Source: Acidobacteriota bacterium
Lineage (GTDB): Bacteria > Acidobacteriota > Terriglobia > Terriglobales > SCQP01
Direction of reading: 5' to 3'
Assembly (NCBI GenBank): GCA_021789895.1
Contig: JAJYIU010000028.1
Coordinates: forward strand, 1-42,945
Length of the DNA stretch: 42,945 nt
A program made the position numbers and the translations under genes. This document shows positions 1 to 42,945 of the stretch, in pieces. The stretch's first letter is position 1, and each line of letters starts with the position of its first letter. The notes beneath the pieces were generated by a model. It did no database searches and was not told where the DNA came from. It saw only the letters and a program-made list of their open reading frames with translations.

Positions 1-126
1 CGAAGGGAGAAGCGAGCAGAGCGAGGCGGGAGGCGCGAGGCAACCGCAGTGTACATGGACGTACATGAGGATTGCCGAGCGACGAACCAACGAAGCTATG
101 CGACGCTTATCGCTTCGCCCAGCATC
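1..126 (+). repeat. 126-bp dispersed repeat, left copy (cut by window edge)
   Basis: Every base from 1 to 126 equals the reverse complement of 39361-39486; identity stops at base 127. The copy ends directly before the Shine-Dalgarno GGAG (127-130) of the GH127 gene, so the repeat forms that gene's upstream region. It contains a nested imperfect hairpin (GGCAA 39-43 with TTGCC 72-76, and TGTAC 50-54 with GTACA 61-65) and a second stem (CGAAGC 91-96 with GCTTCG 112-117). The element may extend left of the window. No transposase is attached. It could be a non-autonomous intergenic repeat; its class is unknown to me. Confidence 0.93.
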
Positions 127-135
127 GGAGCGACC

Positions 136-2130
136 ATGGCTCGTCCTCTCGACCGCCGCCAGTTTCTGGCTTCCTCCGCCGGCGCCGCCGGCGCCCTGCT
201 GACCACGACCGCCTTGCCGCCGCCGGCCGAGGGCGCGCCGCCGGCGTCTTCCGCTGCGGCTGGCGCGCCGGTCTCGATCAGCGTCGAGCATCCGAAACTT
301 TCCGACCGCGCGCCCGAGCCGGCGCATCCTTTCCCGCTGCGCCAGGTGCAGCTCGAACCGGGGCCGTTTCTGACCGCGCTGGAAATCAACCGCCGCTACC
401 TGCATGCGCTGCCCAATGACCGGCTGGCGCGCATGTTCAATCTCACCGCCGGACGCGCATCCGCGGCGCAGCCCTTTGGCGGCTGGGAAAACCCGAAATG
501 CGAGCTGCGCGGCCACTTCACCGGCGGCCATTATCTTTCCGCCGCGGCGCTGATGGCGGCCTCCACCGGCGACGAGCGACTGCAGGCCAAGGCCAATGCG
601 TTGGTGGCGGAGCTCTACGCCTGCCAGAAGGCGCATGGCAACGGCTACCTGAGCGCTTTTCCCGAAGCTTTGTTCGACAAGCTGCGCATGGGCGAGCCGG
701 TATGGGCCCCGTTCTATACCCTGCACAAGATACTGGCGGGCCTGATTGACATGCAGCAGCACTGCGGCAACGCGCAGGCGCTGGAGACGGCCGAAAAGCT
801 GGCCGGCTGGATCGGGCGCTGGACCGGCCCGATCAGCGACGCCGAGATGGCGCGCATCCTCAACGTCGAATACGGCGGCACCAACGAAGCGCTCTACAAC
901 CTGTTTTCCATCACCGGCGACTGGCAGTACGCCGCCACCGCGCATCGCTTCGACCACCCCGAGTTTTTCGCTCCGCTGGCCGGCTTCCGCGACGAGCTGC
1001 AGGGGCTGCACGCCAACACCCACGTGCCGCAGGTGATCGGCGCGGCGCGGCGCTACGAGCTGACTGGCGACCGCTATTACCGCAACGTGGCGGAATACTT
1101 CTGGCGCGAAGTCACCGCGCACCGCGCGTACTCCACCGGCGGCACCAGCAACGGCGAATGGTGGGGCACGCCGCCCGGCGTGCTGGCGAAACAACTGGGC
1201 CGCGGCAACCAGGAATGCTGCGTGCAGTACAACCTGTTGAAGCTGACCCGCCACGTGTACGCCTGGACGGCCGATCCGCGCATGATGGATTACTACGAGC
1301 GCACCCTGTTCAACAGCCGGCTCGGCACCCAGGATGCGCAGGGCATGAAGATGTATTTCGTGCCGCTGAAGCCGGGCTTCTGGACCTTCTATCACTCGCC
1401 CAACGATTCCTTCTGGTGCTGCACCGGCACCGGGGTGGAGGAATTCGCCAAATTCGGCGACAGCATTTACTTCCACTCCGGCCGCCGGCAGCTCTACGTC
1501 AACCTGTATCTGGCTTCCCGGCTGGCCTGGCCGGAGCTGGGGCTGGAACTGCGGCAGCAGACCGACTTCCCGCTGGAAGACACTGCGCGCTTCGACATGA
1601 AGCTGCGGCAGCCGCGGGCATTCACGCTCAATCTGCGCATTCCCTACTGGGCCAACGCGGGCGGACGCCTGAGCTTGAACGGGCGCGAGCTGCCCGTTCT
1701 TGCCAGTCCCGGCAGCTACGTCAGCCTGCGGCGCACCTGGCAAAGCGGCGACCGGGTGAGCCTGCAACTGCCCATGCGCCTGCACCTCGCGCCCATGCCC
1801 GACGATTCCACGGTGCAGTCGGTGATGTACGGCCCGCTGGTGCTGGCCGCGGCGCTGGGCAGCGAGGGCCTGACTCACGCCATGATGTACGGCAAATATC
1901 GCAACTGGGAAAAAGGCCGGCCCGCGCCCGAGCCGGAGCTGGAGGCGCCCGAAGGAGATTTGACCCGCGCCCTGGAGCCCGTCCCCGGCGCGCCGCTGAC
2001 TTTCCGCACCACCCGGCAAAAGAAAACTCTGACCTTCAAGCCGCTCTATCAGATCGCGCTCGAGCGTTACGGCGTTTACTGGAAGGTGAAAAACCCGGAC
2101 CGGCCGTGGTGGTCGAGACGCCGTAGCTGA
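136..2130 (+). CDS. GH127-family beta-L-arabinofuranosidase-like glycoside hydrolase
   Basis: 664 residues, matching the family formerly called DUF1680, whose characterised members release beta-L-arabinofuranose from plant glycans using a cysteine nucleophile and a zinc site. Visible evidence: Glu360-Cys361-Cys362 in the QECC motif followed by QYNLLKLTRH, and Cys428-Cys429 in the WCCTGTG motif; by analogy with HypBA1 the Glu, one Cys of each pair and the nucleophilic Cys form the active site. The N-terminus has a Tat-like signal (RRQFLASSAG, then a hydrophobic stretch and an Ala/Pro-rich linker), so the enzyme is probably exported folded. I chose ATG 136 because GGAG lies 5 bases upstream; an in-frame start at 49 would translate the repeat sequence and is unlikely. 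The next gene is co-directional. Substrate is inferred from family only. Confidence 0.92.
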   Translation: MARPLDRRQFLASSAGAAGALLTTTALPPPAEGAPPASSAAAGAPVSISVEHPKLSDRAPEPAHPFPLRQVQLEPGPFLTALEINRRYLHALPNDRLARMFNLTAGRASAAQPFGGWENPKCELRGHFTGGHYLSAAALMAASTGDERLQAKANALVAELYACQKAHGNGYLSAFPEALFDKLRMGEPVWAPFYTLHKILAGLIDMQQHCGNAQALETAEKLAGWIGRWTGPISDAEMARILNVEYGGTNEALYNLFSITGDWQYAATAHRFDHPEFFAPLAGFRDELQGLHANTHVPQVIGAARRYELTGDRYYRNVAEYFWREVTAHRAYSTGGTSNGEWWGTPPGVLAKQLGRGNQECCVQYNLLKLTRHVYAWTADPRMMDYYERTLFNSRLGTQDAQGMKMYFVPLKPGFWTFYHSPNDSFWCCTGTGVEEFAKFGDSIYFHSGRRQLYVNLYLASRLAWPELGLELRQQTDFPLEDTARFDMKLRQPRAFTLNLRIPYWANAGGRLSLNGRELPVLASPGSYVSLRRTWQSGDRVSLQLPMRLHLAPMPDDSTVQSVMYGPLVLAAALGSEGLTHAMMYGKYRNWEKGRPAPEPELEAPEGDLTRALEPVPGAPLTFRTTRQKKTLTFKPLYQIALERYGVYWKVKNPDRPWWSRRRS

Positions 2131-2175
2131 AGCGGCACTGCGGCCGCGATCGAAAATCTAAGCGATGCCCGCGCT

Positions 2176-2222
2176 CCGCCGCCCGGCCGCGGCCGCGGCC
2201 CGCGCGCAAAGGCGGGGTTTTT
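2176..2222 (+). terminator. possible terminator or attenuator between GH127 and the next hydrolase
   Basis: CCGCC (2176-2180) can pair with GGCGG (2211-2215) around a 16-bp palindrome GGCCGCGGCCGCGGCC (2185-2200), followed by five T (2218-2222). It resembles an intrinsic terminator, but the next gene starts 25 bases later with no visible promoter of its own, so partial read-through is more likely. Very GC-rich sequence makes such pairings common. Confidence 0.35.
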
Positions 2223-2247
2223 GACGGCCGCCGGGAAAAAATACCAC

Positions 2248-4020
2248 ATGGAAATACGCGTTTCACGCCGCAAGCTGATGGAAGGACTGGCGGCCGCCGG
2301 CGCCGCTTTCCCGCTCGAGGCCGCGGCGCTCGTTCCCGCCGCCGGCGCGCCCGCTGCGCCGCCGCCCGCCCCCGGCATCCTGCCCCTCACCAGCACCAGC
2401 GATGTCTGGCTCCCGCCGCGCGGCCGCGCCTTGCTGAAGTTCAGCTACGGCTTTCCCGAGCCCTCGGTCGAGTTCGGCGGCCTGCTCTTTTCCTTTCGTA
2501 TCTACACCTTTGAAAATACCTACGGGCTCCATGCCGGCCGCATACGGCTGCGGCGCTCGCCCAACGCGCTCGAGCTCGATTGCTCGCGCCTCATCTGGGC
2601 CGGCGGACAGCAGTCCGCCGCCGGCCGGCTGCGCGCGCGCTTTCGCCGCCTCCAAGACGGCGTCGAATGGAGTGCCGAGGCGGAAATGGATCGCCCGGTC
2701 AAATCCATCGCCGCCATCCTGCGGCGGGTGCCGCGCGGGCGCATCTCGGTCAACGGCGATGCCTGCTTCGACCCGCGCGACAACGAGCTGTTGTTCAAGT
2801 ATCCGCCGCCCGGCATCACCACCCCGGCGGTGGTGATCGAGACCGCGGAAAAGCGCTATTTCTCGCTCTCCTGCCGCAATAGCGATGTTCGGCCCAGCCG
2901 CTTTTATTTCCAGCCGGGCCCGGAAATGTACCGCGCCGAGCTGGTGTACGAAGCCGCCGGCTGGCAAAAAAGTACGCGCCTCGCCACCCCGTCCTGGCGC
3001 GCCGCCTGGACGGGCTCGCTGCCGCAGGCCTATGCGCCGCATATGGCCCACGTCGAACGCGCATTTTCGCTGGCCAGATGGGAAGCGCGCCGCGACGTGC
3101 CGGATTGGGCGCGCGAAATCCAGCTCGCGCTGGCGCTGCACGGCATGCACTGGTCCGGCTACATCTTCAACGATTTCGCCAAAATGCGCCGCATCCTGGA
3201 ATGGACCGCGGCGCGCATTCCCGGCCGCCGGGTGATGGTCTTCCTGCCCGCCTGGGATGGCCGCTATTACTGGAATTACCCGCTCTACCGGCCCGATCCG
3301 CGGCTGGGCGGCGCGGCCGGACTGCGCCGTCTGATCCGCCGCGGCCACCAGCTTGGCTTCCATTTCGTGCTGATGTTCGGCGCCAACGGCGCCAACGACA
3401 AGCTGCCGGTTTTTTCCCGCCTCGCCGCCGGCGCCGGGCGCCGCCTGGATGGCAATCCCTACTTCATTGACTGGGTGGATTGGGACAACGACCGCCAATC
3501 GGAAGGCTGGATGCCGTACATGAATCTGGGAGAGCCGGAATGGCGCAATTGGCTCGCCGGACGCATTCATGCCGCTTTAAAAGAGAGCGGCGCCGACGGC
3601 TATTTCCTCGATATCGCCGGCTTCTGGATCAACAACCTGAGCGCGGATAACTTCCTCGGCAATCGTCAACTCACGCTGGAACTGCGCCATCGCCTGCCGC
3701 AAACCCTGGCCTGCGGCGAAATGCACTATGACGCGCTGCTGAATTTCCTGCCCATCTTCCAGGTCTTTTCCGGCCGCCGCTACCCCACCTTCAGCCGCTA
3801 TGCCCGCGCCTTCGAGCATCTCAGCACCCCCGCCCCCGGACGCGGCAGCACCGGCTGCCATGAGTTCGGCTTTGGCCATTTCAATCCCAAAACCCTCAAC
3901 CTGAACCGCTTTCAGATTCCCACCATCACCGTCGTGGACGATACCTTCGCGCTCCATCGCGCCACCATGGAAAAGATCATCGCCATCGCCAAGGCGCGTC
4001 CCGCCGGCGGCGCCGCCTGA
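2248..4020 (+). CDS. exported TIM-barrel glycoside hydrolase-like protein (family uncertain)
   Basis: 590 residues. The N-terminus reads SRRKLMEGLAAAGAAF, a Tat-like twin-Arg signal, then a Pro/Ala linker. Residues about 60-280 look like a beta-rich accessory domain. The C-terminal half looks like a barrel of the alpha-amylase/alpha-galactosidase type: MVFLPAWDGRYYWNYPLY, then GFHFVLMFGANGAN, then ADGYFLDIAG near residues 448-457, where the Asp at the end of a beta strand is a plausible catalytic residue. It resembles uncharacterised GH-like proteins (DUF6259-type); I cannot assign a numbered GH family. ATG 2248 is chosen because the Tat motif follows it and a purine run (GGGAAAAAA) precedes it; TTG 2221 is less likely. 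It follows GH127 by 117 bases on the same strand, suggesting joint action on one glycan. Confidence 0.8.
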   Translation: MEIRVSRRKLMEGLAAAGAAFPLEAAALVPAAGAPAAPPPAPGILPLTSTSDVWLPPRGRALLKFSYGFPEPSVEFGGLLFSFRIYTFENTYGLHAGRIRLRRSPNALELDCSRLIWAGGQQSAAGRLRARFRRLQDGVEWSAEAEMDRPVKSIAAILRRVPRGRISVNGDACFDPRDNELLFKYPPPGITTPAVVIETAEKRYFSLSCRNSDVRPSRFYFQPGPEMYRAELVYEAAGWQKSTRLATPSWRAAWTGSLPQAYAPHMAHVERAFSLARWEARRDVPDWAREIQLALALHGMHWSGYIFNDFAKMRRILEWTAARIPGRRVMVFLPAWDGRYYWNYPLYRPDPRLGGAAGLRRLIRRGHQLGFHFVLMFGANGANDKLPVFSRLAAGAGRRLDGNPYFIDWVDWDNDRQSEGWMPYMNLGEPEWRNWLAGRIHAALKESGADGYFLDIAGFWINNLSADNFLGNRQLTLELRHRLPQTLACGEMHYDALLNFLPIFQVFSGRRYPTFSRYARAFEHLSTPAPGRGSTGCHEFGFGHFNPKTLNLNRFQIPTITVVDDTFALHRATMEKIIAIAKARPAGGAA

Positions 4021-4273
4021 GGGCGCGATCATCGGGTGCCGTTTGGGTGCCGTTTTTAAAATGCAAACGGCACCCGCGTATGTACATGAATATAAGGGAT
4101 TTAAGCTAATTTTCTGGGTTCGGGTGCCGTTTTGCTAAAAAAAATTTCCCCACGTGTTTTTCAACCATCCGAATTTGTCTCTTTTTCTCCACTTGATTGG
4201 CGTATCTCGATCTACCTTATAGACTTAGTGCAATCGTTGAGCTGGATTGCGGGATGCAATGTGTCTCTTTTTC
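4021..4273. other. AT-rich spacer between convergent genes with short repeats
   Basis: No credible gene. This stretch is clearly poorer in GC than its neighbours. It holds three direct copies of GGGTGCCGTTT (4034-4044, 4045-4055, 4122-4132) and one inverted copy (AAACGGCACCC, 4065-4075), which pairs with the second copy to give an 11-bp stem with a 9-base loop. A 14-base direct repeat TGTCTCTTTTTCTC occurs at 4176-4189 and 4262-4275, the latter touching the stop codon of the gamma-glutamyltranspeptidase gene. The hairpin lacks a T-run, so it is not a standard terminator for either flanking gene. Confidence 0.6.
4034..4132. repeat. GGGTGCCGTTT direct/inverted repeat cluster
   Basis: Three exact direct copies and one exact inverted copy of an 11-mer within 99 bases. 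Clusters of short direct repeats like this resemble arm-type binding sites of tyrosine recombinases at attachment sites, but there is no integrase gene in the window, so this is only an analogy. Confidence 0.7.
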
Positions 4274-5974
4274 TCAATGCACGCGAACCGGCTCCGGCAC
4301 CGCTTCCCCGTCTTTGCGCGGATCCGATGCGCCGTAGTTCACTCCCGTCGCCAGGTTTCGCTCGACCGCCTGCCCGCCGCCCATCACCGATGAGTAAGCT
4401 CCGACCAGCTTGATTTGCTGCCCGCGCGCCGCGAGCGCCGCCCGCACCGCGGCTGGAATGCGGCTTTCCATCTCCACGTCGCAGCCGCCGAAAGTGTATT
4501 TGTCGAAGCGCGCCGCTTCCAGCGCCTGTTGTATGTTCATCCCGAAATCCACCACGTTCGAGACGAATTGCGCGTGCGCCTGCGCCTGGTTGAATCCGCC
4601 CATGATGCCGAAGGCGATGCGTGTATTCCCCCGGCTCATGAAGCCGGGAATGATGGTATGCAGCGGGCGCTTGTGCCCGGCCAGTTCGTCCGGCGAGCCG
4701 GGCGTCAAATTGAACAGCGCGCCGCGGTCCTGCAGCACGAAGCCCAGCTTGTCCGGCACCAGCCGGGAGCCGAACTCTTCGTAATTGCTCTGGATCAGCG
4801 ACACCATGTTCCCCTGCCGGTCCACCACGGTCATATAAGTCGTGTCGCCCTTGAGCGGCGGCATCCCCGCCGCCACCTGGCAGTTGGCCTGGCGCAGGTT
4901 GATCCGCCGGGCCCGCGCCCGGGCGTAAGCCGGGGATAGCAGCCCGGCAATGGGGATGCGGCTGAAGCGCGGGTCGCCGATATAGCGCAGCAGATCGGCG
5001 TAGGCCAGCTTTTTGGCCTCGATCATCGCTTGCAGTGCGTTGGCCGAGTTGTGCCCCCACCGCGCCAGCGGAAACTGCGACATCAGGTTCAGCATTTCCA
5101 GCGCGGCGATGCCCTGCCCGTTCGGCGGCAGCTCGTACACCCGCCAGCCGTGATAGACCACCGACAGCGGGCGCACCCATTGCGCGGAATAATCCGCCAG
5201 GTCCGCCCGCGTCATGGCGCCGCCCTGGCGGCGGGAGAAGGCGACGATGCGGCGCGCCAGCGCGCCGCGATAAAACACCGCCGCGCCGCCGCGCGACACC
5301 TGCTCGAGCGCCGCCGCCAGTTCCGGATTGCGAAACACTTCGCCCAGCCGCGGCGCCCGTCCATGCACCAGGTACACCGCCGCCGCGGTCGGACTTTGCC
5401 GCAACGCCGCCTCGAGCCGGCGCCAGTACATCGCATCCCACTCCGGAATCGGAAATCCCTGGCGGGCATAGGCGATCGCCGGCGCCAGCAGCGTTGCCAG
5501 CGGGCGGCTGCCAAACCGCGCCAGCAGCTTCGACCACCCGTCCACCGCCCCCGGCACGGTCACCGCATCGATGCCGTAGAGCGGCATCGCGTGCAGGCCG
5601 CGCCGCGCCAGCCAGGCCGGCGTCAAGGCTTTGGGCGACCAGCCGCTGGCGTTCAAGCCATACAGCTTGCCGGTCTTGGCGATATAAACCATGGCAAACA
5701 GGTCGCCGCCCATGCCGTTCATCATCGGCTCGACCACGCCCATGACGGCGTTGGTGGCCACTGCCGCATCCACTGCATTGCCGCCTTGCGCCAGCACCTG
5801 CGCGCCCGCCTGCGCCGCCAGCGGGCTTTCCGCCGCCACGATGCCGTAGCGGGTCACGACCATCGAGCGCCCCTGGTCGCGGCTCTGCGCCCGCGCGGCG
5901 ATGGCGAACCCGGTCGCGAGCAGCGCCGCTACGCACACCCGGCTGACAGTCCGGCAGCCGGCTCGAGTTTTCAT
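4274..5974 (-). CDS. ggt: gamma-glutamyltranspeptidase precursor
   Basis: 566 residues with a Sec-type signal peptide (VCVAALLATGFAIAARAQ). Gamma-glutamyltransferases cleave glutathione and other gamma-glutamyl compounds in the periplasm and mature by autocleavage before a threonine. Visible: the N-terminal motif AAESPLAAQAGAQVLAQGGNAVDAAVA, the GGMGGDLFA-like segment (NGMGGDLFAMVY), and the processing site GDTTYMTVVD with nucleophile Thr378, which would give a small subunit of about 189 residues, as in the family. The residue after the TT pair is Tyr, where many homologues have His. ATG 5974 is chosen because GGAGAG lies 8 bases upstream and the signal peptide follows. It is divergent from the GH92 gene (166 bases between starts). 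Confidence 0.93.
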   Translation of the reverse strand: MKTRAGCRTVSRVCVAALLATGFAIAARAQSRDQGRSMVVTRYGIVAAESPLAAQAGAQVLAQGGNAVDAAVATNAVMGVVEPMMNGMGGDLFAMVYIAKTGKLYGLNASGWSPKALTPAWLARRGLHAMPLYGIDAVTVPGAVDGWSKLLARFGSRPLATLLAPAIAYARQGFPIPEWDAMYWRRLEAALRQSPTAAAVYLVHGRAPRLGEVFRNPELAAALEQVSRGGAAVFYRGALARRIVAFSRRQGGAMTRADLADYSAQWVRPLSVVYHGWRVYELPPNGQGIAALEMLNLMSQFPLARWGHNSANALQAMIEAKKLAYADLLRYIGDPRFSRIPIAGLLSPAYARARARRINLRQANCQVAAGMPPLKGDTTYMTVVDRQGNMVSLIQSNYEEFGSRLVPDKLGFVLQDRGALFNLTPGSPDELAGHKRPLHTIIPGFMSRGNTRIAFGIMGGFNQAQAHAQFVSNVVDFGMNIQQALEAARFDKYTFGGCDVEMESRIPAAVRAALAARGQQIKLVGAYSSVMGGGQAVERNLATGVNYGASDPRKDGEAVPEPVRVH

Positions 5975-6139
5975 CTTTGCGCTCTCCCTCGGGACGACGC
6001 GCACAGTATAGCCCGCCGTCAATTCCAGCGGGCTGATTCATCGCCGCATTGCCTCGCTGGCGGCGTACCATGGTGGTTGCTCCAGGCTATGAACATGGCG
6101 ATTCCGGCCCCGCTCAGGCGGCGGCCCAGGAGTTTGAAT

Positions 6140-8452
6140 ATGCCGCGCACCCGGTTCAGCACCGCGTTTTTATCTTTTTTCTTATTGGCCTCGCCGCTGC
6201 TTGCCTTTGCTTCCGCGCCGCGAGCGCAAGCGGCGCCGGCCGCCGCGGCCGGCCCCGCGGCCAAAGTCAATCTCTTCGTCGGCACCGGCGATGACAGCAA
6301 TCTTTTTCCCGGCCCCTCGCTGCCGTTCGGCATGGTGCAGTTGAGCCCCGACACCCAGGCGCACGGCTACGGCTATCATTACCGGCAAGGCAAGATTCAA
6401 GGCTTCAGCCTCACGCACATGAGCGGGCCGGGCTGCCCCAACGAGGGCGACGTATTCTTCGCTCCCTCCACCGGCCCCGTTCGCGCCGGCCTCGCCGATT
6501 TCACCTCGTCCTATGCCCACGCCCAGGAACAGGCCGCCCCCGGCGTGTATCGCGTCCGCCTGGCGCGCTGGCAGATCGAAGCCGAGCTGACTGCGACGCT
6601 GCGCACCGGCATCGTGCGGCTCACTTACCCCGCCGGCCAGGCTGCCAACTTTCTCGTCCCCATCAGCCACACGCTCAACTACACCGTTGCCGCGCAAGCG
6701 CGCATCATCGGACGGGATGAAATCGCCGGCTGGGTGGAAAACCGCGTCTTTTGCGGCAACCGCCAGACCTACCGCGTGTATTTCGACATGCGCTTCAGCC
6801 TTCCCTTCGCCTCCCACGGCACCTGGAGCTCGGCCTCGAACGCGGGCGCGATTCCCACCCGCGCCGGCGCCGCGGCAGTTTCCCAATCGCGGCACGGCGA
6901 ATGGGTGGGCGCCTATGTCCGCTGGCCGGCTTCCCCGGCGGCGCGCATCGTCACCGCGCGCATTGGCATTTCCTACGTGAGCCTGGCCGGTGCGCGCAAC
7001 AATCTGCGCGCCGAAGCCGCCGGCAAAAGCTTTCGCCAGCTTCGCCTCGCCGCCGAACGCGCCTGGAACCGCGCGCTTTCGGTGATTGAAGTGTCCGGCG
7101 GCGCGCCCGGACGCCGCCGCGTCTTTTATACCTCGCTCTACCATTCGCTGCTGATGCCCAGCGTCTTCAGCGACGCCGATGGCCGCTATCTCGGCTTCGA
7201 CGGCCGCATCCATCATGCCGCCGCCGGCCATCTTGTCTATGCCAACTTTTCCGGCTGGGATATTTACCGCAGCCAGCTTCCGCTGCTGGCCCTGATTGCC
7301 CCGCGGCGCATGCGCGATCTGTGCCGCTCCATCGTGCTGATGGCTCGCCAGGGCGGCTGGATCGGCCGCTGGCCGCAGATCAACCGCTATACCAACGTCA
7401 TGGCTGGCAGCCCGCTCACCGTCGCGCTCGCGACCGCATGGCTGGATGGCATTCGCGGCTTCGATTTCAACTCCGCCTGGCAGGGCATGGTCGCGGACGC
7501 TACCCAGGCGCCGCCGCCCGGCCATCCTTATCAGGGCGAAGCCGGCATCCAGTACATCAACCGGTTGCATTACGTCCCGTTCGACCGGGTCCGCTATGGC
7601 TCCGTCTCGCAGTTGCAGGAAGATTGCCTGGCCTACGCCGCGCTCGCGCGCCTGGCGCTGGCGCGCGGCCGGCGGCGCGAAGCGCGGCTCTTTTACCGCC
7701 GCGCGCTTTACGTTCGCAATCTCTTTGATGCGAAAGACCGCTTCTTCCGCCCCCGCCTGGCCAGCGGCGACTGGGTGCGGCCTTTCGATCCGGTCCGCGG
7801 GCGCGGCTTCATCGAAGGCTCCGGCTGGCAGTATCAATGGCTCGATCCGGAAGACATGGCCTGGCTGATCCGCGCCGTCGGGCCGGCGAGATTCAACCGC
7901 CGTTTGCAAGCCTTCTTCAATTACCCCAAGCCAGGCTGGAACGGCCGCTTCTACAATCCTTACAACGAACCCGACCTGGAAGCGCCGTTCGAATTCGATT
8001 TTTCTGGCCTTCCCTGGCGCAGCCAGGCCGCGGTGCGGCGCATCCTGCGGGAAAATTACCTGCTTACGCCCGGCGGATTGCCCGGCAATGACGATTGCGG
8101 CGAAATGTCCTCCTGGGCGGTATTTTCCATGATCGGCTTGTATTCGGTGGATCCCGCCAGCAGGGCTTACGAGCTGACCAGTCCCGTATTTCGCCGCGTG
8201 GTGATACACCTGCAGCCGCCCTATAGCGGCCGCAGCTTCACCGTGCTCGCCTCGCCCGCTCCCGCCGGACGGCCTTATATACGCAGCGTGCGCCTGGACG
8301 GCAAAAACTGGCAGCGCGACTGGATTGATTTCCGCGCCCTGGCGCGCGGCGGTCAATTGAGCTTCACCCTCGCCGCTCGCCCCAACCGCGCCTGGGGCGC
8401 CGCGCCCGCCGAGGCTCCGCCGTCGCTGAGCCGGTTGCAGCTCGGCCCTTAG
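6140..8452 (+). CDS. GH92-family alpha-mannosidase-like glycoside hydrolase, secreted
   Basis: 770 residues. GH92 enzymes are calcium-dependent exo-alpha-mannosidases acting on N-glycans or mannans, usually exported. The signal peptide is clear (TAFLSFFLLASPLLAFASA). Family signatures: NLFVGTGDDSNLFPGPSLPFGMVQLSPD near the N-terminus, SGWDIYRSQLPLLALIAP in the middle, and GNDDCGEMSSWAVFSMIGLY around residues 648-667, corresponding to the conserved GNEDCGQMSAW region with the catalytic acids. ATG 6140 is chosen because AGGAG ends 7 bases upstream and the signal peptide begins here; upstream in-frame codons run antisense through ggt and are not coding. It is convergent with the P-type ATPase gene 48 bases away. 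Linkage specificity cannot be read from the sequence. Confidence 0.93.
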   Translation: MPRTRFSTAFLSFFLLASPLLAFASAPRAQAAPAAAAGPAAKVNLFVGTGDDSNLFPGPSLPFGMVQLSPDTQAHGYGYHYRQGKIQGFSLTHMSGPGCPNEGDVFFAPSTGPVRAGLADFTSSYAHAQEQAAPGVYRVRLARWQIEAELTATLRTGIVRLTYPAGQAANFLVPISHTLNYTVAAQARIIGRDEIAGWVENRVFCGNRQTYRVYFDMRFSLPFASHGTWSSASNAGAIPTRAGAAAVSQSRHGEWVGAYVRWPASPAARIVTARIGISYVSLAGARNNLRAEAAGKSFRQLRLAAERAWNRALSVIEVSGGAPGRRRVFYTSLYHSLLMPSVFSDADGRYLGFDGRIHHAAAGHLVYANFSGWDIYRSQLPLLALIAPRRMRDLCRSIVLMARQGGWIGRWPQINRYTNVMAGSPLTVALATAWLDGIRGFDFNSAWQGMVADATQAPPPGHPYQGEAGIQYINRLHYVPFDRVRYGSVSQLQEDCLAYAALARLALARGRRREARLFYRRALYVRNLFDAKDRFFRPRLASGDWVRPFDPVRGRGFIEGSGWQYQWLDPEDMAWLIRAVGPARFNRRLQAFFNYPKPGWNGRFYNPYNEPDLEAPFEFDFSGLPWRSQAAVRRILRENYLLTPGGLPGNDDCGEMSSWAVFSMIGLYSVDPASRAYELTSPVFRRVVIHLQPPYSGRSFTVLASPAPAGRPYIRSVRLDGKNWQRDWIDFRALARGGQLSFTLAARPNRAWGAAPAEAPPSLSRLQLGP

Positions 8453-8500
8453 CGGCCATTTCCGCCCGCAGGCTGCCGGCGGCCCGCTCCGCCGCGGATT

Positions 8501-10486
8501 TTACGCCGGCAGCGGCGGCTTTCGACTCGGCAGCATGCGGGCCGAATTGAGCAGGAAGGCGAACTCCGAGGCGACGTGTATGAACGCCGCCAGCAGCGGA
8601 TTGAGCATGCCCATCGCCGCCATCGCCAGGCCGGCGGCATCCACCAGTAGCGTGCCGTAAAAATTTTGCGTGATGATGCGCCGGCAGTCGCGGGCGATTT
8701 GCAGCGTCTCGACGAACTTGCCCAGGTCGCTGCCGATCAGCACCACGTCGGCGCTTTCGCGCGCCACGTCCGTTCCCTCACCCATCGCCACGCCGACGCT
8801 GGCGGCGCTCAGCGCCGGCGCGTCGTTGAGGCCGTCGCCCAGCATGGCCACGGTCTTGCCATCGCGCTTCTGTTCCGCCACAAACCGGGCCTTTTGCTGG
8901 GGCAGCAGCTCGGCGTGCACCTCGCGGATGCCCAACCCCCGCGCCAGTTCGCTCGCCGCCCGCGCATTGTCCCCGGTGAGCAGCACCAATTGGATCCGCA
9001 TCGCTTCCATCGAGCGTACTGCCGGCCCGGCGCTGGGCCGCTGCTGGTCTTGGATTGCGATCGCGCCGTACAGGCGCGCATCGCGCGCCACCCAGACGGT
9101 GGTCTCGGATGCCGTTCCCGCTTCCGCCGGAACTCGGATTCCGTGCTCCTCGAGCCATTGCCGGTTCCCGGCGAGAATCTGCCCGCCCGGCTCGGCTTTC
9201 GTCTCGGCCAGCACCCCTCGTCCGACGTAATATTCAAACCGCGCCGGCAGCTCGATTTTGAGCTGCTCCGCTTCGGCCCGCTGTAATATCGCCCGGCCCA
9301 GCGGATGCTCCGACCTGCTTTCGGCGCTGGCCGCGGCGGCGAGCAGTTGCCGCTCGCCGATGCCCGCCTCCGGCCGCAACCCCGTCACCCGCGGCTGGCC
9401 ATAGGTCAGCGTGCCGGTTTTATCGAGAAAGACTGTATCCAGTTGCCAGAGCGTTTCCAGATAGATGCCGCCCTTGACGATCGAGCCGCGCCGCGCCGCG
9501 CGCCCGATCGCGCCCAGAATCGCCAGCGGCGTCCCGGCGGCGATGCCGCACGCGCCGGCCACGATGACGACCGAAATTGTGGATTGCAGGTTGTGCGTGA
9601 TGAGAAACGTCAGCCCCGCCGCCCCCAGCGCAAAATAGACCAGGTAACCCGAAAGCCGGTCGGCGGTCTTCTGAATCGGCGCGCGCGCGCGCTCCGCCCG
9701 CTCCACCGCTTCGACGATGCGGCCGAATGTAGTCTCCGGCCCCAGCCGTTCGGTGCGCACTTCCAGCGTGCCCGCCTGGTTGAAGCTGCCGGCATAAACT
9801 TCGATGCCCGCGGATTTTTCCGCCGGCATCGGCTCGCCGGTGATCGCCGCCTGCTCCACCCAGGAATGCCCCGCCAGCACCTGCCCGTCCACCGGAATGC
9901 GCGAGCCTGGCCGGATCAGCACCACTTCGCCCGGCTGGAGCGCGCTCGTCGGCACTTCGGTTATGGTGCCGCCGCGCATCACGCTCGCGGTTTGCGGCAA
10001 AAATTCCAGCAGTTGGCGTATCGCCTGCCGGCCGCGCGTAACCGTCTGGCCTTCCAGAATCTCCGCCGCCAGCACGAAGGCGGTAATCAGCAGCGCGGTC
10101 ACGAATTCGCCGATCGCCAGCGCCGCCGCCAGCGCAATGGTCATGGAAAGCTCCATCGTCATGCGGCGCTCGAAGAGGTTGACGGCGGCCTGCTTGTAAA
10201 TGGGATAGCCGCCCGCCAGCGCCGCTCCCAACCCGATCAGGCTGACCCGCGCCCACGGTTCCCAAAGTTTGTAGCCCACGGCCGCTGCGGCGGCCAGCAC
10301 CAGCACAATCCGGAGCGCCTCGCCGCGTGGAATCACGGGCCGTGTCCGGGGCTCAGCCCGGGGTTGGTTTACCCCGGGGCGGCTGCCGGTGATGTCTGGC
10401 GGAGGCGGCGGGGCAGACTCGGATGGCGAAGGCGCGGCCGATGCGTCGTCCCGATTCCCTGCCGGCGATGGATGCGTTGCAAACAT
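8501..10486 (-). CDS. heavy-metal P1B-type ATPase-like pump with atypical GAC motif
   Basis: 661 residues. P-type ATPase hallmarks: TGEPMPAEKSAG (actuator loop), Asp355 of DKTGTLT (phosphorylation), and MLGDGLNDAPALSAASVGVAMGEGTDVA (hinge). The order of predicted membrane segments, with two pairs before the actuator and a pair after it plus C-terminal helices, fits the P1B heavy-metal class. There is no N-terminal HMA metal-binding domain; instead there is a Pro/Ser-rich tail of about 65 residues. Where P1B pumps carry CPC or XPC before a TP pair, this protein reads GAC (Cys313 aligns with the second Cys), so the conserved proline is absent. The transported ion is therefore unclear. ATG 10486 has only a weak AGG nearby; the exact start is uncertain. 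Confidence 0.9.
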   Translation of the reverse strand: MFATHPSPAGNRDDASAAPSPSESAPPPPPDITGSRPGVNQPRAEPRTRPVIPRGEALRIVLVLAAAAAVGYKLWEPWARVSLIGLGAALAGGYPIYKQAAVNLFERRMTMELSMTIALAAALAIGEFVTALLITAFVLAAEILEGQTVTRGRQAIRQLLEFLPQTASVMRGGTITEVPTSALQPGEVVLIRPGSRIPVDGQVLAGHSWVEQAAITGEPMPAEKSAGIEVYAGSFNQAGTLEVRTERLGPETTFGRIVEAVERAERARAPIQKTADRLSGYLVYFALGAAGLTFLITHNLQSTISVVIVAGACGIAAGTPLAILGAIGRAARRGSIVKGGIYLETLWQLDTVFLDKTGTLTYGQPRVTGLRPEAGIGERQLLAAAASAESRSEHPLGRAILQRAEAEQLKIELPARFEYYVGRGVLAETKAEPGGQILAGNRQWLEEHGIRVPAEAGTASETTVWVARDARLYGAIAIQDQQRPSAGPAVRSMEAMRIQLVLLTGDNARAASELARGLGIREVHAELLPQQKARFVAEQKRDGKTVAMLGDGLNDAPALSAASVGVAMGEGTDVARESADVVLIGSDLGKFVETLQIARDCRRIITQNFYGTLLVDAAGLAMAAMGMLNPLLAAFIHVASEFAFLLNSARMLPSRKPPLPA

Positions 10487-10788
10487 GACCTGCTTGATTT
10501 CAAGCTAGTGCCATTTGCCGCGCAAGGCGAGTGAATTGCGTTGATTTTGGCCGCGGATCAATTTCTACCAGCCGGTTCTACGAACCGGCTTCCGCTGAAT
10601 CCGGCCTGCGCTTGCCGAGCGCGTGCTGCCAGGCGCCGCTGCCAACTGAGCAGCGGTGTCGCCGCGGTTCCATTCCCCTCCTGGCTGCCGCCGGGCTGCC
10701 TTGCCTGGGGTCTGCCAGCAGTCGGCTCAATCCATTTATTTTGTTTCATTTAAGCCAGGATAGTTCATCCTGCGCTACACTCGTTTTA
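10487..10788. other. intergenic region with a perfect hairpin and a leaderless-type promoter
   Basis: Divergent spacer of 302 bases between the ATPase gene and a small membrane-protein gene. It contains a perfect 9-bp stem with a 3-base loop (10570-10578 with 10582-10590) lacking a T-run, and a smaller stem AGGAT/ATCCT (10757-10771). An in-frame extension of the downstream gene runs through this stretch but has no start signal or protein-like character, so I do not call it coding. Confidence 0.5.
10776..10781 (+). promoter_or_regulatory. -10 box placed for a leaderless transcript
   Basis: TACACT lies 7 bases before ATG 10789, so transcription would begin at or next to the start codon. No Shine-Dalgarno sequence precedes the ATG and no clear -35 box is visible. 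The same arrangement recurs at several other genes in the window. Confidence 0.45.
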
Positions 10789-10971
10789 ATGTCCGGCGAG
10801 CCGCAGAGCCCCAAGCCCATATTCGATCGCTTGACCGAGGATGAGCGCGCTCGTCTGCATCAGGCCAAGCCCGCGGCCGCGGCGCGCCCTTCCTCCAGCC
10901 TGCTCTGGTGGCTGATTGCCGCCGCCGCCGCGGTGCTCTTTCTCTGGACCGCGCTGCACACCGGATTTTGA
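10789..10971 (+). CDS. small single-pass membrane protein, function unknown
   Basis: 60 residues. The first half is hydrophilic (PIFDRLTEDERARLHQAKP), the second is one transmembrane helix (SLLWWLIAAAAAVLFLWTAL) ending four residues before the C-terminus. It looks like a tail-anchored small protein with a cytoplasmic N-terminal part. I do not recognise a family. A longer in-frame reading from 10531 exists, but the coherent protein begins at ATG 10789, where a -10 box sits 7 bases upstream. It is convergent with the M13 peptidase gene 27 bases downstream and divergent from the ATPase gene. No functional assignment is possible. Confidence 0.65.
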   Translation: MSGEPQSPKPIFDRLTEDERARLHQAKPAAAARPSSSLLWWLIAAAAAVLFLWTALHTGF

Positions 10972-10998
10972 TCTAGCCGAGTGCCTGCACGCCGCCGC

Positions 10999-13050
10999 TT
11001 ACCAGACCCGGCAGGCTTTGGTTCCTCTCACCATCGGCGCCGCCGGCCCGCAATTGAATGCGCGCGCAAAGGCGTTGAAGTTGGATACCACCCCGTTGAC
11101 CCGGTAGCGTCCCGGCGAGTGCGGATCCTCGCGTGCCAGCAGCGCTTTCACCTGCGGCGTCGCGTTCTGGCACCAGATCTGGCCATAGGACAGGAAGAAT
11201 TGCTGCGCCGGAGAATAGCGTTCCCCCGGCGCCGCGGCAAAGGCGTCGCCGTGGTGCCGGGCTAAATCCGCCAGCAGCGCCATAAACGCGATGCGGATGC
11301 CGCCGTTGTCGGCGGTGTTTTCGCCCAGAGTCAGCCGGCCGTTGAGATGGATGTTGCCGTTGACGGTGAAGCCGGAATATTCATTCGCCAGGCAGCGCTC
11401 GCGGCGGTCGAAGTTCCGTTTGTCGGCCGCCGTCCACCAGTTGTGCAGGTTGCCGCGCGAATCGAAGCGGCTGCCCTCGTCGTCGAAGCCGTGCGTGTTT
11501 TCGTGGCCGATGACCACCCCCATGGCGCCGAAATTCGAGGCATCGTCCGCTTTGGGATCGAAAAACGGCGGCTGCAGGATGCCGGCGGGAAACACGATGA
11601 TGTTGCGCGTCGGCGAATAGTAGGCGTTGACCGTCGGCGGCGTCATGCCCCAGTGATGGCGGTCGAACGGCCGCCCGATCTTGACCAGGTTGCGGTGCAG
11701 GTTGAAGCGGCTGGAGCGCTGGATGTCGGAGAAGAAATCGCCGCGCGAGATCGCCAGCGGGCCATAATCGCGCCATTTGTCCGGATACCCGATCATGTTG
11801 GCGATGGCGTGCAGCTTCTGGATCGCCTTCGCCTTCGTCGCCGGCGTCATCCAGCTTAACTGCTCGATGTCGCGTCCCAGCGCCGCCTGCAACTGCACCA
11901 CCATGCGCAGCGCGCGGGCCTTGGCCGAGGGCGGAAAATAACGCCGCACCCAGAGCCGCCCCAGCGCCATCCCGAGATGGCGGTCGGCATACACCACGCA
12001 GCGCTTCCAGCGCGGCTGGATCTGCTTGGCGCCGCGCAGCGTGTGCCCGTAAAAATTGAAGTTTGCCGCGACAAACGGCTGCGAAAGATAGGGCGCGGCG
12101 GCGGAAAGCGCGTGCAGCTCCAGATAGGCCCGCCACACCGGCAGCGGCTCGGTGGCCGCCAGCTTGCCCAGCGCGCGCGCGAACTGCGGCGCCGCGACGT
12201 TGACGGCGCCGATGCGGGGCGCGTGCAGGGCAAGGAAATATTCGCGCCAGCTCCACGCCGGCGTCAGCCGCTGCAGTTGCCGCAAATTCATGCGGTGGTA
12301 AATATGATTCGGATTGCGCCGGTACACATGCGTTTGCGAGGCCAGCGCCAACTCGGTTTCCAGGTGCAGCGCGGCGGCGGCATCCTCGCTTGCCTGGTGG
12401 GGCCGCTTGCCCGCCAGCCGGAACAGCTTCCGCGCGTAGGCCAGGTATTGCTGCCGCAGCCGCTCCGAATGCGCGTCGGTTTTGGTGTAATAGCTGCGGC
12501 TGGGCAGGCCCAGTCCGCCCTGGTCCACCTGCGCGATCACCTGTCGGGTGTTGTGCATGTCCGCGCCGGAATAGAAGCGCAGCCCCGCCCCGGCGCCGTC
12601 GCGCTGCAGCCGCGCGATCAGCGCCGGCAGTTGCGAGCGCCGGCGCAGGGCGGCAATCGCCGCCAGCTCGCCCGCCAGCGGCCTGGCTCCCAGCCGGTCA
12701 ATCCGTTGCCGGTTCATGCAGGCGGCATAGAAGTCGCCCACCTTGCGTTCCAGCGGCGTGCGCTTCGCGCCCCCCTTGGCCGCGCGCTCCATCACTTGCC
12801 GCAGCTCGCGCTGGTTGCGCTGTTGCAGTTCGTTGAAGCGCCCCCAGATGGATTCGTCTGCCGGAATCGGATGCGCCGCCTTCCAGTTGCCGCAGGCGTA
12901 CATGTAAAAATCCTGGCAGGGGCTGACTTGCGCATCGATCGCGCTCAGATCCACACCGTGCTGCACGGCCCGCGGCGCTTGTGCGCCGGCGGCCGCCGCC
13001 AGGGCCAATATCCACCCGCTTGCCATCGCAACCAGACGAAACCGCGGCAT
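10999..13050 (-). CDS. secreted M13-family (neprilysin/PepO-like) zinc metallopeptidase
   Basis: 683 residues, the usual length for bacterial M13 oligopeptidases, which cut short peptides outside the cytoplasm. A signal peptide (LVAMASGWILALAAAAGAQA) is followed by the typical N-terminal CQDFYMYACGNW block. The zinc site is HENTH with His516, Glu517 and His520; the third ligand is Glu577 in GENTADNGG, with Asp581 also in place. The protein ends in CRVW, the conserved M13 C-terminus that forms a disulfide. NAYYSPTRNIIVFPAGILQPP is the substrate-binding NAYY-type motif. ATG 13050 is chosen because AGGAG lies 10 bases upstream and the signal peptide follows. It stands alone, with over 300 bases of spacer upstream. 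Confidence 0.95.
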   Translation of the reverse strand: MPRFRLVAMASGWILALAAAAGAQAPRAVQHGVDLSAIDAQVSPCQDFYMYACGNWKAAHPIPADESIWGRFNELQQRNQRELRQVMERAAKGGAKRTPLERKVGDFYAACMNRQRIDRLGARPLAGELAAIAALRRRSQLPALIARLQRDGAGAGLRFYSGADMHNTRQVIAQVDQGGLGLPSRSYYTKTDAHSERLRQQYLAYARKLFRLAGKRPHQASEDAAAALHLETELALASQTHVYRRNPNHIYHRMNLRQLQRLTPAWSWREYFLALHAPRIGAVNVAAPQFARALGKLAATEPLPVWRAYLELHALSAAAPYLSQPFVAANFNFYGHTLRGAKQIQPRWKRCVVYADRHLGMALGRLWVRRYFPPSAKARALRMVVQLQAALGRDIEQLSWMTPATKAKAIQKLHAIANMIGYPDKWRDYGPLAISRGDFFSDIQRSSRFNLHRNLVKIGRPFDRHHWGMTPPTVNAYYSPTRNIIVFPAGILQPPFFDPKADDASNFGAMGVVIGHENTHGFDDEGSRFDSRGNLHNWWTAADKRNFDRRERCLANEYSGFTVNGNIHLNGRLTLGENTADNGGIRIAFMALLADLARHHGDAFAAAPGERYSPAQQFFLSYGQIWCQNATPQVKALLAREDPHSPGRYRVNGVVSNFNAFARAFNCGPAAPMVRGTKACRVW

Positions 13051-13363
13051 TGGTTCGCTTCTCCTCTTTGCGCGGTAGCGCAAACGCCTATCCTACTCTC
13101 TCGCGCCTTGACTTGCCAGCCTGACTGCATGCCTGATCCGCAGTGATATGTTTTTTGCCATCATGACTTTAAGAAGGGAGCAAACCCGCCTCGCCCGCCT
13201 GAATCTTTCCGGCCATGAGCCCGGCCGTTGGCATTATGCTCCGGCGCTGCCCAATCCACAGCCGGTGAGTGTCGCTACGGGCATCCATGTAAATTTCTTT
13301 ATGCAGTGTTGAAGCCAAAAGGCTTCCATGAGTCTGGTTAAGGTGCTTGGAAGTGGCAACGTT
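13051..13363. other. spacer upstream of the M13 gene
   Basis: 313 bases without a supported gene. It must hold the M13 promoter; TAGGAT on the minus strand (around 13090-13096) is a possible -10 box with a poor -35. A 6-bp stem with AAAA loop (GAAGCC 13311-13316, GGCTTC 13321-13326) lies about 40 bases after the stop codon of the CPBP-like gene but has no T-run, so termination there is uncertain. Confidence 0.4.
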
Positions 13364-14287
13364 TCACATCCAGCGCAGCAGCGCCAGGAATGTCAAATAA
13401 TTCGCCGCATGAAACGCCGCTGCCGCCGGCAGCGAGTTGCCCGCCTTGCGATAGACGATCGCCGCCGCCAGCTCCAGCGGCAATGCCCCTAGCGGATTGC
13501 CATGCAGCAGCGCCACCGCTTCCGCGCCCAGCAGCATCGCCGGCCAGGGCGGCATATAGGCCAGCAGCGAGGCCTGCAGCACGCCGCGCTCCAGCAGTTC
13601 GTTAGGCACGATCGCGGCCAGTTGGATGACCATCGCCGCCGCCCCAAAACGCGCCAGCAACGTCGAGCGTGCCGGCGCCTGCCAGCCGTGTTGCACCAGT
13701 TGTAATGCCAGCGTAAAGCCGACGCCAACGGCAAAAGCCAGGCCGATTGACTGCCACTGAGGTTGAAAGCGATTGAGCAGCCTATAGGCCGGACGCCGGC
13801 GCAGCGCCCAGGCCGCGGCCAGCGCGGCGGCAACCGGATAGGACGCCATCTGCAGCCCGGCCTTCGCCCAGCCGCCGCTGGCGCGGCTGAGAGTTCCGTG
13901 CGCAAGCGAAAACGCCGCCAGTTCCACCGCGAACAGCAGCAACGAAAGCGCCGCCAGCCCGAAAAGCCCATAGGGCGGCGCCAGCAGATACGGCGCGGAA
14001 ATTGGCGCTTTCCTTTTTCGCGCCATTCCGGCCGGCCGGGCCACCGTCCGGCATTCGGCTTCCGCCAGCGGCTCGGCTTGGGTGATCGCGCCGGGGGTCG
14101 AAAACCGCGTCGAGCTGATTCCCCAAATGCCGGGGTTGGCCTCGACCTCGTCCACCAATTGAAATGCCGCCACCCCGCCCACCAGCCGCAACTCGCGCGC
14201 GCGCCGCCGCGCCCCGCCTGCGAACGTTAGCCGGAAACAGCCTGCCGGATGCGCTTGCCATGCCGCTTTGAGGTCGGAGAAACGCAA
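13364..14287 (-). CDS. CPBP-family (CAAX-protease/Abi-type) membrane protein
   Basis: Up to 307 residues. The C-terminal 220 residues form about six to eight hydrophobic helices with the CPBP pattern: NELLERGVLQASLL (family EExxxR block, here with E..ER), then LLHGNPLGALP (first His block) and FHAANYL (second His/Asn block). Members are intramembrane glutamic-type peptidases or lack proven activity. The first Glu pair of the canonical EE motif is read here as N-E, so activity is uncertain. The N-terminal 87 residues are soluble and unfamiliar; TTG 14287 is 14 bases after the pseudopilin stop and AGG abuts it, while ATG 14026 would give just the membrane part. It appears to be the last gene of the pilus/secretion operon. 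Confidence 0.68.
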   Translation of the reverse strand: MRFSDLKAAWQAHPAGCFRLTFAGGARRRARELRLVGGVAAFQLVDEVEANPGIWGISSTRFSTPGAITQAEPLAEAECRTVARPAGMARKRKAPISAPYLLAPPYGLFGLAALSLLLFAVELAAFSLAHGTLSRASGGWAKAGLQMASYPVAAALAAAWALRRRPAYRLLNRFQPQWQSIGLAFAVGVGFTLALQLVQHGWQAPARSTLLARFGAAAMVIQLAAIVPNELLERGVLQASLLAYMPPWPAMLLGAEAVALLHGNPLGALPLELAAAIVYRKAGNSLPAAAAFHAANYLTFLALLRWM

Positions 14288-14301
14288 CCTCTATATTGGC
14301 A

Positions 14302-15060
14302 TTAGTGAGGTGTTGAGAGGATGCCGCCGATGGGGGGCATGCCGCCGGGCATGCCGCCGGGCGGAGCGACGGCAGGGGCGAGCACGTGCAGGGTGCGGTC
14401 CTTGCCGGGATCGTAAACGAACGCCCATTCGCAGGGCAGGTCTTTCCCGTCGCGATTCAGGATCGCCGGACGATTGTCCCGGCTGGCGACGCCGATGATC
14501 GGCCCGCCGCCCAAAGTCGAACCTGCGTTGCGGCCCCGCCGCTTGCAGGCGCCAAAACCGGCCTTTTTCTTCTGCGCGGCGCTCCCGGTCAAACTCGGCC
14601 CGAACCCGCCGGCGCTCATACTGAACGGATTCGCTGGCGCGCCCGGATTATTGGTATTGCCCGCCGGGCCGCCGGCGCGTCCCGGGCCTGCGGCCGGACC
14701 GGAAACCGTGACCTGGCCGTAATGGATGAAGAACCATTTCCCGCTGCGCGTCAGCGGATCCGGCCAGGCATGGCGCAGGAAATGCATGCCGTTGGTCTGT
14801 TTCAGCCGGTCGAGATTGGGCGGATAGGCGCCGAATTTATGGTAATAGCGCTGGATGGCGACGACATACTGCTGCGCGCGAAAGACCATTTCCTTCTCGC
14901 GCTGCCGCCGGATCTGGGTGGCGATGCTGGGCGCCGCCGTGGCCAGCGCCAGCACCAGCAGCGCGAGCATCAGCAGTGCCAGCATCAACATGTATCCGCG
15001 CTGCCGCTTGCCGGGTTGGCGCCGCGGGCCGCTGCGGCCGGATTGGGAATCGCTCGCCAC
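14302..15060 (-). CDS. type II secretion/type IV pilus pseudopilin-like protein
   Basis: 252 residues. A basic leader ending RQRG is followed by YMLMLALLMLALLVLALATAAP, giving a type III (prepilin) signal with cleavage after Gly22. The mature start is Tyr, and the glutamate normally found at mature position 5 is Leu, which is unusual for a major pilin or GspG. The helix continues into QIRRQREKEMVFRAQQYVVAIQRYYHKFGAYPPNLDRL, typical of GspG-like subunits. The second half is Gly/Pro/Asn-rich with a short structured block (CEWAFVYDPGKDRTLHVL). GTG 15060 is chosen: it is 2 bases after the stop of the preceding gene, implying translational coupling. It probably is an assembly or minor subunit rather than the main fibre protein. 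Confidence 0.8.
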   Translation of the reverse strand: MASDSQSGRSGPRRQPGKRQRGYMLMLALLMLALLVLALATAAPSIATQIRRQREKEMVFRAQQYVVAIQRYYHKFGAYPPNLDRLKQTNGMHFLRHAWPDPLTRSGKWFFIHYGQVTVSGPAAGPGRAGGPAGNTNNPGAPANPFSMSAGGFGPSLTGSAAQKKKAGFGACKRRGRNAGSTLGGGPIIGVASRDNRPAILNRDGKDLPCEWAFVYDPGKDRTLHVLAPAVAPPGGMPGGMPPIGGILSTPH

Positions 15061-15062
15061 GT

Positions 15063-15617
15063 TTATGCATGGATCAGCGGCAGAAATTGCGTATTCTGCG
15101 TCACCTGATCGCGCACCTGGACCGTGTTCGCATTGATGCTCAGGATCACGTACCTTCCGGCAACGCGCTCGCCGGTCCCTACAATGAAAATCTTCCCGCC
15201 GAATTGCAGAAAGCATTGCGGCGGCTGCCCGGCGCGTTGCGTGTAGCCGTAAAATCGCAAAGGAATCGGCGGCGGGCCGGCAGGCTGCGGCGGCAAGACC
15301 GGATGCGGCGCGATCGGCCCGCGCCGGGCCGCGGCGGCGCCCGCCGCCTGCAGCGGCGTCATGGCTTGCGGGCCGGCGACAAACAGGTCGCGGCGGCTGC
15401 CGCGATAGCGCACCTGTTGCAGCCGGTCGAGTGCGCTCGTGTGCAGCCGGGCCTCGATCCGGTTCAAATCCGGCAAGCCGCCATTTTGAGCTTGCGGAGC
15501 CGATCCGGTGAATTTGGGCCCTCCGCTCGACAGCTCATTCCAGAACAGCAGCCCCGCCAGCGCCATCAGCACCGCCAGCCACATCACCTTTTTCCGGTTT
15601 TCCAGCCCCAGCTTCAT
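15063..15617 (-). CDS. PilP/GspC-like inner-membrane protein
   Basis: 184 residues. One N-terminal membrane anchor (KKVMWLAVLMALAGLLFW) precedes a Pro/Ala-rich periplasmic linker and a C-terminal beta-rich domain (PIPLRFYGYTQRAG, CFLQFGGKIFIVGTGERVAGRYVILSI) like the homology region of PilP or GspC, which links the inner-membrane platform to the secretin. Similarity is by architecture and position, not by strong motif. Its ATG overlaps the PilO-like stop by 4 bases (ATGA type), and the pseudopilin gene follows after 2 bases. This position after PilM, PilN and PilO is the one PilP occupies in pilus operons. Confidence 0.7.
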   Translation of the reverse strand: MKLGLENRKKVMWLAVLMALAGLLFWNELSSGGPKFTGSAPQAQNGGLPDLNRIEARLHTSALDRLQQVRYRGSRRDLFVAGPQAMTPLQAAGAAAARRGPIAPHPVLPPQPAGPPPIPLRFYGYTQRAGQPPQCFLQFGGKIFIVGTGERVAGRYVILSINANTVQVRDQVTQNTQFLPLIHA

Positions 15618-16225
15618 TCGCCCGCTCCCTTGCCCGCCGCCGCGTCCGGAGGGCTGCCGCCCTGTGGCTGCATCCGTTCGTAGGTTGCAATCACCACGTG
15701 CAGCCGCACCACGTTCCCCAATGCCCTCGATTGCGGCCGCGTCAGCGTGACCTGGCGAATCTGGAAAAATACCGGATCGCGCTCCACCGCATTGAGATAC
15801 CGCATCAGCCCGGCATAGGGGCCGGTCAGCGAGCCGCCGATCTCGACTCCGCGCAACCCGGCCTGGGAGTGGCGCTGCGGCTTGAAGCTGATATTCGAAA
15901 GCGTGACCTGCCGTTCCGCGGCGAGACGATTCAGCTCTGCCACCGTGGTGGAATAGAGCAGCCGCCGGGACGGCATTGAGGCCCGCAAAAACTCGCGCGC
16001 CTGCCGCCGGCTGGCTTTCAACTCATGCTGCAGCCGCTCGATCTCCCCAGCTTGCCGCCGCAGCGCGTGGTAACGCTGCGCCACCGCGGCATAGCGCGCC
16101 GCGGCATGCGCCCGCGATGGCGACCAGGGCGAGAGCAGGAAACCCGCCAGCGCGAGTACCACGATTCCCGCTACGCCGGCCAATACCTGCAGCCGCCGCG
16201 CCAGGGTCCAGCTTTTATTGCGCAT
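15614..16225 (-). CDS. pilO: PilO-like pilus/secretion assembly protein
   Basis: 203 residues. A single N-terminal membrane helix (VLAGVAGIVVLALAGFLL) is followed by a coiled-coil-prone stretch (residues about 40-80, RYHALRRQAGEIERLQHELKASRR split by Ala-rich parts) and a periplasmic ferredoxin-like domain with the PilO/GspM pattern (LLYSTTVAELNRLAAERQVTLSNISF, then YAGLMRYLNAVERDPVFFQI). PilO pairs with PilN in the inner-membrane alignment complex of type IV pili. It overlaps the PilN-like gene by 11 bases and the PilP-like gene by 4 bases. The assignment rests on gene order and fold pattern. Confidence 0.8.
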   Translation of the reverse strand: MRNKSWTLARRLQVLAGVAGIVVLALAGFLLSPWSPSRAHAAARYAAVAQRYHALRRQAGEIERLQHELKASRRQAREFLRASMPSRRLLYSTTVAELNRLAAERQVTLSNISFKPQRHSQAGLRGVEIGGSLTGPYAGLMRYLNAVERDPVFFQIRQVTLTRPQSRALGNVVRLHVVIATYERMQPQGGSPPDAAAGKGAGE

Positions 16226-16895
16226 TCCCGGCCCCCGTTGCCGCCGGCGCGGCCAAATCCGATAGCGGAAGCGGATGGTATTGCACCGTAAACTGCATCA
16301 CCACCCCCGCCGGCGCGCCGCTGTCGGTCGTTTCGCGGCGTTCCTCGTTCACATTCGGCTGTGAAAACTCGTTATCCAGCTCCAGTTTCTCCAGCAGTTG
16401 CACCAGGTCGCGCACCCGCGGCGCATCCACCTCCATGCTGATCATCGTGTACTGCCCGCTGGTCTTGCCTTTGCCGCTCTTTTCCGTCGGCTGGATCGCA
16501 ATCAACCGCACCGGCATCGGCATCAAGCCTTCCAGCCGCTGGAACAGGTGCGTCCAGGAGATGGATTTGTACGCGATCAACTGGTTCAGGTAGCGCAGCC
16601 GGTCCAGTTCCTGCTGATTGCGCGGCTGCCGCAGCCAGGCGGCGAAGGCCGCCTGCCGCGCTTCCAGCGGCGCCAGTTGCGCCCGCTCCGCCGCCGTCCG
16701 GCGCGCGGTCGAGCGGGTGGCGGCATAATCGAACCCCAGCCGCAGCGACAGTCCCAGAATCGCCGCCAGCAGCAGCGCCAGCAGGCCGCCCCAGACAATC
16801 CATACCCGCCGCCGGTTTTCCGCCGGCCGGCGGGCGAGATTGAGCTCCAGGCGGTGCATCGGTTCGCGTTCCATCATTTTGACTGCGCTGGCCAT
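16215..16895 (-). CDS. pilN: PilN-like pilus/secretion assembly protein
   Basis: 226 residues. The N-terminus carries the short PilN motif that binds PilM (LELNLARRPAENRR, like INLLP/NLA...R in PilN), then one membrane helix (WIVWGGLLALLLAAILGLSL), a coiled-coil segment and a periplasmic domain (SWTHLFQRLEGLMPMPVRLIAI, then QYTMISMEVDAPRVRDLVQLLEKLE), the usual PilN layout. ATG 16895 is chosen because AGGA lies 8 bases upstream; a TTG 18 bases before it has no such site. The gene starts 36 bases after the PilM-like stop and overlaps the next gene, so it belongs to one transcription unit. Confidence 0.85.
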   Translation of the reverse strand: MASAVKMMEREPMHRLELNLARRPAENRRRVWIVWGGLLALLLAAILGLSLRLGFDYAATRSTARRTAAERAQLAPLEARQAAFAAWLRQPRNQQELDRLRYLNQLIAYKSISWTHLFQRLEGLMPMPVRLIAIQPTEKSGKGKTSGQYTMISMEVDAPRVRDLVQLLEKLELDNEFSQPNVNEERRETTDSGAPAGVVMQFTVQYHPLPLSDLAAPAATGAGNAQ

Positions 16896-16931
16896 GAATC
16901 TTTCCTGGCGCAATTCCCCGGCGGAATTGCT

Positions 16932-17915
16932 TTATAGAAAACTGTTCTCGAAGGCGCCCCGCAGCGCCAGCCACTCGCCTTCGCTGCCCGCCGGCCAGTT
17001 CTCCGGCAGCGCCGCGGCCTGCCGCGCGTCGCACAATTCGGCCCAATCCTGTTCCTGCCGCAGCCGCGCCAGTCGCGCCGGGCTCAGCCCGGCGGCGATG
17101 ATCTGCGGGCGCCGGCCGTTCGCCCCCGCCTGTTGCTCGCAAAAGTCGCGGTAGTACGCCAGCGTGGTATATAGATCGGAATCTTCCGGCTGGCCGTCCG
17201 GCCCGGATTCCACCACGCGGCAAAAACGCGGATAGCCGTCCCAGATAAAAGCCGCAGCCAGTTGGCAGGCGTCCGCTTTCACCAGCAGCGCGCCCGCGCG
17301 CAGCTCCGGCAGCGCCGCCAGCGCCGCCAGCGCCGCCGGCATCACCATCGCCGCCCGCGCCCCCGCCGCCTCCAGCACGTCTTCGTATTCATCCAGCCGG
17401 TGCCGGTCGGCAATCGCCGCCAGCACTTGCGCCGGGGCTTCCTTCGCCGCCGCTGCCCGCCCCGACACGACGGTCAGCGATAACGCCGCCTCTTCCGGAT
17501 CGAAGGGCAGCGATTTGCGCAACCGGAACCGCACCAGTTGCTGCAGTTCGGCCGCCTGGGCGGGCAATTGTTCAAACTCCAGCAGCGTTACCCGCGCGGT
17601 CATCTCCGGCAGCAGCAGAATCACCTCGCTGCCCCGCCCGCCGAGCGTCTCGAGCACCTGCTCGATCGCTGCTCGCACTGGCTCCGGCTGCGCCAGGTTG
17701 GGATGCTGCGCCGAAGGCTGCACCGCGCCCGGCGGCAATGCCGCCAGCGCTCCCCGCTGCGGCGCGGGACCGCCTGGCAGCCGCCGCAGCCCGGCCACCC
17801 GCTGCGGGCCGATCGCCAGCGCCAGCCCCGGCGGCGGCGAATCGAGCCAGCGCCGCAGCCCCGGCTGGATTCGTCCGGCGCCATTGCGCGCCTGCTCTCC
17901 CAGTAATGCTTGCAT
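16932..17915 (-). CDS. pilM: PilM/GspL-like cytoplasmic actin-fold protein
   Basis: 327 residues, soluble. It shows the PilM pattern: a segment with regularly spaced strands, VILLLPEMTARVTLLEFEQLP, then LQQLVRFRLRKSLPFDPEEAALSL (the RF..KK.LPF block of PilM/GspL), and later ALLVKADACQLAAAFIWDGYPRF, the second actin-like subdomain. PilM is a cytoplasmic ring component that grips the N-terminus of PilN and contacts the ATPase. It begins 3 bases after the GspE-like stop codon. It is more divergent than typical PilM and lacks an obvious complete nucleotide-binding motif, so nucleotide binding is uncertain. Confidence 0.8.
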   Translation of the reverse strand: MQALLGEQARNGAGRIQPGLRRWLDSPPPGLALAIGPQRVAGLRRLPGGPAPQRGALAALPPGAVQPSAQHPNLAQPEPVRAAIEQVLETLGGRGSEVILLLPEMTARVTLLEFEQLPAQAAELQQLVRFRLRKSLPFDPEEAALSLTVVSGRAAAAKEAPAQVLAAIADRHRLDEYEDVLEAAGARAAMVMPAALAALAALPELRAGALLVKADACQLAAAFIWDGYPRFCRVVESGPDGQPEDSDLYTTLAYYRDFCEQQAGANGRRPQIIAAGLSPARLARLRQEQDWAELCDARQAAALPENWPAGSEGEWLALRGAFENSFL

Positions 17916-17918
17916 GCT

Positions 17919-19544
17919 TTACCGCGTCAGCTCGATGAAGGTGACTTTGTTGATTTCCCGCAGCGTGGTCACCCCGGCGCGGACTTTATCCAGCGCCGAT
18001 TCGCGCAAAAACCGCATCCCTTCCTGCCGTGCTGTCCGGCGGATTTCCGAACTCGGGCGCTTGTCCAGGATCATCTCCCGCACCGTATCGGTCATCTCCA
18101 GCAGTTCCTGGATGGCGGTGCGGCCGCGATAGCCCGTGCCGGAGCACTCCAGACAGCCCTCGCCTTCATAAAAATCCGCTTCCAGCCACTCTCCGTTCAG
18201 CCCCGCGGCCTCCAGCACTTCGCGCGGATATTTCCGTCCTCGCCGGCACGACGGGCAGATCACCCGCACCAGCCGCTGCGCCAGAATGCAGTTCAGCGAC
18301 GAGACGAAATTATAGGGCTCGACCCCCATATTCAAAAACCGCCCGATCACGTCCACCACGTTGTTGGCGTGCACCGTGGTGAACACCAGGTGCCCGGTCA
18401 GCGCCGCGTTGATGGCGATCTGCGCCGTTTCCGTGTCGCGAATTTCGCCCACCATGATCTTGTCCGGATCGTGGCGCAGGATGGAGCGCAGCCCGCGCGC
18501 GAAGGTCAGCCCTTTTTTCTCGTTGACCGGAATCTGCGTCACGCCGTGCAACTGGTATTCCACCGGGTCTTCGATGGTGATGATCTTGTCTTCATCGCTG
18601 CGAATCTCGTTCAAGGCCGCGTAGAGCGTGGTGGTCTTGCCGCTGCCGGTCGGCCCGGTGACCAGCAGCATGCCGTAGGGCTCGCGGATGTACCGCCGCA
18701 GCCGCGTCAGCGAGGTCTCGTCAAAGCCCACCACGTCCAGGGTGAGGCGCTGGAACTTCTCGCTCATCGCTTCCTTGTCCAGCACGCGCAGCACCGCGTC
18801 CTCGCCGTGGATGCTGGGCATGATCGAGACCCGGAAGTCGATCGCCCGGCCTTTGTAGCGCACCCGGAAACGCCCGTCCTGCGGCACCCGCCGCTCGGAT
18901 ATATCCAGCTCGCTCATCACCTTGATGCGCGAGATGATGGGCGCGTGAAACTCCCGCGCCAGCGGCGCCATCGCCGGGTGCAGCACCCCGTCAATGCGGT
19001 ACTTCACCTGCACGTCGCCTTCCTGGGTCTCGATGTGGATGTCGCTCGCCCGCCGCTCCAGCGCGGTAAAGATGGTCGTATCCACCAGCTTGATGATCGG
19101 CGAGATTTCCGCCGCCCCGGTCAGCCGCTCGATCGAGATGGTTTCGTCCGGATTTTCTTCCTCCCGGATCACGTCCAGGGTGAAGCCTTCCGTCGCCTGG
19201 TCCAGCACCCGCTGCGACTGCTCGGTTTTCTTCAGCAGGTCGGCGATCTGGCGCGGGGTCGCCACCCGCAGCACCAGCTTGCGCTGCAGCAGCAGGCCCG
19301 CTTCGTCCATCGCCAGCAGCCGGCTGGGATCCGCCACCGCCAGCGTCAGGCTGCGCTCGTTGCCCGCCAGCGGCACGAAATGATAGCGGAACATCAATTC
19401 CACGGGAATGCTGCGGAACAACTCGTGGTCGATCCGGCAATCGTGCAGGTCCACGAAGGGGCAGTGATAGCGCCCCGCGATCTCCCGCGCCCGCTGTTCT
19501 TCTTCTCCCGCCGGCATCGGGGCGGGACTGAGTTCCGTCGCCAT
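17919..19544 (-). CDS. gspE: GspE/PilB-family secretion or pilus assembly ATPase
   Basis: 541 residues, the family length. Hexameric cytoplasmic ATPase powering pseudopilus or pilus extension. Domains: an N-terminal MshEN/T2SSE-N region (residues about 15-130), a PAS-like N2 region, and a RecA-like domain with Walker A GPTGSGKTTT (Lys303), Asp box and Walker B IMVGEIRDTETA, His box LTGHLVFTTVHAN, and a zinc-binding tetracysteine pair Cys430-x2-Cys433 and Cys464-x2-Cys467. ATG 19544 shares its A with the TGA of the preceding GspF-like gene, and GAGGA lies 6 bases upstream. A longer in-frame reading to 20651 runs antisense to nothing useful and overlaps gspF; it is rejected. Whether it serves a secretion system or a pilus cannot be decided from this gene. 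Confidence 0.93.
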   Translation of the reverse strand: MATELSPAPMPAGEEEQRAREIAGRYHCPFVDLHDCRIDHELFRSIPVELMFRYHFVPLAGNERSLTLAVADPSRLLAMDEAGLLLQRKLVLRVATPRQIADLLKKTEQSQRVLDQATEGFTLDVIREEENPDETISIERLTGAAEISPIIKLVDTTIFTALERRASDIHIETQEGDVQVKYRIDGVLHPAMAPLAREFHAPIISRIKVMSELDISERRVPQDGRFRVRYKGRAIDFRVSIMPSIHGEDAVLRVLDKEAMSEKFQRLTLDVVGFDETSLTRLRRYIREPYGMLLVTGPTGSGKTTTLYAALNEIRSDEDKIITIEDPVEYQLHGVTQIPVNEKKGLTFARGLRSILRHDPDKIMVGEIRDTETAQIAINAALTGHLVFTTVHANNVVDVIGRFLNMGVEPYNFVSSLNCILAQRLVRVICPSCRRGRKYPREVLEAAGLNGEWLEADFYEGEGCLECSGTGYRGRTAIQELLEMTDTVREMILDKRPSSEIRRTARQEGMRFLRESALDKVRAGVTTLREINKVTFIELTR

Positions 19545-20761
19545 CAGTGTCCTCGTCCTTGCATAATCCCCGCTCCCAGCGAAAAGATCGGCAGATACAG
19601 CGCCACCAGCACCAACGCCACCAGCGAGCCCACCACCAGCAGGATCGCCGGCTCGATCAACGACAGCAGCGCCGCCAGCGCCGTGCTCAGGTCTTCGTCG
19701 TAGAATTCCGCCAGGCTGGAAAGCATCTGCGGCAGCGCGCCGGTCTGCTCGCCCACTTCCACCATCTCCACCGCCAGCGGCGGCGCCAGTTCCTGCTTCG
19801 CCATGCTCTCCGCCAGCGGCTTGCCTTCGCGCACCAAAACCAGCATTTGCTGCCAGCGTTCCCGCAAATGCAGGCTGTGAAAGGCGCTGCCCGCGGTCTC
19901 GATCGCGTTCATCACCGGCAGCCCGCTCTGCAGCAGCGTGCTCAGCGTCCGGCAGAGGACCGCGATCTGGTATTTCCACCACATCTCTCCCGCCACCGGC
20001 AGCCGCAGCATCCAGGCGTCCATCCGCTCCCGCAGCCCATGGGTGCGCGCCGCCAGCCCCAAGCCCGCCGCCAGCGCCACCAGCCCCAGCACCGCCAGCA
20101 CGGCGTAGTGCCGCGAGAATTGCCCAATCCCGAGCATCACCACCGTCAAGGTCGGCAATTTCGCCCCCAGCGCGCTGTACAACTCGCCAAAACGCGGCAC
20201 GACGTAAGTCACCAGAAAGCTCATCACGAACACCACCAGCAGCAGCAGCACCGCCGGATAAATCAGCGAGCTGACCAGCTTGCGCCGCACCGTCAGCGCC
20301 AGCCGCTGGTACTGCACGTATCGCTCCAGCACTTCGGGCAGATTGCCGCTTCGCTCCCCGGCCATCAGCGTCGTCGTGTAGATGGCCGGAATGCCCGCTT
20401 GCTGCCGAAAGGCGTCGGAGAGCTGCTCGCCGGCGCGCACCCGCGCCCGCGCCTCGCTCAGCATTTGCCGCAGCCGGCGGTCGCGCGCCCGCGTTTCCAG
20501 CAGTTCCAGCGCGCGTGGTATCGGCAGGCCCGCCTTCACCAGGGTCATGAATTGCTGGGTAAACACCAGCAGTTGCGCCGTCGGAAGCTGCTGCCGCCGT
20601 TCCCGCCATCGCCCCCGCCATGCCTGCTGCGGCTGCACCGCGTACACCCAATAGCCTTGCTGGCGAAAGCGCTCGCGCACTTCCTGCGCGCTGCTCCCCT
20701 GCTCAACCTGGCTCAGCGCCCTTCCCTTTTCGTCCGTGGCTTTGACTATGAACTGCGGCAT
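19544..20761 (-). CDS. gspF: GspF/PilC-family inner-membrane platform protein
   Basis: 405 residues, the family length. Two T2SSF domains are visible: residues about 55-180 (FTQQFMTLVKAGLPIPRALELLE) and 260-385 (LCRTLSTLLQSGLPVMNAIETA), each followed by the GE.SG or GE.TG motif (MAGERSGNLPEVLERY and EVGEQTGALPQMLSSLAEFYDE). Three membrane segments are clear, including the final LIEPAILLVVGSLVALVLVALYLPIF. The protein forms the membrane platform for the GspE motor. ATG 20761 gives the standard N-terminus (MPQFIVKATDEKGRAL); ATG 20812 would add 17 atypical residues. It is the first gene of the operon, with a candidate promoter about 80 bases upstream. Confidence 0.93.
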   Translation of the reverse strand: MPQFIVKATDEKGRALSQVEQGSSAQEVRERFRQQGYWVYAVQPQQAWRGRWRERRQQLPTAQLLVFTQQFMTLVKAGLPIPRALELLETRARDRRLRQMLSEARARVRAGEQLSDAFRQQAGIPAIYTTTLMAGERSGNLPEVLERYVQYQRLALTVRRKLVSSLIYPAVLLLLVVFVMSFLVTYVVPRFGELYSALGAKLPTLTVVMLGIGQFSRHYAVLAVLGLVALAAGLGLAARTHGLRERMDAWMLRLPVAGEMWWKYQIAVLCRTLSTLLQSGLPVMNAIETAGSAFHSLHLRERWQQMLVLVREGKPLAESMAKQELAPPLAVEMVEVGEQTGALPQMLSSLAEFYDEDLSTALAALLSLIEPAILLVVGSLVALVLVALYLPIFSLGAGIMQGRGH

Positions 20762-20790
20762 GCGTCGGTGTGACGGCGATCGGCTGGCTT

Positions 20791-20868
20791 GGGCCTGCCT
20801 GGAAACCTGCATTTAGGCAGGTTCCGAGGCCTGTTTAATGGATCATACTCCGGCTCGGGCCTGCCTGG
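20791..20868. repeat. pair of 12-base direct repeats flanking the operon promoter
   Basis: GGGCCTGCCTGG is found at 20791-20802 and 20857-20868. GGCTTGGGC also occurs twice, just before the first copy (20786-20794) and just after the second (20867-20875), so the repeat unit is circularly permuted. The centre-to-centre distance is 66 bases. Confidence 0.6.
20842..20847 (-). promoter_or_regulatory. candidate -10 box of the pilus/secretion operon
   Basis: Minus-strand TATGAT, about 80 bases before ATG 20761. No good -35 hexamer at 16-18 bases. Exact 12-base direct repeats GGGCCTGCCTGG (20791-20802 and 20857-20868) lie on either side and could be regulator sites. Confidence 0.35.
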
Positions 20869-21172
20869 CTTGGGCGAACCCGATTGCCACAGGTGTACCC
20901 ATCCTGATCCGGTGGGCAAAGGAAATGTACAAACCGTTGCGCTGCAATAACCTGGCGGTCCATTTCAGAACTGCTCTGCCTCCGATTCTAACATGCTTCC
21001 ACCGTAGCGCCATCCTTATATGATGCCTTTATCCGCCTCTACAAGCTATCCATTATATGTACTCTCCGGTTTACCCCTTAGACTACCGCGGCGACGCCGG
21101 AGTTCGGTTACCGCCCGCCATTTGCACGCCTTTGGCGGCTGTAAGTTAGCGGCGCCGGTCTTAAACCATAGC

Positions 21173-21230
21173 TAAAAAATGAAAGGCATTCCGCCCTGCC
21201 GCCGCCCGGCGGAATGCCCTTCTTTTTATT
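21173..21230 (-). terminator. intrinsic terminator after the GloVer gene
   Basis: An 11-bp perfect stem (21185-21195 with 21208-21218) with a 12-base loop lies 36 bases after the stop codon. On the minus strand it is followed by TTTCATTTTTTA; on the plus strand by CTTCTTTTTATT, so it could work in both directions. Confidence 0.8.
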
Positions 21231-21254
21231 CGTGTCAGGCCGTCCGCCGCGGCT

Positions 21255-23396
21255 TCAGTGCTTCCACAAATCCACCCGGATGGCCCCGCTGCCCGCCGTT
21301 TTTTGCGGCCGGTTGGAGACATTGCACACCTGGATCGTGATGGTGTCGCTTGCGCTGACCCATGCCGTATAGATCAGGCTGCCTCCGCCCATCATCCGCT
21401 CGTTCGGTATGCCCAACGCCACCGTGTCCCCGTCGGCCGCCCCGGTCAGGTTGACCGTGCTCGAGGCGCAGCTACCCGAAGTCAGCGCCGGAAAACTGGG
21501 GTTGGCCAAGATGGAGAGATGTTCGGTAATGGCCGTGCCGCCGCCGATGATCAGCGATCCGGTGGTGGTCGCACCGCTGGTCGCGGTATTCGCCGACGAG
21601 ACATTCCCGGCTACGCTCACGTTCCCAGCCACCGCCTGATTGCCGGCGAAACTGTTGTCAATATCCAGCCGCGCGTAATACGCTCCCGCGATGCCGGCCA
21701 GCGCGGCGGCATTGACGGCATCGGCGGCCGAACCGGAGGTGTTCGCGTAGCTTGCCGTCTGGGCCACGATCCCGGTCAGCTTGGAACCGTCGCCGTAGAA
21801 GGCAAAACCCGGCCCCACCGTTAGGTTGCCGTTGAACATCTGATCGCCGGTGAAGGTATTGCCGCCATTCGTCAGCGCGGCGCCGGCTTCCTCCACCGTC
21901 TGGTCGAAACTCCCTGCACTGGCGGTGAATACCGGAGTATCCGGCGTGTACTGCGCCGTAATGGTGAAGGTGCCGACGCCGAGGTTGTCGGCATCTTCGA
22001 TCGCGATCATCGCTGTTCCGCCGATCACCGGCTCGGTGCCGAGCGCGGTTGACCCGTTCATGAACGTGACCGTGCCCGAGGGCATGCCGATCGCGCTGGC
22101 CACGGTAGCCATCAGGCTGAGCCCGCTGCCGGCGGTCGCGGGATTCGCGGTGGAACTGACTGCGATGGTGGTCGCAACGTTGGTGGCCGTGGTCAACAGA
22201 TACACCGTGCCCGGGCTTTGCGGGCCGCCGCCGTAGGGGGTGGTGCCGTACAGATTGCCGGCGTTGTCCATGATCACGCCCGCATAAGGCGCCGCTCCGT
22301 CGCCATTGGCGTTGGTGAAACTGTAGAGAATCTGCGGCGTGTACGCGCCGTTGGCGAATGCCAACTCGAAAACAACGCCATAATGATCCGCGCCGCCGCT
22401 CGGCGCCGTGCCATACAGATTCCCGGCCGCATCCAGCCATAATTTTGAAACCGGGTAGCCTCCGTCGCCCCCGGCGGGAGCGAAACTGTGCAGAATGGTC
22501 TCGCTATAGGCGCCGTTGGCGTTAACCAGTTCAAATACGGTGCCGGCGTAATTCGTCCCGCCCAGCCGCGTGGTCCCGAACAAATCGCCATTGCTGTCCA
22601 GGGTCAGCCCGGCCTCGGGGTACGCGCCGTCCCCGCCGGCGTTCGTGAAGGAGTACAGCACGGACTCATTGCCTGCCGGATCCAGCTTGAACACGGCGCC
22701 GTCGCCGCTGGCGCCGCCGCTGTAGGTGGTGCCATAGAGATTCCCCTGGGCATCCATGACCAGCCCGGCGTAGGGGCTCAAGCCATCGCTGCCGCTGAAG
22801 CTGTGCAAAACCTTTTCGCTGTAGCTGCCGTCGGTATTGAGCGTCAGCTCGTACACGCAGCCGCCGCCATACGCGCCGCCGCCGAAGGTGGTGCCGTACA
22901 GGTTCCCGGCGGTATCCATTACCAAGCCGCTGTGCGGATACGCGCCGTCGCCGTGACTGCCGTACGCCGCGCCGGGATTGAATTGAAAGCTGTGCAGCAC
23001 GGTGACGTTGCCCGCCGGATCGAGCTTGAAAACGACGCCGAAATTGTCTGCCCCGCCCATCTGGGTTGTGCCATAGAGATTCCCTGCCGCGTCCAGCAGC
23101 AACCGCGCATAGGGCGCGTTGCCATCCGTTCCGGTGAAGCTATGCAGCACGGTTTCCTGGCCCGCCGGCGTCAGCTTATACACCAACCCGTAGCCGGAAC
23201 CGGAAGCGCCGCTCGAGGTGGCGCCGTATAAATTGCCCTGCGCGTCCTGAATCACGCCCGCATAGGCGTAAATGCCCCCGCCCGGAAAATTGCTGCGGAT
23301 GACCTCATGGTAGGTTTGCGCCCCGACCGCCGCGCTCAGCCAACCGGCGGCAACCAGCGCCGTGACCAGAAAGTGGACACACCGATGCTGTCTCAT
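21255..23396 (-). CDS. secreted GloVer-repeat protein with Ig-like and phage-fibre-like C-terminal parts
   Basis: 713 residues with a Sec signal peptide (FLVTALVAAGWLSAAVGAQ). Residues about 30-405 hold at least seven tandem repeats of 50-60 residues, each ending in the pattern LD..GNLYGTT..GG (variants NLYGAT, DLFGTT, NLYGTA) and starting with GVVFKL or GTVFEL; this is the GloVer repeat common in Acidobacteriota, probably a beta-propeller-like surface domain. An Ig-like domain follows (GMPSGTVTFMNGSTALG). The C-terminal 200 residues (GNTFTGDQMFNGNLTVG, then Ser/Ala/Asn-rich repeats, then TITIQVCNVSNRP) resemble fibre or adhesin stalks. ATG 23396 is preceded by GGAGGT at 4 bases. Function unknown; a surface or matrix role is inferred. 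Confidence 0.9.
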   Translation of the reverse strand: MRQHRCVHFLVTALVAAGWLSAAVGAQTYHEVIRSNFPGGGIYAYAGVIQDAQGNLYGATSSGASGSGYGLVYKLTPAGQETVLHSFTGTDGNAPYARLLLDAAGNLYGTTQMGGADNFGVVFKLDPAGNVTVLHSFQFNPGAAYGSHGDGAYPHSGLVMDTAGNLYGTTFGGGAYGGGCVYELTLNTDGSYSEKVLHSFSGSDGLSPYAGLVMDAQGNLYGTTYSGGASGDGAVFKLDPAGNESVLYSFTNAGGDGAYPEAGLTLDSNGDLFGTTRLGGTNYAGTVFELVNANGAYSETILHSFAPAGGDGGYPVSKLWLDAAGNLYGTAPSGGADHYGVVFELAFANGAYTPQILYSFTNANGDGAAPYAGVIMDNAGNLYGTTPYGGGPQSPGTVYLLTTATNVATTIAVSSTANPATAGSGLSLMATVASAIGMPSGTVTFMNGSTALGTEPVIGGTAMIAIEDADNLGVGTFTITAQYTPDTPVFTASAGSFDQTVEEAGAALTNGGNTFTGDQMFNGNLTVGPGFAFYGDGSKLTGIVAQTASYANTSGSAADAVNAAALAGIAGAYYARLDIDNSFAGNQAVAGNVSVAGNVSSANTATSGATTTGSLIIGGGTAITEHLSILANPSFPALTSGSCASSTVNLTGAADGDTVALGIPNERMMGGGSLIYTAWVSASDTITIQVCNVSNRPQKTAGSGAIRVDLWKH

Positions 23397-23459
23397 ACTG
23401 ACCTCCCAAACCGGCTTTCAGCCACCGTAGTGACTGTACCTGCCCCACAAGTTATGCCG

Positions 23460-23488
23460 ATGCTAGCCTAACCGGCAAGGGCCGTCAA
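23460..23488 (-). promoter_or_regulatory. sigma-70-type promoter of the GloVer gene
   Basis: On the minus strand TTGACG (23488-23483), a 17-base spacer and TAGCAT (23465-23460) match the consensus well. Transcription would start near 23453, giving a leader of about 55 bases that includes the GGAGGT ribosome-binding site. Confidence 0.65.
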
Positions 23489-23614
23489 CCGGAAAAATTG
23501 CAATTTGACCGGACTCATCTACTGGCCAGGGTGAGTCAGGTATCTCTTTGTTATTACGGTACATGCGCCGGCGGTACCTGCCCGCGCCGGCCTTGCCTTG
23601 AAAATCCGGCATTT

Positions 23615-23636
23615 CCGCCGGCGGCCGGCGGTTTTT
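23615..23636 (+). terminator. terminator-like hairpin on the plus strand with no plus-strand gene upstream
   Basis: CCGCCGG (23615-23621), loop CGG, CCGGCGG (23625-23631), then TTTTT (23632-23636). Both flanking genes are on the minus strand, so this would end an unknown plus-strand transcript, or be chance in GC-rich DNA. Confidence 0.35.
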
Positions 23637-23755
23637 CTGCGCGTTTTTCAGAACTTCACCGGGTTTTAGCCCATTGAATAACCCAGTATCTCAGATCAAG
23701 TGACGCCAACTGCATTGAGTTGTGACTTGAATAGATCTCAAACAAATCACCCGGC

Positions 23756-23775
23756 GCCCGCGGCCGGCCGCGGGC
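23756..23775. repeat. 20-base perfect palindrome after GH3
   Basis: GCCCGCGGCCGGCCGCGGGC reads the same on both strands with no loop and begins 9 bases beyond the GH3 stop codon. It may help end GH3 transcription (no T-run follows) or bind a dimeric protein. Confidence 0.5.
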
Positions 23776-23783
23776 ACTGTCGT

Positions 23784-26555
23784 TCAGCGGCGCGTCACCT
23801 GGAAGCGGGCGGCGATGGTCCGGTCGGAGCTGCCGCCCACCAGGATCTGGTACGGCCCGGGCTCGACTTTGAAGCGCATGTGGAGGTTCCATTGCGCCAG
23901 GTCCTGCGGCTGCAGCGTAAACGTCAGCCGCCGCGTTTCCCCGGGCTGCAGATTCACCCGTTCGAACCGGCGCAGTTCCTCCACCGGCTGCGTGACCACG
24001 CTCACCAGATTATGCAGATAGACTTCCGCAACTTCGTCGCCTGGCCGCGCGCCGGTATTGGTAACGTCGAACTGAATTCGCAGCGGCCCGGCGGTGCCGA
24101 TCGTCACCGCCGGTGCGGAGGATTTCCGGGCGCTGAACCGGGCCGGCGGCGCCGGGCGCCGCGGGTTGGGCGAGGGCATGGTCAAGGTCCCCTGCAACAT
24201 CCCGTTCCCGACCGTGCCGGTTAGCGACATTGGCGCGCCGCCGGGCCCGTTCAATTTGAACGCGAACCGCCCATCGCGATAGGTTCCTTCCTGGATGGCG
24301 AGACTGCCCATGGCGGAGTTGATTTGGCCGGAAAGCGCGCCCTGGGTGTTCACCAGATCGAGCGAAAACGGCAGGGACATGTTCCGCATCCGCAGCCGCC
24401 CCGCATAGTGCCCGCTGACGCGCTGCAAGTCCCGCCGGACTTTTTCTGCCGCGGCGGCGCGCTGCGCCGACGTCTCGTAAGGATTGACCACCCGTAAATG
24501 GCTGAAGCGGAAAGTGGTGTAGCTCAACCCGTAGCCGAACGGATACAGCGGCTTGCGATTGGTTCCGATCCAGGGAATCACGGCGCTGGGCTTGTGATTG
24601 TAGAAGTCGGGCAGATCGCCCACGGTGTGCGGAAACGAGATGGACAATTTCCCCCCGGGATTGTACTTGCCAAACAGCACGTCGGCCACCGCCGTCCCGC
24701 CTTCCTGGCCCGGAAACCAGGCTTCCAGAATTGCCGGCGCATGCCGCGCCAGGTAATTGATCGTGATCGGGCGCCCGTTGACCAGCACCACCACCACCGG
24801 CTTGCCGGTGGCCAGGATGGCGCTCGCCAGCTTGCCCTGATCGCCGAACAGCCGCAGCGAATCGCGGTCGCCGAGATGCTGCAGGCTCCAGGCCTCGCGG
24901 TCAATGGATTCATTTTCCCCGATCACGAGGATGACCACGTCCGCCTGCCGTGCGGTCCCGACCGCGGCGGCGATTTCCCGCTGCTGCGCGGCTTCGCTCG
25001 GCACATGGTAGCCGTTGTTGTACCAGGCCAGCCAGCTTGGCGTCTGCGCGTTGATGTCGGTGGTAATCTGGCAGCCCTCGCTGAACAGCACCTTAGCTTT
25101 CCCCGCGAGCTGCCTGCGAATGCCGTCGAGAATGCTGACTTCATGGAAGGGCTGGCGCGAGTAGCCGCCCAGGTGCGCATATTGCGCGTCCGGGCCGATC
25201 ACCGCGACCGTCCGGTAGCGGCGGGGCGAGAGCGGCAGCAGCGCGCCCTGGTTTTTCAGCAACACCATGGATTCCAGCGCGGCCTGAAGCGCCACCTGCC
25301 GGTGCGCCGGGGTGTTGAGCGCGTGCGCGGCGGCGTTCACATTCACATAAGGATGGTCGAACAGTCCCAGCCGGAACTTCGCCCACAACACGTCGTGCAC
25401 GGCGCGGTTGATCTGCGCAACGGAGATACGCCCTTCCGGCACCTGTTGGTACAGCGTTCGAAACACGTCGCCGTTGGAAAGATCGAATTCGACCCCGGCT
25501 TCGAGCGCCAGCCGCGCCGCGTCGGCATAGTTAGCGGCGACATGATGCCGCTCCACCAGCATCTGCAGCCCATTCCCGTCGCTGGTGACATAGCCGTCGA
25601 ATCCCCACTCCTGCCGCAGCACCCGGGCCAGCAGCCAGTGGTTGATGTGGTCGGGAATGCCGTTGATCTCGTTGTACGAAGCCATGATGCTGCCGACATG
25701 GCCCTGCTCCACCGCCGCGCGGAAGGCGGGGAGAAAATCCTCCCGCACCACCCGCTCGGAGACGTTCACCGGCGAGGTGTTGGTGCCGCCTTCGGGATCG
25801 CCGTGGCCGGTAAAGTGCTTGGCCGTGGCCAGCACATGCTCGCGGCCGATCAGATAATGCCTGCCCTGCAGCCCCCGAATCTCGGCCAGTCCCATCCGGG
25901 TCACCAGGTAGGGGTCTTCGCCAAAGCTTTCTTCCGTCCGCCCCCAGCGCGGATCGCGCGCCAGATCCAGGTCGGGCGCGAAGACCTGCTTGATCCCCGT
26001 CGCCGCCGCCTCCTGCCCGGCGATGGTATAGGCCTTCACCAGCAGCGCCGGATCCCAGGTGCTGGCCAGCGCGATCGGCATCGGAAACATCGTCGCGCCG
26101 TACTGCATCGAGCCATGCAGCGCTTCCCCATAAAAAATGACCGGAATTCCCAGCCGCGTCCGCTCCATCTGGTAGCGCTCGATCGCGTTGCGCAGGATGG
26201 CCGACTTGCGCGGGCTCAGCGGATGGCGATAGTCGTACTGCCGCGCCTGCAGCCGATTGAGATCGCGGGTGGTGAAGGTTCCCGTCGGATCGATCAGCCC
26301 CTGCGGCCGTTGCGGCAGCAGTTGAGCGATCTTTTCCTGGAGCGTCATGCGCCGCATCAGATCGGCCACCCGGTCTTCGAGCGGCAGCCGGGCATTGCGG
26401 TAATCCGGAAGGCCCGCCTGGCCGGCAGCGGCCCGGCCGGCCTTCGCCGGGGTCTGGCTGGGCGCAGGCGCGGCAGCCGGGGATGGAGTCTTCGCGCCGG
26501 TGCCGGCCAGCAATGCCAGAACCAGCGCCGGCCCAAGTGCGGTTAATCGGCGCAT
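23784..26555 (-). CDS. GH3-family beta-glycosidase with an inserted beta-rich domain
   Basis: 923 residues, longer than typical GH3 beta-glucosidases/xylosidases. Signal peptide LTALGPALVLALLAGTGA. The N-terminal barrel shows KHFTGHGDPEGGTN and MASYNEINGIPDHIN; the nucleophile is Asp326 in GYVTSDGNGLQML (SDG rather than the usual SDW or SDC). The C-terminal GH3 sandwich follows (VVVLVNGRPITINYLA, PFGYGLSYTTF), then an unusual insert of about 100 residues (about 695-795) with alternating strands (SGHYAGRLRMRNMSLPFSL, then ALSGQINSAMGSL, then MSLTGTVGNGMLQGTL), and finally the fibronectin III-like domain (VTNTGARPGDEVAEVYLHN). ATG 26555 is preceded by GGGGAGG at 5 bases. Substrate (glucoside, xyloside or arabinoside) cannot be read from sequence. 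Confidence 0.93.
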   Translation of the reverse strand: MRRLTALGPALVLALLAGTGAKTPSPAAAPAPSQTPAKAGRAAAGQAGLPDYRNARLPLEDRVADLMRRMTLQEKIAQLLPQRPQGLIDPTGTFTTRDLNRLQARQYDYRHPLSPRKSAILRNAIERYQMERTRLGIPVIFYGEALHGSMQYGATMFPMPIALASTWDPALLVKAYTIAGQEAAATGIKQVFAPDLDLARDPRWGRTEESFGEDPYLVTRMGLAEIRGLQGRHYLIGREHVLATAKHFTGHGDPEGGTNTSPVNVSERVVREDFLPAFRAAVEQGHVGSIMASYNEINGIPDHINHWLLARVLRQEWGFDGYVTSDGNGLQMLVERHHVAANYADAARLALEAGVEFDLSNGDVFRTLYQQVPEGRISVAQINRAVHDVLWAKFRLGLFDHPYVNVNAAAHALNTPAHRQVALQAALESMVLLKNQGALLPLSPRRYRTVAVIGPDAQYAHLGGYSRQPFHEVSILDGIRRQLAGKAKVLFSEGCQITTDINAQTPSWLAWYNNGYHVPSEAAQQREIAAAVGTARQADVVILVIGENESIDREAWSLQHLGDRDSLRLFGDQGKLASAILATGKPVVVVLVNGRPITINYLARHAPAILEAWFPGQEGGTAVADVLFGKYNPGGKLSISFPHTVGDLPDFYNHKPSAVIPWIGTNRKPLYPFGYGLSYTTFRFSHLRVVNPYETSAQRAAAAEKVRRDLQRVSGHYAGRLRMRNMSLPFSLDLVNTQGALSGQINSAMGSLAIQEGTYRDGRFAFKLNGPGGAPMSLTGTVGNGMLQGTLTMPSPNPRRPAPPARFSARKSSAPAVTIGTAGPLRIQFDVTNTGARPGDEVAEVYLHNLVSVVTQPVEELRRFERVNLQPGETRRLTFTLQPQDLAQWNLHMRFKVEPGPYQILVGGSSDRTIAARFQVTRR

Positions 26556-26714
26556 ATCGGCCTCCCCTGAGGCATCCAACCGCATGCCTCGGTTTTGGGT
26601 TTGGTTGAAACGCAGTAGTATGACACAGCCGCTCCACGCGGCACGGCGGCGGGCCGAATCTGGCGTGGCGGCGAATTGAACCTTTCCAGTAAGAAAGCAG
26701 GCTTTGCGGTTTAT

Positions 26715-27446
26715 TTATTGCGCCGGCCCGGCGACGATCATCACCCCCGCCGGCAGCCGGAAATGAAACCGTCCCCGCGGCAGCCGGTGGTTAGCTTGAA
26801 TCTGGCTGAAGCGCAGATCGACTTCGGCGCCGGTGACCTCGCGCATCACCAGCCGGCGGATATTGTAGGCGCGGGATACTTCCAGCAGCACCTCGCGATA
26901 GATGCCGTCCATGTCTTTCGGACGCCCGCGCAGCACCCAATCACCCGCCCGCAGCGGATTCAGCCCGCCATAGCTCAGCCCCTCGAGTTCGCGCTCGAGA
27001 TGAGTCTTGCCCAGCAGAAAGCGCAGCGGGGTGCGCAAGTCCCGGCTGGCGGCCAGCGGCGTGCGCTGCGCGGTGCGCGTGCCGTAGATATAGAGCCAGG
27101 CGTTGTGCCGGCCGATCAGAAACAGCTTGCGCTGCGGAGTTTCGTAATCCCAGCGCATCAGCCCCGGATGGCGCAGCCAGACGCGCCCGCTCTCGACCCG
27201 GTGCTCGCCCGGGGCGGTAAAGATCTCCGTAAAGCGCGCCGACATCGTGTGCAGCGAGTTGTAGCGCGCATCCACAATCGCCGCCAGCCGCCGCACGCTG
27301 AGCGAGGCCGGAACGCGCGCCGCGCCTTTCGGCGCCGCCGCCGGAGCGTTTGCCGCTGCCGCGCGCGCCGCCCCCGCACCCGCCATCGCGCCCGCCGCCA
27401 GCAGCAGCGCGATAAAATTTCGCATCGTCACCATCGCTCTATTCAT
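26715..27446 (-). CDS. lolA: LolA-like outer-membrane lipoprotein carrier protein
   Basis: 243 residues. A signal peptide (MRNFIALLLAAGAMAGAGAARA) leads into the LolA fold: LAAIVDARYNSLHTMSARFTEIF, then SGRVWLRHPGLMRWDYETPQRKLFLIGRHNAWLYIY, the strongly conserved LolA block (G.v.l..Pg..RW.y..P...l...g...w.Y). LolA ferries lipoproteins across the periplasm, or in Acidobacteriota may belong to related carrier families. Start choice is uncertain: ATG 27446, 27434 or 27425 all precede the signal peptide; TAAAAT at 27450-27445 could be a -10 box, which would favour 27434 or 27425. It stands alone, divergent from the NusG-like gene. Confidence 0.82.
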   Translation of the reverse strand: MNRAMVTMRNFIALLLAAGAMAGAGAARAAAANAPAAAPKGAARVPASLSVRRLAAIVDARYNSLHTMSARFTEIFTAPGEHRVESGRVWLRHPGLMRWDYETPQRKLFLIGRHNAWLYIYGTRTAQRTPLAASRDLRTPLRFLLGKTHLERELEGLSYGGLNPLRAGDWVLRGRPKDMDGIYREVLLEVSRAYNIRRLVMREVTGAEVDLRFSQIQANHRLPRGRFHFRLPAGVMIVAGPAQ

Positions 27447-27637
27447 TTTACGGAAAAGCGCGCGCGGGTGGCGCCGGTGCGCGCGGGCTGCGGCTGGGCG
27501 GCATGGAATGACTGCGCGCCGGGTTTGATGCCAGCGCCTGCGCGCGGGCCAGGCCGCCTCGCCGGCCGTTCTCCGGCCCCGCCGGCCGCAGGTATTGCAT
27601 GAGTTACCGGCCCGGCTTGGCTTAGCATCGATTTATT

Positions 27638-27666
27638 TTGCTTGCCTGCCGCGCGCGGAATAGACT
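27638..27666 (+). promoter_or_regulatory. candidate promoter of the NusG-like gene
   Basis: TTGCTT (27638-27643), 17-base spacer, TAGACT (27661-27666). It lies in the 299-base divergent spacer between lolA and the antiterminator gene, and would give a leader of about 70 bases before ATG 27746. Box matches are moderate. Confidence 0.45.
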
Positions 27667-27745
27667 ATATTTTTACTCACCTGAGCAGTAGGGAGTGGCA
27701 TGCAAGTCATTCTCTGCCGGCTGTAAATCCTGATCATCAACTTGC

Positions 27746-28342
27746 ATGGAACGCAGGAACGCATCACCCCATGGGTTTTGTCTGTGTGGCGGCGACGGCC
27801 AGGAGCCGCGCTGGTTGGCGGCCTACACCCGTCCGAAGCATGAATCGCGCGTGCGGGAATACTGCCAGGAGAGGGAAATCGAGACTTTCCTGCCCACCTA
27901 TCGCAGTTGGCGGCACTGGAGCGATCGGCGCAAGCTGCTCGACCTGCCCCTGTTCCCCTCCTATCTTTTTATGCGCGTGAGCGAGGAGCAGCGGCGGCGC
28001 GCAGTGCAGGCGCCCGGCTTTTTGTGGTTCATTCACCAGCAGGGCCGTCCGGTCCCGGTCAACGAGGCGGAATTGGCCGCGGTGCGCCAACTGCTGGTCA
28101 GCGGGCTGCAATACGATCCCCTGCCCGGCGCTCAACTCGGCGATGAAATCGAAATTGTGCGCGGCCCGCTGCAAGGCCAGATCGGCCGGCTGGTGCGCAA
28201 GCAGCAGAATGCCATCGCCTTGCTGGTCACGGCGATCAACGGCGGCGTGCGCGTCACCTTGCCCGACACCTCCTGGGTGCGAGTCGTGCGGCACCAAATC
28301 CGGCCGGTCGGCTTGGCCGTCACCGCCGGGTTCAGCTATTGA
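27746..28342 (+). CDS. NusG-like transcription antiterminator (UpxY/RfaH type)
   Basis: 198 residues. The NGN domain is visible from residue 23 (RWLAAYTRPKHESRVREYCQEREIETFLPTY, then RKLLDLPLFPSYLFMRV, the PLFP.YlF motif), followed by a C-terminal KOW domain (GDEIEIVRGPLQGQIGRLVRKQQNAIALLV). This is a specialised NusG paralogue, not housekeeping NusG: it is isolated from secE/rplK and lies beside polysaccharide genes, as UpxY and RfaH relatives do, where they prevent premature termination in long operons. It has no Shine-Dalgarno at ATG 27746, and the first 20 residues before the domain are atypical, so the true start could differ. It is convergent with the UDP-xylose synthase-like gene. Confidence 0.87.
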   Translation: MERRNASPHGFCLCGGDGQEPRWLAAYTRPKHESRVREYCQEREIETFLPTYRSWRHWSDRRKLLDLPLFPSYLFMRVSEEQRRRAVQAPGFLWFIHQQGRPVPVNEAELAAVRQLLVSGLQYDPLPGAQLGDEIEIVRGPLQGQIGRLVRKQQNAIALLVTAINGGVRVTLPDTSWVRVVRHQIRPVGLAVTAGFSY

Positions 28343-28396
28343 CACCTTAAAGAAACCAGGAAACGGACGGACTTCGCGCCCCGCGGTTCGCCTCGC

Positions 28397-29362
28397 CTAT
28401 TGGCCGGGGCCGGGTTCCGCGTGGGCTGCGGATCGGATCGTAGTCTCGAAATACGGCCAGGTCCGCCGCAGCCCTTCTTCCAGCGGGACCGTGGGCAGCC
28501 AGCCCAGCCGCTGGCGGGCCAGCGTGATTTCGGGACAGCGGCGCCGCGGATCGTCCTGCGGCAGCGGGCGAAACACGATTTCGCTCTTGCCTCCGCTCAG
28601 CGTTTGGATTCGCCGGGCGAACTCCAGCACCGTGGTTTCGGCGGGATTGCCGAGGTTGATGGGCCCGGTCTCGTTCGAGCGCAGCAGGCGGTACAAGCCT
28701 TCGATCAGATCGTCCACAAAGCAAAAGCTGCGCGTCTGCTGCCCGTCGCCATAGACCGTCAGCGGCTCGCCGCGCAGCCCCTGGCCGATCAACTGCGGCA
28801 CCACCCGTCCGTCGTCGAGCCGCATGCGCGGGCCATAGGTGTTGAAGATGCGCGCAATCCGCACCGGCAACCGATGCACCCGGTGATAGGCCATGGTCAG
28901 CGCTTCGGCGAAGCGCTTGCTCTCGTCATAGCAGGAACGCGGTCCGATCGGATTCACGTGGCCCCAATAATCCTCCCGCTGCGGATGCACTTCCGGATCG
29001 CCATAGCATTCCGAAGTGGACGCCAGCAGGAAGACGGCGCGTTGCTCGCGCGCCAGCTCCAGGCAATGGAACACTCCCAGGCTGCCCACCCGGAGAGTTT
29101 CGATTGGCAGCCGCGCATAATCCACCGGGCTGGCGGGCGAGGCGAAATCGGCCACCGCGTCCACCCGCCCGCCGACCGGCAGCGCGCGCGAGATATCCGA
29201 CTCCACCCACTCGAACCGCGGCTCGCCGCGGAATTGGGCCAGGTTCGCCAAGCTGCCGGTCGCCAGGTTGTCCACTCCGACGACTTCATGCCCCTCGGCC
29301 AGCAGGCGATCGCAAAAGTGCGAGCCTAAAAATCCGGCGGCGCCGGTGACGATGATGCGCAT
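28397..29362 (-). CDS. UDP-glucuronate decarboxylase (UDP-xylose synthase)-like SDR enzyme
   Basis: 321 residues, an extended short-chain dehydrogenase. NAD-binding [10 protein letters not shown] starts at residue 6; [12 protein letters not shown] matches the UXS nucleotide-sugar site; catalytic [36 protein letters not shown] contains the Tyr-x3-Lys pair and the UXS-typical YGDP.VHPQ.E.YWG.VNPIG.R.CYDE.KR string. Later [12 protein letters not shown] and [14 protein letters not shown] are also typical. The reaction would turn UDP-glucuronate into UDP-xylose for a polysaccharide; a close epimerase activity cannot be excluded. ATG 29362 has no ribosome-binding site; TACATT lies 5 bases upstream, suggesting a leaderless transcript. 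It is divergent from gmd. Confidence 0.9.
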
Positions 29363-29367
29363 GCTTC

Positions 29368-29373
29368 AATGTA
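29368..29373 (-). promoter_or_regulatory. -10 box of the UDP-xylose synthase-like gene (leaderless type)
   Basis: Minus-strand TACATT, 5 bases before ATG 29362. No Shine-Dalgarno is present. The same TACATTGAA string occurs before the divergent gmd gene. Confidence 0.4.
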
Positions 29374-29488
29374 CCGCGTTTTCGCCCGCGTCCCGCCGTC
29401 CGCGTGCAAAGCTTTGCGGCCCGGCTGCAAACTTTTGCGCATGCCGCGCGGCGCGCCGATAGCGCGGATTGCGGGTGCGGTTTTCCTG

Positions 29489-29494
29489 TACATT
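29489..29494 (+). promoter_or_regulatory. -10 box of gmd (leaderless type)
   Basis: TACATT lies 7 bases before ATG 29502, which would put the transcription start at the A of the start codon. No Shine-Dalgarno and no convincing -35 box. Confidence 0.4.
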
Positions 29495-29501
29495 GAAATT
29501 A

Positions 29502-30548
29502 ATGCCTACCAGAAAAAACCCCGTCGCGTTGATCACCGGCATCACCGGCCAGGACGGATCGTATCTGGCGGAATGGCTGTTGGCCAAAGGCTATGCCGTG
29601 CACGGCATCGTTCGCCGGGTGGCGATGGAAAGCCCCGAGGTCCGCCTGCTGCGCATCGCCCATCTGCTTCCCCGGCTGCAGTTGCACGCCGCCTCGCTCG
29701 AAAGCTACCCCAGCCTGTTTCGCGTGGTCAGCGAAATCCGGCCGGACGAGTGCTATCACCTGGCGGCGCAAAGCTTCGTCAGCTATTCGTTTGAAGACGA
29801 GTTTTCGACCCTCAACACCAATATCAACGGCACCCATTATCTGCTCTCCGCCATCAAAAACGCCGCGCCCGATTGCCGCTTTTATTTTGCCGGCTCGAGC
29901 GAGATGTTCGGCAAGGCGCGCCAGGTGCCGCAAACCGAGCTGACTCCCTTCCACCCCCGCTCCGCCTACGGCATCTCCAAGGTGGCCGGCTACGACCTGA
30001 CCCGCAATTACCGTGAGGCCTATGGGTTGTTTGCCTGCGCCGGCATCCTGTTCAATCATGAGTCGCCCCGCCGCGGGCTGGAATTCGTCACCCGCAAAAT
30101 CTCCGCCGCCGTAGGGCGCATCTGCGCCGGCCGGCAAAAAAACCTGCACCTCGGCAATCTCGAGGCCCGGCGCGATTGGGGACACGCGCGCGATTACGTC
30201 CAGGCGATGTGGATGATGCTGCAGCAGACGCAGCCCGATGATTTCGTCGTCGCCACCGGCGCCACTCACTCCGTGCGCGAGTTTGCCGAGCTGGCCTTCG
30301 CGGCCGCCGGGCTCGATTACCGCGATTACGTCAGCAGCGATCCCGAATTTTACCGCCCCGCCGAGGTGGATCTGCTGCTCGGCGATGCCGGCAAGGCGCA
30401 TCGCGTGCTCGGCTGGCGCATGGAATGCAGCTTCGACCAGTTGGTGCGCGAAATGGTGGAGCACGACCTCCAGCAGGCGCGCGCACAATCCCGGTTCGAG
30501 GCCGCTGATTCGGCCCCGAGCATCCCGCTCTATAAAAAAGCAAGCTGA
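29502..30548 (+). CDS. gmd: GDP-mannose 4,6-dehydratase
   Basis: 348 residues. Converts GDP-mannose to GDP-4-keto-6-deoxymannose, the precursor of GDP-fucose, GDP-rhamnose or perosamine. Motifs: ALITGITGQDGSYLAEWLL (NADP site), SSEMFGKARQVPQTELTPFHPRSAYGISK (catalytic Ser/Glu and Tyr-x3-Lys), GILFNHESPRRGLEFVTRKI and NLEARRDWGHARDYVQAMWMMLQQ, both highly diagnostic. DPEFYRPAEVDLLLGDAGKA is also characteristic. It is shorter in the middle than the E. coli enzyme, as in many other bacteria. ATG 29502 is chosen since the NADP motif begins 9 residues later; GTG 29469 adds an unsupported tail. No second-step enzyme (GMER or RMD) is present nearby, so the final sugar is unknown. Confidence 0.95.
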   Translation: MPTRKNPVALITGITGQDGSYLAEWLLAKGYAVHGIVRRVAMESPEVRLLRIAHLLPRLQLHAASLESYPSLFRVVSEIRPDECYHLAAQSFVSYSFEDEFSTLNTNINGTHYLLSAIKNAAPDCRFYFAGSSEMFGKARQVPQTELTPFHPRSAYGISKVAGYDLTRNYREAYGLFACAGILFNHESPRRGLEFVTRKISAAVGRICAGRQKNLHLGNLEARRDWGHARDYVQAMWMMLQQTQPDDFVVATGATHSVREFAELAFAAAGLDYRDYVSSDPEFYRPAEVDLLLGDAGKAHRVLGWRMECSFDQLVREMVEHDLQQARAQSRFEAADSAPSIPLYKKAS

Positions 30549-30669
30549 GTTCGAGCGCAGCGCCTCCCTGCCCGGCGGGTGTCCATCTCTGCCCGGCTTG
30601 CCGCCCTATGACCGGCCAGGAGTTTCATCGAGACATGGCCCGCTCAGCCGGCCATGGACCTGGAGTCTA

Positions 30670-30698
30670 TAGACAGGGGGCAAGCTCTTTGTTATGAT
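30670..30698 (+). promoter_or_regulatory. sigma-70-type promoter of the WecA-like gene
   Basis: TAGACA (30670-30675), 17-base spacer, TATGAT (30693-30698): a close match to consensus. Transcription would begin near 30705, about 38 bases before ATG 30743, in the 194-base spacer after gmd. Confidence 0.65.
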
Positions 30699-30742
30699 CG
30701 TCTCCCGTCTATCACTAAGTCCCGGCCGGAATTGAATTTCGG

Positions 30743-32200
30743 ATGTTGCGCTCCTTCTACCTGGACGGCCTGCTGGCTTTTCTGCTTTGTCTGGGACTGA
30801 CTTGGTGTGTCCGCCGCCTGGCGATTCGCTTTGGCTGGCTCGACCGACCCTCTCCGCCCGCGAAAACGCATTCTCGCGCCGTGCCCCGCCTGGGGGGGGT
30901 GGCGGTGCTCGCCGCCACCCTGGCCGCGATCCTGCTGCTGCGTTTTTGGCAGGCCCGCTTCGACCGGCCCAACTTCCTGCTGCACACGCAGGTAAATCGG
31001 ATTCTGCTTCCCACTTTGCTGATCTTCCTGGTGGGCCTGGTTGACGATTTACACTCGCTGCGCTGGGGGTTGAAACTCGGCCTCGAAACCCTGGCCGCCG
31101 CCGGCGCCGCGGCGCTCGGGCTGCGGATCCAACTCTCGCTCGGCCATGCCCTGCCGCCGGAACTCAGCTACTTTTTTACCATCGCCTGGCTGCTGGCCTG
31201 CGCCAACTCGATGAATCTGATAGACGGGCTGGACGGACTCGCCTCCGGCATCGCCCTGCTCGCCACCCTGACCTTGATGATCGCCGGCGTCGTCACCGGC
31301 AACCTGGCGCTGGTGATGCTCACCCTGCCGCTGGCCGGCTCCCTGCTCGCGTTCCTGATCTTCAACTTCAACCCCGCCACCATCTTCCTGGGCGACTCGG
31401 GCAGCCTGACCATTGGATTCCTGCTCGGCATCTTCGGCATCGTCTGGTCGGAAAAATCCACCACCATCCTCGCGCTCACCGTTCCCGTTTTCGCCCTGGC
31501 GCTGCCGCTGATGGATACCGGCATTGCCATCGTGCGCCGCTGGTTGATGGGGGCTTCGGTCTTCGAGCGCGACCGCGGGCACCTGCACCATCGCCTGCAG
31601 GGCCTCGGCATCAGCCCGCGCCGCGTCGTCTTCCTGCTTTACGGCCTGTCGGCGGTCTTTGCCCTGGTCTCCCTCTCGCTCCTGCCCCAATACTATGCCG
31701 GCCTGGGGCCCGCGGTGCTGGCGATCTCCGCGCTCATCTGGTTCGGCGTGCAGACACTGGGCTACGAGGGCGTGCAGCAGTCCGGCAGCCAATTGCACCA
31801 GCGCATGAGCCTGCGCCGCGCCACCGCCGATCTGGTCGCCCTGCAGCATCTCGCCGCCCGGCTCGACGAGCAGGCCAGCCGTGAGGATTTCTGGCTGCAG
31901 CTCTGCGGCATCGCCGCCTTCGTCGGCGCCGTGCGTTGTCAACTGGAATGGGGAGCGCCGGCGGACGCCTTCAACCGCGATTGCTGGCTGGAAGCTCCCG
32001 TCCCGCTGCAATGGGAGCTCACCATTCCGCTGGCCGCCGCGGAACGCCAGGGCAGCCTGCGGTTGGGCTTCGCCGCCGCGCCCGCGCTCGCCGGCATGGC
32101 CGCCGCCAGCGTGGCCGAATTGCTGGGACGCAGCCTCGCCCCCGCCCTCGCCCGCCTGGCCGCTCCCCCCGCCGCCTGGGGCCAGACCGCCGGCTCGTAA
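30743..32200 (+). CDS. WecA/MraY-family polyprenyl-phosphate sugar-1-phosphate transferase with C-terminal extension
   Basis: 485 residues. The first 345 form about 11 membrane helices with the polyprenyl-phosphate N-acetylhexosamine-1-phosphate transferase motifs: VDDLHSLRWGLK (Asp101-Asp102), NSMNLIDGLDGLASG (Asp161), FLGDSGSLTIGF (Asp218) and RGHLHHRLQGLG (His cluster from 280). It would attach the first sugar phosphate to undecaprenyl phosphate for an exopolysaccharide or O-antigen. Residues about 365-470 form an extra soluble segment (ADLVALQHLAARLDEQ, then LQLCGIAAFVGAVRCQLEW, then WELTIPLAAAERQGSLRLGF) whose pattern resembles a degenerate GAF domain. ATG 30743 lacks a strong ribosome-binding site. 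gmd lies upstream on the same strand. Confidence 0.9.
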   Translation: MLRSFYLDGLLAFLLCLGLTWCVRRLAIRFGWLDRPSPPAKTHSRAVPRLGGVAVLAATLAAILLLRFWQARFDRPNFLLHTQVNRILLPTLLIFLVGLVDDLHSLRWGLKLGLETLAAAGAAALGLRIQLSLGHALPPELSYFFTIAWLLACANSMNLIDGLDGLASGIALLATLTLMIAGVVTGNLALVMLTLPLAGSLLAFLIFNFNPATIFLGDSGSLTIGFLLGIFGIVWSEKSTTILALTVPVFALALPLMDTGIAIVRRWLMGASVFERDRGHLHHRLQGLGISPRRVVFLLYGLSAVFALVSLSLLPQYYAGLGPAVLAISALIWFGVQTLGYEGVQQSGSQLHQRMSLRRATADLVALQHLAARLDEQASREDFWLQLCGIAAFVGAVRCQLEWGAPADAFNRDCWLEAPVPLQWELTIPLAAAERQGSLRLGFAAAPALAGMAAASVAELLGRSLAPALARLAAPPAAWGQTAGS

Positions 32201-32291
32201 CCGCCTCAATGTGATTTAGAGCATGCGCCGCAGCATCCTCAGTGTGACCGCTATCATTGCTGCGGAACGGCAGGGCCGCCGAAACTATGCC

Positions 32292-32690
32292 ATGATGGAT
32301 GCGATGAAATGGCTGCGGCGCATGGGTTCGGCGTGGCTCTCCGCGGCGCTCTTGTTAGCGCTGCCGGGGTCGAATCTCTATTGCCTGCAGATGACGCCGG
32401 CGGGCAGCACCCTCGCCCCGGCAATGAATTGCTGCCGCAGCGCCGTCCGCACTTGCCCCTCCAACACGCGCCCCTGCCCGGCCACTTGCCGCTTGCAAGC
32501 CCATGCCGGCGTCTGGCTGGCGTTGCCGGCGGGCTCGAAACCCGCTCCTCCGGCGCTGGCCGCCATGCCGGCTTTCGGCGCCCGGCCAACGGCGGCCTCT
32601 TCGTCCCGGTTCGATCCGGCTGGGGCCGGCGCCGGCGCGCCTTCCTTCCTCTCGCCCGACCTGCATCGCCTCTCCCTGCTTCGGATCTGA
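32292..32690 (+). CDS. small exported Cys-rich protein ahead of the efflux operon
   Basis: 132 residues if ATG 32292 is used; ATG 32295 and 32304 are alternatives, and none has a clear ribosome-binding site. A signal-like helix (MGSAWLSAALLLALPGSNLYCL) is followed by a short Cys-rich block with the spacing CC-x6-C-x6-C-x3-C, then a Pro/Ala/Ser-rich tail ending in LSPDLHRLSLLRI. I do not recognise a family. Its position 109 bases before cusC and its clustered cysteines suggest a periplasmic metal-binding or metal-sensing leader protein, but coding status itself is only moderately supported. Confidence 0.5.
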   Translation: MMDAMKWLRRMGSAWLSAALLLALPGSNLYCLQMTPAGSTLAPAMNCCRSAVRTCPSNTRPCPATCRLQAHAGVWLALPAGSKPAPPALAAMPAFGARPTAASSSRFDPAGAGAGAPSFLSPDLHRLSLLRI

Positions 32691-32799
32691 CGCCCGCAAT
32701 TTCGTGATTGCCGGCGCGCGCTGCCGCGCAGCGTAGTCTGTTCTGCGGCTCGCCGCCGCTCCGCGCTTGCGCGTTTTGATTTGAAGCAGGAGTCCGGCC

Positions 32800-34122
32800 A
32801 TGCACAAAACGATTGGCGGCATTTTCTTTCGAGTCTTGGTCTCGCCGGCGATTTTCGCCGCCGGCCTTGCCTGGGCGCAGCAGCCCGCGGCGCCGGCGCG
32901 GCCGGCCGTCGCGACCGCCCGGGTTTCCACCGCGCCGCCGCGGGTCTTATCGCTCGCAGACCTGGTGCGCGCGGCGCTGGCGCACAATCCGGAAATCGCC
33001 GCTTATGCCAGCCGCGCGGCGGCGCTGCGCGCCCGCATACGCCCGGCCGAGTCCCTGCCCGATCCAACCGTCAGCGCCGGCTGGATGGGCAAGCCCCTGC
33101 CCTTCGTCCTGAACCGCGCGGCCATGACCAGCTATCGCGGCGTCTCGGCGATGGAAACCTTCCCCTTTCCGGGCAAGCTGAAATTGCGCGGCCGGATGGC
33201 GGAGCGCAAAAGCCGCGCCGCCTGGTGGGATTACCAGGCCGTGCGGCGGCGGGTGGTGGCGCAACTCAAAGCCGCCTACTTTCAATACGCCTATTGCGAG
33301 CAGGCGCTGGCGATCGTCGGGAACAATCGCGTTCTGCTGGAAAAATTGACCAAGATCGCCGAGGCCCGCTATCAGGCCGGCAAAGGCCTGCAGCAGGATG
33401 TGTTGAAAGGACAGCTCGAGTTATCCCAGTTGCTGGAGCAGATCGCCATTCTCCAGGAAGAACGCCGCACCGCCGCGGCGCGCATCAACACCCTGCTCGA
33501 CCGCTCGCCGCAAGCGCCGCTGGCGCCGCCCGCGCCCTTGGCGCAAACCCCGCTCGCCTACACCCTCGCCCGGCTTTACCGCCTGGCCGGCGCCGACGAT
33601 CCCGGCCTGCAGCGCGACCAGCGCCTGATCGAGCGCGATCAGGATGCCCTGGCGCTGGCGCATAAATCTTACGACCCCGATTTCAGCGTCAGCACCATGT
33701 TCCAGCGGATGCCGGGCGGGCCCAACATGTACGGCGCCTTTGTCGGCGTGAGCATTCCGATTTTCTATAAATCGAAACAGCGGCGGCAGGTCGCCGCCGC
33801 CGCCCGCTCGCTCGATAGCATGCGCAGCCTGCGCGCCAACCGGCAAACTACCGTCAATTACCTGGTGAAGCAACAATTCCTGGCCGCCGAACAGGCTTCG
33901 CGGCTCGCCGTGCTTTATTCCCAGGCCATCGTCCCGCAATCGTCGCAAACGCTGGCATCGTCCGAGATGGCCTATCAGGCCGGGAAACTCGATTTCCTCA
34001 GCCTGCTCGACAATTTCGTCAACCTGCTCGGCTACCAGGTGAATTACTACCGCCAGATCTCCGATTACCAGATCGCCCTGGCGCGGCTCGAGCCCCTGGT
34101 TGGGGTCGAACTCGCGAAATAA
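32800..34122 (+). CDS. cusC: CusC/TolC-family outer-membrane efflux channel
   Basis: 440 residues. A signal peptide (VLVSPAIFAAGLAWAQ) precedes two OEP repeats, seen as long helices with heptads: LADLVRAALAHNPEIAAYASRAAALRAR and LLEKLTKIAEARYQAGKGLQQDVLKGQLELSQLLEQI in the first, and FLAAEQASRLAVLYSQAIVPQSSQTLASSEMAYQAGKLDFLSLLDN in the second (quoted here in parts of the full stretch). The channel exports substrate from the RND pump through the outer membrane. AGGAG lies 8 bases before ATG 32800. It is followed 11 bases later by the adaptor gene, giving the order C, B, A. Confidence 0.92.
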   Translation: MHKTIGGIFFRVLVSPAIFAAGLAWAQQPAAPARPAVATARVSTAPPRVLSLADLVRAALAHNPEIAAYASRAAALRARIRPAESLPDPTVSAGWMGKPLPFVLNRAAMTSYRGVSAMETFPFPGKLKLRGRMAERKSRAAWWDYQAVRRRVVAQLKAAYFQYAYCEQALAIVGNNRVLLEKLTKIAEARYQAGKGLQQDVLKGQLELSQLLEQIAILQEERRTAAARINTLLDRSPQAPLAPPAPLAQTPLAYTLARLYRLAGADDPGLQRDQRLIERDQDALALAHKSYDPDFSVSTMFQRMPGGPNMYGAFVGVSIPIFYKSKQRRQVAAAARSLDSMRSLRANRQTTVNYLVKQQFLAAEQASRLAVLYSQAIVPQSSQTLASSEMAYQAGKLDFLSLLDNFVNLLGYQVNYYRQISDYQIALARLEPLVGVELAK

Positions 34123-34133
34123 AGGAGGCTTGC

Positions 34134-35684
34134 ATGAAAAACTATCGCCTCGCATTTTTAGCGTTATTGGCCGTCAATCTCGTTTTGCTGGCGGCTGCGG
34201 GCGCGTGGTGGTGGCAGCGGCGCGCCGCCCGCACGCCGGCGGCGGTCCCCGCCGGCGCCGGTCCGAGCGCGGGCGCGGGCTTCGGCCAGTCCGCCGCGGC
34301 GCCGCCCGCGGCGCCGGCGGCGCTCGCGCCGCTGCAACTTTCGCCGCAGCGGCTGCAGAGCATCGGCGTGACCTTCGGCCGCGTCCAGCGCCGGGTACTG
34401 CACGACGACCTGCGCTTTGCCGGCAACGTGGCCGTGGACGAACAGGAGCAGGCTTACGTCCAGACGCGTTTTTCCGGCTGGATTCAGCAGGTATTCGCCA
34501 ACGCCAATTACCAGTATGTGAAGCAGGGCCAGCCGCTGTTCACTATTTATAGCCAGGACCTGGTCACCACCGAACGCGAATACCTGCTGGCGAAACAGAA
34601 CCAGCAGCTTCTGGCCAAAAGCCCGGTGCCGGGCGTCGCCGCCGGCGCGAAATCGCTGGTCCAAGCGACGCTGGCGCGGCTGCGGCAATGGAACCTGCCG
34701 CGGCGCGAAATCTCCCGGCTGGAGCGTACCGGCAAGGCCGAGCAATACCTCACCGTGGATTCCCCCGCTTCCGGCTTCATCACCGAGCGCAACGCCCTGC
34801 CCAACATGTATGTCGTGCCGGCGACGCGGCTCTATACCGTGGCGAGTTTCTCGCCCATCTGGGTGTACGCCGAAGTGTTCCAGAACGATCTGGGGCGCGT
34901 CCGTCCCGGCGACCCGGCCACGCTTACGGTCGATTCCTATCCCAGCCGCACCTTTCACGGCCGGGTGGATTTCATTTATCCCACCGTGAATATGGCCACC
35001 CGCACCGCCCGCGTCCGGCTGGTGTTTTCCAATCCCGGCCTGCTGTTGCGCCCCGGGATGTTCGTCAACGTGGACCTGAAAATTCCGATGGGGCGGCAGC
35101 TCGTCGTTCCCGCCGCAGCGGTCTTTCAGGCCGGCACCCAACAGATCGCATTCCTCGACCGCGGCCATGGCTACCTGGAGCCGCGCACCATCGTCGCCGG
35201 GCCGCAGGTCGGCAACAACACGATCGTACTCAAAGGACTCCAGCCCGGCGAGCGGATCGTCACTTCGGCCAATTTCCTGATCGATTCCGAAAGCCAGTTG
35301 CAGGCGGCCATCGGCTCCTTCCTGCCGCCGCCCGCCCCCGCCGGCGGCTCCGCCGCCGCGGCGCAATACCAGCTCTCCTTCAGCTCCACTCCCACGCCGC
35401 CGCGCCCGGGCGCCAATGCCTTTCAGGTGAAACTCACCAATGCCCAAGGCCAACCGGTGGCCGGCGCCGTGATTCAGGTGACCTTCTCGCTGCCGGCCAT
35501 GCCGGCGATGGGCATGCCGGGACAGACCCTCCATTTCAATCTGGAGGATAAAGGCGGCGGGAATTATGCCGGTTCCGGCAATCTGCCCGCCGGCGACTGG
35601 CAGGTGGCGATCGTGGCGCAGCGCGCCGGGCGGGTGATTGCCAGCCGGCAATTGAGCGTCAGCGTCCCAGGAGGGATGGAATGA
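34134..35684 (+). CDS. cusB: CusB-family periplasmic adaptor with C-terminal FixH/YtkA-like domain
   Basis: 516 residues. A membrane anchor or signal (LAFLALLAVNLVLLAAAGAWWW) is followed by an Ala/Pro linker and the membrane-fusion core: RFSGWIQQVFANANYQYVKQGQPLFTIYSQDLVTTEREYLLA (lipoyl half, shown in part), a helical hairpin, and VASFSPIWVYAEVFQNDLGRVRPGD (beta barrel), close to copper/silver CusB. Residues about 420-516 form an extra Ig-like domain (NAFQVKLTNAQGQPVAGAVIQV, MPAMGMPG, GGNYAGSGNLPAGDWQV) of the FixH/YtkA type, often found in copper and oxidase-assembly proteins; its Met-rich loop could bind Cu(I). GGAGG lies 5 bases before ATG 34134. Its stop overlaps the cusA start (ATGA). 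Confidence 0.93.
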   Translation: MKNYRLAFLALLAVNLVLLAAAGAWWWQRRAARTPAAVPAGAGPSAGAGFGQSAAAPPAAPAALAPLQLSPQRLQSIGVTFGRVQRRVLHDDLRFAGNVAVDEQEQAYVQTRFSGWIQQVFANANYQYVKQGQPLFTIYSQDLVTTEREYLLAKQNQQLLAKSPVPGVAAGAKSLVQATLARLRQWNLPRREISRLERTGKAEQYLTVDSPASGFITERNALPNMYVVPATRLYTVASFSPIWVYAEVFQNDLGRVRPGDPATLTVDSYPSRTFHGRVDFIYPTVNMATRTARVRLVFSNPGLLLRPGMFVNVDLKIPMGRQLVVPAAAVFQAGTQQIAFLDRGHGYLEPRTIVAGPQVGNNTIVLKGLQPGERIVTSANFLIDSESQLQAAIGSFLPPPAPAGGSAAAAQYQLSFSSTPTPPRPGANAFQVKLTNAQGQPVAGAVIQVTFSLPAMPAMGMPGQTLHFNLEDKGGGNYAGSGNLPAGDWQVAIVAQRAGRVIASRQLSVSVPGGME

Positions 35685-38600
35685 TCGCGCGTTGGATTGA
35701 ATGGTGCAGCCGCAACCGCTTCCTGGTTTTCACCGGCGTCTTCCTGCTGGTGCTGGCGGGCATCTGGGCGCTGCGGAACATTCCGCTCGACGCCCTGCCC
35801 GACATCTCCGACGTACAGGTCATCATCCACACCAGTTGGCCCGGCGAGCCGCCCAACATCATCGAAGACCAGGTCACCTATCCCATCGTGACCTCGCTGC
35901 TCACCGCCCCCAAGGTGAAAGCAGTGCGGGCGCAAACCATGTTCGGCGACTCCTATGTTTACGTCGTATTTCAATCCGGCACGGATATCTACTGGGCGCG
36001 CTCGCGCGTGCTCGAGTATCTGCAGCAGATCAAGGGCCGCATCCCCGCGGGCGTGAATCCCGCCATCGGCCCCGACGCCACCGGCGCCGGCTGGGTGTAT
36101 GAATATGTGCTGGCCGATCACTCGCACCAGTACAGCCTGGCCGATCTCCGCACCCTGCAGGACTGGTATATCCGCTACTGGCTGGAATCCGTTCCGGGCG
36201 TCGCCGAAGTCGCGACCATCGGCGGTTTCGTCCGCCAGTTCCAGGTCAATCTCGATCCCAACAAGCTGCTCGCCTACAACATTCCGCTCGCGACCGTGAT
36301 CCGGCGCGTGCGCGCCAGCACCAACGAAGTCGGCGGCCGGCTGCTGGAATTCGGCGGCGCCGAATACATGGTGCGCGGGCTGGGCTACTTCCATTCGCTC
36401 GACGATCTGCGCAACGTTCCGGTCGGCGTGCACGACGGCACGCCGATCCTGGTCGGGGATCTCGGCAACGTTTCCTACGGGCCGGATATCCGCCGCGGCG
36501 TCGCCGACTGGAACGGGAAGGGCGAGACGGTGGGCGGCATCGTGGTCATGCGCTATGGCCAGAATGCGCTCCATGTCATCCATGGCATCCAGGCCAAAAT
36601 CGCCTCCATCCAGGCGTCGCTGCCGCCGGGCGTGGAAATCGTTCCCGCCTACGACCGCTCGGGCCTGATCCAGGATTCCATACACACGCTGCAACGCGAT
36701 CTGCTCGAGGAATCGCTGATCGTCAGCCTGGTGATCATCATCTTCCTCTTCCATTTCCGTTCGGCGCTGATCCCGATTCTGACCTTGCCCATCGCCGTGA
36801 TTGCTTCCTTCCTGCCGATGTACTACTTCCACGTCACCGCCAACATCATGTCGCTCGGCGGCATTGCGCTGGCGATCGGGGTGCTGGTGGACGCCGCCAT
36901 TGTCATGGTCGAAAACGGCTACCGCTGCCTCTCCGAGGCGCAGGCCGCGGCCGCGGCGTCCGCGCCGCTGCCGCCGCGCCCCATCCGCCCCCGCCAGCGG
37001 CAGCGGATTCTGCTCGATGCCGCCAAGCAGGTGGGCGGCCCGATCTTCTTTTCGCTGGTGATCATCGTCGTCTCGTTCCTGCCCGTGTTTTTGCTGCAGG
37101 CGCAGGAAGGCCGCCTCTTTCGCCCGCTCGCCTGGACCAAGACGCTGGCCATCGGCTTTTCCTCGCTGCTCTCGATCACCCTGATCCCGATTCTGATGAT
37201 GCTGTTCATTCGCGGCCGCCTGAAACCGGAATCCGCCAATCCCGTGTCCCGTTTCACGCAATGGCTTTACCTGCCGGTCTTGCGCTTTTGCCTGCGCCAT
37301 CGGCTGCTCACGCTGCTGGCCGGGGTGGCCCTGCTGGCCGCGACCCTGCCGCTGGCCACGCGCATCGGCAGCCAGTTCATGCCGCCGTTTTACGAAGGCT
37401 CCGCCCTTTACATGCCGACTTCCTATCCCGGCATCTCCATCACCCAGGCTTCGAATTTAATGCAGGAGCAGGACCGCATCCTGCGCACCTTCCCCGAGGT
37501 CAAAAGCGTTTTCGGGACGGTGGGCCGTTCGGATTCGGCCACCGACAACGCCGATCTTTCGATGTTCGACACCACCGTCATCCTCCAGCCTCGCCGGCAG
37601 TGGCCGCGCGGCGAGACCTACGCCAAGCTGATCCACGCCATGAACGCGAAGCTGCAGTTTCCGGGGCTCACCAACGACTGGACCGCGCCCATCCAGAACC
37701 GCCTCGATATGGAGCTTACCGGCATCAAAACCCCGGTGGGAATGAAAATCCAGGCCCCGAACCTGGCCGACATCCAGCAGGTGGGCGCCCAGGTGCAGCA
37801 CCTGCTATCGGGGCTCTCCGGCGTGCGCTCGATCTTCGCCGAGCGCGTGCTGCAGGGCTTTTATGTGAACATCGCCGTCCACCGCGCCGAGGCCGCGCGT
37901 TATGGGCTCACCGTAGCCGATGTGCAGCGGGCGGTGACCAGCGGCATCGGCGGGCAAGACATCGCCGTCAACATCGAGGGGCGCGAGCGCTATCCGATCA
38001 ACGTCCGCTACAACCGCGATTTCCGCGACGACATCCCGGCGCTCGAACGCGTCCTGATTCCCACTCCGGCCGGCGCGCAGATACCGATCTCCGAAGTCGC
38101 CAGCATCACCTTCTCCCGCGGCCCGGCGGTGATCCGCGATGAAGGCGCCCAGCTCACCGGCTACATCTACTTCGATTTGAGCACCAGCGACTACGGCGGC
38201 TTCGTGCGCAAAGCCAGCGCGCGGCTGCGGCGGAAACTGCAATTGCCGCCCGGCGCGGCCTATCACTGGTCGGGCGAATATAAATTCGAGGTGCGGGCGC
38301 AGAAGCGGCTGGAGCTGATCATGCCCATCGTTTTCTTCGTCATCTTCGTGCTGCTCTATATGACCTTTAACTCCGCCGCGGAGGCCACCATCCTGATTTT
38401 GCCCACCGCCTTTGCCCTCACCGGAGGGCTGCTGCTGCAATGGTGGCTGGGCTACAATTTCAGCGTCGCCGTCTGGGTGGGTTATATCGCCCTCTTCGGC
38501 ATCGCCGTCGAAACCGGCGTCGTGATGGTCGTCTATCTGCATGAAGCGCTCGACCGGCGGCTCAGCCAGGGGACTCCGGTACAGCACGAGGAGATCGAAG

Positions 38601-38863
38601 CGGCCACGATCGAAGGCGCCGTCCAGCGCCTGCGGCCGAAGCTGATGACGGTGTTCGCGGTGCTGTTCAGCCTCGGTCCCATTCTCTGGGAAACCGGGGT
38701 CGGCTCGGACGTGATGAAGCCGATCGCCACTCCCATGGTGGGCGGCATGGTGACTTCGACGATCGGCGTGCTGCTGCTGGTGCCGGTGCTCTTCGCCATG
38801 CTGAAAGAGCGGCAACTGCGGCGCGGCAGCCTGCAGCCGCCGGAGGAGGAGGCCGATCTATGA
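35681..38863 (+). CDS. cusA: CusA/CzcA-family heavy-metal RND efflux pump
   Basis: 1060 residues, full length. The proton-driven inner-membrane pump exports metal ions with CusB and CusC. N-terminal helix FLVFTGVFLLVLAGIWALRNIPLDALPDISDVQVII is classic for heavy-metal RND pumps. TM4 reads AIGVLVDAAIVMVENGY, the CusA (copper/silver) version of the motif, with Asp and Glu for the proton relay. Periplasmic FMPPFYEGSALYMPTSYPGIS and MELTGIKTPVGMKI follow, and the C-terminal half ends with VGYIALFGIAVETGVVMVVYL, also CusA-like. Ion choice (Cu/Ag versus Co/Zn/Cd) is inferred from these motifs. GGAGGG precedes ATG 35681, which overlaps the cusB stop; the last four bases overlap the start of the NosL-like gene. 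Confidence 0.95.
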   Translation: MIARWIEWCSRNRFLVFTGVFLLVLAGIWALRNIPLDALPDISDVQVIIHTSWPGEPPNIIEDQVTYPIVTSLLTAPKVKAVRAQTMFGDSYVYVVFQSGTDIYWARSRVLEYLQQIKGRIPAGVNPAIGPDATGAGWVYEYVLADHSHQYSLADLRTLQDWYIRYWLESVPGVAEVATIGGFVRQFQVNLDPNKLLAYNIPLATVIRRVRASTNEVGGRLLEFGGAEYMVRGLGYFHSLDDLRNVPVGVHDGTPILVGDLGNVSYGPDIRRGVADWNGKGETVGGIVVMRYGQNALHVIHGIQAKIASIQASLPPGVEIVPAYDRSGLIQDSIHTLQRDLLEESLIVSLVIIIFLFHFRSALIPILTLPIAVIASFLPMYYFHVTANIMSLGGIALAIGVLVDAAIVMVENGYRCLSEAQAAAAASAPLPPRPIRPRQRQRILLDAAKQVGGPIFFSLVIIVVSFLPVFLLQAQEGRLFRPLAWTKTLAIGFSSLLSITLIPILMMLFIRGRLKPESANPVSRFTQWLYLPVLRFCLRHRLLTLLAGVALLAATLPLATRIGSQFMPPFYEGSALYMPTSYPGISITQASNLMQEQDRILRTFPEVKSVFGTVGRSDSATDNADLSMFDTTVILQPRRQWPRGETYAKLIHAMNAKLQFPGLTNDWTAPIQNRLDMELTGIKTPVGMKIQAPNLADIQQVGAQVQHLLSGLSGVRSIFAERVLQGFYVNIAVHRAEAARYGLTVADVQRAVTSGIGGQDIAVNIEGRERYPINVRYNRDFRDDIPALERVLIPTPAGAQIPISEVASITFSRGPAVIRDEGAQLTGYIYFDLSTSDYGGFVRKASARLRRKLQLPPGAAYHWSGEYKFEVRAQKRLELIMPIVFFVIFVLLYMTFNSAAEATILILPTAFALTGGLLLQWWLGYNFSVAVWVGYIALFGIAVETGVVMVVYLHEALDRRLSQGTPVQHEEIEAATIEGAVQRLRPKLMTVFAVLFSLGPILWETGVGSDVMKPIATPMVGGMVTSTIGVLLLVPVLFAMLKERQLRRGSLQPPEEEADL

Positions 38864-39360
38864 AGCGCTGGAAAACATGGCTGATCAGCCTGGCGGCGGT
38901 GGCCGGGCTGGCCGGCGGGGCCTTCTATCTCTATCGCGCCCGGGCGGCCGGCGAGCCCCTGCGCTGCCAGGTCTGCGGCCGCCAGGTGATGCGGCAAACC
39001 GAATTCCACCTGCTCACCACCCGCGGCGAGTTGATCACCTGCTGCCCGCGCTGCGGCATGCATTATCTGCTGGATCATCCCGGGCGGGTGCGCGGCGCCC
39101 GCGCCACCGACTACGGCTCCGGACGGCAGTTGAACGCCCAGTCGGCCTTCTATGACGAAGGCGGCGCGGCGCAGTATTGCACCCGGCACCAGCCGGAACT
39201 GCAGCGCAGCCCCCGCGGCGAGCGGCAGCGCACCTACGACCGCTGCCTTCCGGTGATGGTCGCCTTCGCCTCCCGCGCCGAGGCCGAAGCCTACCGCCGC
39301 CGCTTCGGCGGCCGCATTTTGACCTGGACTGAGGCCCTCGCCAGCGTCCGCGCGCATTAA
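38860..39360 (+). CDS. NosL-like membrane-anchored Cys protein, candidate metallochaperone
   Basis: 166 residues. One N-terminal helix (WLISLAAVAGLAGGAFYLY) anchors a periplasmic domain. Visible metal-ligand candidates: RCQVCGRQVM (CxxC), TCCPRCGMHYL (CCxxCGM), YCTRHQPE and a late Cys (YDRCLP). The tail MVAFASRAEAEAYRRRFGGRILTWTEAL matches the NosL pattern (f.s...Ae.f....GG.v..w.ea); NosL proteins bind Cu(I) for nitrous oxide reductase. No nos genes are here, and the ATG overlaps the cusA stop, so it probably hands copper to, or senses copper for, the efflux pump. GGAGGAGG lies just upstream. The 126-bp repeat starts at the base after its stop codon. Confidence 0.8.
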   Translation: MKRWKTWLISLAAVAGLAGGAFYLYRARAAGEPLRCQVCGRQVMRQTEFHLLTTRGELITCCPRCGMHYLLDHPGRVRGARATDYGSGRQLNAQSAFYDEGGAAQYCTRHQPELQRSPRGERQRTYDRCLPVMVAFASRAEAEAYRRRFGGRILTWTEALASVRAH

Positions 39361-39486
39361 GATGCTGGGCGAAGCGATAAGCGTCGCATAGCTTCGTTGG
39401 TTCGTCGCTCGGCAATCCTCATGTACGTCCATGTACACTGCGGTTGCCTCGCGCCTCCCGCCTCGCTCTGCTCGCTTCTCCCTTCG
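39361..39486 (-). repeat. 126-bp dispersed repeat, right copy (inverted)
   Basis: Exact reverse complement of 1-126. It begins at the base after the TAA of the NosL-like gene and ends at 39486 only because the left copy is cut at the window edge; whether homology continues into 39487 onward cannot be seen. It carries the same two hairpin-forming segments as the left copy. Confidence 0.93.
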
Positions 39487-39491
39487 CCTTG

Positions 39492-39599
39492 GCGTTACTG
39501 AATCGCGGAGGGTCGGGACCTGACAGGAAACCCCGACCTTCCCACTCGACCTCGGCATATCTAACTCCCATCGGTGGACTCGTGGGCCGCCGCTAGCCG
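39492..39599 (+). repeat. diverged ~110-bp upstream element, copy at hldE
   Basis: It aligns with 41137-41258 upstream of the MFS gene. Shared blocks include AAACCCC(C)GRCCTT(T)CCCAC near 39528-39544 and the exact 12-mer GGGCCGCCGCTA (39584-39595 and 41243-41254), in the same order with small indels. Both copies sit directly upstream of a -10 box close to a start codon. Confidence 0.65.
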
Positions 39600-39611
39600 C
39601 CCCTGCCGCCG

Positions 39612-39641
39612 TTGGTTCGCCAGCGGGCTCACAGCTATAAT
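39612..39641 (+). promoter_or_regulatory. promoter of hldE, near-leaderless
   Basis: TTGGTT (39612-39617), 18-base spacer, TATAAT (39636-39641, perfect consensus). The GTG start at 39653 lies 11 bases after the -10 box, so the transcript would have only a few leader bases. Confidence 0.6.
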
Positions 39642-39652
39642 TGACTGGCGCT

Positions 39653-41116
39653 GTGATCCCCGCCGACCTCAATACCACCCCGCTCTTCCAGGGACGCCGC
39701 ATCGTCATCATCGGCGACCTGATGCTCGACCGCTTCATCTACGGGCAAGTGCGCCGCCTTTCGCCGGAAGCGCCGGTGCCGGTGCTGCTGAAGCAGCGCG
39801 AAGCGCTCATGCCCGGCGGCGCCGGCAACGTGGCCCGCAACATCGCCGCCCTGGGCGGCGTGGCCGTGCTGATCGCCGCCCGCGGCAGCGACCCTGCCGG
39901 GCGCAGCCTGAGCGCCGCCCTAGCGTCCATTCGCGGCATCGAAGACCGCTCGGTGGAATTCGATGGCATGGCCACCACCGAAAAACTGCGCTTCTACGCC
40001 CAACAGCATCTGCTGCGGGTGGATTCGGAAATTCCCTTTTCCGTCCCCGCCGCGGCGCTGCTGCCAGCGATGGAAGCCGCGCTCGAGGGCGCCGGCGCCG
40101 TCATTCTTTCCGATTACGCCAAGGGAGTGCTCAGCCCCGAGCTGATCGCCGGCGCCGCCGCCGCCTGCCGCCGCCGCGGCCTGCCGCTGATCGTGGATCC
40201 GAAGGCGCGCGACCTGGCCCGCTATAACGGCGCGACCCTGCTCACTCCCAACCGCGGCGAAGCCGAAACCAGCGCGGGCGTGGAAATCCACGACGATGCC
40301 GCCGCCGAACTCGCCGCCCAGGTCATTTTGCGCAATCTGCCCGCGACTCCGGCGGTGATCATCACCCGCGGCGGCCAGGGCCTGACCCTGCTCGAACGCA
40401 GTCCTGCCGGCTTCGCCCCTGCGCTCCACCTGCGCGCCCAGGCGCGCGAGGTCTTCGACGTCTCCGGCGCCGGCGACACCCTGGTCGCGGTGCTCGCCCT
40501 CGGCCTCGCCGCCCAGCTTGAGCTGCGTCCGGCGCTGCATATCGCCAACCTCGCCGCCGGCCTCGTGGTCGGCAAGCCCGGCACCGCCACCGTCGCCCCC
40601 GCCGATTTGAACCGCGCCCTGCGCTCGGAACTGGTGGACAGCCTGGATGAAAAAATCGTCGCGCTCGAACCGCTGCTGCACCAAGCCGCCGCCTGGCGCC
40701 AGGCCGGCGAGCGGGTCGGCTTCACCAATGGCTGCTTCGACCTGCTCCATCCCGGCCATATCACCCTGCTGCGCCAGGCGCGCGCCGCTTGCGATCGCCT
40801 GGTGGTCGGGCTCAACACCGACGCCTCCGCCCGGCGGCGGAAAGGCCGCGCGCACCCGGTGCAGGATGAAATCGCCCGCGCCATCGTGCTCGCTTCCTTG
40901 AGCATGGTGGACCGCGTGGTGCTGTTCGCCGAGGACACCCCGCTGGAACTGATCCGGGCGCTGCGCCCCGACGTGCTGGTCAAGGGCGACAATTACCGCC
41001 TCGACCAGATTACCGGCGCGCGCGAAGTCGAGGCCTACGGCGGGCGCGTGCTGCGCGTGCCACTGCCATCCGCCGCCGCCCACCCCGCCGCTTCCGCTTC
41101 CTCCTCGACCGATTGA
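39653..41116 (+). CDS. hldE: bifunctional heptose-7-phosphate kinase / heptose-1-phosphate adenylyltransferase
   Basis: 487 residues, the HldE (RfaE) length. It makes ADP-glycero-manno-heptose for lipopolysaccharide core. The N-terminal ribokinase-like domain (residues 1-320) shows VIIGDLMLDRFIYGQVRRLSPEAPVPVLL, GGAGNVARNIAALGG and DVSGAGDTLVAVLALGLA with the catalytic Asp275 in GAGD. The C-terminal nucleotidyltransferase domain begins at FTNGCFDLLHPGHITLL with His366 and His369 (HxGH) and includes LVVGLNTDAS and DVLVKGDNY. GTG 39653 is chosen because the -10 box lies just upstream; TTG 39641 overlaps that box. The presence of both halves in one gene implies a heptose-containing envelope. The MFS gene follows after 160 bases with its own promoter. 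Confidence 0.95.
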   Translation: MIPADLNTTPLFQGRRIVIIGDLMLDRFIYGQVRRLSPEAPVPVLLKQREALMPGGAGNVARNIAALGGVAVLIAARGSDPAGRSLSAALASIRGIEDRSVEFDGMATTEKLRFYAQQHLLRVDSEIPFSVPAAALLPAMEAALEGAGAVILSDYAKGVLSPELIAGAAAACRRRGLPLIVDPKARDLARYNGATLLTPNRGEAETSAGVEIHDDAAAELAAQVILRNLPATPAVIITRGGQGLTLLERSPAGFAPALHLRAQAREVFDVSGAGDTLVAVLALGLAAQLELRPALHIANLAAGLVVGKPGTATVAPADLNRALRSELVDSLDEKIVALEPLLHQAAAWRQAGERVGFTNGCFDLLHPGHITLLRQARAACDRLVVGLNTDASARRRKGRAHPVQDEIARAIVLASLSMVDRVVLFAEDTPLELIRALRPDVLVKGDNYRLDQITGAREVEAYGGRVLRVPLPSAAAHPAASASSSTD

Positions 41117-41136
41117 GATGGCTTCCCTTCACCTTT

Positions 41137-41258
41137 GCGTAAATCAATGACGGACGCCGGTACCCAGCAGAAACCCCCGGCCTTTCCCACCCGATCTCAG
41201 CTTTGAATTCCCGTGGAGTTTGAATTCCCGTGGAGGACGCGCGGGCCGCCGCTACCGG
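41137..41258 (+). repeat. diverged ~110-bp upstream element, copy at the MFS gene
   Basis: Counterpart of 39492-39599. This copy contains an exact tandem duplication of the 17-mer TTTGAATTCCCGTGGAG (41202-41218 and 41219-41235) that is absent, in diverged form single, from the hldE copy. Confidence 0.65.
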
Positions 41259-41262
41259 CTGC

Positions 41263-41268
41263 TATAGT
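41263..41268 (+). promoter_or_regulatory. extended -10 box of the MFS gene (leaderless type)
   Basis: TATAGT preceded by TGC (TGN extended -10), 8 bases before ATG 41277. There is no Shine-Dalgarno and no -35 match at normal spacing. Confidence 0.5.
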
Positions 41269-41276
41269 GGACTCCG

Positions 41277-42479
41277 ATGCCGGATGCGAAAGTTTTTTCG
41301 CGCGACGTTCTGCTGATTTCCTTCTCGGCCTTCTTCGCCGATCTCGGCTATCAAGGCGTGACCGCGCTATTTCCGCTCTACCTGGTGCTCGCCCGGCATG
41401 CGCCGGTGTACGCCTATGGCTTGATCACCGCGGCGAGCTTTGGCGTGGGCTCGTTGTTCGCCTGGCTTGGCGGCCACGCCGGCGACCGCTGGGACCGGAA
41501 GCGGACCGCGATTGCGGGCAATCTCTTCATCCCGCTGATGTCGCTGAGCGGGCTGTTCGTGAACGCCTGGGCGGCCGGCGCGTTTTTCATTCTCGGCTGG
41601 TGGGCGCGCTATTTCCGCACCCCGTCGCGGCGGGCGCTGCTGGTGGATGTCTCGCCGCCGGAGGCGCGCGCGAAAGTATTCGGCTTCCTGCACGCGCTCG
41701 ATATCGGCGGCGGCATGTTCTCGGTCCTGTTCGCGCTGTTTTTCGTCCTGGTAATGAAACTGCCCATTGGCCGGATCATTTTCCTATCCATCCTCCCGCT
41801 GCTCGTCTCCACCGCGCTGCTGCTGCTGGTCCGGCGCGAGCGGCAGTATCCGCCGGCCCCGCCTGCACCGCCGGCATCGTCTTCGGAGCAGGAACGGGAA
41901 AGGTCGCGGAAAAAAACGCTATATCTCGCCCTGCTTGCGGCTGCCACCTGCTACGGATTTAGCTTCTATAACGCCGGCTATCCGGTGCTGACCGCCGCGA
42001 TGCATCAACATTCCGGGTATGCGCTCGGCTTGCTCGCCTACTTTATTTATCTCGGGGTTTCCGCGCTCAGCGGCTATGCCCTGGGCGCGCGCCGGCCGCG
42101 GGCGCTGCGGGCGCTGTGGCGGCTGGGCTACCTGCCCTCCGCCATCGCCTCGCTGCTCATTGCCGCCAGCCTCTATTTCCATCTGCCCGCGCTGGCCTTT
42201 TATCTCTTCGTCGCCGGGCTCGGCCTGAGCATGGGCGCGGTCGAAACCTTCGAGCCGACCGCCGCCTCGCAGTTGGTCGAATCCCCGGCCCTGGCCCGCG
42301 GCATGGGCTGGCTGTCGGTGGCGCGCAGCCTCGGACAATTCGTTTCCAACCTCATCATGGGACTACTCTTCTCCTTTAGCCAGGCGCTCGCTTACGGCTA
42401 TGCCTTTGCCGCTTCGCTCGCCGCCACCGCGATACTGGCGGCGGCCGATCTGGCCCATCCCCCCGGCGGCCGCCGCTAA
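41277..42479 (+). CDS. major facilitator superfamily transporter
   Basis: 400 residues with about 12 predicted membrane helices and a charged cytoplasmic loop in the middle (residues about 185-215, Pro-rich then ERERSRKK). The MFS loop 2-3 motif is GGHAGDRWDRKRT near residues 64-76 (G...DR..RK), and a second, weaker version lies in the other half. The substrate cannot be inferred; the sequence resembles drug/sugar exporters only in general. ATG 41277 has no ribosome-binding site but a -10 box 8 bases upstream. It lies downstream of hldE on the same strand, yet appears to have its own promoter. The stop codons TAA TAG follow in tandem. Confidence 0.87.
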   Translation: MPDAKVFSRDVLLISFSAFFADLGYQGVTALFPLYLVLARHAPVYAYGLITAASFGVGSLFAWLGGHAGDRWDRKRTAIAGNLFIPLMSLSGLFVNAWAAGAFFILGWWARYFRTPSRRALLVDVSPPEARAKVFGFLHALDIGGGMFSVLFALFFVLVMKLPIGRIIFLSILPLLVSTALLLLVRRERQYPPAPPAPPASSSEQERERSRKKTLYLALLAAATCYGFSFYNAGYPVLTAAMHQHSGYALGLLAYFIYLGVSALSGYALGARRPRALRALWRLGYLPSAIASLLIAASLYFHLPALAFYLFVAGLGLSMGAVETFEPTAASQLVESPALARGMGWLSVARSLGQFVSNLIMGLLFSFSQALAYGYAFAASLAATAILAAADLAHPPGGRR

Positions 42480-42945
42480 TAGGCGGACAGCTATACAACA
42501 ACAAACGGGATGAGACACGCGGGCGGACAAGAAGCGGGCGAAGGCGGCGGCAAAGGTTTGATCTGGAATGAATTAACACGATGAACAGGCGTGCGGGCGA
42601 AAACGCCAGGTGTCTCGTTTCTCATTAGAGAATGCTCATAAAAGCGGCCAGCTTGCAGCCAGCAGGCATCAGCCGGGCAGGCGCCGGGGGCGAGAACGGC
42701 CGCGGAGGGGGAAAGCGGCTGCATTTGGACACACCAATCGCACGAGCGCGGCGGATGAGGAATATCCGCCGTTCAGAAGCCGCTAATCAGAAAACCATCA
42801 GCGTTCAACCGATGGATAATGAATAAAAACTCGATTTGGCAGTCGCGAAAAAATTAACGGGCCGGCAAACTTCCGACAGCCCCGCCGGCACAGGGGCAAC
42901 CAGGCACCGCGAGATGACCGGTCTCGCAGGCGCCGGCGGCGGTAG
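42480..42945. other. window end without a supported gene
   Basis: 466 bases, somewhat richer in A and T than the rest. Readings of 60-80 codons on either strand (42491-42724 minus, 42632-42826 plus) lack start signals and protein-like patterns. The only clear structure is an 8-bp hairpin (CGGCGGAT 42749-42756, ATCCGCCG 42764-42771). No T-run follows it. The next gene presumably begins beyond the window. Confidence 0.45.

Follow-up and report, generated by a model that had tools for sequence, protein, structure and literature searches.

The ATPase gene and its product

The window analysed here, a 42,945-nt stretch of an Acidobacteriota contig (JAJYIU010000028.1, assembly GCA_021789895.1), carries at 8501–10486, on the minus strand, a single gene for a P1B-class ATPase of 661 aa. 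Its ORF consists of 661 codons and a stop, with no internal stops. A GH92 gene converges on its lower side, and an M13 peptidase gene lies upstream on the same strand. The product returned 533.7 bits against TIGR01525 ('heavy metal translocating P-type ATPase', cut-off 346), which places it among the P1B pumps, and it also scored above the cut-off of TIGR01512 (cadmium family).

A Pfam scan of the whole protein revealed the E1-E2_ATPase and Hydrolase domains alone and no HMA domain (PF00403), in agreement with the original prediction, which had also regarded the remaining P-type signatures as intact. All of these were found, namely the actuator-domain motif TGE (residues 216–218; 9833–9841, minus strand), the phosphorylation site DKTGT (355–359; 9410–9424, minus strand), HP (394–395), TGD (504–506) and the P-domain hinge motif GDGLND (550–555; 8822–8839, minus strand). 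The N-terminal ~50 residues (10337–10486, minus strand) form a Pro-rich, disordered tail with neither an HMA domain nor a His-rich run, and the AF2 model has pLDDT values below 50 here, at residues 1–26 and 29–43.

Structure prediction was run on 40 rows, comprising the window protein and 39 of 73 usable relatives, and gave a model with a mean pLDDT of 86.5 and a pTM of 0.82. The nearest solved structure is that of CopA (7r0g_A: Z 34.8, rmsd 3.9, 595 residues aligned), and the model has the P1B fold and helix layout.

The TM6 motif and the predicted ion site

TM6 of the window protein reads A310-G-A-C313-G-I-A-A-G-T-P320, with G311-A312-C313 (9548–9556, minus strand) standing in place of CPC, SPC or TPC. 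It had been claimed of this motif, AGACGIAAGTP, that only the second Cys is kept, and profile alignment to solved pumps bears this out by matching C313 with the second CPC Cys. Alignment and the AF2 model together predict that the helix break, at residues 310–312, is retained without a proline. No CPx or xPC tripeptide is present in TM6; GAC is found instead, both in the window protein and throughout the 21 full-length members of its clade, referred to below as the GAC clade. The loss of the CPx proline, described in the original prediction as nearly invariant in P1B pumps, therefore stands for the window ATPase but is not unique to its group, since the sister group ('ACSC') has Ser or Ala at this position in 8/8 members.

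Two other explanations of the motif had been named beforehand, a canonical CPx elsewhere in the membrane region and loss of the motif in a pseudogene, and neither agrees with what we found. The only cysteines of the window ATPase are residues 313 and 601 and the protein contains no CP or PC dipeptide, which excludes a canonical CPx at any other place in it. The orthologue in a genome of the same genus, G001, has flanking genes on both sides in common with the window, and comparison with it by NG86 over 635 codons gave a dN of 0.21 and a dS of 0.68 (dN/dS about 0.31), which shows the gene to be under purifying selection and makes a decaying pseudogene unlikely. The intact frame, this selection and the occurrence of GAC in all full-length members (21, including the window copy) led us to reject a pseudogene or an artefact.

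The original prediction had also proposed that residues co-occurring with the motif be sought in the last helices, and three were found. Asp616 in TM7 (8639–8641, minus strand) occupies the position of ZntA Lys693 and of the Asn of the P1B-1 YN motif. His637 in TM8 (8576–8578, minus strand) is at the position of ZntA Asp714, and Glu641 (8564–8566, minus strand) lies one helix turn past His637 at a position that is Asp in the ACSC, 'TSPAE' and P1B-5 groups. In the profile alignment to ZntA (4umv), C313, D616 and H637 correspond to the second CPC Cys, K693 and D714, respectively. According to published work (PMC6305203), C392, C394 and D714 make up the zinc site of ZntA, K693 being the partner in a salt bridge.

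The quartet C313/D616/H637/E641 is invariant in 21/21 full-length clade members and absent from every other group sampled, in which position 616 is N, K, I, V, H or S and position 641 is S, T, V, C, A, D or, in the CtpG-like proteins, E. Three of the four positions align with known site positions of solved pumps, suggesting that the side chains of C313, D616, H637 and E641 would meet as one metal site.

Distribution and phylogeny of the GAC clade

Genomes were searched in full with a profile (A1) built from nine members, and membership was called by score gap: members returned 889–1073 bits, while the best motif-less sequence among the loci read returned 578. Members were detected in 12/249 genomes of the window's order, 4/396 in a spread of its phylum (own genome counted), 2/385 in the class of G409 (G409 counted; the locus titled Hyphomicrobiales, L017, comes from there) and 2/398 in the phylum of G409 (G409 counted). 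Among plasmid records, 5/72,556 carry one (Novosphingobium, Rhodanobacter, Xanthobacter, Methylorubrum and Bosea), and these plasmid-borne pumps are annotated merely as 'cation-translocating' or 'heavy metal translocating' P-type ATPase.

Collapsing the 43 matches by their last 300 residues left 22 distinct loci, of which 21 encode full-length members; the truncated Methylorubrum copy, which ends before TM8, was excluded from residue counts and from four trees, among them the quick and the careful tree described below. The group is rare, scattered, partly plasmid-borne and present in more than one phylum, and our search of the open-access literature found no description of a GAC-type pump. The truncated copy, on p1META1 of Methylorubrum extorquens AM1 (L013, 6770–10898), is cut off before TM7-8 and lies near an IS21-like ISMex13 element.

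A tree of 73 rows, with KdpB as the root, supported the 71 ingroup rows, GAC included, at 100/100, placing the clade among the P1B pumps. The 18 GAC rows formed one clade (100/100) with the ACSC group as its sister (96/91). Separate clades were recovered for P1B-2 (100/96), P1B-5 (99/97), P1B-4 (91/99) and the CtpG-like proteins (100/100), while the P1B-1 rows and four unlabelled rows made up a set of their own (100/100). The P1B-5 rows were Nia of Sinorhizobium meliloti and four relatives, and P1B-1 and the other groups were represented by the best-scoring samples of the matches. The tree omits near-copies (L140, L155 and L157), a single ACADD row, the long-branch second ATPase of L040 and five further rows from other groups; the GAC rows thinned for it were restored for the final residue counts.

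The CtpG-like rows fall with P1B-2, P1B-4 and CPG (86/99), apart from GAC, so the TM8 His/Glu pair that they share with the GAC pumps seems to have arisen twice. A clade uniting GAC, ACSC, TSPAE and P1B-5, all of which have an acid at position 641, reached an SH-aLRT of 91 in a quick tree but was not recovered in the careful 73-row tree.

The suggestion that the motif may define a subgroup, for which a phylogeny had been proposed as the check, has thus gained ground from the clade at 100/100, the gap in profile scores and the matched changes in TM6, TM7 and TM8. On these sequence comparisons, the GAC clade is well supported as a P1B subgroup distinct from those with which it was compared, namely P1B-1, P1B-2, P1B-4, P1B-5 and the CtpG-like pumps.

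Repressors and other neighbouring genes

A gene of the CsoR/RcnR family (PF02583) adjoins the GAC pump in 12 of the 22 loci, upstream and co-directional in ten (most just 14–45 nt from the pump) and divergent in two. A 53-codon ORF that we take to be spurious lies between repressor and pump in L150, and in a thirteenth locus the PF02583 gene is five genes away. Fingerprints were read from an alignment of all family members found, with 79 other loci, mostly of CPC pumps, as the control set. The repressors of GAC loci display C-H-H in 15/16 cases and C-Q-H in 1/16, with His at position 3 in 14/16; one of the 15, the first repressor of L013, is gapped in the alignment and should probably be read as C-H-C. 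The control repressors, in contrast, are C-H-C in 27/28 cases, the other being unreadable, and only 3/28 have His at position 3.

CsoR is reported to bind Cu(I) via Cys-His-Cys, while DmeR has an RcnR-like HCHH fingerprint and RcnR and DmeR both answer Ni(II)/Co(II) (PMC7055735); the fingerprint is also described in PMC5146963, according to which His64 is missing from the FrmR proteins. An HCHH fingerprint should not be read as proof of Ni/Co sensing, since the FrmR variant E64H, in which the HCHH set is present, is reported to sense Zn(II) as well as cobalt (PMC4528141, PMC5016687). When four GAC-locus repressors were scored as whole proteins with NCBIfam models, FrmR (87–95 bits) came above RcnR (66–83 bits), both below their cut-offs (133/138). 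The repressor of G861 (L151, 6888–7052) matches positions 28–78 of the 78 of the family only and may be truncated or frameshifted.

The genomes of the window, of G001 from the same genus, and of G222 and G409 contain no PF02583 gene, so the window copy is not regulated by a repressor of this family. Four changes suffice to account for gain and loss of the repressor on the tree of the clade, and the 12 loci therefore represent few independent events. An RcnR-type operator pattern, built from the description in PMC5146963, returned 0 matches in the window. A G/C tract of at least 5 nt precedes the relatives' repressors in 5/14 cases, and those of L155 (two), L154 and L011 look AT-flanked, a signal too weak to count.

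A His-rich N-terminal tail (an HxH/HxxH run), which the window ATPase does not have, is present in 11/22 clade members. It accompanies a repressor in 9/12 loci vs 2/10 loci without one (Fisher p 0.03), but the tree holds at most 3–4 independent pairs, and we did not consider a link between tail and repressor established.

Other neighbours were scanned with Pfam and NCBIfam for genes chosen by eye. In Bosea-type GAC loci, the pump gene is preceded by one for a ferric-reductase-like protein and followed directly by a VIT1/CCC1 gene, the same gene families occur in G1332, and cytochrome b561 genes lie near the pump in L012 and L010. The Methylorubrum plasmid has a weak match to RcnA (nickel/cobalt efflux; 43.5 bits, cut-off 195) and a HupE/UreJ-family gene. 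On a Bradyrhizobium plasmid (L168, 1–2379), a VIT-family gene is positioned directly upstream of a Nia-like P1B-5 pump, mirroring the downstream VIT gene of the Bosea-type loci. The window itself encodes, 22 kb from the ATPase (32800–38863, plus strand), a tripartite RND operon of the metal type, consisting of an outer-membrane factor, an adaptor of the CusB/CzcB kind that contains a YtkA-like domain, and a pump of the CusA/CzcA family that scores above the family cut-off; its products could carry periplasmic metal onwards, a putative link to the ATPase.

Proposed substrate and alternatives

Considering the composition of the site together with the RcnR-like repressor beside 12/22 members, we would give roughly even chances that the GAC-clade gene encodes a working P1B efflux ATPase that exports Ni(II)/Co(II) via a mixed S/O/N site. 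This reading is also backed by the acid at the position of E641 in 5/5 P1B-5 (Ni/Fe) pumps and by the His-rich N-terminal tails. The original prediction of a different ion or mechanism is plausible in this light, as site composition and repressor argue against Cu(I) and appear to point towards Ni(II)/Co(II). Repressor type is the strongest clue to the ion, and it comes from the relatives, the window's own locus giving no regulatory clue. We infer the direction of transport, the ion, the joint binding of metal by the four residues and a substrate of the window copy equal to that of its relatives.

One thiolate (C313) with Asp616, His637 and Glu641 would replace the two-thiol CPx site, and phosphorylation at D355 by ATP would drive a divalent first-row ion of borderline character out of the cytoplasm into the periplasm, Ni(II)/Co(II) being the most probable candidate. 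An internal counter-ion in place of ZntA Lys693 could be provided by one of the carboxylates or by His637, in the manner of the P1B-4 histidine. Somewhat more tentatively, and at a little below even chances, we propose that the GAC clade represents a P1B subfamily not described before, its soft CPx site of two thiols having been rebuilt as Cys/Asp/His/Glu for Ni(II)/Co(II), which prefer octahedral coordination, with a TM6 kink formed without proline and a carboxylate at the place of the coupling lysine of zinc pumps.

Export of Zn(II)/Cd(II) would have the single Cys and the TM8 His and Glu form a zinc site like that of mycobacterial CtpG, for which specificity for zinc, an APC motif in TM6 and a HEFTE motif in TM8 have been described (PMC9045314). 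CtpG-like plasmid proteins do carry H and E at 637/641, the sensing of both Zn(II) and cobalt by FrmR E64H would suit such a substrate, and the window protein exceeds the cut-off of the cadmium family TIGR01512. We nevertheless regard this as a serious but less likely alternative, given that the CtpG-like rows lie elsewhere in the tree and have Ile rather than Asp at 616, and that the annotated regulators in two CtpG-like loci are ArsR/SmtB proteins, unlike RcnR.

We consider export of Fe(II) and/or Mn(II) a serious alternative of similar, lower probability. The ferric-reductase-like and VIT1/CCC1 genes that flank Bosea-type members, with the same families in G1332, and the cytochrome b561 genes near two other pumps are all suggestive of it, and the VIT gene next to a P1B-5 pump in Bradyrhizobium would fit Fe, Mn or Ni. 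VIT and ferric reductase genes, however, occur in just 2/22 loci vs 12/22 for the RcnR-like gene, and Mn sites do not usually include a conserved thiolate. The P1B-5 pump Nia has been linked to both Ni and Fe (PMC4932525), which is in keeping with an iron substrate.

A decayed Cu/Zn pump that has lost CPC, and metal transport with it, would account for the absence of one Cys and one Pro that all sampled P1B-1 and P1B-2 rows possess. We find this very improbable, as the frame and the catalytic motifs are intact, selection is purifying, and the same motif recurs in every full-length member, in at least two phyla as well as on plasmids, with a co-conserved site; the copy that has lost TM7-8 beside an IS element concerns one locus alone. 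Export of Ni(II)/Co(II) is the reading we prefer.

How P1B pumps discriminate between Cu(I), Zn(II), Co(II) and Ni(II) is still debated, with few site variants behind the debate. The GAC clade amounts to a natural experiment, in which the 'invariant' CPx proline and the first Cys have been dropped and three further site positions changed together, the pump being ordinary in all other respects. It suggests ready mutants (GAC to CPC, D616K and H637D), with the regulator predicting the ion. Motif filters and annotation pipelines that require CPx miss or misname GAC-like pumps.

Comparison with known pumps

The ACSC group (for example, L018, 8001–9713, L019–L021, L103–L106 and L170) resembles the GAC clade in the missing CPx proline and in the acid at 641, which is Asp; it differs in having two Cys in TM6 (C-S-C or C-A-C), Asn at 616 and, in 7/8 members, Gln at 637, and its TM8 reads QSxPD. 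No CsoR/RcnR gene was found at the ACSC loci L018–L021. The group is possibly another undescribed or under-described subgroup.

Further unusual TM6 motifs were observed among the sequences collected. The TSPAE group (L015, L111 and L173) has a TM6 motif without any Cys and His at 616, and its member on a Cupriavidus plasmid adjoins a CzcE-family gene. Others are CPD in Microbacterium (L088, 6828–9674), CADD in Patescibacteria (L036, 7992–9920) and a very divergent CPKP in Anaerosolibacter (L040, 4683–6872).

The GAC pump is P1B-like by profile, fold and tree, yet it carries neither a CPx nor the motifs of P1B-1, P1B-2, P1B-4, P1B-5 or CtpG-type pumps. Membership in each of these groups was rejected on their motifs, and the tree separates all of them from GAC. 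P1B-1 (Cu+) pumps are characterized by CPC, YN in TM7 and MxxSS in TM8 (PMC4932525), where the window ATPase has GAC, VD and HVASE. P1B-2 (Zn/Cd/Pb) pumps have CPC, N(x)7K in TM7 and DxG in TM8 (PMC4932525, PMC6305203), where it has GAC, Asp616 and His637. ZntA, a P1B-2 pump (4umv/4umw), shares the P-type core and fold with the window protein (VIA Z 27.8–28.2, 31–32 % identity), but it belongs to a separate clade and has CPC, Lys693, Asp714 and Thr at 641 in place of GAC, Asp, His and Glu, and the window copy has no HMA domain.

P1B-4 pumps (Co/Zn/Cd) have the motifs SPC and HEGxT, the His of which acts as a built-in counter-ion, and sCoaT is a P1B-4 pump without an HMA domain (PMC8880997). 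They are reminiscent of GAC pumps in the one Cys of the TM6 motif, the TM8 His at 637 and, in sCoaT, the missing HMA domain. They form their own clade and differ in SPC and HEGxT, with Glu beside the His, Thr at 641 and Ile at 616, where the window ATPase has GAC and HVASE.

For P1B-5, we take an ORF on S. meliloti pSymA to be Nia (Sma1163) on account of its TPC motif and C-terminal hemerythrin domain (PF01814), the record having no annotation there. Nia of S. meliloti is classified as P1B-5 and has been proposed to be a Ni/Fe pump (PMC4932525). The P1B-5 rows resemble GAC in the acid at 641 (5/5), and Nia also returned no HMA match in Pfam, but the rows keep the proline in TPC (5/5), have Ser at 616 and Gln-Glu at 637–638, and form a clade that contains no GAC rows. 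The window ATPase also has no counterpart to the hemerythrin domain of Nia, which may not be universal in P1B-5, as two of the five rows (ORFs of 653 and 667 aa) look too short for it.

The CtpG-like plasmid proteins share with the GAC pumps a single TM6 Cys, His at 637 and Glu at 641, while they differ in the kept proline, an extra Glu at 638, Ile at 616 and ArsR neighbours. Compared with mycobacterial CtpG itself, by its published motifs, the window protein has GAC for APC and matches the His and the last Glu of HEFTE but not the other Glu of that motif.
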